NCBI GenBank assembly: GCA_033065855.1
Contig: JAVXUO010003030.1
Location: 1-64,000, forward strand
Source: Escallonia rubra
Taxonomy: Eukaryota; Streptophyta; Magnoliopsida; Escalloniales; Escalloniaceae
Direction: 5' to 3'
DNA length: 64,000 nucleotides
The translations under genes and the position numbers were made by a program. The notes beneath the pieces were generated by a model. The model saw only the letters and a program-made list of their open reading frames with translations, had not been told where the DNA came from and made no database searches. Shown here piece by piece: positions 1 to 64,000 of the stretch (the first letter of the stretch is position 1; every line of letters begins with the position of its first letter).

Positions 1-1340
1 ATGAAAGAATGAGGTGCCAATTTTGAGAGCGATGTCACTGTTAATAGTCAAGGACCTAAAATCACCCCTGTTTTTGGTTTCTTTTGAATTAGTTCAAATA
101 ATGGACTGGAGCAGCTATGGCATCAAGTACAAAGCTAATTGCAAAAGATACCAACGGTTAGAGAAGAACACAAAGCTTGACTAGAGCAGGAGCAGAAGGC
201 TTCGGATGGGAACTTCTCTTGGGAGTGGGTTTGGTTGTTACTTCCTCCCCTAACCGGCATTAGCCATCCAACTGATAGGATCAAATTGAATAGTGACAGG
301 AGCTCAAAAGAAATTTTTAGTTCTTACTGAATTCTCATGCACCATAGTGGCCAGCTGTTCGATGGCTTGATAACAATGAGCCTAGTTCTCTTCTGTGGGC
401 TGAAATATTCAAGCATACTCCCAAATGTGCTAAAGTTCATGCATATAGACACGAGAGGGATTGCTAGAGCTTTTGTTGTTTCATAGGGCATCGAACTACA
501 GAGACTGCCTCGATTATCACACGAGTCTTAATGGCGCGGGTGTTACTGCTGGGTTGATGTTAAATTGCTTGAATCAGGCAAAAGAAACTAATTACAGATT
601 TTCAGTTCGATGACAGGTTTCCTGCTCATTCTAGGTTCAGTTGGACCACACTGGATAAAAAATGTTTTACGTTTAATGTAAGTGCAGCTTACTTTCTAAC
701 CATTTATTGTATAAAATCTCAATTGCAAATTGATGATATAGAATTCATGTTCTTTTCCATAAAGCACGGCTTCATCTCCTCCATTGAATGAAAATACATT
801 TTGTATATTTACCATGCATCCTAGAGTGGATGTAATACTTGTCTTGTGAGATCTAGTGATGAAGGTGGACAAATGGCAAATGTTTGTGATGTATCTAGAA
901 CATGATCAAGCTGCACTATCAACTTGGGAGGCGGCAAAAGCGCCAAAAGGTATATCGCCAAAAGCTCAACATGGCAATTGGCCTTACCACCTGATCCGAA
1001 CCTGACTTTCTGTATGAAATGTTAGCCATTGAAAGAAATTCCTGTTCCTATGAACATGTGTACGTCTCTGGTCTTTTTGTGCATTAGCATTCATATTTCT
1101 GCCCATTGTTCCCTTTGTTATTTCTTTAATTTCACACACCTGTGGCATATGTTAAGATGTTAAGTGGTTGTATTAAGCCAGTCGAAAACATGTGAGGATC
1201 CTCTGACCTGTATCATCTATCTGGATCAAAGTTTACACGAGTACAATACTCCTGTGATATATAAATCATTCTCATTCAAGATTAAGTTCTAAAGAGATCC
1301 ATTTGTCATCATTACAAGGTTGTTTTCTTTCTATCTATTG
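1..1340. other. Intergenic, no gene recognised
   Basis: I find no open frame with family features and no convincing exon series here. The DNA is moderately AT-rich. It could hold the tail or UTR of a gene lying to the left, but nothing in the sequence proves that. Confidence 0.5.
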
Positions 1341-1359
1341 ATTGATAATTTGCTCTTGA

Positions 1360-2000
1360 CGTGCTATGTTCTCTGAAAAGAATTGTGTTATGACATAACT
1401 TGCTTTTCATACTTAGGTGAATTTCTGCTCTAGAAATGTCTACCGTTGTGTGTTTTGGAGGTTGGCTTTTTCATCGAGGGAACAAGCAGTGCCCTAGTCT
1501 CAATGTGCGAACTACCTTAAGTTTCTACTCAAAATTGAGTTTTCGCCTTTGTATAGAACATATATACACGTATAACATGCATAATAAATAGCTTCACAAG
1601 CTGTTTTAAGATCTTCTACACTAATGCACTGCATTGTGACGTTTCAGTAAGGGCGAATTATTCAGTTCACGCAATGGTAGCATGTGATGAACAAAGTACA
1701 AGTTAGCATCTCGTCAAACAACACAACTACATGGAATGGAGACAGCTTCTTAAGGTATCTAAGAAAACCTTCTGATCATATTATCCTTGTCAATATGCAT
1801 GTATGAAGTCAAAACTCAATTTTGAGCAGAAACCTGAAAGTAGTTCCCGCATGGGATGAAGAGAAATGCCTTTTCCCCACAATGAAAATGCCAACCTCCC
1901 AACCACAAACAGTTGTAGGCTTTTGTATGGCAGTTGTTTCCGACAAAGTATGAAAAGCAAGCTATATCACTATACATTCTTCTCAGTGATAAAAAGTTGA
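1360..2000. repeat. Imperfect inverted repeat with about 180-bp arms
   Basis: The segment from about 1360 to 1543 reappears reverse-complemented at about 1811 to 2000, around a spacer of about 265 bp. Shared blocks include CTTGCTTTTCATACTT near 1398 against its complement ending at 1961, GGAGGTTGGC in mid-arm, and CTCAAAATTGAGTTTT at the inner end. The arms differ by many substitutions and small gaps. A transcript could fold into a long hairpin. It could be a decayed inverted duplication, a foldback element or a young small-RNA locus; I cannot tell which. Confidence 0.6.
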
Positions 2001-2515
2001 ACATGACAATTCATATGATTTTGCTGGTAGAGATGTGTGATTGAGGTTGGCACGCTAAAAGATATTCCTTTGTGGTCCAAATACTCGTGTCCTTGCTACG
2101 AGTCCAACAAACTCTGCAAGTTCTGGAAAACGATTGCTAACAGGTGCATCGGCGACAAAATTGTATTCCATAAGGACAAATTTTGAATGTCTGTAACAAA
2201 AGGAGCTGATCGTTCCAGGAAAAAACAGTTCGAATTGAATAAGATGTGAAAGAAATATCTTCAATAGTTTACAACCCTTCACTAATCAAAAAAATTTGAC
2301 TCACCATTCATCTTCTTTGTTCTTGTTCTGTGAAAGTACGTCTCATTTTTTTCTTTTTTGTGGAAACATATGAAAGAAGAAGAAGAAGAATATACGTCAT
2401 AAAAGGCTGGATTACTTGCACCCGATGCATGTACTTCTATGTTCTTATCAAACAAAATTCTGTTTGTGACATGGAACGAATTTATGCTGGAGCTGGACTT
2501 TATAGATGTTGTACA

Positions 2516-2577
2516 TGCGCGCGCGCGCGTGCATATCGGTTTTGAGCAGAAAACTGAGAGGTGTGTGCGCGTGCGTA
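2516..2577. repeat. Alternating purine-pyrimidine tract (GC/GT)
   Basis: A (GC)n run at about 2517-2531 is followed by a second GTGTGCGCGTGCG tract at about 2562-2574. Such tracts are length-variable microsatellites and can adopt Z-DNA. No gene is attached to it. Confidence 0.6.
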
Positions 2578-2678
2578 TATTTTTATATGTGGCAATTTCG
2601 CTAAGATGTCTTCGGTAGTTGGGAGAAGAATCTGCCCGAATCATGGCTCATCAATACCTCTTCAATGAGGCTCTTTAA

Positions 2679-2720
2679 AGAGATAGACTTGCTCGAATAA
2701 GAGATAGACTTGCTCGAATA
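2679..2720. repeat. Tandem duplication, 21 bp x 2
   Basis: The 21-bp unit at 2679-2699 (it begins AGAGATAGACTTGCTCG) is repeated exactly at 2700-2720. It is a small replication-slippage type duplication in non-coding DNA. Confidence 0.85.
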
Positions 2721-3292
2721 TCTTTCTTTCCGCCTTTCTCTTTCGAAAGGCTCTTTCTACCTAAGTTTTTTTTCCCTCCTATGTGCATGTGCATAATGGG
2801 CCAAGAAATGAAAGGGGAGCGGGAGCCCGTTTGAATGTTTAGAGCCCAAGTATTGAAGGTTTAGAAAGCTGCATATTTAGTAAATCAGAGTTAGAGATCA
2901 AATAGAGAAAACAATGAGTGGAAAAGGGGAAAAAGCTAAGAAAGGAACGAGGGTTCTGCTGTGACACAGCTGCATCCTGAAATTAAACATGGTCTGATCG
3001 CCATGAAACTTCATGATTAAACTTTTGTTAAAGTCTATGTGATATCCAACGGTCAAGATAGTGTTTAGAGGTCTGAAAGGTAGCAATCTCGTTGTATCTT
3101 TTTCCAGCTATTTTTGTTTGTTGAGATATCTCCATCACTAATTGCAATCCGCCTTTGCTTAGGTGATACTTGTTCTGGTAACTAAGTGCTGATCCAAGAT
3201 TGTTATCTTCATGGGTGTAAGCCCTCAGTTGTGCTTATTAGAGAGGAAAAAGTAAAAACAATTTGGAAGTCAAGTATTGTTGATAGAGTGGA

Positions 3293-3338
3293 AATATTTC
3301 AGAGTTGGCTAGTGGAATATTTCAGAGTTGGCTAGTGG
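3293..3338. repeat. Tandem duplication, 23 bp x 2
   Basis: The 23-bp unit beginning AATATTTCAGAGTTGGC is present twice in a row without a mismatch. The DNA between 2721 and about 3600 otherwise shows no gene. Confidence 0.85.
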
Positions 3339-3599
3339 TTTATGCATTCACGTTGGAGGGGTTTTCACATTAAATGTTATGACCTAAATGGTTGATTTGT
3401 GGACTACTTGATAGCATTGTTGTTGTCATTTTAACCACACAAACGAGATGCGAAAAAAGATTCTTTGTGCGAGCCCCTTCGGATGGAAATTTGGTGTTGT
3501 TTAACATCTTTCCCTAAAAAGTTTTATCTAGAGCTTTTTTGAAGGTAACTTATTATGTCAATTGCAAATGGATGTAAGTGTGGGTTAAAAAGATAAAAA

Positions 3600-4330
3600 A
3601 AATTGAAGTTAAAATCATGATAATGATAAAAGTCTGATAGCATCAGAATTCTATTTGAATGAGGACTCTATTCTAAGTAAAATTCTCAGGCAACTAGAGT
3701 GTTAGTCAAGTAGAATTCTAAATACACTCGGCTAGAAAAAGTTGACTTCGTTTAGGTCTCTAGGAAGTAAGGCCGAGATTTAGGTGCCCCCCATAGGTCA
3801 GTCAGAACTACATGGTTTTCACCCTGGTTATTTCGACCGGGTATGTAGGACTTAACCCAAGATGTTAGGTTCAAACCAAACTCAAGATTAGTTTAGGTTT
3901 TGTTATGCGCATGTAATCATTTTAACATTTTGGGATAAAAATAAAAAAAATCACTAAAAATAGTGTAGAGACCAATTAGGGTACAATCAATGTGGTGCCT
4001 AACACCTTCTCGTGTGTAGTATAGTGTCCGGACCGATAACTTCTGATTTCGTATTATTAGATGTCTAAATTGGTAAATATATGGTCACGTAAAAGGTTTT
4101 TCGTTTTTACCTTTATCTATGTTAATGCTAAAGATAAGATGGTGACTCGATGTTCCCTAGACCTTCTCGGGTTTAAGGTAATTGTTGAAGGCGGTTCGCC
4201 AGACTTTTAACTATGTGTTCTTTCAAATTTAGTGAATTCATTACCACGGTTAAGCTTTTAACACCGCCCAGTATTCCTTTCAATCAACATAGACACCATT
4301 ACACATGTTCATAATCTTAACCGTATTCAT
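3600..4330 (+). mobile_element. Probable gypsy (Tat-like) LTR fragment
   Basis: The wording around 3990-4020 (GGTGCCTAACACCTTCTCG, preceded by a GGGTACAATCAATGTGG stretch) and the GGCGGTTCGCC block near 4190 resemble LTR sequence of plant Tat/Ogre-type Ty3/gypsy elements as I remember it. No second LTR, coding region or clear ends are visible, so it is an old, incomplete fossil. The family name is an inference from short phrases. Confidence 0.35.
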
Positions 4331-4547
4331 CAACCCGTCACATTTAATTTGAATTCAATTATGATGGACAGAATTGGTGACAATTGCGATGATAGGTGGA
4401 AAAGGTGATGGGATGTAACATGATGTAGTGTGGAGTGGTGAAGGTGATGGTGTCAGTTATGATGGACAGTCATTGGATTGTTCAGATGTTAGATTAGAAA
4501 TGGATACCAAGGGATGGAGGACTGTGGTGGTGGGTGGGTAGACTGCA

Positions 4548-5166
4548 CAGTGGTGGACGGACCAGCAGCATGTGGGGGGGGGGGGGGAGGGCAAGAAGGC
4601 ACGACCACCCCCAAATTTGGGAAATTTGTTTTGGTTCTTGAAGTAATAAAACATTATATTTACTATACTTATAAAAATGTCACTATACTATAACAATAAT
4701 GTATTAATTAGTGTTTATTTTTATCGTGTTTTTAACTTTTTGTATCACCGACCGTCATAGTCTTTAGCTTTGTCTTTCTCTCGCTTCATTTTCATTCTTC
4801 CAAATTCATTCCAAACCTCTAGATTACAAAAAAAACACAAATAGATCAAGCTTCGTTCTTTTTTTTTTTTTTTAAATTCTTGTATTATGTTAAGTATGCA
4901 TGCACTATTGTCCTCGTTTAATTAACAATCACAGTAGTAATACATATCTACATGCAAGTACATATAAGCTTCTTTCATGCAAGATTAGTAATTTATTGTT
5001 GAATAATCTTACCAAGTTAAATAAATCACTATGAATAATAGACTTGTATGATTAAATAAATCATCTTTACGTGAACTTGAATCTTCCAAAAAAATTTGTA
5101 GTAGCCATCAATTTTTTTTTTTAATCACTTTTTAGTTCTCAATCAGACTTTTTGAGTCCGCCCCTG
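4548..5166. mobile_element. Non-autonomous hAT element, Tip100-like ends
   Basis: The left end reads CAGTGGTGGACGGACCAGCA and the right end is the complement of CAGGGGCGGACTCAAAAAG. This fits the CAGGGGCGGA type termini of Tip100-group hAT elements. The interior is AT-rich and has no transposase. I could not find a matching 8-bp target duplication, so the insertion is old or the ends are slightly misplaced. Confidence 0.45.
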
Positions 5167-8100
5167 CGTGTGGACTTTGGCTCTCTTTTGTTTCATCTCT
5201 ACTTAGGTGACGAGTTGTGGTTAGCCGTTACTAATAAAACAAAAGCGAGGAATGTCTTGTTACAGAGGGTCTTCCGCAGTTCGACCTTCGCTTTTGCAAT
5301 ACGACATGATGCACATATCTTTTGTCTCAGTGCTCAAGCTGGATCAGGAAAACTTGGGGGTGGTTTCCAGATTGAGACGCAGCAACCTACACAATCATTT
5401 TGAGGAATAGATAGAAAACTTGAACATGATCTCGCAAAATAATTTTGTAGGCATAGCTGTTTGAGGTTGGTACTCTACGAATTGCGGCTTCGAGTCCAAA
5501 AGTTGGGACTGCTTTACTACTTATCTGGACTGCCATGACGATACAGTTGAGATCTTGTTTGGACCTTGCAATCCATATCTTTTCCATGAAATAATCAGAT
5601 TATTAGTTGGTGATTAGCTCATTTTATACTGGTTTATCACTTTCTGAATTACTAAACAAACAGAAAATGACAGGCTTGTCTGGGGTTAACTGGCTCCATG
5701 TGTGTGTGTGTGTAGAGAGTGAGTGAGTGAGTATAGCTCCATTAAAGATGATGGTTCAATAGCCAGAAATTTGCAAACCATAGAGTTTAATCTGCTAATA
5801 GCTCAAGAGTAGTCCAATTTGTGCCATCACCACACTGCCAAGAAGCCAATGAATGTTGCAAACTCTGAGCAGGACCGATATCTGAAACACCGTGCATCAT
5901 TGATGCGCTTGAAGACTTGAAGAACATTGAAACGTGCATGCATGCTGCAGGAGGCCGCAGCTTGCCCAGTGGCTGACAGCGAAAACCGGTTGCTTCCTCA
6001 CGGCAACTGAAGCAACTTACGGTATCAAGTTTATTTCGTCACAAAACTTGATAAGGCACGCCGCAAGAAGTAGTTCTTCGGCTACGTGTTTCTATCTAAA
6101 CTTGACCTAGGTCATAGGTCACAATAAATATGGTCGAATTCATGGATACGAATATGGATTTAATGGTGACTGATTAATGCTGTAGGAGCTTGCCATTGCT
6201 TCAAAGTATGAAAGGATGAGTAGGACAGTATTGGGGATAGCTGAGCTTCAATTCATCTAAAATGTGGACAGTGCTATAAATGCTTGAGGTTTCTCTGTGT
6301 GGCCACACATTGGCTATGTCGCCCACGGCAAACTTGTAAACCTCCGCTGAGGAGTCCTACCTTTGAAGGCAATGTAACATTTAAAACCTTCAACGCCAAG
6401 CTCAATCATGCAGTTTATGATTGCGATGGCACCTTGAATGTGTCCTTACATGAATTCTCTCTAATGGTCCTAAAGTTTAGTTGATAAATTTTCTAAGCCG
6501 TATGATGCATATTAACTGACCCTTTTTTTCTCGATAGGCTTGTGGTTTCAGTTTAAGGCAATTTTAATTTGATTAATGTTTCATATGATATGATGAGCTC
6601 CAGCTGAAGTAAATGATGAGATTCAATTAAACCCCTTAAGGCTGCGTTCGTTTGGGACAAGCGTGTACTGAGCCCAGTGAGCTGGAAAGGGACTTGTCTC
6701 TGCTAACCATGCATGTAAGGTTTGATGTAACAACCAACTGTACATGCTAATCTACTTAAAATGAATACTCTCCATGTTAACAGCGCAACAGATTTTTAGA
6801 GCATAAGATAAGAAAAAGGTTTTCGTGTTGATCTTCCTTTGGACAAAATTATTCCCAATCGACAGCGTAAGGGTATACGTGTATCGTCGATACTCAACAA
6901 CATATCATGTATTAAGCTACCATCTGCTCTGAAAGTTTAAGCATATTAGAGAACGAACTCAACAATATTATCACTTAACAGTCCTCTCGCGTGCAAGCCC
7001 TTGATTGCACGTACATAAACAAATTAAAGTGCATCACTACTAAGTGTACAAACAAACAAAATGCAATCACACTGCTATAAAAAAAAAAAAAAAACCAACT
7101 ATGCGAGCGAAAAGAATCAAAGTTAAGTCCTTGTCAAACCGGAACATGATATCATATTAAGTTATTAGTCGTTTTAAAAACTTAAGTTTTTAGAGCAACT
7201 TATAACTTAAGACCATCATCAACCGTTTGGTTGCGATGTTATTAATTTGTAGCATATTATTTAGTCTACTCCAGAGAAAGCGTAGAAGCCCTGTGTTTAA
7301 TTAATTTGTAGCAACATAAAATAAGGGGTGATTTTTTATTTTTTTTTCTTTCTGTAATGCTCCCTAAGATAGTAAGTCGTGGAACGTGATGGGTGCACCC
7401 GCTCTGACCCCAAACTTTTACACATTCTGGCATTAGCTATTTACCCGTTTAGAAATGGATGGAAACTATTTAACACACTTATCATCTGCCACAAATGTAC
7501 AGTTTTAAGACAAAAATGCCCTAGTTGGACTTTACGATTTACAACTATCACCAGCCAACTAACTTAAGCTTTCAACAGATTACTTAATACAGTAAGTATC
7601 ATCACTGAATGAATGCATGCTTTTGGTTTAAAGGAGATGCCATGGCAATTAGAGATTGAATCTATGATTTGGGTGTGGGGTATGGTAGGTTTATAAGCGC
7701 ACACACAGACAAGAATTCAAATATAATCTCTCTAAAATTACAATGTTCTTCCCACATTGCAGAAATCTGTTTCCTATTATTCACTACTAAATTTTTATAA
7801 TTCATTTCCACAAAAACTCTTTCTAATTCTGCACAAAGTTAAATACATATACGCGCGCGCGCGCGTGCACACACACACATAATTACTATATCGTTACATA
7901 TATATTCATTACAAAATAATGATAATTAAAACCTCAAAACCTTTACGGTCACCAAAAATTCAAATCAAAGCCATTTGTTACAATTGGTGAGAGTTCGGAG
8001 AGGAACCGAATTTTTCCGAATGGTGGTTTCAGTGGGGTGCTTGCCTTTTTTTTTCTTTCTTTTTGGTAATAAGTGGGGTGCATGACTTGAGCCTTGAGGT

Positions 8101-9964
8101 GAGAAAAGGGAGAAGAGGAAACGTTGATGGCCTGTGGTGTGGTGGATTTTACTTGACAGGTGAGAGTGGTTAATTGGGGGTTTAAGGTGGATATAAAGAA
8201 ACAAAAATGAAAAACGAGCGATCTGGGAATGGGAGGGTATTGTTTGGTGCTTGGATTGGTACAATGGACTGTTGGTTATGCGTACGGCTCTTCGTTTTTA
8301 CCTTTTTTTTTTTGGGGTCCTGTGACTCAACCTGAACCATCGTATTCGAGTTGAAGTTTGAGAGAGATTTCGCCACAAGCTGATAGTTTTAGGGATGTTC
8401 GTTTATTTTATCATGTAATAAAAGCGTCACCAGAAGGACAAAATTACGATTTTAAAATAAATTACTTTTGAAAGTTGAATTTCTAGAAAACCAAACCTTA
8501 GCCCGAGTACCATGATTGACTGATTGCTTCATTATAACCTGAAGATCGCACGTCTAAATTTTGAAGCCTCTAAAGCTAGGCTAATTGTTTCTCAAAAAGA
8601 TACTTCGAGTATCCAAACTAGATTTTTTGAGTTGACTAGATGCTTTTGTCATACTTAAGGACCTATATATATCCTCTATGTGTGCGCGTACGTGTGTCTT
8701 TTAGCATGTGTGTGGACTGTGGTGCATGATTTTGCATATAAAGGATGAAACAAGACTGCCTAACTTATCTTTCCGATCAAAGCATTATCTGTACTTTGGA
8801 CTTGCTGGGTTTGACCCTTCACCACTTCTGTATTGTGGAGAATCCTCCTGCCTGGTGATTGACTTGAAAGCAGTTCCCAGTCACAATCTTTTTTGCTGTT
8901 TCCATCGTATAACATGCATAAATCTTTGTGCCCTGGTGCCTTCCTTTAACCCCCACGGTTGGTACATACAGTGACGCAAAGCTCAAAAGAGGAGGAACTT
9001 TGGGACGTGTATGCATGGGTTAATCTGATTTTCAATGGGCTAAGGTAGTTATGATTGCTTTGTCACACTCTTCTTTATTGTGCATTCTGTTTATGGAGAT
9101 AAGAGGGGTGGTACAGACTGACCTTACCACTGCACCCAGGTCATTCTTCTGTTTTTATGTAGAACTGCAATTCTAGGCCATTTTTTTGTTTTAGGGTTAA
9201 TCTTCATTGTGCTCTTCCCTTGTACTTTGATGTGTGAACTACTGAAATAAAATTGTCACTTACAGAAAATAATGAAAAAAAGAGCCCCAATCCTGTCTAT
9301 AAAATCACAAAATCATTGCATAAAACTATAACAGACCACATAAGTAATAGCAAAATAACTTTAAAAGAGTAGAGAGAGATGAGGCACGGTGACAAATAAT
9401 ACGCAAACATATTCTCAAAGTTTGCTCATCGACAAGTGGTCAAAATACAATAAAATGAAAGTTTTTTGCTCCAACCCTTTCGTCCTTTGTTTCAATGACG
9501 TGAATACTCGATGAAGTCCATGCTGATAGTTTTGACAACACTTTTAGTAACAAAGTGATGTTACTACCTCTATAGTTGTTCCAAAAATGCCATTAGCAAG
9601 TTTAGGGGACGATTTTCGTCACTTTTAAAGGTAGGTATGGTAGGTATAGGAGAAAGATGCTTAGACCAGGTTGGAGCAAAGGTTTTTTTCACAACTAAAT
9701 CATATGTTGATTCAAGCGTCGCCACTTCAAATATATTGCCACTTGCCGCGAAAGAAAGATATCATTTCGTATTGCACGTGGAGCCAAAAAGACTTATTTA
9801 TCTAATTGTCCATAACAACAAGGAAAAATAAAATTGTCCAGTTAATTACACTTTACTGTGTTGATGCATGAAACATAAGAAGGAAGTCTTTCAAGGAAAC
9901 CACAAAACATGAACTATTAACTTGTTGAGATACCATTCTTAAAATTACAAAAATCATTAATTTT
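5167..9964. other. Long intergenic stretch, no gene recognised
   Basis: Open frames here are short (under 100 codons) and none shows a protein family signature. The pieces at 5167-5403, 6284-6484 and 8708-8974 have slightly more coding-like composition, but no splice pattern joins them. Simple repeats are present: GT and GAGT runs at about 5700-5733 and an A tract near 7080. The AATAAAA near 9247 could be a poly(A) signal, but no transcript can be assigned to it. Confidence 0.5.
7850..7881. repeat. Compound microsatellite (CG)n(CA)n
   Basis: An uninterrupted CG run passes through GTGCAC into a CA run. Like the tract near 2517, it is alternating purine-pyrimidine and could form Z-DNA. No function is apparent. 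Confidence 0.8.
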
Positions 9965-10285
9965 AGGATCTGTTTGAAATCACTTTCAGTTTTGGTTTTA
10001 TGTTTCTAAAAAAATAAAAATCAGTTTAGTTTTTATTTTTTACAAAATAAATGGGTGTTTGATTACCCAGTTTTTATTTTGAATTTTTTCTTTTGGTGAT
10101 GGTTGCGATGACGGTGGTCAGCATGGTGGTCGGCAGCTGGCAGCGGTGGCTGTGGCGTTTTTTTTTTTTTTTTTTTTTGGGTTCTCAAAATTAGAAATCT
10201 AAAACACAAAAATGAGAGTTTTAAAAAAAAGACCTGTTTTAAAAAATAAAAAAAAAAACTGAAAATTAAATTATTGTGTCTGAGA
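9965..10285. mobile_element. A/T-rich MITE-like insertion, copy 1
   Basis: The left part (CTGTTTGAAATCACTTTCAG, then an AGTTTTTATTTT run) matches the insertion at 46976-47435 over about 150 bp, including the GTGTTTGATTACCCAG phrase and a GGTGGTGGC-rich core. The right end is the A-rich mirror image of the left, giving degenerate inverted termini. The core is shorter than in the other copies. I cannot assign a superfamily. Confidence 0.55.
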
Positions 10286-10637
10286 TTGTTAGTCAGTCGG
10301 TCACAAGGGTAATTTCATAATTAGCTCCACCCTCGGGGCCGCCCAAAGGATACACTAGGTTGGAAAACTTTTCATAAAGAAAAAAAGGAAAGCTGTTAAA
10401 ATCAAGCACGTCTGTTTGGTAATTAGAATCAATTCTGTTATGATTCGCGGATAAGAGAATTTGCGCGTCCCAACCGAGTTTTACCGGCAAAATCACTGCT
10501 TCAAGTCTGTGCATTTACCAAGCAGAAGAACAGTAATGAAAAGATAGTGAGCTCACAGGCACAGAGACGGATAAGGACAAAAATTCTGATACATTCACTG
10601 CCCAAAGCAGTTAAGTTTCTTCTTGTCTGCTCTGTTC

Positions 10638-10645
10638 TATATAAA
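10638..10645 (+). promoter_or_regulatory. TATA box of the SWEET1 gene
   Basis: TATATAAA lies 177 bp before the SWEET1 start codon and is followed by a C/T-rich stretch typical of a plant transcription start and 5' UTR. The position is plausible for a start near 10670. The DNA from about 10290 to this point is the putative promoter, with no other motif that I can defend. Confidence 0.55.
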
Positions 10646-10821
10646 CAAACCCTCTTCCCCCCCTGCCTCTCTGCTTATACCCTCTAGTCACAAACCCATT
10701 TTTTTAAATCTTGCAGTTCTATCTTTTTGGTGAAATTACTATAGGGCCTTGGTTGTTGGAGTGTTTGTTTCTTGATCTGGGTTTTCCTTTACTTGCTCAT
10801 TGGGAAAAAGGTTTGAAGGCA

Positions 10822-12955
10822 ATGGGTGATGCTGCGCATTTCGTGTTTGGAATCTTTGGTGGGTTTTCACTTCCCCTTTGAAATTTGTTTTCTTTTGTCT
10901 TTACCTTTCTCTGTGTAGTTTTGTTTTCTTCGGCTTTCTTTTAATTTGCTCTGTTTTTGAAACAGGGAATGCTACTGCTCTGTTCCTCTTCTTGTCGCCA
11001 CTGTAAGCAGTTGGTGAAATTCTCTCTCCGTGTTCGTGTGTGCTTTCTTGTGTTTTTGTATATCGAAGGGCCATTTTACTGGGATTTCCTCAACTTCTGT
11101 TCTTTTCTCGAAATTTTTTTCAAGAAGCCCATGTGTAGTACTCGTCTCTGTTCGGGTCTGTGGTTGTACCTTTGCATCAAACGGCTATTTTACTGGAATT
11201 TTATCAATTTCTGTTCCTTTTTTGAAAGGGTTTTCAAGGAGTCCATGTGTAGTACATAATGAATCCTTACTCTCTTTGTTTGTGTGTGTTCGCGTGTCAG
11301 TGTGTGTGTGTGTGTGTGTGTGTGTTCGCGTGTCAGTGTTTGTGTGTGGTTTTATCTTTGCATTAAAGGGTTATTGTACTGAATCTTGATCAATTTATGT
11401 TCATCTCTTGAAAGGGGTATTAAAGAAGTACAACTGTAGTGCTTCAATGGGAAAAACTACTTTATTGATGAATCTACTTCTTTGAACATTTTTTTCCCAG
11501 AAATAAGGACAAGTTTATTCCTTGATCATGATTTTCTTTTGATAGTTGCTGACTTTTTATGTAATTTTACTTAATTATGTTAGAATTACTTTCAAGAGAA
11601 TCATCAAGAACAAGTCCACCGAACAATTCTCTGGAATTCCGTACGTGATGACCATGCTCAATTGCCTTCTCTCTGCCTGGTAAGCGCCCTAAATTGTAGT
11701 CACTGTTTTTTCGCCCTAATCTTACCAATTAAAGCATTTCCCTTTAGTGAACTTCCTCATCCAATCTTCCCCTACTGACATATGCTGATTTAGTAAGTAA
11801 CTAAGGTTTGTTCTAATCCGAAGCCTTATGCCATATGTTGCTTGACTAATTTTTGCGTTGATCACCTTGAAATAGGTACGGCCTGCCCTTTGTGTCACCA
11901 CACAACTTACTAGTTTCGACCATAAATGGCACCGGTGCAGCTATTGAGTTCATCTATGTGGTAATATTCATTATATATGCAACCAAGAAAGAGAAAGGCA
12001 AGATACTTGGACTACTTACATTCATCCTCATCGTGTTCTCTGCCGTCGCTTTTATTTCCATCTTTGCCCTCCATGACAAAAAGAGGAAGCTCTTCTGTGG
12101 TTTGGCTGCAACAATTTTCTCCATCATTATGTATGGCTCTCCTCTATCAGTCATGGTAAGCTTTTCTGTGATTCTGCAAGGGTTTATTGAACCTAAGGGT
12201 GTTTGATCTGCCAGCTAATATGCTTTAGTTCTTCTTTCTATTCCGAAGTAACATTCAAACTAAATCCGCAGGGTTACTGCTTCATTTAGTTCTACAAAAG
12301 TACATAAAAAATTGCATAGTGTGTACTTTGCTTGCAAATTAATGAAGAAGGTAAATGTATGCAGAGATTGGTGATCAAGACCAAGAGCGTGGAGTTCATG
12401 CCCTTCTTCTTGTCGTTGTTCGTTTTCCTGTGTGGTACATCCTGGTTTATCTTCGGCCTGCTTGGAAAGGACCCTTTTGTCTACGTAAGCTTCTGCACTT
12501 CTTTCACTATGAATTTGTCAAATCTGGTCATCCATTTCATAATCTAATAGCTTATGGATCTGCAAGTGAACTTACTTCCGGAATTTAATCTTGAACTGTG
12601 CCTAGTTTCTCTCTACTTTGGTCTTTCCACGCTTCATTTCTGATCCGTTTCGCCTCCTCATATATGTCAAAGGAAATTCTTTTGCGTGCAACTGTTTTAC
12701 CATAATCTTAGTGTCTTATTTGTTTCCTATGCTCCTACTGTTTATGCCACTGCTATGATCTTGATGGATCTTACTGTTTATGCTACCGCGTTGCAGATTC
12801 CCAACGGATTTGGAAGTGGGTTGGGTGCAATGCAGCTGATTTTGTATGCAATTTACCGGAACAATAAAGGCGAAATCAAGAAAGCCACCGGTACCAGTGA
12901 AGGCTCTCTGGAGATGGGGCTCAGCAATGACAAAGCGCACCAAGGAAAGCCGTGA
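10822..12955 (+). CDS. SWEET1: SWEET1-type sugar transporter (MtN3/saliva family)
   Basis: This is a complete six-exon gene: 10822-10858, 10966-11002, 11584-11679, 11876-12155, 12365-12484 and 12797-12955. All junctions are GT-AG, the frame is continuous, and the product is 242 aa. SWEETs are seven-helix membrane carriers that move glucose or sucrose down its gradient; clade I SWEET1 proteins mostly carry glucose at the plasma membrane. Seen directly: GNATALFLFL (helix 1), ITFKRIIKNKSTEQFSG, the STINGTG motif, KLFCGLAAT, SVEFMPFFLSLFVF and IPNGFG. Four helix prolines (P24, P44, P146, P163), the substrate-pocket asparagines N74 and N193, and W177 correspond to key residues of Arabidopsis SWEET1. 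MtN3 repeats lie at about 6-93 and 130-215. The tail is short and hydrophilic. Exon phases and length are normal for the family, so I take it as functional. Substrate choice is inferred from the family. Confidence 0.95.
11030..11440 (+). repeat. Three diverged tandem repeats in SWEET1 intron 2
   Basis: Intron 2 (11003-11583) contains three related segments beginning near 11067, 11179 and 11366. Each has a TTACTGGATTT-like core, then CAATTTCTGTTC, a TTTTTTGAAAG block and CATGTGTAGTAC or a variant of it. A GT microsatellite (about 11279-11330) separates units two and three. The repeats give long chance open frames, but splice sites show the region is intronic. Confidence 0.75.
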
Positions 12956-13584
12956 AGCAAGCACTCACCACAAGACGGAAACGTGACTAAATATGTTAGA
13001 ACCACATTCGACATTAGTAGACAACCTTTTGACTTTCGTGGATAATGGCATTCAGCCATCCGGATTTGCTCCTTTTTTGTTAGATGGAGCAGTACAGAGA
13101 AACAGCAAAAAATTATTATGGCGATAGTCCTTTGGGTTGGTTCTGATGTGAGTCCCATCCGTTTCTGAATCTAATCTACTGGTTATTAAGTTTCAAATAG
13201 CTATAAAGCTTCATTTGAACACTTTTTTTTCAATTTGATGGCACTGCCCTTTCAAATTCTGATATGAGTTTTGAAAGCTGATCAGCTTTCCTGATGTGCC
13301 TTCCTTTAATGAGTGTTAAAGTCAAGTTCCTTGGAGTGAAAGAAGTTGGTAGGCATCACATCAACAGCATCATTAAGTAAAGGCCAGTCCTAAGATAGGG
13401 CCAGGACAGGGTACCATGTATTCAGCAACAACCAGGTGCTTACCTAGAGACGCTGTTGAGTGCATGCTTTGATCCCCAGTTGGACAAGTTTTGCTACAAT
13501 GCTGGTTATAGCAATCTTGTTGCAAATCTGCTACTAAAAGTGATCTCTAATCACCAAAAGTTCAGTAACGCTTGTGATGCAACG
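12956..13584 (+). other. SWEET1 3' UTR and downstream DNA
   Basis: The DNA after the SWEET1 stop codon is T-rich and has no further exon. No strong poly(A) signal is obvious to me. The stretch ends at the left copy of the LINE target-site duplication. Confidence 0.5.
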
Positions 13585-13598
13585 CTTGAACCAACAAC
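13585..13598. repeat. LINE target-site duplication, left copy
   Basis: CTTGAACCAACAAC here is repeated exactly at 28050-28063. The left copy touches a T11 run, which is the minus-strand LINE's poly(A) tail, as expected for target-primed reverse transcription. Confidence 0.9.
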
Positions 13599-14127
13599 TT
13601 TTTTTTTTTAAATTTAAAGCAGAACTGCATTTCATCAAAAGTTAAAAGTACAAGAGGAACATTTACAACTGAGATCGAGTAAACCTACTAAAGGAGTGCC
13701 CCATCCTACGGCTCCTATCGGTTCAATAGTTATTTCTATAATGCTACTTGTATCAAAAGAACAGGAAAAGTTTTGCTTGACGTTGGTCCTCCAGTAAATC
13801 GATTACCTTGTATGTACATTATTAGGTGGGTCCAAAATATCAGTCATCTGTAAAAGATGCAGAGAGGTAATAGTTGTCGTCAAGGATACATCATTTCCAA
13901 TGTAGTTGTAGCAACTGCGAAACAAACGACATGTTTGATAGGTGTCAAAAAGAAAGGGTTGCATCCAAACTGGTGAGGTCTCAATGTCTGTGATCTGATC
14001 AAAGAAGAAAATGCGAGTTAGAACACAAAATAATTTGTGTAAAGTCATGTTGTAAAGCCCATTGGCATGTATAAAGTAGTGAAAGAATGGTGGCTACACA
14101 GTCATTGTTGGTTATGAAATGACTTGT

Positions 14128-14178
14128 GTTTAATCCCATGAGATTGCACCAAAAAAAAAAAAGTTTAATCCCATGAGA
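14128..14178 (+). mobile_element. Minimal retroposed insertion: 7 nt plus A12
   Basis: A perfect 16-bp direct repeat, GTTTAATCCCATGAGA (14128-14143 and 14163-14178), flanks TTGCACC followed by 12 A residues. A poly(A) tail bounded by a 16-bp duplication is the mark of LINE-driven retroposition. The insert is truncated to almost nothing but its tail. It lies in the 3' part of the older LINE. Confidence 0.55.
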
Positions 14179-14612
14179 GCCCCTTCACTGATCTTGGCCG
14201 GAATACCCGGTCTAGCCGTGCGAGAGTTTTCTCGGAATATGACATGAAAATGTATCTCCATGACCTAATTACTTCGATAAAAATGTGAATTGTTGAGGAT
14301 CGGAATGGAATATTGACTGGGAAAGGAGAATAATGGGTTTTTCAGTGAAATGAGAGAAAGCTGAGCTTTAGAAATTATTGCCTTGATGGGGTGTGAAACA
14401 TAGACAAGTGTTTTCGTCTCTTTAGCCACCATGTTATTTCGTTTACTAGGTTCAGAGCTTGGAATAAAATACTAAATGGTTTTGCCGAGTGTTGCCTAAA
14501 TACTAGCTCATTGCGTTAAATCCAAATGGACAAAGAATAGAGAAGAAAAGAATATGAGGAATTGTAATCTTTGCGAGTGAACTGGAAGATGAATCAATCC
14601 ATGCTATAGTGC

Positions 14613-15803
14613 TAGAGATGTCAAAAGGGCCGCGTGGCCCGCGGGCTGGTCCGGCCCGTTTTTGGGCCCGGACTGGCCCTAACCCTTAGGGCTTGGGCCA
14701 GGCCGAATTCTTTGAGAAACGGGCCCGGGCCCGGCCCGGCCCTAAAACGGTCCTTTTTGGCCCGGCCCTAAAATGGCCCGGGTTTGGCCCGGCCCGGCCC
14801 CGTTAGCCCCCCCTAAATATTTTTTCTTTTCTATTTTTTTTGAAGTCTATTTAAAATAGAATATCAAAAAAATAATAATGTAATAAAATAGACTATTTTA
14901 TTACATTATTATTTTTTTGATATTTTGGATCTTTTTAGTTAAATTAATAGTTTTTGAGGTGTTATTGAATTCATATGATCAGTATTTTCTTTAACATACG
15001 CAGAGAAGTATGGGTGTGTGGTGACTGTGACGTGTTTTTGATGATTTCTGAGTGGGCTTTCATTTAATGTATTTTATAGAATTTGCTTTGGGTTCTACAT
15101 CACAAGCTAAGGGAATAATTATAAAAACAATTATCATGTATTCTAAACATAAATAAAAATTATGTATTCTTTTTGTTTCAAACCAAAAGAGGTGAATTGA
15201 ATTCTAAATTTAATTTCATGAAGTGGGTGACGTGTTAAAGAGCCTTGAAGAATAATCTCATGTTTCTTTAAATGACCAAAGAATTTGAATGTAACAAGAA
15301 AAGATGTTATTTTATCTTCATCGATCTCGTTATTGTTTTTGTTTGATCTACTCTATTTTTCTTTGACATTTACAGGTTTTACACTATATTACGAAAGAGA
15401 TTGAATTTTGCACTTAAAATCAGTATGTGTGAGTTAGAACAACTAGTTTTTGTACTTAATCCATGGTTAATGGTCAATCAACATCAATTTACCTTTTCGA
15501 AAGGGGGTTAATTTGTGAAAAAGTGATTGTATACTCAATGATCCGTTTACAAAAACTTTGCCCTTTGTTGAAGAAGAAGTCTTTATAATAAAAAGTTGGG
15601 AAGAAAGGAAAAAAAATTTTGGATTGGGCCCGGGCCCGACCCAAGCCCGGCCCTAAATATTGGGCCTAGGGCCTGGGCTTGGACTGGGCCCATATATCCT
15701 AGGTTTTAGGCCCGGCCCGTTTTTCATTTGTGAGGCCCGGCCCCAGCCCGATTTCATTGGAGGCCCGCTGGGCCTGGGCCAGCCCGGCCCATTGACAACT
15801 CTA
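14613..15803. mobile_element. GGCCC-rich non-autonomous hAT inserted in the LINE
   Basis: Inverted termini TAGAGATGTCAAAAGGGCC and TAGAGTTGTCAATGGGCC bound 1191 bp. Both subterminal regions are dense in GGCCCGGCCC and the interior is AT-rich. The same termini occur at 61977-63069, where an 8-bp duplication proves the hAT type. Here the flanks (TATAGTGC against TAGCCATT) do not match cleanly, which suggests an older insertion. There is no transposase. Confidence 0.8.
14861..14923. repeat. Perfect 31-nt-arm palindrome in the hAT interior
   Basis: The arm 14861-14891 (beginning ATATCAAAAAAATAATAATG) is exactly complementary to 14893-14923, with a single A at the centre. The arms carry no mismatch although the surrounding element has lost its target duplication. 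It can extrude as a hairpin. Confidence 0.9.
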
Positions 15804-16139
15804 TAGCCATTCCTTAAAGGATGGGACAGGAATAGACGATATAATCCGCAGGCTACTCCCAATCCAAACCCCACTTAGATGACTTGATGTTTCAATTTCC
15901 TGATGACAGAGAATGCAGTGAGTATTTAACTGGATTCCCTCAATGGGGTTAATAAAGGCAGATGATCCCATAGCAGTTGCCTTAAGAAAACTTGCCACTT
16001 GTAGGGAATAGGCAGTTTCCATACTTTAAGCCATACTGAAGAAGTAACTGTTGGAACGGAGATTGTCAAGTTGTCCAAAAAATTATGGACGAGCATGTAA
16101 TATAGGCTGAGGTGGCTGTGAAATTACTATTTAGAGTGT
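15804..16139 (-). pseudogene. LINE ORF2 zinc-knuckle (zf-RVT) remnant
   Basis: On the minus strand this reads NTHCILCHQEIETSSHL, then VWIGSSLRI. It resembles the Cys-x2-Cys...His-rich domain after the reverse transcriptase in plant L1 elements (C-x2-C, then ET-x2-HL, then VW-x-GS). The closing cysteine region is degraded. The GGCCC hAT sits immediately downstream in the LINE's reading direction. Confidence 0.6.
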
Positions 16140-16717
16140 GTTTGTGCTGCTGAGCAAACTCACTATCGATCGCGCGCCGACGACGCAATCGATGAACAGT
16201 GTGTGATCTTTTTTGCCCCTAGGACCTGGGGACTTCTCTGAAAACGGAAAATGAAGACGAAAGTAGAATGATTGCGCGCCCATAAATGACAAAGAGAGCT
16301 TCGATTGATTGCAAATGTTTACACAGCAACATTTCCAAGTCTGAAAACTGAACTTCCTATCGATGGCAGCAAAAGCCTCTAAACTAAAGAAAGAAAAAGA
16401 CTAATTCTAAGTCTGGTTAATAATTGTTGATTGATATCTTTGTCTTCTTCTTTGACCCACTATATATACTAGAAGCTTTGTAGAAAATAACTACCATTAA
16501 AGAAACTATTCACTCTACCCACTTAGAAAATAACTACCCACTGATAAGTAATCAACCACACTTATCCCTTATCAATAGGGACACACTTCATAAGTTGGTT
16601 TCTTTCACTTCTTGAATCTTTCATTATCTCTTCAGAAATAATAAAAAGTAAATGTCATTTAGTGGCATTTAATCAAAGTGAACTCATTAGTGAAAAAATA
16701 TATTTTATGGTGCAAAC
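16140..16717. mobile_element. Unclassified 578-bp insertion in the LINE
   Basis: The direct repeat AGAGTGT (16133-16139 and 16718-16724) flanks a block that does not look like LINE. Its ends are weakly inverted (GTTTGTGC against GTTTGCAC). The interior has a CGATCGCGCGCCGACGACGC patch and AT-rich DNA with no open frame of note. Boundaries rest on the short repeat only. Confidence 0.4.
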
Positions 16718-16724
16718 AGAGTGT

Positions 16725-17217
16725 CAGTCAAGAGAATGCGATCTGGGTAACCACTGTGAGGAGGTATACGTCTAGGATTTGGTCAGCTATGTGGTCGAGG
16801 TCTGATTAAATTCGCATTCTAGTTTCCGTGTGAGATGAGATCTGAAACCCAGTTTTCCAGAGTTTTTTTAAAGTGATATGAGGAAAGGAACTTGGATCCA
16901 CCAATGAAATCCAATGGTCTTTCCAAATCTGAATTCTATGTCCATTTCCTGCTTGCTAGATGAGACCTTGTAAGATGACATATCTGCCTCTTAATATACC
17001 CTTCTTGCCCCAAGAAGATCGGAATGATGTCTTCAGTGATAGGAAGTGATTGGCTTTACAATATTTGTCTCTAAAAAAGGTAGATAGAAGACTTTTTGGT
17101 TCTGCTTGTATTCGCTAGCTTGTCTTCGCGAGGAGAGATTTGTTGAATAAGTGTGTGGAATGAAAGCCTATACCTCCTTAAGAGATTGGTCCACAAAGAG
17201 CACACCAATATATCCAA
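16725..17217 (-). pseudogene. LINE ORF2 C-terminal region, degraded
   Basis: This is LINE sequence between two insertions. On the minus strand short stretches follow the part of L1 ORF2 between the reverse transcriptase and the zinc knuckle, with frequent stops. It is placed mainly by its position within the element. Confidence 0.5.
17209..17217. repeat. MULE target-site duplication, left copy
   Basis: TATATCCAA is repeated exactly at 18466-18474 on the other side of the Pack-MULE. Nine bases is the standard Mutator length. Confidence 0.9.
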
Positions 17218-17389
17218 GGGTTAATTACTCACGGCACCCCTGAGGTTTACCCTAAATTACACACGGACCCCCTATCTTTTGAAAATTACACTCCGCTCCA
17301 TTTCTTCGACGGTGTTAACGGGGGGACGCAAAAAGACATTTTTACCCTTATATATTAACTACACAGTATCGTCTTGGATTTTGGAGGGA

Positions 17390-17660
17390 CTGTTTTGGAC
17401 GTTGCGGCGGGCAGTGCTTCCAATGGAGGGCAACGGTGCCAGGCATGCGGCTTTGGGTTCACAGGTGATGAAGCCGTGCGTTGTTCGGTGTCACAGTGGT
17501 GCGCGGGGGTGTTGGGCGATACTTCCGGTGAGGGGCGTGGCCGGAGAATGAAGGGTGGTTGACCACGAGATGGCACCGAAGATGGCGTCGGAGATGGCGT
17601 AGATGATAAATCATGCGCCGCGATGGTCGCCGCTGTTGTGTCGTGGTGTACACTGTAGGC
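17390..17660. other. GC-rich Pack-MULE segment of unknown origin
   Basis: This GC-rich stretch lies between the left arm and the H2B tail. Its composition suggests captured genic DNA. I do not recognise a protein in any frame, so its source is open. Confidence 0.35.
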
Positions 17661-17664
17661 AACG

Positions 17665-17820
17665 TCAGAGAAGAAGCCGGCGGAGGAGAAAAAGCCCACC
17701 GTCACTGAGAAGGCCCCCGCCGAGAAGAAGCCCAAGGCCAGCAAGAAGCTCCCCAAGGAGGCTGGCTCCGCCGCTGCCGGAGACAAAAAGAAGAAGAAGG
17801 CAAGCAACGCCGTTAGCGCA
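17665..17820 (+). pseudogene. Captured histone H2B N-terminal tail
   Basis: The plus frame reads SEKKPAEEKK, then TEKAPAEKKPKASKKLPKEA, GSAAAGDKKKKK and ASNAVS. Plant H2B begins with just this type of AEKKPAEKK / KKLPKEAG / GDKKKKK lysine-rich tail. There is no start codon in the proper place and the fragment stops being H2B near 17820. The rest of the histone resumes 350 bp later. H2B genes in plants usually lack introns, so the split is not a normal exon structure. Confidence 0.8.
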
Positions 17821-17846
17821 CCCCCGCCCCATCACAGTCACCGCCA

Positions 17847-18080
17847 TGGCAGCTCCTCCAAGAAAAAATCGGTGCCATACCGATTGGAGATGGACTTGGT
17901 GCAGACGGTGTTTGCGTCAGACCTGCTCCCTCTTCAAGCAGAAGCACGCCTCCCTCTCTTCCGAGTTCGTCACTCTCCAATCACAGCACTCGCGGCTTGC
18001 CTCCTTCCTCGAATAGCGCCTCGCCGAGCTTGCCCAGCTCCAGGCGGACAAGCGCCAAGGCCATCTCCAATCGGTAATCC
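17847..18080 (+). pseudogene. Captured fragment of a coiled-coil-like protein gene
   Basis: Between the two H2B pieces lies a stretch whose frames read YRLEMDLVQTVFASDLLP and, after a frame change, LFKQKHASLSSEFVTLQSQ and RLAELAQLQADK. The heptad-like leucines, glutamines and charged residues suggest a coiled coil. I do not recognise the parent gene. The frame is broken, so it is a pseudogene piece inside the transposon. Confidence 0.5.
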
Positions 18081-18168
18081 GTGACCACGGCACTTCAGAT
18101 CCTCGTCGTCTAGTTCAGATCTGGTTGATCGCCGTCGACCATGTGGCTTCGGTGGCAATGCACAAATG

Positions 18169-18243
18169 ACCTACAAGATCTACATCTTCAAGGTCTTGAA
18201 GCAGGTCCACCAGGACATAGGGATCTCGAGCAAGGCCATGGGG
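18169..18243 (+). pseudogene. Captured histone H2B, start of the histone fold
   Basis: The plus frame reads [16 protein letters not shown], then IGISSKAMG. This is H2B helix alpha-1 and the start of alpha-2 (typical plant H2B reads [24 protein letters not shown], here with Pro changed to Gln). It ends abruptly near the right MULE arm. It belongs with the N-tail piece at 17665-17820 but is separated from it by foreign sequence. Confidence 0.9.
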
Positions 18244-18474
18244 AGGGAAGGGTTGATGATTTTTCAGGGGAGGGCAATTTGGGGATGAAAAATCCAAAAA
18301 GTAAGGTGTCAGAGAATCTTTAGACGGAGTTAGGGTCCCCGTTAATTTTGTGGGGCTCCGTGAAATGCGGGTACAAACCTGGGGGAGCAGAGTGTAATTT
18401 TCAAAAGATAGGGGGTCCGTGTGTAATTTAGGGTAAACCTCAGGGGTGCCGTGAGTAATTAACCCTATATCCAA

Positions 18475-19840
18475 TGTATTCCATGAGAATGTCTCCTGTC
18501 TACCAAGATTTTCAAATAAAAGAATCTATCTCTTTACAAACCTTTATCGGGAAGAGAAATACCTACATATGGTATGTTAACAGAAAAGAAAGGACTTATT
18601 TGATAAATATAGTTCTGTCAGCTTCATTTAGCAGCATACTTGTCCACCCAGCACATCTTTTCTGGACTCTCTCTATTAGTTGATGGAAGAACTCTTTACC
18701 ATGAATAACTACATACATGGTTGTACCCAAATACGTGCCCAAAGAGTTGTTTACAGTTATTCCTAATGTTTAGGTAAGAAATGCTTTTAAAGGTGATGAT
18801 GTGTTGCGATTAACAAGGAGAACAGATTCTTTTGTGTTGATTTATGTCCAGAGTCCCGAGAGTAAGATTCTAACAGTAATTTTAGAAGCTCACAACAAAG
18901 AGGATTAACTTGAAAGAATAGTATTTAGTTGGCTGCGAAAATAAATGATTTATGGGCTGGGAAGTTGGAGCATTCGTGATTCCAATCACTCTTTAATATT
19001 CTTGAGCTTTGACTAGAGTGTGTGAGTGGACTTCCATGCAGAGGATGAAAAGAAAACGCGAGAGAAGATCTCCTTGTCTTAAGCCACATGAAGGTTTACA
19101 AAGCACTGTAGGAGACCCATCTACTAATATCGAACAGGTGACAGTGGTGATCCATTGCATGATCAGTTGTATCCATGTATAGTTTAATCCCAACTGGTGA
19201 AGGGTTGCTTTAACAAAGTCCTATCTGATACGATCGAAGGTTTTGCTCATATCCATCTTTAGAGATCCAATGGCCTTAGAACCATGTTTCTTAGTTCTAA
19301 CTCGGTTGGTTAATTCTTGAACTATCAGTATATTGTCGGCAATATGACACCTTTTAGTAAAAGCATTTCGAAAGGGTGAAAGAAGTCATGGAATTACCTC
19401 TTTAAGACGATTGCATAGAACTTTGGCTATGATCTTATATAAGAAATAACAAAAACTAATAAGATAGGGGAAAGCCTCCAAGATGTGTGGGAGTGTTGAA
19501 TTTGGGGATGAGAGTTATGAAAGTTCTGTTTGTTTCTACCAACATATGACATGAGTTAAAAAAGGAGAGAACTACGGTCATCATAGGTTACCTACAGATG
19601 TTAAATCCTTGTCTTTATTTGCAGGTCGGACCGGTTCAAGAATAAAGGTAAAATGTTTTTGAGGAAGCAAGTTTTGAGAAGCGGTCATACAGACATTTCC
19701 TTGTGCATCGAGTATGTTGTCAAAATTACTCCGAAATTGACGGATGCGGACAGAGGCATGGAAGAATTTTGTGTTTCGATTAGCTAAATCGAACCAATCT
19801 ATCTAAGATCTTTGTTTATAATAAATTTCCTTACAAGCCA
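18475..19840 (-). pseudogene. LINE reverse transcriptase remnant
   Basis: On the minus strand 19193-18993 reads GLNYTWIQLIMQWITTVTCS, then ILVDGSP and GLRQGDLLSRFLFILCMEV. This matches the L1 reverse transcriptase block in which GLRQGDPLSP precedes LFILCME. Upstream (19240-19840) weaker blocks follow, including the region that would hold the first catalytic aspartate. The expected FADD box downstream is not readable. The gene is dead. Confidence 0.85.
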
Positions 19841-20269
19841 TGAGATGATCCAGGTGATCCCTGATTTGTTTGTCGTCACTGCTAAAGTCAACAGTAGATT
19901 TTCCTGAAGTATTGGATTTATTGTCGTAATTTCTGAATTTGGGTAGCTAAGTTAGAACAGTGATTTTGGCTCCATTCAGAGATTTTTTGCAGAATAAGCT
20001 GATTTTTCCTCATCGCTGAACCTGCAATGGCAGAGTTCCAAACTAAGCGTATGAGACCTATCTCCTCTTTATGGTTAAGCCACATTGCTTCAAACCGTCG
20101 AGGTCACTTCTTGGAATGGAAAAGAGGATGTGTATTTAGGAGAAGAGGTGCATGATAAGAGCTTTGAATTCCTAAGTTGGTTACTCTTGCATTGGGGTTG
20201 GAGAAAAGCCATTTCGTATTCGAATAATAGATATGTGTTTTCATAAGTACAGTCAGTATCAGTTCACTA
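19841..20269 (-). pseudogene. LINE ORF2 linker between endonuclease and RT
   Basis: The minus strand reads RFEAMWLNHKEEIGLIR near 20100, then AMRKNQLILQKISEWSQ. In plant L1 ORF2 the stretch RFEAMW followed by W-x-K-NQ/L belongs to the linker after the endonuclease. It is cut at 20270 by a long LTR and resumes at 24417. Confidence 0.7.
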
Positions 20270-21031
20270 TGTAACACCCCGAACCTTGATACTGTCTAGC
20301 CGATTAATTTAATTTTTAGCAATGAGTTTCATACGCAACATTATCATCGATTAGCGTGACTGATTTTTATCGGCAATCTTTAACGATATATTTTTAGGAA
20401 GCATGAGTTAAAATTTAACGATAACTATTATAAGTGATATTAATTGGAGCCTTTAGTATTGATTAGCGTGAGTGACATTTTTGAAAACTTTAAACGACAA
20501 TAGTTTTTAACTTAGCATCGGTATTTTAATTAGCGACGATTAGTGTAGCGGCGTTATGTAATGCCCGTTAAATTTTCTAGTACGATAACTTATCGCAAAT
20601 AGTAATTTGGGCATTTTTTGTAATACTAAGAAGTTTTGGGTATACTTTGCAAATTTCCTAAAGTTTAGGAGGCTCTTTGGTAAATTTCAACCTAGGTTTT
20701 TTTTAATATATACACACTCTTTAAGGAGCAGCCGACCCTAGTTTTTCATCACTGTTTTTTTAACCACGATAGAAAGAGAGATACAGAGAGAGAAAGTGAA
20801 GGAAATGGAAAGAAAATTCTCGGCGCATTGCGTAGAGTTTCCGGTAAGTTTTCTAGCCAAAAAATTTCAGAATTTACTCAATGTTTATGGAGCTATAAGG
20901 GGGTGTCTGTGGGTTGTACATGCTGTGCAAAAGTGTGTGTGTGTGTGTGTGTGGTGTTATGCCGTGAGTACCTTGTGGGTTTTAGGGCAGTGGAAGAAGC
21001 CGTTGTCGTGAAGTGGGTATGGGGGTATATG

Positions 21032-22031
21032 CAGTGGCGAAGCCAGAAACTGTGTACGGGGTGGGCACCTAATTGACAAAGGAAAAAAATTTCTAAGCCT
21101 AACTTTTGTGACAGTATATTGAACTTAATAAACAGACAACTCAAACGAGCGCAGGTCGAATAGACATGAGTGAAACACCCACAATTTTATGAGTAGTCAA
21201 TTTATACATTCACTTCCTACACCTGGTAAATCTAAAGGTAACCCAAAATTTGTTTGTCAATTTAATTCTAGATTACACACGACTGCATTTTATCGATCAA
21301 AATAAACTTCCTAATTTTTGTATCCTACCTTTTGTTGAACGCATAATCCATTTGCAAGTATGAAAGCATAAAGAAATAAAGGGACAATCTTATATTCCAT
21401 AATAATTTATTAAAATTTACTATACACAAGAGTCAACACGTAACAACATAGTTATATAAAGAGAATAAAGATTAAGACAATTACAGAGATAAAGATTGAC
21501 GTTGCGTCAATAAAATATAGTATAAAGACCGTTTATATAGGACGTTTATTTGAGTGTCATTCTTTTAATGCGTCTTTTATTTTGATTCTCTAATTTAAAC
21601 GTAATTTGTTAAAGTGTTGTATTTTTCTAGGCGTTTTAGTAAACGTATTTTAAGGGCATTTTTTGGATAAAATATTTATCTTTTGTGTTCATTTATCATA
21701 CCATCATATATTAGTACTAATATAAAACACATGGAGCTCTTTCAAGAAAATCATGACCATGAATTTAATCAATGGTTGAAATTCAAGCATTTAAGTCCAT
21801 AAACCCACCTTCCAACCCTTCTACAAACAGCCCCTCATCTGGACATCACCAGCCGCACCTCTCTCTCTCTTCCTCCCCCTCATCTGGACTTCACCATCTA
21901 CAAGACTACAACCATCCCCCTCATCATCTACAAGCAGTTGTGAAGGAGGCAGCAGGTGGGCACCAAGCAGTTGTGAAGGAGGCAGCAGGTGGGCACGTGC
22001 CCCCCTGTGCCCCTTGCTGCCTCCGCTACTG
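21032..22031. mobile_element. Tip100-like hAT nested in the solo LTR
   Basis: The termini are CAGTGGCGAAGCCAG and, inverted, CAGTAGCGGAGGCAG. They are flanked by a perfect 8-bp duplication GGTATATG (21024-21031 and 22032-22039). Length is 1000 bp with no transposase. CAG-GGCGGA-type ends with an 8-bp duplication fit Tip100-group hAT elements. The AT-rich left part and CT-rich right part show no gene. Confidence 0.85.
21930..21996. repeat. Tandem duplication, about 33 bp x 2
   Basis: The unit AAGCAGTTGTGAAGGAGGCA followed by GCAGGTGGGCAC occurs twice in a row just inside the right end of the Tip100-like element. It has created a duplicated peptide in a chance open frame and does not indicate a gene. 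Confidence 0.8.
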
Positions 22032-22189
22032 GGTATATGTACTGGAGAAGAAGCTGTGAGAAGGGGTGATAGTTGTCGTGGAAGGGGCTGTTTGCACCTT
22101 GTGGGTTTGTAGCCGTGGCAGCCATGGGACTGTCGTGTGACAGAGAGAAGAGCAGCCATGTGGCTGTATGAGGCGTGGGTTAAATGTGT

Positions 22190-22640
22190 GTTGGTGCAGT
22201 GAATAGTGGTGGTTAAACGGCGGTGTATGTGTGGGTGCTTGGAAGAGAAAGATAGAGAGAAACGTTTGTCGTGGGTGCAGCTGTATTGCGGTGTCGTGGA
22301 GTGATGTGTGTGAAGGGTGTGAAGGGTGTCTGGTGTGTGCTATTTGAGTGCAGTAGTGTGTGTTTGTACATGTTGTGAGTGTGTGCGTGAGGCTGCTTTG
22401 AAGACAGCCATGTGTGTGTTGTGTGCACAGATATGTACGTGTTGTGTGTTTAGGTTGTGTGTGTGAGTTGTGTGCTTATTTATGTGGGTACCAAGTGTCT
22501 CTCTGTGTGCGTATGGGTCTGTGTGTGTGGGTGTATTGTATGCATGGGTGTGTGTCTTGTGCGTAAGGGTGGGTGTGTAAGTGATGTGTGCATGTGTGTG
22601 TGCTGAATGAACAAAGTGTAAGGGTTGTGAGTGGTCTGTG
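22190..22640 (+). repeat. GT-rich low-complexity tract in the LTR
   Basis: Imperfect GTGT repeats mixed with GTGTGCGT and TGTGGGT words fill about 450 bp. They produce long threonine/histidine-rich open frames on the opposite strand that I regard as artefacts of composition. Confidence 0.7.
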
Positions 22641-24416
22641 AGGGAGTAGAGAGAGTACAGAGGAGGAGAAGAAGAAGAAGGGAAATACGGATCGGGTATC
22701 GAGTTAACGTTAAGTTCGGCACATGCTTTAGCTAGCACGCGGTTATCGTTACCAAGTAAAACTTTATAGTATAATACGTTAGTCTATATTAGAAATTGTG
22801 GCAAAGCGTATGTATTTTTAGTATTTTTTTGTAATTTCATAATTATAAAATTCTTTTGGAGCCTATAAACTCATGAAGAAGTACTGGAAAATCAGAGTAA
22901 TGTTCTTATGGTACAAATAAGTCCTATATTGAGTTTGGTGATTTTTAGAATTGATTTGCTATAATTTCCGTATCGCATTGGTTTTAACAAAATAAATAAT
23001 TTAAAAATAATTGTAATGCCTTTTAAATTTTGATTTCAATTTCAATAATTTTTATAAGTATTCTAAAGCTGTTACAAAAATTATGGGAATTTATTTTGAG
23101 CTAAAAGCAATTATGGCTATTTATGGGTTTTTCTTCCAATTCAAGAAATTAATTTAATTTGAAAATATTCAAAAATTCAGAAAATTCATATTTCGAATTT
23201 TTATAATTTTTTAAGATATAAAAGTGTTTTATTATAATTTGTTATGAATTCTAGAGTATCGTTACGCATTAAGGAGTGTATAGAAGTTTCGGTTAGGCTG
23301 GCCGGGTGCGAGACCCACTTTGAGTTACGTAATTTCGAAGTTAGAAGTGAACACGTGGTGGGTAGTTGTTATTAGGTTTATAGTATATTAGCATAAATTG
23401 TGTTTTAACAAATAAATTGTCAATCTAGGTTAATTAAAAGGATAATCTATTGAGGTTATGTAGCATCGCTTAGCTTGGATCGAGGTAACGATTTTCTCTC
23501 TGAACCCTATTTTATTGTTATGAATTCTAACAGCTTTACAAACTTCATCGAGTTCTGATTTTTATGATTGATATAAAAATATTTTCAAATTGCCCACGAA
23601 ACCCTAATTTGAGCCTTAAAGTGATTATTTGGAATTCATGTGTTTATTCTCATCTGTTTATTGATTCGATTATGGTAAAACATTTTCGATTGTATTTATT
23701 CCTTCAAAATGTTGACATAAGTTAGTAATCCTGGGAGTTATAAGAATGGTGTGTATTGTTGGTGTTATAAGGATAATCTGTTGGTTGGGTTAAACTAGTA
23801 CATAAATGGACTAGTCAGTGTACATATGCATATGTAAAGTGTATCGAGCACTACCGGGATGGCTTTGTTGTAGTGTACTGCTCATGTTCAATGTTACCTA
23901 TTTCTGTTTTATTATACCTGAAGTGTTTTGAATGACTATTGATTTGAGGGATCGAGATGATACTCGTCCTTATGTTTATATCAAATTGCTGTGACTTCAT
24001 CAAAAAGAAAATCTTTTGAAAATATGTTATTTGACTTAAATGAAAAAATCGTTCAAATCATTTTGATTGTTTTTTTTTTTTATAATCTTTGATCGAACTT
24101 ACTGGGCTCTCAAAAGCTCACTCTCGTTTGACTTCCTTTCCGCAGGTGATAGCCAGCATTAAGTTGCCTGAGAATGGATTTGAGCCAAGCGAGTGAATTT
24201 AATTTTTAATAATGATCATTAAGACCCCTGTACGGGTAAACTTCTCTAGCTTGTTAGTTAGATTTAAAAAGATTTGAGGAATTGTAATGATTAGAAGCTC
24301 TGACCTAAGTGTTAAAGTTGGTTATTTGAATCGAGGTTTGTATGTCTTTAAGTAGTGATTGTTTTAACGCTCCGGAAATTTAGGGTGTTAAAGCTCCAAA
24401 ATTTTGGGGTGTTACA

Positions 24417-25140
24417 AGCTATTCATCCAAGTAAATGGTGGTCCTAGACAATGTACTTCTGTGAGACCACGGTTCTAAATAAAGTTAGATAAAAATATGT
24501 GATCTGAATAGATATGTTTGTTTCATCCTGATTTTTCGATGTGTGAAAGGACTTGATTAAAAATCTCCTATATGTAGAAGTGGCCAGAAGTCTGTGCGAG
24601 AGTTTGGCTGATAGAGGTCCACATCTCTTCTCGTTACTCAACCATAGGATGGCCATAAACAAAGCCCGAGGTCCAACGAAGGGTGTTGTTTAGTAGGAAA
24701 GATATACGAATAACGTGTCTTGTTTGAGAAAGAATAATTCCTTTGAGTGGTGTTTTGCAGCCACCCATTGTCCGCCTTTTGATCCCTCAGGGTTAGTGCC
24801 ACTAAACAAAACGAAACCCTCTTTCCTAAATATATAAAAAAAACAAGAGCGATATGCAATTTTGTTTCTTGGAAAAAGAACTATATCAAGATCAGATGCT
24901 TTGTTGATTGAACTATTCGGGTTTGACCAAAACCCTGACAATTCCAGCTCAGAATTTTTATTGAATTTGAAGAGGTTGTTCTAGAACAAACAAGAGCGAT
25001 ATGCAATTTTGTTTCTTGGAAAAAGAACTATATCAAGATTAGATGCTTTGTTGATTGAACTGTTCGGGTTTGACCAAAACCCCGACAAGTCCAGCTCAAA
25101 AATTTTATTGAGTTTGAAGGGGTTGTTCCAAATTTTTATT
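24417..25140 (-). pseudogene. LINE AP endonuclease remnant with internal duplication
   Basis: On the minus strand the frame starts with SWNCQGFWSNPN, like the LSWNCQGLGNP start of L1 endonucleases. It passes through VYGHPMVE-like and CLGPPFTW blocks (the second near 24440), which match the conserved YGHP and G-x2-FTW motifs. Its first segment is present twice in tandem (period 147 bp). Several frame breaks make it inactive. Confidence 0.8.
24844..25137. repeat. Tandem duplication of the endonuclease start, period 147 bp
   Basis: CAAGAGCGATATGCAATTTT occurs at 24844 and again at 24991, and the following ~125 bp is near-identical in both copies. A further partial copy of about 30 bp (ATTGAGTTTGAAGGGGTTGT) follows near 25137. 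Few differences separate the copies, so the duplication is younger than the LINE. Confidence 0.85.
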
Positions 25141-28049
25141 GAGTTTGAAGGGGTTGTTCCAGGACAAACCCTGAAGCCTTTGGAGAGTATTCCTTCATTT
25201 TCAAGCTATAATAAAGGAGAAAGATGAAGGTCGCTTCCTTTTGAGGCCACAATTGCCTCTATAAATTTTAGCCGGTGTCAAAGAAATATAAAAAATATCT
25301 GGGGTTGTTGTTGGAGGAGTTGCAAAGCAACGATGATGCTTCCGAGGTAAAGTAACTTTCATCAGATTAAGAAGGAAAATTATATATGCAGGATCAAAAG
25401 TGGAGGATGCATACCTACTATGTTTCGAAGGTACATGTATTAAAGGTAAGCAGTAGGATTTGATTGTTTCCCTTTTTGACTTGGGGCCATAGTATATTTT
25501 ATTTGTTTGTAGTTAACATAAATTATGAAAATATGGTTTATATACTGGAATAGTAGATCCGTAACAGGTAAAGAGAGTCCCATATGACGTGAAAGTGCAA
25601 AGAAAAAAGATAAGAAGAAGATCAATGAGAATTGTGACCTAACAGTTGTGCTAGACCAATGATGCGAATCCTTTTGATTGGTTGATTAATTTCATGAAGT
25701 TCCTCAGTCATTTTATCTTATGACCTCTTTGAAGGTGATGTGGATGATGTATTGTTACTCGGATCAGAATAGTAGTCCATATAATCTTTATCGAGTTGTC
25801 CTTCCTTGAATTTATGTGTATTGACATTGAGTTCAGCTATTCCTTCAGGGAAGGCTTCATCATATGTTGGTGTGTAGGACCGAGTACCCGTAGAGAAAGA
25901 TTTACGAGAAAAAACTCATGTGTCTTTGCAGCATTTCGGTTTCCTTAACCGTGAGATTATAAATGACTTCCTTTGCATATTGAATCAGTTCTGAGAGCAT
26001 CTCCACTAGAGAAGGATCTTTTCTTATGGTACAACTTCTATAGTTGACAAATGAATCGAATATGTGTTGCAATCATTTTTCTAGAGAAAGCGAATTATGC
26101 TCCGGTGGTCCACGTTGAATGTTACAATTATTAGCATTGATAGCAGCTTCCATAAGTTTGGGCTGATCATTTGCAAAAGGACAGTTTCAGTTTGGATTTC
26201 ATGTCCACGGGTTCTTTTACTGGGCGTGTTTAAGTTGAGAAGAGGGAGTGAGAGGAAAAAGAGAGGTGAATGAAGATGTATGATCTTTTTTGGTAGAAAA
26301 GAGAGTGGTGTCTCAGTGGTAGAAGCTATTGAGATTAGTGAGAGGATTTATGATACATTCTATTTGGGGAAAAGAATTGTTTGATCCAACTAGGGAAGAG
26401 CCATGTTTGTGAAGACTGAAGGAGGTTGACTTACGGCCGTGTTTTGTGATGGTGAAGATCCGCTGCCATTGAAGTTTACGACAGTGGAAGACCAACTGCT
26501 TGCAAAAGTTTATGAAATTGCTCATTATGTGTTTAGACTCATTAATTACCAAACTTGGCCAGCAAGTTGATGAGTCCAGGTTCTTGTGGTTTATCTTAGG
26601 TAGAGAGTGATGCAACGGTGTTGTTTGGTGATCAAGGAAAGGGGGAAATGGGGAGCACTTAGTCCAATTGATTGTATCCTTCTGACTAATCTGAGGGATA
26701 ATAATGTAATATTTTTTGATCCTAGATATGAATGTTATGTGCGATTGTCGGAAGCTGGGATTATGTTGACTTCATCTTCATCCATAGGGCCTTCCAAAGC
26801 AGACCTGAAACTATCCTCGGGGGAGGATATTGGAGAAGCAGAAGGTGAGAATGATGAATATATGCAGTGTAGTTCAGGACCAAAAGGAGTTTCAATGGAT
26901 CCAAGTTATGATGTGCGGATGAAGTCTGTGTTCGGGAGAACCCTAATTGATGCCCTGTATAAAGAGTGGTTCTATTTGAACATGGGTGGATGAGGAATAT
27001 TGGCTTGACTACGGGCTGACTCATGTGCAAAAGCCCCAATTATTCCTATTTTAGATTTCATACTATTGTCCAACGAACGATTAATACACAACTGCACTTG
27101 AAACAAACAAGAAATGTCTTTTTGTAAGAACATTCAAGTTAGATGCTCAGATGGTTGAGAGGTAGGTGAAGACCTCTGCAAGAAGTGGCTGCCTGATATC
27201 TACCTTAATTTGTATCTCGAAGAAGTACTTTTGCTTGACCCTAACCGGCAATCAGTCAATGAAAATTACCTCCCCTATAAGGCTACATATCATCTGTGCC
27301 AAATTATGGGTATACAATCACTGGGTATGCTTGAAATACGGGCCCAAAGATCTGCCGAGGTGAAGGAAATGGATGCATAAATCAGATGAGGAGTCCAGGA
27401 TCGATGTAGTAGCAATTGGGCTTCATATTCAAACTGGAAGTAAAACAAGAAAATCTTCAGAAGTTTTTCTATTCAAACTCGGTGATTATCCATTGCATTT
27501 GTGATCCCCTAAATACTTTTCATCACAAATATAACCGATCAATACTCTTTTATTTCTCGATTGTTTAGCCATAACAAGATCTTCATTTGATTGGAGGAGA
27601 AGTCCTCTACGGGTGGGGAGGCCCTCGGGCAAAATAGAAGATGTTATTGATAGCGGTGTTGCGCCGGTGATGAGGATTCTTTGTGAAGACTTGGATATGA
27701 AGATTGATTATAGGTTGTTGGTGAAGAAGAGAGTGCACTGTGTGTGGTTCTTGGTGAAGGAGATGAGTCTGTATCCATGGTGTCCTGAGTCTCTGTTGCT
27801 ATAGGGGAGTGAATGGAGTTATTAGAACTGCCTAACCAATCTTGTTACATTTAATGGAGCCGTAATTTTCAGGGTATGAGGAGATGGATGATGATCATCA
27901 TTCTTACTAGTGGATTACGAGATTGAACCTGAAAGAAATGTTAGAGAAGAAAATATGGCAATAGGATGAAAAATAGAGGGAGAGAATTATAAACGAAGTC
28001 AACTATAGTTGACTCTCTCCTAAATAAAGCTGTTAGATAACATCTTTAT
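25141..28049 (-). pseudogene. LINE ORF1 and 5' region, degraded
   Basis: The minus strand around 27330-27170 reads GRSLGPYF and, further on, IKVDIRQPLLAEVF. These are recognisable relics of the ORF1 RNA-binding (DUF4283-like) region of plant L1 elements, where VRVEIDIRKPLP is usual. The DNA nearer 28049 is the 5' UTR. Long plus-strand open frames here (for example 26607-26993) are antisense to the LINE and have no family match. The parts between 25300 and 26600 are hard to read. Confidence 0.6.
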
Positions 28050-28063
28050 CTTGAACCAACAAC
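28050..28063. repeat. LINE target-site duplication, right copy
   Basis: CTTGAACCAACAAC, identical to 13585-13598. It marks the 5' end of the minus-strand LINE and shows that no bases were lost in insertion. Confidence 0.9.
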
Positions 28064-28449
28064 CCGCAACAGGTTTCTTCCGATTACTCTACCAACATTT
28101 CATCCCTTTAATTTTAAGTATTTTATTAGGCCAGCGTTGCATTATACATAAGCACACATGAGGCTGCAACCATCTCTCGCTTAGCTCTATCATTTAGATC
28201 TAGGGGGTTGTATATTCATTTTTGCTTGTTGTTCTTAAGAGTTCCGCTGATACCAACATGCAATTGTATGAGTGGTAGGTGGTGGCAACACGAGCTCCAG
28301 TGGTAAGTTTTCATATCAATGATTGAGCGGTGACAATGTGGTGAAGCCCGTATTTTTGCAGGAACCATCCCTCAGTAACTTAGATCCCAACAGTCATATG
28401 TGAAGGTCACCGATCCATGGTCATGGTGCTTCGGCATGGTAAAGGTTCA
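28064..28449. other. Intergenic, nothing recognised
   Basis: This short stretch lies between the LINE duplication and the next LTR. It shows no open frame or repeat that I can support. Confidence 0.5.
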
Positions 28450-30256
28450 TGTAGAGACCCCATTTTTGCATGACACGTCCATCTTAGTGTTATGTTGCAG
28501 GTGTAATCACTTCATCACCAGTATCATGCTTTGTTATGTTTATGGCTTGTTGTAGTATGTTTACATGGGTGTAAAATCATGAATTTTTCTTCTCTTGCAT
28601 TTCTATGCATGGTAGGAGTCAATTTTTTGTGCACGTACACAACATTATACTTTGATGAATTATAATTTTCTCTCTTCACAGACTAATTTATGTTCGTAAT
28701 ATCATTCAAAATATCTTTAAGTTAACTTTCCACGTATATATCATGAGCCTAACTTTGTTGAACATTAAACGTGATAATTAGGAGTTACCGAACTTGTTTC
28801 AAATCTGACACACCTTTAGTGTAAACTATATATCTCAAGTTATACTTAATATTTTGAGTATTCAATCTAAAAGTAAACTTCCATATATCCATTGATATAA
28901 ATTCGGCCTAAGTTGAACATCAAATGATAGTGAGACAAGCTTTCAAAGGTGCCTTATATGCACATTGATTCCGACACTCATTACATCGAGTGTATGAGGC
29001 GGTACAAGTACCCCAAAGAAGTAGCTACTGATCTTTTGGCTGGTACACCTTCCCTGAGTAATGCACAAAGGTCCTAAGATCCTTGTTATTGATTATTTTA
29101 AGAGGTTTAGGTCTATTTTGCATCCAAATTAAAGTCGGTTGTTTTAGCCTCGAAGGATTGCAAGGCTATAAATTAAGGACTTAGGCCTTATTCTAAAGGA
29201 GAAATCACCATGCACCACCTTGATTCTCTGTCAAAATTGCTTCAAACCCAGAAACTCTATCTTCATCATAAACTTTAGTTATTCAAAAAACCACAACAAA
29301 CCAATTCCACATCCATGAATGGGCGATTAAGGTGCTAAGCAATCAACTTTTCCTCACAAGTTAAAGATCAATCTTGTGAAGATCCATTCAAAGTCAAGCA
29401 ATCAAGATCTATATACAAGGCAACCTAATGTTTTCCTCTAAAGGTAATATTCCACAATATAGACCGCATGCTTTGGAGTTTACTATTGATTATTGTTCCT
29501 CTACTTTCTATGCGATTGAATTGATATATGGATGAGTAGTAGTGCACACTCTAAGCATTTACCTGTTTGATATTGATATTGAAACGTTATACGTGCAGTT
29601 ATTTCATATAATTATCTTGCCATGATAATTGAATGATTGTCAAATGCCCATCCCCTGATGTTGCTATTGTGTCCACTTCTTGATATCATGGAACTTTTTT
29701 TTTTCTTTCCCCAAGACATGACTTCTCAAATATTGTTTAACATCTCAAATACTATCTTTTTCATTAGTTAGTTTTGGTTGAAGATATAGTTTTGTAACCA
29801 AACACTCGAAGGAGTTCTCTGATATCAAATCTAGCCACAAACTCCGAACGTTAGTTTTCGATTGTCCAATGGATACATAGGAAATCTGGGCTCTGATTTA
29901 AGATTTGAATCCAGTATTATGTATTGTCATATGATTCCCATTTATTAGTCAAACTATGTTATCTTGCATGTGTAAGTTGTGAGCTTTTTTCCGTTTCTTT
30001 GGAAGCAAGATAATGAACTAACTCGGCAATATGAGTTAGGGTGTGATGGGCCCAATACCTCCCTTTCACATAACTTACTCCGGCCATGAGTCGATTCTAA
30101 GCTCTTCGGATTCCAGATTAGCTAGTTGTGTTTATAAAGTTAACTTATGTATTTTTTTTTTTTTTTAGTTTTTTCCGACTTTATGAAAATTAGGTGACGA
30201 CTCTTTTGTGAGTGAAAGGCAACAGGTTTTTCACCCCAAAAAGGCAAGTCGTCACA
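28450..30256 (+). mobile_element. Tat/Ogre-like gypsy 5' LTR
   Basis: The segment starts TGTAGAGACCCC and ends GTCGTCACA, directly before TGGCGACTCTACTAGGGA, which resembles the tRNA-Arg primer binding site used by Tat/Ogre elements. Length is about 1.8 kb. A primer site on the right makes this a plus-strand 5' LTR. No matching 3' LTR or polyprotein is found in the window, so the element is incomplete. The left border rests on the TG terminus only. Confidence 0.6.
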
Positions 30257-30274
30257 TGGCGACTCTACTAGGGA
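30257..30274 (+). promoter_or_regulatory. Primer binding site of the Tat/Ogre-like element
   Basis: TGGCGACTCTACTAGGGA follows the LTR without a gap. It is close to the TGGCGACTCTGCTGGGGA type site complementary to a plant tRNA-Arg. Confidence 0.6.
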
Positions 30275-30969
30275 TGTAGAAAATTAGACTCATGTTAGTT
30301 TTCCAATTTATCATGCTTACGTATGTTCATGCCCAATTTTTATGTGTTATCTTTTGGTAATCGTACATTTCATGTTGGTAGCTCATTATTCTACTAATTC
30401 GTTGCTATGTTTACATGCTTCATCTATCTTATACCAAATGACTAAAGTTTGAAAGACATTACTCACGCATGATGTTTTTACGCAACCCACATAATTTGAG
30501 GGTAATGGTTAAAACCCTTGGCCTTTTGAAAAAGCAAGGCGTATTTGACTATGCTCTCACCTATGTGGCAATCGAACCAAAGGGATTCCTAGCATCTGGT
30601 GTATAAAATAATTTACAAGATTATTAATGACTATCATGTCAATTGGCAGAGTTACAAAGAGACGTATATTGTGAGATATTGAGCCAAGAGAGAGACTTTA
30701 AACCGAAGCGAATTATAACCTGCACTCTCCCAACATATCATTTCTTATAGTACTCCTTCTGTACCCGATGCATACATTTTTATGCAAGACAGACAATCAC
30801 GTTGGTCGGCATTAATGTGTCTTAGCGGTACACTTGATGGGAATAATCCCATAGCAAAGTTACTAGTCTACCATATAATACACTTAGAAATTATACCGAC
30901 AGTACTGTCCTCCAGTATGATGTTTATTCTTTTTGTCATGGTTCCTGTAATATGATGTGATGTATGTTA
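30275..30969. other. Leader-like DNA after the LTR, no coding match
   Basis: This may be the untranslated leader of the Tat/Ogre-like element. It has no gag signature and no long open frame. Confidence 0.35.
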
Positions 30970-31342
30970 CTCCCTTCGTCTCACATAATTTTGATTAATT
31001 GTTTTTCACGCAAATTAATTAAGGATTTAAGTGATATATTGTGGGCTTTCTATTTTGCCCTTTAGAGAGAAGGGAGGAAGAAAGTCGGCCAGGAAAGAGA
31101 AAATAAATTAGTGGAGTGTTAAATGTGGAGAGAGAAATGAATAAAAAGTGTCATTAAGTGAGACATGAGAGAGAAAATGAGTTGATGGAGATTTATATGT
31201 GGAGAGAGAAATAGAATAAAAAAATTGTAAAAAGGGTAAATATGTAAAAGTACCTATAGAATTTTTCTTAATTTGCAAATGAGCAATTTTTGTAGGATGG
31301 CATAAAAAGGAAAACTGATAAAATTATGTGGGATTGAAGAAG
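30970..31342. mobile_element. Stowaway-type MITE (Tc1/mariner)
   Basis: The left end CTCCCTTCGTCTCACATAAT and the inverted right end CTTCTTCAATCCCACATAAT are mutual inverted repeats of the CTCCCTCCGT Stowaway type. The 373-bp element is flanked by the TA dinucleotide on both sides. It has no coding capacity. Confidence 0.85.
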
Positions 31343-32860
31343 TATCCATTTACCAATTATGTGCTATAATTAAGTTCTCTTATTAGGTGCTAGGTTTCTG
31401 TTCGTTTGAGTCATCTTTCCATTCCCGTTATTTCTTAAGGCAATCAAAACTCAAAAAGATCAAAATTTTGAAAGTCAACAAGTCAATTCGATGCTATTAG
31501 AAGTTTTCCTTAGGGAGTAAAAGTCAACTCAAATTTATTTTTTTGTGCCATTTTTTCTAGTAAGTCTAGGTGTTCATCCTTAACAAGTTGAGAATAATAC
31601 AAACATTGATTTTTTAGTTGACCAATCAATTTACAAAGCGACACCGCATATCAAAGCAACCCTATTTAAGAGTTAATAAAGAGATGATTCCGAAGTGAAG
31701 TGTAGTGGTTTATCTCCTTGAGACTTTGTTTTCACTCTTAGGGTCGCTATTCGCTTTCTTTCCAAACTTAAAATCGAATTTTCATTTTCTAAAAATTGAA
31801 TTCATAAATTTCATGGAAAATTTTGGTTGTGAATTTATGTATTCAATTAAAAATCCAAGAGGCTATCAAGGAGAGGCCGTGACTTCCTTTCATAGCTAAT
31901 CATATTGTCATTCATTATATACAAGCCTTTCCGACACTACTTTGTTCACCAAGTTAATGAGATGTCACTTGTGATGCCTACATTTTTTCTTGTTATTTAA
32001 GCTTAGACAATATTTCATAGCATGAGCTACTTCTCCAGAAAAGAAAAAGAAAAGACCCGATATATTAAAAACCTTAAAAAGGTTGGTATAGCCAAACATT
32101 AGGGTACAAAAAGAATAATAAAAAAAGCTCAAAAGAGATAGAGTTTTGCACGTGTCTTCATAAAAACAAGCATTACCAAATATTCCAGGCCAGTTTGACC
32201 ACCAATACTATGATGTTTATGTACGCTTGATTTTTCAACTTGATATCCATTTGAGCCCAAGTGATTTAGCCTATATTCCTTACCTTGATGGGGGGTAACT
32301 CTCTTTCTATGTGCATATGTTCAAGTATTGCTTTACAAATAAGACTCAACATGAAAGGTTTCTCTCTCGTATGAACCAAAATCTTGACGGTGGAAAAGAT
32401 GATGCTTCAAATCTTGATATTCTCAAGTTAAGAATAAAAAGGAGAAGAAGAAGTGTTGAAAAGAAAAGAAATAAACTACAAAACTTGACTTTTACTGAGC
32501 TCGAAGAACAAAAATCCAACATATTCAATAGTTTGAATTATGTCGATCCTGGCTGCCACAAGGGGACAGTAGACAGTTTAGTTATCGTCTAGGCTCGGTT
32601 GGGAACAACACGGGACTTCAGCTTAGTCACCCTCATCCACTATGTCATTATTTCAAATGCTTCATATGCTCGAGGACATGTTCTGGCACAAAAGCACCCG
32701 TATGAGAGGCATCGGAGGTCTTGCCTATTCTCTTGCCTTGAACAAATTTGACCAGCCATTCACCATGTTTCCACTTATCCACCATCGAAGTCCAAATAGC
32801 AAGGGCTAGTCCAAATTAACTCCATCATGCCACACATAAGCTGCGCATGTGCTCTTACTA
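31343..32860. other. Non-coding stretch with one unrecognised open frame
   Basis: The DNA is AT-rich. A plus-strand frame at 32311-32592 (93 codons) carries a basic helix-like run (LRIKRRRRSVEKKRNKL) but has no family match and no splice context that I can defend. The lead-in at about 32190-32290 reads FDHQYYDVYVRL in another frame. It may be a relic of the gypsy element to its left. Confidence 0.35.
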
Positions 32861-32869
32861 CACACAACC

Positions 32870-33326
32870 ACTTGTGATAAGTGAGACTTATCATGAACAT
32901 GTTACAAAATGCAGCAACTACGAAGCAATATATTGAAGAACAAATAAACGAGAAATTTAAAAAAACATAATTAAACGCACAACACAAGAATTACGAGGTT
33001 CACCAATATGGCTACGTCCCCGGAGTATGACCAGCTTTCGATTTCACTAATCATTAGTGTTATAACCAAAATCCTAACCCCCACTCTTTGTTGTGGTTTT
33101 CTCTTTTAACCCAAAACAATACAAGATCATGTATATTTATTTAGAGCTAAGAGATGATCTTTCTCTACATAACCAATGTGAGACAAGACACTTATATACT
33201 TGGGCTACGTTGTGACCTTCTTTCAATAAGCAATGTGGGACAACCTCACAAAAACTTGCTTTCGGGTCACTATCTCATTGTAACAATGTCTCTAGATTGA
33301 AATCAGGCTCCACATACAACAATCTC
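32870..33326 (-). mobile_element. Copia 3' LTR (fragment)
   Basis: On the minus strand the LTR starts TGTTGTATGTGGAGCC right after the polypurine-like GTCTCCAAGTGAGAGAT, an arrangement usual for Tnt1/Tork-type copia elements. The far (left) end is not certain. It belongs to the coding remnant at 33327-34208. Confidence 0.55.
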
Positions 33327-34208
33327 TCACTTGGAGACTGATACAACTCCAATGCTGAAACTCCACACAAATGCTGGTCATACTCATCCAAGAAGCATCA
33401 ACGAAGACTAATCAAAGTTGAGCATAGGCTCAACTTTTGCCTGTCAACGACCTTCGTTAACATGTCTACGAGATTCTTGTTGCCTTCAATTTTCTCCAAG
33501 TTTAGCTGTCCATCCTCTAACAAAGACCGTATAAAGTGATACCTCAACTGAATATGTTTGGTCCTCGAATGAAATGCTGAGTTCTTAGCAAGATGTATTG
33601 CACTCTGACTATCAGTCCATAACTTACAATCTACTCGCCCATATCCCAACTCTGTCAACAACCTCTGAAGCCAAATTATTTCCTTGCTTGCTTCTCTCAC
33701 AGCAACATATTCTACTTCTGTTGTAGACAATGCAACAATCTTCTGTAACTTAGAGATACAGCTTACTGCAGTCCCTCCTACAGAAAAAACATATCCAATG
33801 GTGCTTCTCCTGTTGTCTCTATCACCGCCATGGTCTGCATCTACATAGCCTCGCACATATAAGTTATTACCCTCAAAACATAAGCAGAACCTGGATATTC
33901 CTCTCAAATACCTGAGAATCCACTTCACTGCTTGTCAAAGTTCCTTTCCTGGGTTTGTCATAAATCTGCTCACAACTCCAACTGCATGTGTAATATCCGG
34001 CCTTGTACTGACCATGGCATACATGAGACTTCCCATAGTAGAGGTGTACGGTACATGTGCCATGTATTCTTCATCCTCCCTGTTCTTGGGACTCAACTCC
34101 TTTGAAAGCTTGAAGTGGGCTGCTAAAGGAGTCGTCATAGGTTTAGAGGCATGCAAGTTAAATCTCCTCAAAACCTTCTCAATGTACTCTTCCTGTGACA
34201 AGAGCCTT
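33327..34208 (-). mobile_element. Copia pol remnant: end of RT and RNase H
   Basis: The minus strand keeps the C-terminal part of a Ty1/copia polyprotein: end of the reverse transcriptase (YTSTMGSLMYAMVSTRPDI) and RNase H (YVDADHGGDRDNRRSTIGY, then LWTDSQSAIHLAKN and FHSRTKHIQLRYHFIR). The gag, protease, integrase and most of RT are absent. The fossil ends abruptly at about 34208, where hAT transposase sequence begins. It is incomplete and broken. Confidence 0.85.
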
Positions 34209-34660
34209 TTGAAATGTTGACTTTATCTTAGGTAACTTAAATATGTCTTCTAAGATCAAGTCAATGCAATGTGCAGCACATGGTGTCCAAAACAACTGTG
34301 GATAATGACGCTCTAATAATATGCCTATCATACAAAATTGCAAAGAAATTATGAAATTAAATGCCGGACTATCTGTTAGCTAACAATATTGTATACTTAA
34401 TAAAACATAAGTTACTTGAGCCATACTATATGTTAAAATATACTAACCTGCCTTTACGTTGTTTTAGGCACTATCAGTGACAACTTGAATCACATTCTTT
34501 GGCTTACATTTCTCAAAAGTCTTCTTAATCAAGTCATACATCAAGTCTCCGGTCTTTGAATGTTCAGAAGCATCAACGGACTCAAGAAACAAACTTCCGC
34601 TATGACTATTGGCTAAAAAATTAATTAGAGTCCTTTCTTTCTTATCCTTCCAACCATCAC

Positions 34661-34663
34661 ACA
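34661..34663. repeat. CACTA 3-bp target duplication (ACA/ATA)
   Basis: ACA precedes the left CACTA end and ATA follows the right end (37588-37590). Removing the element with one ACA copy restores the transposase sequence around the Ser-Ile-Met-Cys-Asp-Gly-Trp codons. The original duplication was therefore ACA, with one later change. Confidence 0.7.
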
Positions 34664-35199
34664 CACTACAAGAAATAAGGCTTTTAGCGACGGGACCTCA
34701 AATCCGTCGCCAAAACTTTTAACGACGAATATACCGTCGCTAAAAGTCCCTCGTATAAAACTCCGTTAATAAAAGTTTTGCGACAGAATTTTAAAATCCG
34801 TCGTCTAATATTGAACTTTTTGCAGCAGATTTATTTATAAATTAGCGACGAAAATTCCGTCGCTAATTCTACTTTACATGCTTTAGTTTATTTTCTTTTT
34901 TTGTGAAATTAGCGACGGATAAAATTTTTAACAACGGAATTAATCCGTCGCTGAAAGTCATTTTTTAAAAAAATATATATTTTTTAATTTTTTAAAACCA
35001 AAACCTGTAATAAAAAATTCAATCCTCAACCTAATTAAAATATGGTTAATCCGGACTAATTAGGGCTAATTATAGCCAGTGCTGGAACCACGACGATACT
35101 CCAGGAGGTGCAAAGAATGTCGCGCTAGCCTAATTAACCTAAATTTAATGCACAGTCAACAATCTCAATTCCAACACCTCATATAGGGTGTCGATATGG

Positions 35200-35288
35200 T
35201 GTCTGATACGTGTCCGACACCTACGACACGTGTCTGACACCTACCGACACGTGTCCGACACCTACCGACACGTGTCCGACACCTCCGT
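35200..35288 (+). repeat. 21-bp tandem repeat in the CACTA element
   Basis: About four units of the type CGACACGTGTCCGACACCTA C follow one another. The CACGTG palindrome recurs in each. There is no cas gene and no unique spacer, so it is a minisatellite. Confidence 0.85.
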
Positions 35289-35592
35289 CAACAATCTCAA
35301 TTCTCAAATACTCAATACAATAAAAATTAATAAAAATCACACATTCAATCCAATTGGGTCATATCATCTGTCAACAATCTCAATATCTCAAATGCCCAAA
35401 TACACGATTAACAATCTAAAATCATCAATTAACAACCTAAAATCATCAATCAATAATCACAATTTTCAAATGCACAATTAACAACCTAAAATTATCAAAC
35501 AAATAATCAATGTTCAAACGGAAAATAATTTGTTCAAAATGCAAATATCCAATGTGATTAATTTAATTTAGGGTTTAATTAGGGCTCAGAGT

Positions 35593-36038
35593 TCAACATT
35601 GGGGGAAAACTTTTTCACAAGTGCTTTGATCAAACACCAGCACTTGAAAACGCATATGCCCCATGTGTTCAAAGACAACAAAGTCCCCAATATTAAGGTC
35701 ATGTTGCCGCACGAATTTGTTCCAACCCTCTTCGAAACAAATTTCCTCTTGGTCGCGCTTCTTCTTGATTTTAACAAGCCATGACCCATTGCGGCTGGTT
35801 AAAGTTGCTTCCTTTGATCTCACTGTGGTAAGCTGACTGCAAAAGGCTACCGGTATGGCCTAACATATTCATAATACAGTAAGACAGGTAAATTTTTGAC
35901 CAAAGATAATAGTGCGTACACACACGAAAACACAGAAAAAGAGGGATGGCATACAAGTTTTGTATGAAAACCAGGCATCATGACCTTGAAGAAGTGTCTA
36001 CCGATTGAAACGTCCTTCTTCACTGAAGCAGAAGCCAT
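35593..36038 (-). CDS. REM-like B3 DNA-binding protein inside the CACTA element
   Basis: This is a two-exon gene on the minus strand: exon 1 at 35955-36038, a 95-bp GT-AG intron, exon 2 at 35593-35859. The product is 116 aa. Exon 1 gives MASASVKKDV and IGRHFFKVMMPGFHTKL; exon 2 begins AIPVAFCSQL and continues through SRNGSWLVKI, GWNKFVRQHDLNIGDFVVFE and FQVLVFD. This is a single B3 domain (about residues 14-108) with the usual order: FFKV-PGF, IP-F, a W-V-I strand, GW-F-HDL-GD-VVF, and a final F-V-VFD. B3 proteins of the REM group bind DNA and act in the nucleus, often in flowers and meristems. Both exons are open and the splice sites are sound, which is unusual for a gene captured by a transposon. 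The frame ends in a natural stop. Expression cannot be judged. Confidence 0.82.
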
Positions 36039-36289
36039 TTAACCTACTTTAACATGAAAAACCAATCGAGCATTATTCAATTGATGAACATCAATTTCAT
36101 AGCTTAATTAAATCTATTAAATGTCACACTGTATAAGACCTTTAAGCTTTTAGTAACTAAATCAATACCACGGGCCCAAATATGACATTTCAATTCGGTG
36201 TCGGTGTCGATCAGACTCAATTCAATTGGGTAGAAAATTATGTTAAAGTGATGCTAAAAGTGCAATCCACAGTGAGTTGTAGCTAAAAT

Positions 36290-36560
36290 GATAGGACAGA
36301 TAAATCTCAGCAACAGCACATAAAATAAACGCAGAGAACACAACCCCCTAGGCCGGGTTACCGTATAGTATTGGCCGCGCTTATCGACAAGCATTGACCG
36401 CGCTTGCACATGTACCACCCTAGGTCAGGTTACCGTATAGTATTCAATGCTCACATTGCGTCTAACGCTAATCCGGAATACACCCGCGCTTGCACAGGTA
36501 CCACCCTAGGCCAGGTTTAATCAAATCAACCCGACGATCCAAAAAAATCCGGTACCACAT
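36290..36560. repeat. Interspersed short repeats upstream of the B3 gene
   Basis: GCGCTTGCACATGTACCACC followed by a CTAGGTCAGGTTA phrase occurs in two near copies, and GTTACCGTATAGTATT also occurs twice. They lie 250-520 bp before the B3 start codon. They may be part of the element's own repeats or of the captured promoter. Confidence 0.6.
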
Positions 36561-37077
36561 ATCCTACATTACTTTCTGATATGGACTCTTGGTACATTCC
36601 TCGGGGTTACCATTGAAATGCCAGTTTGTCACCATCTTGCTATGATTTATCTCCATAACTAATTTCAATCTTCTCTAGGCCTAGTGCTAGCAGTAGATTC
36701 CACGCTCTTAAGGGTTCGATTCCACCTGGTTCCGGCCATTTTTTGTCTATTTGTTATTCTGCAGATTATTATTATTATTGTGTTAATTTCACGTCGACCT
36801 AGACCGTTACACTGGATTTTCAATTGAAGTCTAGATTCAGAGAAATCATGAAAGGGATCTTATAATTATAACAGCATGGTGGAGCAAGTTTATATAACAG
36901 CAACATTGTAACTGCTAATATTTTTAGAAACTCTATGAAGCAAACAATTAAACTAACTAAACAAAATGGGCATGCATTTGTATAAATTATGATTTTTCTA
37001 CTGACAATTAAGAGCAAATTGTTAAGGACACTGATGAAAGAAAATGGTGAGCAATGGGCAGTACCATGAAGGTCGTC

Positions 37078-37277
37078 GGAGGTGGCGCAGTGTCGGGGGG
37101 AGGACGGGGATGCCGCCGGAGGTGGCGCTGCGTCGGACGGAGGACGGGGCTATCGCCAGAGGTGGCGTCGCGTCAGGGGGAGGACGGGGATGTCGCTGGA
37201 GATAGCGCGGCGTTGAGGGGAGAACGGGGCTGTTGCCAGAGGTGGCGCGACGTCAGGGGGAGGACGGTGGTGTCGCC
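37078..37277 (+). repeat. GC-rich minisatellite, 40 bp x 5
   Basis: Five consecutive units of exactly 40 bp share the frame GGAGGTGGCG...GGGGGAGGACGGGG...TCGCC. The period is not a multiple of three, so the chance open frame across it (37054-37368) reads each unit in a different frame. It lies next to the right subterminal repeats of the CACTA element. Confidence 0.9.
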
Positions 37278-38329
37278 AGAGATGTGGGTCGACATGGGGT
37301 CGCCGGTGGGTGAGATATTCGAGACAGGGAGAGAAACGGGAGAAAGAAGACGTTCTGATTTGTTTTAAATACGAGTTTTAGCGACGAAATTACACTATCG
37401 CTAAAAGCCCGTCGAAAGAAGCTATCATTAATGACGGAATTTTTAGCGACGGTAGCATTCTGTAGCTTATAATGTTTTTAACGACAGAAATTTACCAACG
37501 GGTTTATCCGTCTCTGAAAGACATTTTAGTGACGGAATTCCTTTCATTGCTAAAAGTCTGTCGCAAAATCATTGTTTTCTTATAGTGATATAATCGAACA
37601 ACCCGTTTTTTCCATTCTTCTTCATGATCCTTCATCAACTTATGCGTATTATCCACCTCTTTTTGCAGTAGGGTAACCCTAATATCATGATAACTTGGTG
37701 GCTTTAAACCTGAACCATATTGACCAATAGCCGCAACCATAGCCCAAAGCTGTCAAAGTTCACGGCGTTGAATGCAATCCCCGCATCATAAAAAAAATAT
37801 TGCTATTGCACTACAAGCCCGATTTCTCATCTCCTTTTTTGCTTCTTCATTTTCAAATACCGTGGATTGCTTCATCTTTCTCTTTTTCACTACCTCTTCC
37901 GGGTCCGGGGTGAAATACACATCCATTGGGCCCTTAGCCTTTGGATTCCTACGAGGAGGTTGACAAGGATTCCCGGTAGATGAAACTCCCTTCTTCTTGG
38001 ATATCTCAACTACATCATCGTCCTCGTCATCTTCTTCATCATTGAAAACGTTATCAAAATATGGGACGCACTTAGCTAGTTCTTTCTTTTCTTTGACAGA
38101 ATGTAGCAATTCATTTATCTCATCTCTTACATGTTCTGGACACTCTCGGCATGTTGAAGCATTCCTATAACCTCTAGCAAGGTGTTGCTTATGTCAATAA
38201 ATGCCCCCCCTTTTGACAAAAATTACAAGTGAAATTACAAATTACTGCATTTTTATCGCTCGGATTAGTTGTATGTCCATATTTCCAAGCTGGGTAATTT
38301 GTATCCGTACTCGGTGTCGACATGGATAT

Positions 38330-39510
38330 TCCTGAGATTAAATTATTCTCAGAACTCAGAATGTGTTACAGAAGTAAAAATGAGTTAGTAAAAATGAGTT
38401 TGCTGGAGTAACAAAGAAATGAACATATATGTACACGAAAAACATGTCAGGTACAAGACATGCAATGGAGCACGCATATATGTGGGAATATTCCCACCAA
38501 TCCATTTCCCTTATTCATGTTACAGTTACACGCCTATATGTGGGAATATTTCACATGTAGCTCCTTTTGCCCTAGCATCAATTTAGATGAACCCTCAGAC
38601 CTCTCTTTGGTCTCACATTAACTAATGTTTTTTAATTGATCCCAACCCATGTTCTTCTTTCTCCTTAGTTAGGCTATAGCTCAAAGACACGTGACTGTGG
38701 TTATTGGAAAGCAGGTACAAGACATGCAATTCATATAAGATCACTGTCTATTTCCTTCTTCAATCTTGAAACCAGCAAAAATTAGGATGTGCTTGTTGAA
38801 AAAAGCAATCCACAGATGAAGTATATAAAGAGCATAAACACAGCACAGATGTACAATTAATAATTTTCCCCACAACACAATATATCATCTTTCTCTAATC
38901 TCTGTTCTGTTCAACACTTCAAGTAGTTGCAATACTACTATGACTACAGTACTGAATCAAGGAGGTAGTGATTATGAGTGACAGACTGACGGAGTGAGGG
39001 AGGGAAAGAAAGAGAGAGAGAGAGAGACAAACCGGTGAGGTGGAGGCGTGGAGCGGCAGAGCAGCAGCAACATGTGGACTGTGGAGAACTGGAGCAGCAG
39101 AGCAGCAACGGCAGAGAGGAGGAGTAGCGGCGAAGAGGAGCGACCGGCGGCGACGGGACAGGCGCTGACGGCGACCGGAGAAAGGGATGGACGGCCGGCG
39201 AGGAGTGAGAGTGATACTGAGAGTAAGAGTGATTTGGGATTTTGGGGATTTTGGAGTTAGGGCTGATTAGTAAAGCTAAAAAAGAAAAAAAAAATCATAA
39301 AGAAAAATGAACGGCCCATATAACAAGATGATACAACATCCATCCAACGGCTAGTATTCATGCGCCTAAATTCGCGCCTCCAACGCCGTTGTGCGCCTCG
39401 CGCTTGGGCGCACAAGGCGCGCGCCTTGTTGAAGGCGCTGCACCTAGGCCTAAGCGAGGCGTAGATGGTGAGCTTGAGCGTGCCTTGCGCCTAGGCACGC
39501 TTTTAATAAC
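38330..39510 (-). mobile_element. 5' region and terminus of the hAT element
   Basis: Upstream of the hAT transposase lies an untranslated leader-like stretch (CT-rich on the minus strand near 39000-39250). It is followed by a GC-rich terminal zone (about 39360-39510) with repeated GCGCCTAGGC and AGGCGCG words. Such a zone is common at the ends of this hAT type, whose 5' end would be near 39510. The other terminus is lost with the truncated 3' part. Two related copies of a TATATGTGGGAATATT phrase occur at about 38475 and 38530. Confidence 0.5.
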
Positions 39511-39679
39511 AATGTGTGAGTGGGTACGTATAGTTGTGGTTTTAGTGTTGGGTTAGAGTTGACACCAGCGGTGGGTCGCCTGGTGGCGGTGGTGGGCTGA
39601 TTGGAGGCAGTGAAGGCTAATTGGTGGTAGTGGAAGAAAGAGAGGGGGGGAGAAGATGGGCAGATCAAGAATTACAGTT

Positions 39680-39840
39680 CTACTTATGGGCAATATGGTC
39701 ATTTTGACCATTCCATTATGTATTTGGGTATTCCATTAGATCAAATGACATAAGTGCCTATTTTTCAAATTTATGGACACGCGTGTAATTTCACTAAAAT
39801 CTCAGGGATATGGGTGTAATTAACCTAATCCTAAGTGTTC
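39680..39840. mobile_element. Possible MULE terminal arm, unpaired
   Basis: The stretch ending GTGTAATTAACCTAATCC has the wording of long MULE inverted repeats (compare the right arm of the element at 17218-18465, which ends GTGAGTAATTAACCC). No mate is found within reach. It may be a diverged remnant. Confidence 0.3.
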
Positions 39841-42800
39841 AATTATGTGACCCCCTTGTGTCCTTAATTGTTTAACCAGCGTATTTTCAGTTTATAAGTC
39901 TATAGGTTATCGTTGCCATTAGCGACCATTTTACTTGATGCTCATTTCACACGGTTCGACAGGTTTTGAATACACGACATAACTCTAGGTTGAGAAATCT
40001 TCTAAGTGATGCCTACGCACCATTTGGTTTCCCCCCAGTGTTAGTATATTGTTTTTCCGTAATCTTCAGTTCTGCCATCAGGTAATCTTCTGTTTTCTTC
40101 AGTTCTGCAACAGGTTAGTGTCTTCTGTTTTCTTCCTCTTCATTGATGAAATGCTTCTTTGATTTCATTTACATTCTTGCTAACTTTTCATTTTCTATTG
40201 CCTTGTTACAATATGGAGAGTAGCCATTTCATTTTGCTCCTATCCGATTAAGATTTTATTCTGCTCCGTATCTTTGGACTGGATAAATACTACCCTTATC
40301 ATAGCCATACATTGTCCTAGAAATCTTATTCTGCCTATTGGCTTAGAATGCCATTTTGCTTTTAGTACATTCTCTTTTGTCATATCATCTTTGGGTATTG
40401 TAATTTACGTTTACTGAACCGCAAACTCGCTCGCCTAGGACCATGTCCATAAATAGCCATGATATTTATTTATTATATGTGCATCTATCATATGACTTTG
40501 AATAACTAGTGACTCTTGGCATGAGCCTTAGACTATTTTTATTGATTTAGCACACAAACTCCTAGTTAAGTAATTTCAATTTTATTGAAATCGCATTTTA
40601 GTGCTTGTCAATCTAAAACCAAAATTGACTATATTGGAACAACTCTCCAATTTGAGAAGGTCCTTTAGACACATGTTTGTTTATATGCTGGCGATCGATG
40701 AACACCTAGCATGTTCTCGGTAGCAAATGTTTGATCAATGTTTGTACATCGACGTTTGGGTCTTTATGACCAACATAATTATTGAATATTTTTTGGCATT
40801 TCATGCATATTATATATGTATAAGGTCAAATGCTTAATGACGTTTGTTTCAATGTTTGATATGAGATTATCTTTTGCTCATTATCATCAAATATTGTTAT
40901 TTGGTTCCATCAGCCTTACTTTAAGATCCTGTCATTTTTTGTACAGTATTGGGTTATTTGAGCTTACATTTTATTCTATGTTGTCCGTTGCCTGACTAAA
41001 GGCTCTAACAACTTTGAAGTTTGAGACTTTTCTTAGGTAGTTGATCTATGTAAATATTTTATCTTGGGAACTTTACCCAGATGTGAGTAATTTGATTGGA
41101 TTTGGTTTATGAAAGTTGCTTTGCCGCAGCGTTTTAATTTATTTTCTTATAAGAGATTATTAAGAGAATGCGTCCTCTTTTATTATTGTCTTTTGGAGAT
41201 ATTTTGTTTTAAAATATTTATTTACTATGTTCATACCTGATATTAATAGTAATATAGCCGTATATTAACTCATTTTAGGAACTTTGATTGCGGTCACTGC
41301 TTCCATTTTGCGGGCATGACACGTGTATTGGGGGGGTATTATTTTGCAAATTTGGACGATGGTATTTGGGTGACAGAGCCGAGTTCCATAGCTAAAAGTG
41401 TGTTTTTTTCTTGTGATGCCTTAACCAAAATTATGTTGTTGGTGAAAAATACATGTATACCACAACGACAACAACAATAAGAATAAAAGTAGACTTGGGT
41501 AGGAAATGTATAGGAAAGATCAGTTCGTGGAATGAGATTATAATCGCCATTTCAATAGTTACTTGGCTAAGACTTATTAGCTATATGTTGTTGAGGTCAA
41601 CTTTGCAACTATAATTTTAGTAACTTGATTCACAATATATATTTATGTTAGTATACGTCTTTGAATGATTCTTAACATGTGCTTTAGGGGCACATATATA
41701 CTGGCAATTAAGACCTTCAAAAAGAAGTGGGTTACCTCGCTTTCAGTTCAAGCGACCAAACGACGTTCATGCACTGTTGTGCACTCTGGGTCTCGATTCA
41801 TAACAATGACTTCAACGTTGCAATGCGTGAAAGCAACACGACGGAAGTTCTCCATGGATGTTTTGGCAGAAGATTTACATGTAAACAACCCTCCAAGATC
41901 ACGTGTCTAATCTAGTTGAATCATAACCACCATTGGTTCTTGCAGGAAATCATCTAGTAAATAATTTTCATGACAAAATTTTCAAGGCACTCGCTAATTA
42001 ATATTTTGAATGACAAAATACTCAGGATACTTGCGAAGCAAATATTTTAGAAGAACCCTCAACCAAGAGTATCATCTTGTCGAACTATATCCCCTTTTGG
42101 AATTACATAACAAAGGGTTACCAAGAAGAAAGGTTGTACCTATCACAGAAAGGGAAAAAAATATGGGCTTTTCAATCAATAATTAAGATTGGTAATGCAA
42201 AAGAAGTAGCATGCAAATAGATTTCCAGTGAACTTAAGCCTTCTGTTTTCTACTTCTTGTAATTACTTTGCATGGACAAGTGTACCTGACATATGAAAAG
42301 GTAGATGAGGCGTTGGTATATTTGGGTTTGGCCTAAAATCTTGTTATTTAATTGACGTTATTTTCTTTATTTAACAGTACTGCAGGTTTAATTAATTGGT
42401 TATGTTATTCTTTTATCTCTCTATTATATGTAATATGATTAATGTGCGTAAATAATGCTTTTACACGGAAGATATAACTCATGTGAGACATATAACGAAA
42501 TGACTGTGTTCCCAATTTTAGATAAATTTAGAGAAATCATCTAGTTGGTTGTAGTGCTTAATAAGATCGTTCATTTTGACTGGCGACTTCAAGACCAGTA
42601 TTAGTGCATTAGTGGAACGCATTGAACGGGATCAATGTGAATACGAGTTAAATTTATTGTGTTATTATCTGATAAAATTATTTTCATGATAGTACTAGTA
42701 TGTGAAAATCTGTACTTACGAGATAGTGATAAAATTAGATTACACACACACATATGTACACACATACCGTTTTGATATTCCAATGAGTATAATTATTGAG

Positions 42801-43690
42801 AACATTATATGTTGTCATGAAGTTATGCGTTCTCTATTGAGAATACATATTCCCTTAAATTAATCTACCGATCATGAAACTTGGCCAAGTGTTTTGGTGA
42901 GGTATATCACTACAGTGTTGAATTTATTTAAATAGATAATCAAGGTGATAAATTAGGTACTTAAGGATGAGATCTAAATCTTTCAAAATTACGGTAAATT
43001 AATTTGAAACTTTAATATATACCTTGTAGAAGATAATTAGTATTAAGGGCGTCATCTATATTTTTTTACTAGAGTGCAATTACGGTTATATTGTGGTGTT
43101 AACTATAACTAATAGGTTCGGCATAAAGTTATGAAATAACCTTGGGATTCTAGAATCCCGTAGTTAGAAGAGAAAACCTCTAAGGATTCTCCTCCTAGCT
43201 TTAGTTGTGACCAGATAAGAGTAGTCCTAGTAAATATATATTAGGCATTTAGGCCTGATCACATCTTCTGGTTTGTGCATTAGGAACCGATATCGAATCT
43301 CTGTTGCTCTGTAAATAGCTTTGTGGAGGCCAGGGAATTTGGGAGACAGGCTTGGAGTCCACTCTCCATTGTAATTGTATCCTGCTAGATCCCAAGCAGT
43401 TTGTCGGTTTTCTTTTCGGTCTCGGTTTATACATTGCCGGGTTCATCGAATACTATAAAACATATTACAAGGCAAGTATTAGTTGTTATTTTTTTTTAAA
43501 AAAAAAATCTTTATTTTTTTGGTATTTTCCAACAGGTGGCATGTAAAACAAAAACTATATTTCAACATCACCACAGACGGCGGTGGTTTTGCAAAAAATT
43601 CAGCCCCCTCTCAGAGGGCCATCTACCTCTCTTAGTTACTATTACTAATTACTAAAAGTTTTTGCAAATGGGCTATGAGTCCATTGAAAC
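39841..43690. other. Intergenic, AT-rich, no gene recognised
   Basis: No family-bearing open frame is present. The frames at 41665-41915 overlap each other and lack exon context. The stretch at about 43080-43470 (CTGTTGCTCTGTAAATAGC, then a GTCTCGGTTTATACATTG tail) has the feel of the R/U5 part of an LTR, but I could not find ends or a mate. Confidence 0.4.
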
Positions 43691-43693
43691 CTA

Positions 43694-43762
43694 ATGGCAA
43701 TACGCGCGCACCCTAGGAAAATGGTCCAGGCAATACGCACGCACCCTAGGAAAATGGTCCAT
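43694..43762. repeat. Tandem duplication, about 34 bp x 2
   Basis: CAATACGCGCGCACCCTAGG plus AAAATGGTCCAGG is followed by a copy with one base changed in the CG run (GCGCGC to GCACGC). It is non-coding. Confidence 0.85.
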
Positions 43763-43869
43763 GCCTTTTACCGTAAGAGATTCCCCATGTGTACCCTTAA
43801 GAAATAAAGGGTTCGTCGTTTCATAATTTGTCTAAGGATTTTCCCTTGAAACACTTCCTAATCTTAAGA

Positions 43870-46800
43870 TGTATGTTTGATAACCTTTCTGTTTTTAGTT
43901 TTAGTTTTTTAAAAAACAAAAATAAAAACTAGTTGTGGTTTTTTTGTTTTTTAAAGAAAATAGGTAAATGTTTGATACATCAGTTTTTGTTTCAAAAGAA
44001 CATTTTTTCTTTACTAGTGCATTGCACGTAGATGTAGTCGAGAATAATTTTTGAGGTGATATTATTAGCTTTTTTGGATCAAATAATATAATTCTTATTT
44101 CTTTTGTGACTTGTTCCGGAAGAAATGTATATTTGATGTTTGCAATTGTGATCAATGTTTGGAAATCTTCTTTGCAGGCTTCTGGATTGAAAAAAATATT
44201 TGATGTTACTGTTGAAAAGAAAAGTAAATGGAGAAACGAAAAGAATCTATTTTTTGTAATATGTTAGATTGGTTTATGGTATACAGTAAAGATTTATAAT
44301 TTTCATCATTTTATTATAGTTTGGTTTGGTTCTGTATGTTTTCTAAAAACAAAATCCTATTTATCACGAGAAGACAAAAATAAATAGTTTTTATTTATTA
44401 AAAAAAGAATTTCGTTGAATAATAAACAAGAAAGAAGAACTGAAAGCCTTAGAAAGATTTTCTTTTTCTTTTTTGGTTTAAACAAAGAAGGTTACAAAGA
44501 GATCGAGAATCATTATCTGTTGATTAAGGCATTGAGGGAGGAGGCCAGTTCCTTTTCTCTTTAAACACCAACAGAGGGAAATTGGGTTTTTAGCGAACAA
44601 TCAATGAGAAACTGTTTGAAACATTATATATGTCCAAACCACAAGCCAACACTCACAATATAGACAATAACTATGCATGTGTATATAAATCAATTATACG
44701 TAAAAATAATATATAGGAATGTTATGGTTAATGTATGTTTCTGATTTCAATAATAAGACAATGAATGTGCATAAAATCAATAATCTTGCGTTATAAGAGT
44801 CACCCATGATGCAGACAGTAGGTTTTCAGCTTTTAGCATATAGAACGAGAAGATGTACTTTTACTTTATTATATAATGTTGTCTTAGCCTTCATTAAAGT
44901 GATCTTCTTTTTTGCGCACTGGATCTTCAGCTGTCATTTGATGGTTTCCATCATTTTCTTGTGTTGGATAGTATTTTTGAACTTTATGTGCTAGCAGCCT
45001 TGCTCAGATTTTGTCATTTTCAGCTTTTTTGTCCATCCTAATGATGAAGCTGAATTCTTTCTCTTCCATTTTCTCAAGGTTCTTTCCTCTATACGTGTAA
45101 TTTTTAGTGTTAAACGTGTTCTTGCCTAAATTTTTACAAGGCATATAGTTGTGAATTCGTGTACCTTTTTTGATTGTATCAATTTTGAGACTGGACATCC
45201 AATTAAATTTTTGCTTGTGTAGAATAATGTTATATATGCCTGTTGAATGTCTTCAATTACAACCAGGTTCAGTATGTAGTTGTTTTTATCAATATCATTG
45301 AATCAACAATATTTCTGTTAAAATAAACAAGTTTTCCTAGTTTTCCTAGTTTACCTTGATTTATAAGATATTGGAAGTTCACATTTCTCATCCTTACGAG
45401 CCCGCCCTTTTTCTGTGATTGTAACTTTTTTTGTAGCATATTTTGCGTGCTTGGTGCCATGGTTCTTTTTTATTCTCAATAGTCAGTAATCTCGCTTTAA
45501 AAAGCAAGTACAATTTGTCAATTTCTGTATAAAGCTGCTGTTAATTCGCGTCGTATTTAGGCCTTATTTTTTCCCCCATTTTTGATGCATATTAACCTTG
45601 TTTTTCATTTTTTTTCTACTTTTGTTTTTTCAACAATTTTTTGTTTCTTAATTGATTTTTCAGTTGTTTCAGTTTCTTTGTTTTGTTTTTGTTTTTCAGT
45701 TTTACAATTATTTAATTGTTTACTAACCCAAAAAGAAAGATAAAGAAAATATATCACAGTTCTCATTACCCAATATTTAGAGAACGTTCGTTATCCAATG
45801 TTTATTTTATTTCAACCAAATTAGAAAGGGAGTAATAAAGGGATTTCTTTATTTGTTTTGTTTTTCTTTTTCATGAGACTTTTCATTTCCCAATGTTTAG
45901 AACATATTTATTATATCCAATGTTCATTTAATTTTAACTAAATTTAAAAAGGAGTCATAAATGGAGGGTATAATTGTTATTGACGTAATTAACGGAGGAC
46001 ATAATCGTCCATAAATGATTTACGACATTCGTACTTTTATATATAAGTAGTATAGATATAGATATTCTCATTCACATTCTTCCCCAACAGACAAAGAAGT
46101 CTCAATTCCCACCAACTAAACACCACCCCCGCCCCAGTATCACCACCACCTATAGCCACGAACCACCGCCCATCACAACTGACCACTAAAAGCACTGTCA
46201 CGATGGTGTTAAATGGAACCACATACCAAATTTGATGAAAACTAAGCTACAGATCTGAAGATCGATAGCAGTGGAAATCGACGGCGACATTGGGAGTCAT
46301 GAGATCGATGGCGGTGGAAATCGACGGTGTCGACGTTGATCGATATTTTTGGGTGGTGATGGTGTATGGTGGTTGAGGCAGCGACAGTTGCGGTGGTGGT
46401 GCTTGGTGGTTAAGACAGTGGTGGTAGTGGTGGTGATGGTGTATAGTGTTCAAGGCGCGATGGCGATTGTGGTGTGGGGACAATTTGTTTGGTGATGACG
46501 ATTAGTATCACTGGATTTCTGGTACGTTAATTTGTTCTATTCAATAAATTGTGATGTGAAAATAGTTAGGGATGGCGATGTGAAAATCATTATGGAGGTT
46601 TTGGTGTTGGGTGATGGTGGCAAGGCGGCGGTGGTAAATAGAGGCTACATGTTGTGTTGCAGTGCAATGGTGGCTGTTGAATAATTGGAATGGAGTTGGA
46701 AAAATATTGTCCGATTCTTCTTTTCATAAAAGTTGAAAGGTGAATCTCAAAATAAAAATAAAAACTCAAAACTCAGTCCCATTTTAAAAACTGGTTTACA

Positions 46801-46905
46801 AAACTAAAGGAAAGAACAACGAAAACTGTCTATCAAACATGTTTTTACTTTCCAGTTTTTAAAACTGAAAAACTGAAAACAAAAACTGTCAAATGCTACT
46901 TTCGT
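43870..46905. mobile_element. A/T-rich insertion, copy 2 (long form)
   Basis: The left border reads GTATGTTTGATAACC followed by a TTTTTAGTTTTAG run. The right border is its rough inverse (AACTGAAAACAAAAACTGTC, then AAATGCTAC). The interior holds a 2-kb AT-rich stretch and a GGTGGTGATGGTG-rich core near 46090-46660. It shares terminal wording with the insertions at 9965 and 46976. Borders are approximate and no transposase is visible. Confidence 0.4.
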
Positions 46906-46975
46906 ATATTCTACCTTAATTGATGGGTCCAACCTACAAAAGTATCAATGAACCATTGAAAAGAGTAACTTAGGT

Positions 46976-47435
46976 AGCGTTTGAAATTACTTCCAGTTTT
47001 GGTTTTCAGTTTCTAAAAATACCAAAATCAAAATCAGTTTAGTTTTTATTTTTTACAAAAATAAATGGGTGTTTGATTATCCAGTTTTTTATTTTTAGTT
47101 TTTTCTTTTGGGTGTTTGATTACCCAGTTTTTATTTTGAATTTTTTCTTTGGTGGTGGTTTGCGGTGGCGATGGTGGGACGTGGCGGTGGCCGGCCGGCA
47201 GTGGTCGCCGGCCGCCGATGATAGGCTACAGTGGGTAGTAGCGGTGGGCGATGGCAGTGGGAGGAGGAGGAGGAGGTGGTGGTCTCAAAATAAAAACCAA
47301 AACGGAAAACCCAAAACTCCTAAATTGAAGTTTTCAGAAACAATCCTGTTTTAAAAACTGAAGAAAAAATAAACAACTCTAGTTTATAAAACTAAAGAAA
47401 AAACTGAAAACAAAAACTCAATCAAACTGGTCCTA
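46976..47435. mobile_element. A/T-rich insertion, copy 3
   Basis: The left end is GCGTTTGAAATTACTTCCAG and the right end its approximate inverse, CTGAAAACAAAAACTCAATC followed by AAACTGG. The core is rich in GGTGGC and GGCCGGC. It matches copy 1 over the left half. The phrase GTGTTTGATTACCCAG occurs twice because of a small internal duplication (about 47065 and 47110). Confidence 0.6.
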
Positions 47436-48036
47436 GTTCCTCAATAGCTTCAGGACAATCTATCCCACGGCTCGCACTAGAAGGAGTATCTTTAATTACT
47501 CGTATCGGCTGGCTTATAATAAATGTTCATAAAGCAGGTTTATATGACTTGGATTTTCCTAGTTTTTTCTGTAGTTATATTCCAAAATATCAACCGGCCA
47601 TTGTCTTCTATATATGAATCCAATCTTTTTGCATAGTATTAATATGCTGAAATACTTGAACACTTTCGTTGAAAGAACTTTACAGGTATTAAGAAGAATA
47701 TCAGGCCTCTAAAAGGGTGGAGAGTGCCAGCGAAAGAGATTTTGTATTTATCAGGGTTCTTCAGCTGTAATAGTAGAAGATGAAACAGCTGTATTTGCAA
47801 CTCTATAGAGACACCAGGCACTAGGAATCTCTCACACAAAGGCACCCATGCACGTCGCCATGCGTACAAACAGCTTCGACTAGAATGTTTTCACCTTATT
47901 GCATGCACTGCTGCCACGTCCACGTCTTTGGTGGGTTGTCACGGCTTCCATGCTTCTAATAACTCCTTTAATCACCATTTCACACACACACAGACACACA
48001 CTCGGCCCTTAAACTCTGTGGTAAAACTGAGAAATA
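47436..48036 (+). promoter_or_regulatory. Upstream region of the small host gene
   Basis: No other gene is seen here. The last 80 bp before the start codon are CA-rich (CACACACACAGACACACAC), like many plant 5' UTRs. No TATA box stands out. Confidence 0.35.
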
Positions 48037-50192
48037 ATGGAGAACCAATCGGCTCTGAAGCACGAAAGCAAGGACTCCTTTGAAGAGCCAAAAACACTCT
48101 CTGAAGAGGAAATGAAGGCACTTAGGGTTGTCAATCTTCGTTGTCCTTAGTTATATTTATTTTCCATGTTTAAACTTTGGCTCACTTTACTTCCCTTGCT
48201 CTAGGGTTTGAAACATTAACTTTCAATAACAACTGCTGCACTACTTTGCAGGAGGCGGCTATTCGGGTGATCGATACTCATGGCGCAGAAGAGGCTGCAA
48301 AAATGTTCATGGCGGTAGTAACTTATTTATGCCGTCTCTCGCACGTACACATGCACGCATCCACACGAACACACTTGAACACAATCTATAGTTCTCTCTT
48401 CTTCTTTTTTTTGGTGATAGGGTTTGAGAAAAATTCAGGAACATGAGTTGCGTCAATTGGTTGATTTGTTGTTCACTTTACCATATTGCTTCATATGAGA
48501 TTAATGTATCAAAAGACGTATATATAGTTACTACTTACTACGATGGACTTTTAACTCTTCCCTTACAGAAAGATGTGTATATAGTTACAAGAATTATGCT
48601 TGCATGGAAGAAAAAATTGTAGAAGAAGAAGAACAACAAGTTCTTTTAGGATATTTCTTGCTTTATTTAGTATAAGTTTTATTTTTAACATTTAGTATCT
48701 AAATTTTGCTTTCAATAGTCATTTCAATTGCATAATACGAAATGCTTCTCGAAATGCTTGGAAATAGGATGATGTAATTTGATTTCGTTTCTAGTTTGTG
48801 GATACCGTATCTATTGGCTCATGACCGTCTACATTTGTCACAAGGAAAAATGATATTATGACCCTGCTTAATCAGAGGCTTACTAGTTATTATAAACATA
48901 AAAACCGATTTCCTTTTCTTTTCTACTTTGTGATGACCATATCTATTGTTCGGTACCATTTTTTACAAGGAAAAATGACCTTATGACCCTGCTTAATCAG
49001 AGATTTACTAGTTATTATAAACATAAAAACCGATTTTCTTGTGCTCCATTGCGACTTCTTGTATCTTTTTCGAGTTAGTATCTTAATATTCTCATTTTTT
49101 TTTTCCTGAGTCTCACAACATCTTTGTTCTGATCGATAATTTCAAACCTTTTGCTTTTTGATACGGTTGTCTGAAATCATTAGCTAAATTGTCGTTATCG
49201 TATCTGATAAATTATTTATTTGATACAATCATTTGTTTCCTTTGAAAATCTTTATTTTGTCGTGCTATGTCGGATACTTAGTAACTATTATTTGATATCT
49301 AGAGATTGATTAGGTAAATTACCTGGTGTAATTAATTTTGCAATAGTTTATCAAAGTGAATTCATACACTGTATGTATGTGCGGGTGTGTGCGAGGTGAT
49401 TACTTGCGTGTGTATGTGTGTATGTGTGTTCGTAGTTACTGTTATTATATGACCTACAGAAACGCCGAATCATGTAAGGCAAAAAAAAAATAAAAAAATA
49501 CAAGAAGATTAAAGTGATGACTTGACTATTATATACAAACCAGAACTTTCATATCAAAGTCGTGTTAATACATCTAAAGTACTCCCTACATCCCTATTGA
49601 ACTGTCCTCCAATAGATTTTTAGCTATCCAGAAACAACAGTCCACTTTAAAAAGTTAGGAACTCTTTAATCCCGGTTTTTCTTACATACCCTACTATGTT
49701 ATGCAGTAAATGCTCATGATAAGAGTAACATTAATAGGGATATTAATGGAACGAAAGTATAAGCAATTGTGACTATCATTTATTGCAGTCCCTAGTTCTC
49801 CTAAGCTTGTGTGTTTAAGTTAATTAAAGAGGTTACCTATTTAGGGTCAAAGGGAGTAGTAGATTAATTTGGCCAGTGTATTTAAGAAATTCAGCTGAAG
49901 CCAAAAACTAACTTCACAAAACTGATAAATAAACACTTACAACCACCATGCGTACAGACTTTTTCAATTTCTTGTATGTAATGACGGTCGTGGGATGATT
50001 GTATGTAAGTTAAATGTTACAATGACTTACAAATTATTTGGAATGACAATACCTAAAGAAATAGAATTTGATTGCATGGTTCACCTTTAAAGAAATAGAA
50101 TTTGATTGCAGGGCTTGGAGCCAATTGGCCATGCAGTTAAGCCGAAAAGGGATTCACCATCAAAGATATGTGGAAAACGAGCTCGTGGCTGA
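48037..50192 (+). CDS. Small plant protein of unknown function, 77 aa, three exons
   Basis: Exon 1 is 48037-48126, exon 2 is 48252-48314 and exon 3 is 50112-50192; the frame is continuous through all junctions. The product starts MENQSALKHESKDSFEEPK, continues TLSEEEMKALREAAIRVIDT and HGAEEAAKMFMAGLEPIGHA, and ends VKPKRDSPSKICGKRARG. Its middle (about 20-52) is an amphipathic helical segment and its tail is basic, like a nuclear localisation signal. I recall uncharacterised short plant proteins with a similar SEEE-KALREAA core but can name no function. An alternative last exon at 48421-48498 would give a 76-aa form with a different tail. The first donor (AGG/GTTGTC) is weak, which lowers confidence. 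A copia element lies 103 bp after the stop, probably in the 3' UTR. Confidence 0.6.
48421..48498 (+). other. Alternative last exon of the small gene
   Basis: It follows TTGGTGATAG (acceptor) and joins exon 2 in frame, giving GLRKIQEHELRQLVDLLF and TLPYCFI, then TGA. Both candidate last exons begin with the codons for Gly-Leu, as expected if one arose as a duplicate or mimic of the other. Which one is used cannot be told from the sequence; the distal exon better fits my memory of related proteins. Confidence 0.4.
48790..49039. repeat. Tandem duplication, about 125 bp x 2, in the last intron
   Basis: CAAGGAAAAATGA begins at 48841 and again at 48966. Each is followed by ATGACCCTGCTTAATCAGAG and a TTACTAGTTATTATAAACAT block. 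The two units differ at a modest number of sites. Confidence 0.85.
49582..49856. mobile_element. Stowaway-type MITE in the last intron of the small gene
   Basis: The left end CTCCCTACATCCCTATTGAA and the inverted right end CTCCCTTTGACCCTAAATAG are related CTCCCT-type terminal repeats flanked by TA. It is 275 bp long and non-coding. Confidence 0.7.
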
Positions 50193-50294
50193 CTGAATCC
50201 CCTTGCGATGTGTTTGTTCCTCAAAGAAAAGTTATGCTTAAGTGTGCTATGTTCTAAGCATGCAAATAACATTGTGCTTCATTAGTTTCTTGTG
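50193..50294 (+). other. Probable 3' UTR of the small gene, left part
   Basis: About 100 bp separate the stop codon from the copia insertion. The sequence resumes after the element at 55298, so the original 3' UTR is now split. Confidence 0.45.
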
Positions 50295-50299
50295 ATCAG
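50295..50299. repeat. Copia target-site duplication ATCAG
   Basis: ATCAG here is repeated at 55293-55297, the five-base duplication usual for this family. Confidence 0.95.
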
Positions 50300-50491
50300 T
50301 GTAAACTAAAAGTATTGCAAGAAGATAGAAACAGCAGTGCAAGACCCATTTTCAGGAAGCTCTGTATCTCTCTCAGATTAGGTTACCCAAAACAGAGTTA
50401 CATCATATATTGTAATGCAAAGAATATGAAAATACTTATCTACCCTCTAGAGATAAACATATTTACAATAATGGACTCATGACCTTTATCA
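50300..50491 (-). repeat. Copia 3' LTR
   Basis: This is a 192-bp LTR with TG...CA ends (TGATAAAGG start on the minus strand). It is preceded in transcription order by the purine tract. It is very short for a copia LTR. Confidence 0.95.
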
Positions 50492-53400
50492 CCCTCCCTC
50501 AAACTCACGATGGGATAATGAGACCATTGAGAGTTTGCCAAGTAGTAGCGTGAAGCGAGCAAACGTATGAGATTTGGTAAAAAAATCAGCAAGTTGTAGC
50601 GAGGAAGACACATATGGAAGGGTGATAGTGCCCTGGTGGAAGTGATGACGAACAAAATGACAATCAATTTCAATATGTTTGGTTCGTTCGTGAAAGACGG
50701 AATTGTGTGCAATTTCCACAGCACTTTTATTGTCACAGAACATAGGCGTAGGAGAGGATTGTGTAGCACCCATATCACGTAGTAACCATCGAACCCAAAC
50801 AATTTCTGCTGTGGTATTGGCCATGGCACGATATTCAGCTTCTGAACTAGAGCGAGAAACAACACTTTGTTTCTTGCATTTCCAAGATATAAGAGAGTCA
50901 CCAAGAAAAATGCAAAACCCTGTGGTAGACCTACGATCAGATACATCACCTGCCCAATCTGCATCCGAATAAGCACTAAGAGTAAGATCTGGAGAAGAAG
51001 AGATGAGCAAACCTCGGGACAATGTGCCATGAATATACCGCAAGATACGAACAACAGCCGACCAATGAACTGAGCGAGGAGCCGAAACAAATTGACTAAC
51101 TACATGGACTGCATAAGCAATATCAGGTCGAGTGATGGTAAGATATACCAAGGATCCAACAATTTGGCGATACAAAGTAGCATCATCGAGAGGAGTACCA
51201 TCAGTGGGGCAAAGCTTGACATTAAGTTCAAGAGGAGTATCAACCACCTTTACTTCAGTTAACTTAGCACGACTAAGAATGTCATTCGCATACTTGGTTT
51301 GGGATAAAAGATACCCTTTTGGAGAGTAAGCAACTTCAATACCAAGAAAATAACGAAGAAGGCCCAAGTCTTTCATCTCAAATTTATCATATAGGTGGTC
51401 TTTCAACTTAGATATTCCATATGAATCATCTCCGGTAATAATAATATCATCTACATATATCAATAACAAGATCCTACCACGCTGAGAAGTAGAATAAAAA
51501 AGAGCAGGGTCATGGAAGCTTTGAGAAAAACCAATACATGTCATGGTTTGGCGAAACTTTTCAAACCAAGCACGTGGTGCTTGTTTAAGACCATACAATG
51601 CACGGCGTAAACGACAAACCTGAGTAGAGGAACACAGAAGGCCTTGTGGAGGTTTCATGTAAACTTCTTCTTGTAAATCACCATTCAAAAAAGCATTTCT
51701 AACATCCATTTGGTATAGTGGCCATTGCTGTTTGGCTGCAACAGAAATGAGAGTTCGAACGGAAGTCATCTTGGCAACGGGGGCAAAAGTTTCATCATAA
51801 TCAATTCCATATTCTTGAGAGTACCCTTTTGCCACTAACCGAGCCTTATATCGTTCGATGGAGCCGTCTGAGTTGGTTTTGACTTTATAGACCCATTTAC
51901 ACCCAATAGCTTCTTTGCCATGTGGCAAACTCACCAAATCCCAAGTGTGAGTTTTCTGAAGTGCAAGAAGTTCTTCATGCATAGCATGTTGCCAATGGGG
52001 AACAAGATTGGCTTCCTTATAAGAAACAGGCTCATGAAGAGAATGAATAGAACTAAGAAATGATTGGTAAGATGAAGAAAAACATGTTTTGTAATCTTTT
52101 AGCCAAGAAGGAGGATGGTGAGAGCGAGAAGGATACCTTGGAGCAACTTGTGATGGAGAGGGACGAGCATCATCAGGGTCAGCATTGGACTCTGGTAGAG
52201 AAGGGGTATCACTTGGAAATGGTAAAGGAGAAGACATTACTTCATCGGGCACAAAAATTTCAGGACTAGAATCTACATGACTAGACAAAGTCTCAAAATT
52301 TGCAAAAGGATCAAGAACAATTTCTTCCTTGGTTGCTGTAGGAGATGGAGGAAGACAGTAAAATGGAATATGCTCTAAGAATGAAACATGTCTAGATAAA
52401 CGAAGTTTCTTAGCAATGGGATCATAACATCTATAACCCTTTTGTTCGATACCATACCCCAAAAACAGACATAAAGAAGATCGAGCTGTCAATTTATTTC
52501 GCTCATTCTTAGGAAGAAGAACAAAACAAGTACACCCAAATACTCTAAGTTCAGAGTAATCTGGGCGAAGACCAAACAATTTTTCATAGGGGGAGAAGCC
52601 TCCATTTACAAAAGTGGGGATGCGATTAATTAAGTACACAGAGGTAAGGACAGCTTCACCCCAAAACGAACTTGGAACGAAAGCTGATAGCAAAAGAGAT
52701 CGAGCTGTCTCAAGTATATGACGATGTTTCCTTTCAGCCTTACCATTTTGTTGGGGTGTTTCCCTGCAAGAGTATTGCAATATTGTTCCCTGAGAAGCTA
52801 AAAGCTCTAAAAAAGGACTGGATGTATATTCCCCACCCATGTCAGTTCGAAACACTTTGATGGTAGAATTAAATTGGGTTCTAACCATCGCAACGAAGTT
52901 TGAATATATTCTAAAAAATTCAGATCTACGATGCATTAGGAACACCCAGCTAAAACGAGTATAATCATCAACGAATGAAACATAATATGATGATCCACCT
53001 TTGGTTGTAACAGGTGAGGGGCCCCAAACATCAGAATGTATGAGGTCAAAAGGAGCGCAAGAAACAGAATTACTTTTGCTAAAAGGAAGGGCATTAAGTT
53101 TTCCGAGCTTACAACCCTTGCAATCTGAAACATCTGAGTACAAAATATCACCCAAAATACCATTGGAGACCATATATTTCAGACGAGAACCTGAGACATG
53201 ACCTAGCCTACAATGCCAAAGCTGAAATGCAGACGAGTGTTTGTTTAACTGGAAAGCAGACAAGGCAGAATTTTCAGCAATACCAGGTGAAACAAAAAGA
53301 TTTTGCAAAAAGTAGAGTCCCCCGTCTCTACGGCCTGTCCCAATCTGCCTCCCTGTATGCCGATCCTGAACAACACAACCAGAAGGTGAAAAAATGACAT

Positions 53401-55100
53401 CACATCCAGCATCAACAAGCTGACTAATAGAGAGAAGATTTACAGATAATTTTGGAACATGTAAAACATTAGATACACAAAGCTCTCCAGAGGGAAATGA
53501 AGTCGAATCTATGGAACCCAATTGATGTACTTCCATAGATGACCCATCTGCTGTTTGAATAGAAGATGGAATTAAAGATGTAGAGCGCTCAACAAGAATA
53601 GAAGAATCATGAGTCATATGGTGAGATGCACCAGAATCAAATATCCAAGACGATGTTTTACCTGAATGGTTCATAGAGTGCGCACTAGCGGGGGAGGCAG
53701 ACATAGCAGTGGAAGTAGATGGTTGAGCATTAAGCGAAGTACCAAGTAACTGTTGAATTTGTTGAGTGACCATTGACTGGACATCTTCATGAGTAACCCC
53801 ACTTGTATGACTAGAATCGGGAGCTATGACGGAAGTCATGAAAGCTCCCGTATTCATTGTTCTCTGAGCATTGCGAGAGTTTTGCGAAAAATGATTTGGA
53901 GATGGCAAGATTCCCTTTTTTCGAAGTTTGGGGCAGTCACGTTTCCAATGCCCCTTTTCATGACAAAAGCTGCATTCATCAAGAGCAATTCTGAAATTTC
54001 CAGAAGGTGGAGTAGCACGAGAAGGAACGAGTGGAAGGAACTGAGGCCGTTGTGTTGCTACAAGGACAGCTTGTGTTTGCATAGAATGGAGCAAAGAAGA
54101 TTTAAGCCTGGTTTCTTCAGCCACCAGTTCACTCAAAACTTTGTCCACGCTGGGCAATGGAGAGCGATGCAACATGGAGCCTCGCAAAGGTTCAAATTCA
54201 GTACGCAGTGCCATAAGAAACTGAACAAGTTTTTGCTCTTCCCGAACTTTTTGATATATTGCTAATTTTCTCAATTCCAATGGATCCATCAAGTCTAATT
54301 GATCCCAAATTCCATTCATCACATTGTAGAATTCTTGAACCGATTTATCATCTTGACGTTCACCTCGGATCACGTTCTCTAGCTCATATCTCTTTGCAAA
54401 GTTTGATTGCATATACAGACCTTCCAAATAGTCCCAGACCTCTTTTGCAGAGGTAAATTTTGAGAAATGCATTCCAATAGATGGTTCTACAGAATTATTA
54501 ATCCAAGACAGAATTCTGGCATTATTGGTTTCCCATTCTTGTTGCAATTTTTCGTAATTTGTATCCGACTCTTCTGGAGCCACAACTGATCCATCTAAAT
54601 ATCCACGTAGTTCCTTACCAGTTATGAATACTTTTAAGAGGTACGACCAGTAAGAATAATTTGAACCTTTTAATTTAACTTGGGTCACTTGGTTGGATTC
54701 GGAGGCCATGCTTAGAAGAAAATGATTTATAGCCCCAGAAATATCAAGAAAATCAAGTACCAGCCAAATAGTACTAACAGTTATGCTGAAATCCACACAA
54801 ATTGCAAAGAACTTCTTCAAGAGTAAAAGCTTACCTTAATCTTACGTCCAAAGTAGAAGCTGAGAAACAGAAGCTAACTTCTTCAAGATCTGACGTTTGC
54901 CGATTCCGAAAAGAAGATTGATGACAGATTTTTGAAGGTATCAAACCCAGCTGTAGAACGAAGAAGACTTACACCCAAAGAGAGGGATTGGATTTCCAGG
55001 AGAGAAAGAAGAAGCAAAGGATGCTGATCAAAGTTTCTGACTCAATTGAAGAAATCAAAGAACCGAAAGACTTGATGGATGTGAATTGGCTCTGATACCA

Positions 55101-55292
55101 TGTAAACTAAAAGTATTGCAAGAAGATAGAAACAGCAGTGCAAGACCCATTTTCAGGAAGCTCTGTATCTCTCTCAGATTAGGTTACCCAAAACAGAGTT
55201 ACATCATATATTGTAATGCAAAGAATATGAAAATACTTATCTACCCTCTAGAGATAAACATATTTACAATAATGGACTCATGACCTTTATCA
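55101..55292 (-). repeat. Copia 5' LTR
   Basis: By eye it is identical to the 3' LTR. The primer binding site follows directly on its inner side at 55089-55100. Confidence 0.95.
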
Positions 55293-55297
55293 ATCAG

Positions 55298-55640
55298 TTC
55301 TGCCTGAGTTTCCTTCCGATTGGTTTGCTATGTTTTCTTCTCTGGCTATGTTCATTTTGGTTGTTATCATAGAATAACTAAAAATCTTCATGATTTATAT
55401 TATTCCATGGTGTTGTTCGACATATTCCCCCTCATCCCTGGAAGTCTTAGGTTGCTTCAGACCTTCAGGTTTACTATTCTTCTTTTTGCATTTTTCGTTC
55501 CAATCAAATGATAATGTAGATATTCCACTTTTGCAAACTTTATTTTCTTTATCCTTGTTGATCTTGTTCAGTCCCGTCTAACCCAGTCGAGTTAGTCTAT
55601 TTATGTTGAGCTTAACACGCGTCAGAGTCTATTAAGCTTG
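55298..55640 (+). other. Downstream part of the split 3' UTR and flank
   Basis: This continues the DNA interrupted at 50295. It is T-rich with short open frames only. It would hold the natural poly(A) site of the small gene, which I cannot fix. Confidence 0.4.
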
Positions 55641-57064
55641 TGTAGGTCCCTGTACACCCCCCGCGCGCAGGGGGGAGGGGTGGATGGGGAAGGAATAGGG
55701 GTTTACAGATCTAAGTAGGAACTTAAAATTACAACTCACAAGATAATCGTAAAATAGAATCGACACACAGATTTATATTGATTCGACCCCACATGCCTAC
55801 GTCCAGTCCTCGAGCACTCCACACAAGGGAGACGTACATTCTCGAGCCTTCTACTAATCAGCTAGCTTCGGGTGCTAACTCAAACATCAGTATAATTTAG
55901 AAAAACCTCTCCAAAGCTTCCAACAATTACAAGTGATGAAAGGTGTACAATTGAAATATAAATTAAACTTCCCAAAGAGTAGATGTTACAAAGAAAAACA
56001 AGTGAGCTAAGCTTTCTTAGGTGGGAAGATCTCAAAGTAGCTTAATCAATAAAATTGCTCAATAAACTTCCTCAAGAACTTTCTCACTCCAAAGTTTTGT
56101 GAAGAAAGTTTTTGTAAAGAGAGAGAGGGAGAGAGAGACAGAGAATGTTACAAGGTAGTCAGTTTCTAAGGAAGGCTCTCAAGTGGTCACTTATATATGT
56201 ATGAGAAATCAAATTTTTAAGAACATTTAAAAGGGACAAACCAACGGTAATAGGGATTAAAATCAGTCGTTTGCAACAAAACTAGGTCGACTGCAAAGAG
56301 ATGTTTAATCAGTTAAAGGCTACTGCCCAATATGGTCGACTGTGAGGAAATTTGGTTGCCTCCAAGAAAGAAAATAGATCGGTTAAATGCTTCTGACAAA
56401 TTCGGTTGCCCATATATTATCTTGGTCGACTGCAGTGAGTAAGGCCAATAAATTTGGTCGTCTATTAAAGAATTCGCCCGACCCGAGAGACAAATTGGAT
56501 GGTTTAGCCTTCTTGAAAATTCGGTCCATTACGAATGAAAACGGTCAACTGGAAGGCATAATAGAACATTCAAGGCTTCCTGGAGAATTCAGTCCGCTGC
56601 AATATAAAGAAGTCAACTGGGATGACAGAATGAAAAACGGTGAAGGCTTTCTATAAAATTTGGTCTACTACGATTTAAAGTAGTCGACTGGGATGAAAGA
56701 ATGAAAACGATGAAGGCTTTTTTGGAAAATTCAGTGCATTGTGAACCAAAGCGGTCGACTGGGAATTAAAATGGTGGACTCCACACGGAAATCTTCAACT
56801 GAGCTTGAAAATTTATTTGAACACATATTTTTCGGTTAGCTCATTTTCGATTAATTGTTGATCTGTAAGAAAACTTAGCTCGAGAAATACATGAATTACA
56901 TAACCTATTCTATATTCCAAGATCTTCAACACGGTTGATAAGTCCAACAGATTTGTGCAACACTTGATAGGTACCTGAAATTATACTTGATGCACATGTT
57001 AGATAAGTGAAAGTCAATGTATTAAAATCATCAAAATAATAACATAAACTCAAGGGTTAACAAT
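55641..57064 (-). mobile_element. Copia 3' LTR with internal minisatellite
   Basis: The plus strand runs TGTAGGTCCC to GGGTTAACA and is followed by the complement of a purine tract (AAAAAAGGGGGGAGAT) at 57065. On the minus strand this is the classic PPT-LTR junction of SIRE/Tork-type copia elements with a GTCATCAT phrase just before it. Length is about 1.4 kb. The internal part continues only to 57220, where another LTR interrupts it. No coding region is in view. The left border rests on the TG terminus alone. Confidence 0.6.
56260..56775. repeat. 67-71 bp minisatellite with GGTCGACTG core
   Basis: About seven diverged units each contain a GGTCGACTG or close variant (for example 56285, 56334, 56424, 56543, 56611, 56682, 56753), preceded by an AAATTCGGTC phrase. 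The last three units are spaced 71 bp apart. The array is part of the copia LTR. Confidence 0.75.
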
Positions 57065-58182
57065 CTCCCCCCTTTTTTATGATGACAATAAATTGATTTT
57101 CAAGTAACATAATTTCCTCCCCCTTGGAAGTAGGTATATCATAATTTCCACCCCGTTGGAAGTAGCTATATTAGTAAAGAAATTAAAACATAATGTACAT
57201 CATTTAAAAGACAAAGAATATGTAATGCCCCGGAAATCCGGAGCTCCATCGCCCCGAATTCCCGGAACGTTAACCTACCACTTCATATTAAACCTGTCAA
57301 ATTCAGTCTGCTGACACATACTTCAAAGTTTTAACTAGACATCAAATCACATACTTCAAAATATGTACAGTCCAAAAGGAACTTTAACTCAAGCTAGTCT
57401 TATAACTCAAAACTTCTTAAACTCAAAACTTCTTAAACTCAATTTGGTTCCTTACAAAGCAGCTAATAGTACTGACCCACGCATGGATCTTACTTCACAA
57501 CAGTGGTGGGATCACCGAAATCTCACACAGACTTTAAACTCATTCCCGAGCATTCTACAGCTGAGCATTACCTGCAGAAAGGATTCAAACGAAGGGTGAG
57601 CTTTTGAGATCTCAGTAAGGCCGTTCAAGGGATAACCAAAAGGATTACAAAACAACTTGAGTTCAACCGAGGATAATGTCTCGAGGCATTTCAACAATCA
57701 TGCACAGTTCAGAAATTTTCCAAAACAACCATAATCAGTTCTAGGTAAATACCAAAAACGACCACAGACTGACACCAAATCAAACATTGGCAATCACCTC
57801 ATTTTCTAACAAACGTTAACAGTCATAACCATATATCGAAACGATCGTTTGAAGATCACTTTCAAGCCATCATTTTAAAAAAATACAAACATGATTTTCT
57901 AAAGGGTTTCAAAACAAATATAGATACTTCAAGGGGAATAGGGAAAAGGTTTTATGCCAATACAAACGGTTTAATCACAATATGGGGAACAGTTTAAACT
58001 CAGTCCCCTAACTCAGGTAATTATACATTTATTTGAACATTATTTCCAAAACAGTCATTGTAAGATACAGTGTAAGCAAAACAGTCATTGTCTGATACAG
58101 TATAATCAGATTCCAAGACGTTGATCCTAGGCAGTTGCAATGCCATTCCGGCAATCTGCAGTTGTACACTTACATGATATAC

Positions 58183-59650
58183 TGTAATACCCCAAAATAA
58201 ATTCTTTTTCCTTGTGCGAAATTATTATTTTAAGTACATAAGTTTGTGGTCTTTTTGATAATATTAAGAAAATGGTTGTTAACATTTCTGAAATTTTCAA
58301 TCGAATGAATAGTGGTTTCATTCGAATCAAATGGGAAGGGTAGTGATGTTTTGGAGTGACTGAAAGATTCGGTCGAATGAAAATGGGTTTTCTTCGAATG
58401 AAAAGATTTTTTCTTTGAACGAAAAGTATTTAAAATCGTGAAGAGCGAGGACTGAAGTTTTCGAATGAAAAGTATTCATTCGAATGAAAACAGTTTTCGG
58501 TCGAATGAAAAAAAAATTGAATAAGCATTTTTCACCTATGTCGGATTCGGTCGAAGGAAATTCTTTTTCCTTCGAATGAAAACTTAAAAATTTTGTCCCA
58601 TATAAATAGTTTTCCTATTTCCTTTCTAGCCCTTTTGGGTTCTCTGTTCCTTTTTCCTTTGCGGTTGAGAGAGAGAGAAGAGGAGGCTTGGGAAGCTCTT
58701 GAGTTCTAAGGTGATGCTTGAAGATTTGTATTCTTAAAAGCTTGATTTAGGTGAGGGTTTACTTTTGAAATCTGAATCAGCGATGGACCAATCGTTCGTG
58801 TAAGTTTTTTAAATCTAAATTTCTTCAGACTAGTCTATCTTGATATCATTCGTTTCTGCAGTTAATTATTGTCATTACCTTGTGAACTCTGTTAACTGTT
58901 CGATTGTTCTGTTATTTGATAGTATGATCTAGAGATCTTTGTTTTGGTCTCTAACCCATGTATTAGGCGTTAATAGGTAACTCTATGAGCCATGTCATAG
59001 TGTATGTGACTTTACTATTTTTGACTTACCCTCGTGGATCGGAACGTGGGCTAGCTCAACTAGCGGGATGAGCTAGAGATCACAATCTTACTTTCTAAAC
59101 CTGGTCTCACGTGTCAGTGATGGCATATGTGACCTTACTCTGAATGGCTCTCTAGTGTTTGTCTCTGTACTCAGATATAATTTGGCAATCGAATTTTGGT
59201 CTGACATTTGTTCCATTGAAACTTTTGTGCTTCTGTAATCTTGTTTCATCAGACATCTTTGCATTCTTTGATTGGTCCTTTGAGTGACCTTATGGGGCAT
59301 TTGGCTCATTCCCTTATTGTTTTCTTTTCAGGTGATCAGTAGTTGGATTTGGATTTGCGGGGTTAGTTGTGTGTCCGAGAGCTAGCTGCTTTTGTTCAGA
59401 ATGAGTATTGGTATTTTGCATGTATTTAATCAAGACAAGTTGATATTACTTAGGTTTTATTTGGAAACTCCGTGTTGGAGAAATTTCGAATTGTATAAAA
59501 GCTTTAGTCCATCTGAGCAGTTATTGATATACTTTTGGGAATTATTAGTGCATGCTCTGAATAACCGTTTGAGGGACTTTTGATAATTAAAGGTTTTTCT
59601 GACTCTGTTTATTCGACATTAACGTTCTGAGAAATTGCGGGCATTATACA
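58183..59650 (+). mobile_element. Smaller gypsy-like LTR nested in the reverse LTR
   Basis: The plus strand begins TGTAATACCCC and ends GCGGGCATTATACA, giving TG...CA borders with inverted ends. TATAC occurs at both borders and may be the target duplication, although it overlaps the apparent right terminus. It contains a TATAAATAG promoter-like box near 58604 and an array of TCGAATGAAA words. No coding region. Confidence 0.5.
58290..58585. repeat. Cluster of TCGAATGAAA words in both orientations
   Basis: At least eight copies of TCGAATGAAA or a one-base variant, and their inverses, are spread over 300 bp upstream of a TATA-like box. Pairs such as TTCATTCGAATGAA are palindromes. The pattern looks like enhancer-type repeats of an LTR. 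Confidence 0.7.
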
Positions 59651-61842
59651 TAAACGATAATAACTAGCCCTCTTCATCGATCAAGGAACTAGCTTGCTTC
59701 CTTGTAAGAAGCAGTAACAAACCAGCCTTATACCACCTCCCCACGGAATAGATTCCCATGTCAACACAGTAACAATCGATCACAAAATCAACAAGAAATT
59801 CACTGCTTAACGTGCAATAACATGAGCACCAAGTTGAATGCACATGACCAGAACAATTAAGATTTCAATAACAATTAAACATACTGATACAATTCATCAC
59901 TCAGAACTCCAGAGTAACTACAACAAATAGCAAGAACGATTGCGAACCGTTATCAAATTTAGGCATAACAATTCTGAAGAACGGATACAAATAATTTATC
60001 GAATTTTCTCAGCATGTGATAGAAAGGTGAGCATCGATAAGATTTCCAAACTACCGATACACAAGTTCAATGTTAGGGTTTTTCGGGATATTAGCAAGCT
60101 GATATTAATTACATGTCTCAATATTTGACAATAGCTATAAGCAAATCGAAGAATACTTACTAATAACAGTTATCGCAATTAGGGCTCGGACAATAGTCCT
60201 TACGGAAGGTTCAGATATTAATTCTTACCTAGATCTGCTACTAAATTATCCTAACTTGAAAGTCTTTAGCTTTACCCTAAACGAAACAATCAGCTGATTA
60301 GAATACAGTCTACCGCTATGATATTATAAATCAATATGGACTCATGCATACTCCCAAAATAAACCACATTCATCAGGTAATGCCCCTTATAACGGCCTCT
60401 CCGTGAGTGAAATCACAAAGATATCCTTATCGTATGTGAATTTATGCAAAAATACATTTTACTGGTAAAATTACCAAAATACCCTCTGGGGGTTCCCAGC
60501 ACCGGAAAAATCTCAAAGAGATCTTAAACACTATTTTTAGTATCCTAAAGTCATTTTTGGGCTAAAAAATATTTTAGAGAACTTTCGCCCGAAAATCCCG
60601 AACCGGTGTCCAGACTAAGTGCTCAGAAACCAGTTTCGCTAAAAATACCTATCGGCCTCAGAATGGCACAAAATTTTTGAATATGAAACATATCAGTAAA
60701 ATAAAATTTTCCTAAAATTTCAGATCAAAATAACTTGGTTTGGTATGTTAATTTAATCGGGAATTTCTTCTAATTGACACATAATTTCGCGTCCTTCGCT
60801 GACACTAAAATTCACAAACAAATTTCACAGCCTATGTTTATAAAATAATGGGGGTTGCTATTTTATACTTTGTCAAATTTTGACTCTAGCTATTTATAAA
60901 AATTCGGACAAAAAAAATGCCTAATTAACCTCGCTTTTAGCGACAAAAAAATTTATTATTTAGATTCATACTCACATTAAAACACCTAAATTATACACAC
61001 TCATTTTCCACCTTCAGTCAGCTGAGACCCACTTCACTCACACTCACACAGCTCACAAACACACACTCCAATCATCTAAACATATTCTGATACCTAAAAA
61101 CATAATCTAACATCACTAATTTACAAAATTCACACTCTTATACGAATAATCCACACCCAATCTTTCACCCGAAGCACTCAAGCACACACACAACACCATG
61201 GCTGCACAACCAAGGTCATGGCACTTACACCAACTGCACAGTGCCAAAAAACGTACACCAAACCCGCAAACACACACTAGAACACACATACGAGAGATTG
61301 GGATTATCTCTAAAAAAAGGCTCGAATTCCCCCCTTTTTCATGTCTTCTCCCTTCTCGCAGCTGCCCTGTTCTTCCCTGTTTGGTGTTCTTCATTACTGT
61401 TTTGTTATTTCTGTTTTCCTCCCCAAATTTTCTTTTTTATTTCATATCTTCTCTTTTCAATCACACCATTGTTTATAATTTAATCTGGTTAGTCACCAGA
61501 ATTTTAAGTAGGAGGTGGCCTCCTCTTAAGACTAATATCTCTAAAATTTTGACACCTAAGTGCATACTTTTCAAAATGGCAATTTAGTCCCTAGAATTTC
61601 CATAATTGCAAAATAACCCCCAAACTTTATGTAATTATATTTTTGCCCCAAAATTACTCTAATCATTCTTAATTTTATTAGACATCACTAAAGATATACT
61701 ATCACTCATTCTATTATTTTTCATCAGCAAAAACATAATTTACAGTTATGCCCCTAAAGTTTTCCAAAATTACAAAATGACCCCAAAATTTTTAAAATTT
61801 ATATTTTTGTCCCAAAATTCTTTTAAGCTTTGATACTCTACT
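59651..61842 (-). other. Right part of the reverse gypsy-like LTR
   Basis: This stretch holds no gene. On the minus strand it has repeated phrases about AAATTTTGGGGTCATTTTG and GGGGCAAAAATATAATTAC, like filler sequence of long gypsy LTRs. The CA-rich zone at 61020-61280 mirrors the GT-rich zone at 22190-22640 of the other LTR. Confidence 0.45.
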
Positions 61843-61976
61843 TAGAGGTGTCAAACGGGCCGGGCTTGGGCCGCCCGGCACGGGCCCATCGGGCTTGAAT
61901 CGGGGCCGGGCCAAGGGGGTGCCAAACCGGGCCGGGCCGACTGGGGAGAAATGTTAGGCCCAGTCCAAGCCCTGGC

Positions 61977-63069
61977 TAGAGATGTCAAAGGGCCGGGCTT
62001 GGGCCGGCCCAGCCCAAGCCCATCGGGCCTGCAAACGGGCCGGGCCGGGGCCGGGCCGAAGGAGGGTGAAAACGGGCCGGGCCGGGCCGGGCCTGGCGCA
62101 GTGAATCCTAGGCCTGGTCCAGGCCCAGGCCCTAAGCCCAATATTTAGGGCCGGGCTTGGGCCTGGCCCAGGCCCTTTTTTTTTTCTCATGTTATTCAAT
62201 TTTAACACATAACAATTTACATAGAAAAAATAATAAATGTGCATAGGCCCTCCTCCTTTATTTGATATTATAATACATACTCAGAGAGTCGATAGTCCCG
62301 TTCCTAATTTAGAATAGCCCACCACAAATGCTTTTTAGCGACATTTTGCATCTAACGCACTTTAAACCTATAAACATGTAATATCACAGCGAAGTAGATC
62401 GGTTCAAACTTACAAAGGAGCGAGACTATCGGTTTCCCAAACTCACGCAATCGGACGATAGAATTGGTATACGCTGGAACCAAGGATGCTTATTACAGCC
62501 AAGAAAATGAACAATGCATGTTCAAACTTACTGATACTTTTCCGAGTCTAAAAATCTTAATGCTTCAATATTTTGTTACATACTTCCTTAACAAACACAT
62601 AATGAAAACTTTATAAAACCCCATTTACAAAAGGAGAAGAAGAGAATTAGAAAAAAGCTGAAGCTAAAAGAAGAAATGGGGTAGGTCAGCAAGCCAAAAT
62701 ATGGACAGACAAGGCACAAACCTGTACTTATTGGGTATGTTTTTAATCATGACAGTAGTCCTAGAATCTCTGCAATTTGATTCCACAATCGCATCTTCCT
62801 TGATCAAGAAACGAGGATCAAACTCCTTGCAGTGTCTTGATTTTTCGGCCAAACAGGGCCAGAACCGGGCCCAAACAGGGCCAGAACCGGGCCACCCGGG
62901 CCGGGCCAAACCCGGGCCAAATCGGGCCGGGCCGGGCCGGGCCATTTCTGCTGGATTTTTCGGCCTGGTCCAGGCCCAGGCCCCCTTTTTTCGGGCCTCT
63001 ACTGTTCACCTTCAGGGCCGGGCCAAAACGGGCCGGCCCGCGGGCCGCCCGGCCCAAATGACAACTCTA
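61977..63069. mobile_element. Inner GGGCC-rich hAT element with perfect 8-bp duplication
   Basis: Termini TAGAGATGTCAAAGGGCCG and, inverted, TAGAGTTGTCATTTGGGCCG bound 1093 bp. GCCCTGGC is present exactly at 61969-61976 and 63070-63077. An 8-bp duplication with TAGAG-type ends fits the hAT superfamily. The ends are dense in GGGCCGGGC; the middle (62190-62850) is AT-rich with no gene. It is inserted in a like element. Confidence 0.93.
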
Positions 63070-63130
63070 GCCCTGGCCCTAGGCCCAATATTTAGGGCCG
63101 GGCTTGGGCAGGGGCCCGGGCCCAAAATTT

Positions 63131-63890
63131 TTTTTTTTTTTTGTGTAATTTCTTTCTTTAATTGGCTATAATTATCCCTCTTTACTCATAAAGTTGTTTT
63201 ATTATAGATTTATGCTAAGCCATACAGCAATCAACTTTTGCCAAAGAAGTATAACTTACAAATACCTTATCACAGAAAAGTTGATTGTTTTAATATCAAT
63301 ATGTGTCTAGGTAAGCGAAATAATTAGCAAGCATAATATCAACCACAGTAGTTTGAAGAGCCTATTATACTTTTACGTCTCATAAGAAGCGATTACCATA
63401 GATCCCCTACTTCAGCCTTCTATTCATGGGTGTTACGGGAGTTAATTGGTATTTTTTCACAAAATGATATGGCAAAGCGTTCCACCTGTTTCAGGTTGCA
63501 AGTTATCTCCTCCCTCAACAGCAGCACTTCAACCTTAAGCATAACATAGATTAGCCAAGCATTCAGGTTCTGAATGATTTCAACCTTATAGCATTTTTTT
63601 AATTTCAGTAAATAACTTGTTTTAGGAGAACATGTGAAAAACAAAAAAAAGTAAATAAGTGAGACTTAAGTGATGAATAGGAAAACATCAGCAAAAGAGT
63701 CGAATAAAATACTGAGGATCAGCTGATAAAAGGCAAATATGAAAAGTCCAGTTGTGCTCCTAAACATTACAAACTTAAAGAGAACTAGACTTTACAGGAT
63801 TACAATAAAATAGGACACAAACGTCTACATGATCAATGTCTTTAAGAGTGTAATTAGAATTTATTAATGAAGGGAAAAGCAAAAAATTCA
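63131..63890. other. AT-rich interior of the outer hAT element
   Basis: No gene is found between the two GC-rich zones. It has the same plan as the inner element: GC-rich ends and an AT-rich core. Confidence 0.5.
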
Positions 63891-64000
63891 AACAAGTGGT
63901 GGGGCCAAAACCGGGCCAGACCCGGGCCACAGACCGGGCCAAAGGGGTGGAAGAAAGGGGGGGAAAAGTTAGAGATTCAAAAAAAAGTAGGGCCAAACCG

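Follow-up and report, generated by a model that had tools for sequence, protein, structure and literature searches.

A CACTA element without a transposase in Escallonia rubra carries, in many copies, a B3 domain probably captured from a host gene

A CACTA element of 2924 bp lies in the window, the 64,000-nucleotide stretch of Escallonia rubra contig JAVXUO010003030.1 that was analyzed. With a probability of roughly 0.75, it is a Pack-CACTA element in which a 5' piece of a host B3 gene was captured once, was multiplied in trans, and encodes a protein that is mainly a passenger. The features of the element are as follows, in window coordinates, with the strand given where one applies.

34661 to 34663: left target-site duplication (TSD), ACA (from ACA/ACA in L010 and from empty sites)
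34664 to 37587: non-autonomous CACTA element, 2924 bp (from terminal inverted repeats, subterminal repeats, TSD, and empty sites)
34664 to 34675, plus strand: terminal inverted repeat (TIR) CACTACAAGAAA (from end comparison)
34664 to 34983: subterminal repeat array, 8 copies of a TTTTAGCGACGG-like motif
35584 to 36038, minus strand: segment probably captured from the host, the first B3 domain of a gene that likely has a further B3 exon (from homology to L057, 1998 to 2462)
35593 to 35859, minus strand: B3 gene exon 2 with stop (from frame and Pfam)
35860 to 35954, minus strand: 95-bp GT-AG intron (GT and AG kept in 56 of 60 copies)
35955 to 36038, minus strand: B3 gene exon 1, 28 codons
37072 to 37281, plus strand: GC-rich 40-bp minisatellite within the element, common to other copies
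37358 to 37587: subterminal repeat array, 6 copies of a TTTTAGCGACGG-like motif
37576 to 37587, minus strand: terminal inverted repeat TTTCTTATAGTG (from end comparison)
37588 to 37590: right TSD, ATA, with one change (from ACA/ACA in L010 and from empty sites)

The CACTA ends and subterminal repeats proposed in the sequence-only reading are borne out by the end structure and by the insertion site. The CACTACAAGAAA that starts at 34664 and the TTTCTTATAGTG that ends at 37587 are matching inverted repeats. With up to two mismatches, TTTTAGCGACGG occurs 14 times in the element: eight times in the first 320 nucleotides, six times in the last 230, and not at all in the middle 2374. In 200 letter shuffles of the element, the mean count was 0.3 and the maximum was 4. 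The element is flanked by ACA and ATA in the window, the right copy differing from the left by one change, and by ACA on both sides in L010, a duplicate of the same insertion. A search with the joined flanks gave 80 candidates, and all 40 that were scored cross the join. ACA is present once in each of the four empty sites that were read. The insertion site therefore belongs to a repeat of which many empty copies exist; three open frames in its flanks have no Pfam match. The flanks of L010 are approximately 94% identical to those of the window insertion, so the insertion was copied along with its host repeat or region.

Two internal irregularities were observed. The minisatellite is composed of 5.2 units of 40 bp. 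Many copies of the element lose homology at 36344 and some regain it between 36379 and 36932, so the window sequence from 36345 to 36930 has the appearance either of a separate insertion or of a block that was swapped within the element. Elsewhere in the window, at 50489 to 54820 on the minus strand, is an uninterrupted 1443-amino-acid copia-type polyprotein frame with gag, integrase, and reverse transcriptase domains.

The element and its cargo are present in many copies in the genome (566 Mb in 3222 contigs). A search with the gene gave 1276 candidates, and the 40 that were scored, the window included, all cover most or all of the gene at 91 to 100% identity. A 33-nucleotide pattern from exon 2, with up to three mismatches, marks 355 places (control 0), at least one of which is the host gene described below. 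A second exon 2 pattern, made for a younger subfamily, marks 530 places (control 0). Some places belong to both sets, so the combined total lies between 530 and 885, and a single-copy cargo is excluded. The cargo is found in several subfamilies. A pattern for the left end of the element marks 3517 places (control 0). If these are mostly left ends, as in the window, the majority of elements with such ends would carry no cargo. As a side observation, C57 (29857 and 38660) and C1465 (100783 and 109586) each hold two cargo matches in opposite orientation exactly 8803 bp apart, an arrangement suggestive of a regional duplication or of two assembled haplotypes.

Ends were compared in 41 long loci (the window, L009 to L047, and L056). 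At least one CACTA end is present near the gene in 36 of the 41, and in 27, not counting L030 and L046, a left end is no more than about 1 kb from the gene. No CACTA end was found in the stretch examined for L024, L038, L043, L044, or L047. Both TIRs and a perfect 3-bp TSD are present in 11 of the 41 loci. The end pairs of L030 and L046 were dropped as complete elements because their duplications are unequal. Adding the window gives 12 complete elements; these occupy 10 sites, since the window and L010 have common flanks, as do L015 and L018. The flanks of L016 and L056 show a weak resemblance (65 to 79%) that is repeat-rich, and their TSDs differ. With insertions at 10 independent sites among the 12 complete elements, the element is mobile.

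The element lacks a transposase, as had been proposed from the sequence: tblastn with nine transposase reading frames from the same genome gave no match in the window. The same search of L009 to L047 gave one weak match (L041, E 4.8e-5), which lies outside the element-aligned stretch. No Transposase_21 (PF02992) gene was found inside the B3 element. An autonomous element containing the B3 gene was considered at C55, where a B3 copy sits 5 kb from a transposase match, and was rejected because the ends are separate. At this locus, L056, the B3 element (1275 to 4768) has its own ends and an ATT/ATT TSD, and the transposase gene is located outside those ends. A CACTACTCGGCAC repeat array (680 to 1171 and 4828 to 5248) encloses the B3 element beside the transposase gene. 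Since the B3 element has its own ends within this array, the B3 element and the transposase are separate and nested. PF02992 matches are many across the genome. Dozens have an equal score and a 761-amino-acid open frame, many of them near contig ends, and probably reflect a very recent CACTA burst. No autonomous partner with matching ends was found among the transposase genes of the genome, and no matching ends lie within the short flanks of eight transposase loci (L048 to L055).

The B3 gene, putatively of REM type, is on the minus strand, with its ATG at 36038 and its stop ending at 35593. An 84-nucleotide exon, a 95-nucleotide intron, and exon 2 give a product of 116 amino acids. Nine splice combinations keep a frame; removal of the 95-bp intron gives a complete B3 domain, and the host gene has the GT and AG of this intron as well. 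The product contains one Pfam B3 domain (PF02362) that covers positions 1 to 100 of the 101 in the profile, with E 2.5e-17 and a score of 63.1 bits, above the cut-off of 30.1. The open, spliceable two-exon gene read from the sequence therefore stands. Its best solved relative is At1g16640 (E 1.9e-4). Exon 2 alone was modeled as 88 amino acids (mean pLDDT 72.7, pTM 0.59). B3 domains rank at the top of the PDB matches to this predicted model, with At1g16640 first (E 4.7e-4, TM 0.54), and we have moderate confidence in the model as a B3 fold.

The window has 47 open frames of at least 80 amino acids, as would suit a frame opened by chance in repetitive DNA. That explanation is refuted by the Pfam match over nearly the whole profile; the PDB matches of the exon 2 model and the existence of a host homologue also speak against it, and we give it practically no weight.

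The search for a parent gene recovered a host homologue, L057, on contig C2145. This locus carries both exons of the cargo and has no pair of CACTA ends. No AGCGACG/CGTCGCT subterminal motif was found in L057. A single CACTA string is present at position 1279, two mismatches from the TIR, with no right-end partner. The gene is among six B3 matches in a row on the C2145 contig (36187 to 51107). Alignment to L057 ends at 2460 to 2463 in all 41 long loci. In L057, exon 2 is open for 345 nucleotides, to 2524, approximately 20 residues beyond this common edge. A further B3 exon is present downstream (3215 to 3487), and judging by its position alone it likely belongs to the same gene; another B3 lies at 234 to 572. 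Because L057 is open past the edge and has the downstream B3 exon, the cargo corresponds to the first B3 domain of a larger gene. The sequence-only reading had taken the B3 gene to be complete; the cargo is instead a truncated N-terminal piece of it. Its stop results from a one-nucleotide difference near the edge, where L057 and the copies nearest to it (L035, L040, and L043) carry one nucleotide more.

In the main family, homology to the host gene starts at the ATG. L035 and L040, both close to L057, retain 197 nucleotides of host sequence upstream of it. The extended L035 locus contains sequence resembling both element ends, and L040 contains the right end only. These loci bear on a reverse derivation, in which the B3 gene would have belonged to CACTA elements since ancient times and the host gene at C2145 would descend from it. 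Such an origin would accommodate the cargo being in several subfamilies and the CACTA string in L057. However, the reading frame of the host copy extends beyond the common edge, with a further B3 exon after it, the locus sits among other B3 matches without an end pair or subterminal motif, and the copies closest to it retain extra host-like upstream sequence. We regard the reverse derivation as very improbable. Capture from the host gene is the preferred direction, and since the copies have the same 3' edge, one capture event is inferred.

Whether the captured frame is maintained was examined in copies that were not a random sample: they came from the best 40 matches and from lists of up to 100 places, with L058 and L059 included for their open-looking frames. 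Across 40 copies, divergence from the majority at codon positions 1, 2, and 3 is.043,.041, and.049, against.046 in the intron. Relative to the expectation from the intron spectrum, nonsynonymous, synonymous, and stop changes number 412 against 497, 175 against 191, and 29 against 42. When CpG-type sites are left out, exon divergence (.049,.038, and.046) exceeds that of the intron (.028). Pairwise dN/dS pooled by distance bin is 0.59 to 0.75, and dN/dS against the host gene is 0.59 to 2.25, mostly 0.6 to 1.4. The pooled pN/pS of 0.745 is within the range of the simulated neutral value (0.904, sd 0.125). Strong purifying selection was not found, as the pooled pN/pS is near neutral and the codon positions diverge about as much as the intron. 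Codon variants found in one, two to four, and five or more copies number 150, 98, and 64 (nonsynonymous), 36, 27, and 24 (synonymous), and 6, 7, and 2 (stop). Unique indels number 49 in 318 exon sites and 20 in 89 intron sites, lower in the exon by approximately one-third.

Broken versions of the frame are also present in groups. A frameshifting indel pair is common to nine copies, and the clade of L017, L027, and L029 has a common stop at codon 55 and a one-nucleotide deletion. Stops at codon 55 (10 copies) and codon 27 (7 copies) are scattered among several clades, perhaps through recurrence, and were therefore not counted as amplified breaks except in L017, L027, and L029. Because frame-broken versions also multiplied, the B3 protein is not needed in cis.

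The open frames give a different picture from the substitutions. The ATG, splice sites, and frame are all kept in 43 of 99 copies, 93 of which have the whole gene. Regardless of splice sites, the frame is open in 45 of the 93 full copies, and 64 copies have no in-frame stop. A neutral simulation on the tree, started from an open frame and run without rate variation or a CpG effect, gave a mean of 2.5 open frames (sd 3.9, maximum 21, 300 runs) and 22.6 copies with no in-frame stop (sd 20.8, P 0.017). When the indel rate is lowered, open frames remain in excess among copies chosen by the 33-nucleotide pattern (27 of 52), but the excess fades among copies chosen by similarity (16 of 38; P 0.157 with the lowest rate). 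A Ka/Ks near 1, which the sequence-only reading had named as speaking against its proposal, is thus roughly what the substitutions give, but open frames survive beyond the neutral simulation.

This excess is one point in favor of a reading in which the B3 protein helps the transposon. The protein would be made from intact copies and would bind element or host DNA in trans, and lineages with open frames would amplify better. In a young clade (support 100, 20 copies), pN/pS is 0.51 against a neutral 1.00 (sd 0.37, P 0.033), and the coding indel that defines the clade is 3 nucleotides long. With eight more copies added, 21 of 28 are intact by a test whose leniency at the 3' end is evident from L130; the codon variants of these 28 are 49 nonsynonymous, 26 synonymous, and 4 stop, with 22 variants in 82 intron sites. 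Splice signals are intact in 87 of 99 copies, with six partial copies scored as misses. Against such help stand the near-neutral substitution tests for the whole family, the multiplication of frame-broken clades, the simulation without rate variation, and the choice of copies by similarity or from the matches listed. In addition, pN/pS between young and old copies (0.685, P 0.108) is not significant, and it is 0.639 (P 0.058) when both are intact. On balance, the helping protein is unlikely; its candidate targets would be the subterminal repeats, or host targets whose binding would ease silencing. TnpA of En/Spm binds subterminal repeats and is not known to be a B3 protein. It would be a functional analogue if an element-encoded B3 protein bound DNA, with putative binding at the ends. 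We read the cargo as a passenger; the hint of constraint is real but unproven.

Pack-CACTA, or Pack-TYPE, elements are treated in PMC8903248 and PMC13317346. As far as the excerpts of these papers go, the present element resembles them in its CACTACAA ends, as used for Arabidopsis in PMC8903248, its lack of a transposase, and its captured host gene DNA; on its own side, it adds a 3-bp TSD and an identified host homologue. Four Pack-CACTA features are present: TIRs with a 3-bp TSD, no transposase, captured DNA with a host-gene source or homologue, and independent insertions. The excerpt of PMC8903248 gives 54 CACTA-like elements in 12 clusters for the small genome of Arabidopsis. The copy number here is well above that, and many copies have an open frame and splice sites. 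According to the excerpt of PMC4938662, bean pvCACTA1 exceeds 12,000 copies, so a high copy number is in itself unremarkable.

Other CACTA elements with captured DNA are partly comparable. Tgm-Express of soybean, in the excerpt of PMC1947982, mobilizes host gene fragments, which are spliced; the present element differs in having a single fragment that is open and in hundreds of copies. Jozin of Chenopodium, in the excerpt of PMC8978399, is likewise a CACTA element with captured pieces, one of them (AP2, 80 bp) from a transcription factor. It differs in having CACTAGT ends and a transposase, and the excerpt describes no B3 capture. Jozin was rejected as the identity of the present element because the ends differ. 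No capture of a B3 gene by a CACTA element was found in the titles and abstract openings of the open-licence PMC papers listed.

In the Pack-CACTA reading, a CACTA element without a transposase would have acquired the 5' portion of a host gene encoding at least two B3 domains, with its start codon, first intron, and first B3 domain. A one-nucleotide frame change would have created the stop that ends the cargo. A transposase provided by another element would have raised it to hundreds of copies, and the B3 frame would have been carried along mainly as a passenger drifting near neutrality. Mobilization in trans and near-neutral drift both appear probable. Counted against this reading are the open-frame excess, the young-clade pN/pS, the autonomous partner not being found, and the CACTA string at position 1279 of L057. 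A role for the B3 protein is possible. It is doubtful that the captured domain would be a trans-acting helper whose frame is kept in amplifying lineages and which would bind element ends or compete with a host factor.

A jumping element with a captured host-gene piece is a known kind of event. Two things stand out here: how many copies hold a single captured fragment, and how large a share of copies are open and spliceable. A captured DNA-binding domain is present in hundreds of copies with splice sites, and the frame is open in approximately half of the copies that were read. This offers a suitable natural system in which to ask whether selection on the transposon ever preserves a captured domain, or whether such a domain can compete with the host factor from which it came.
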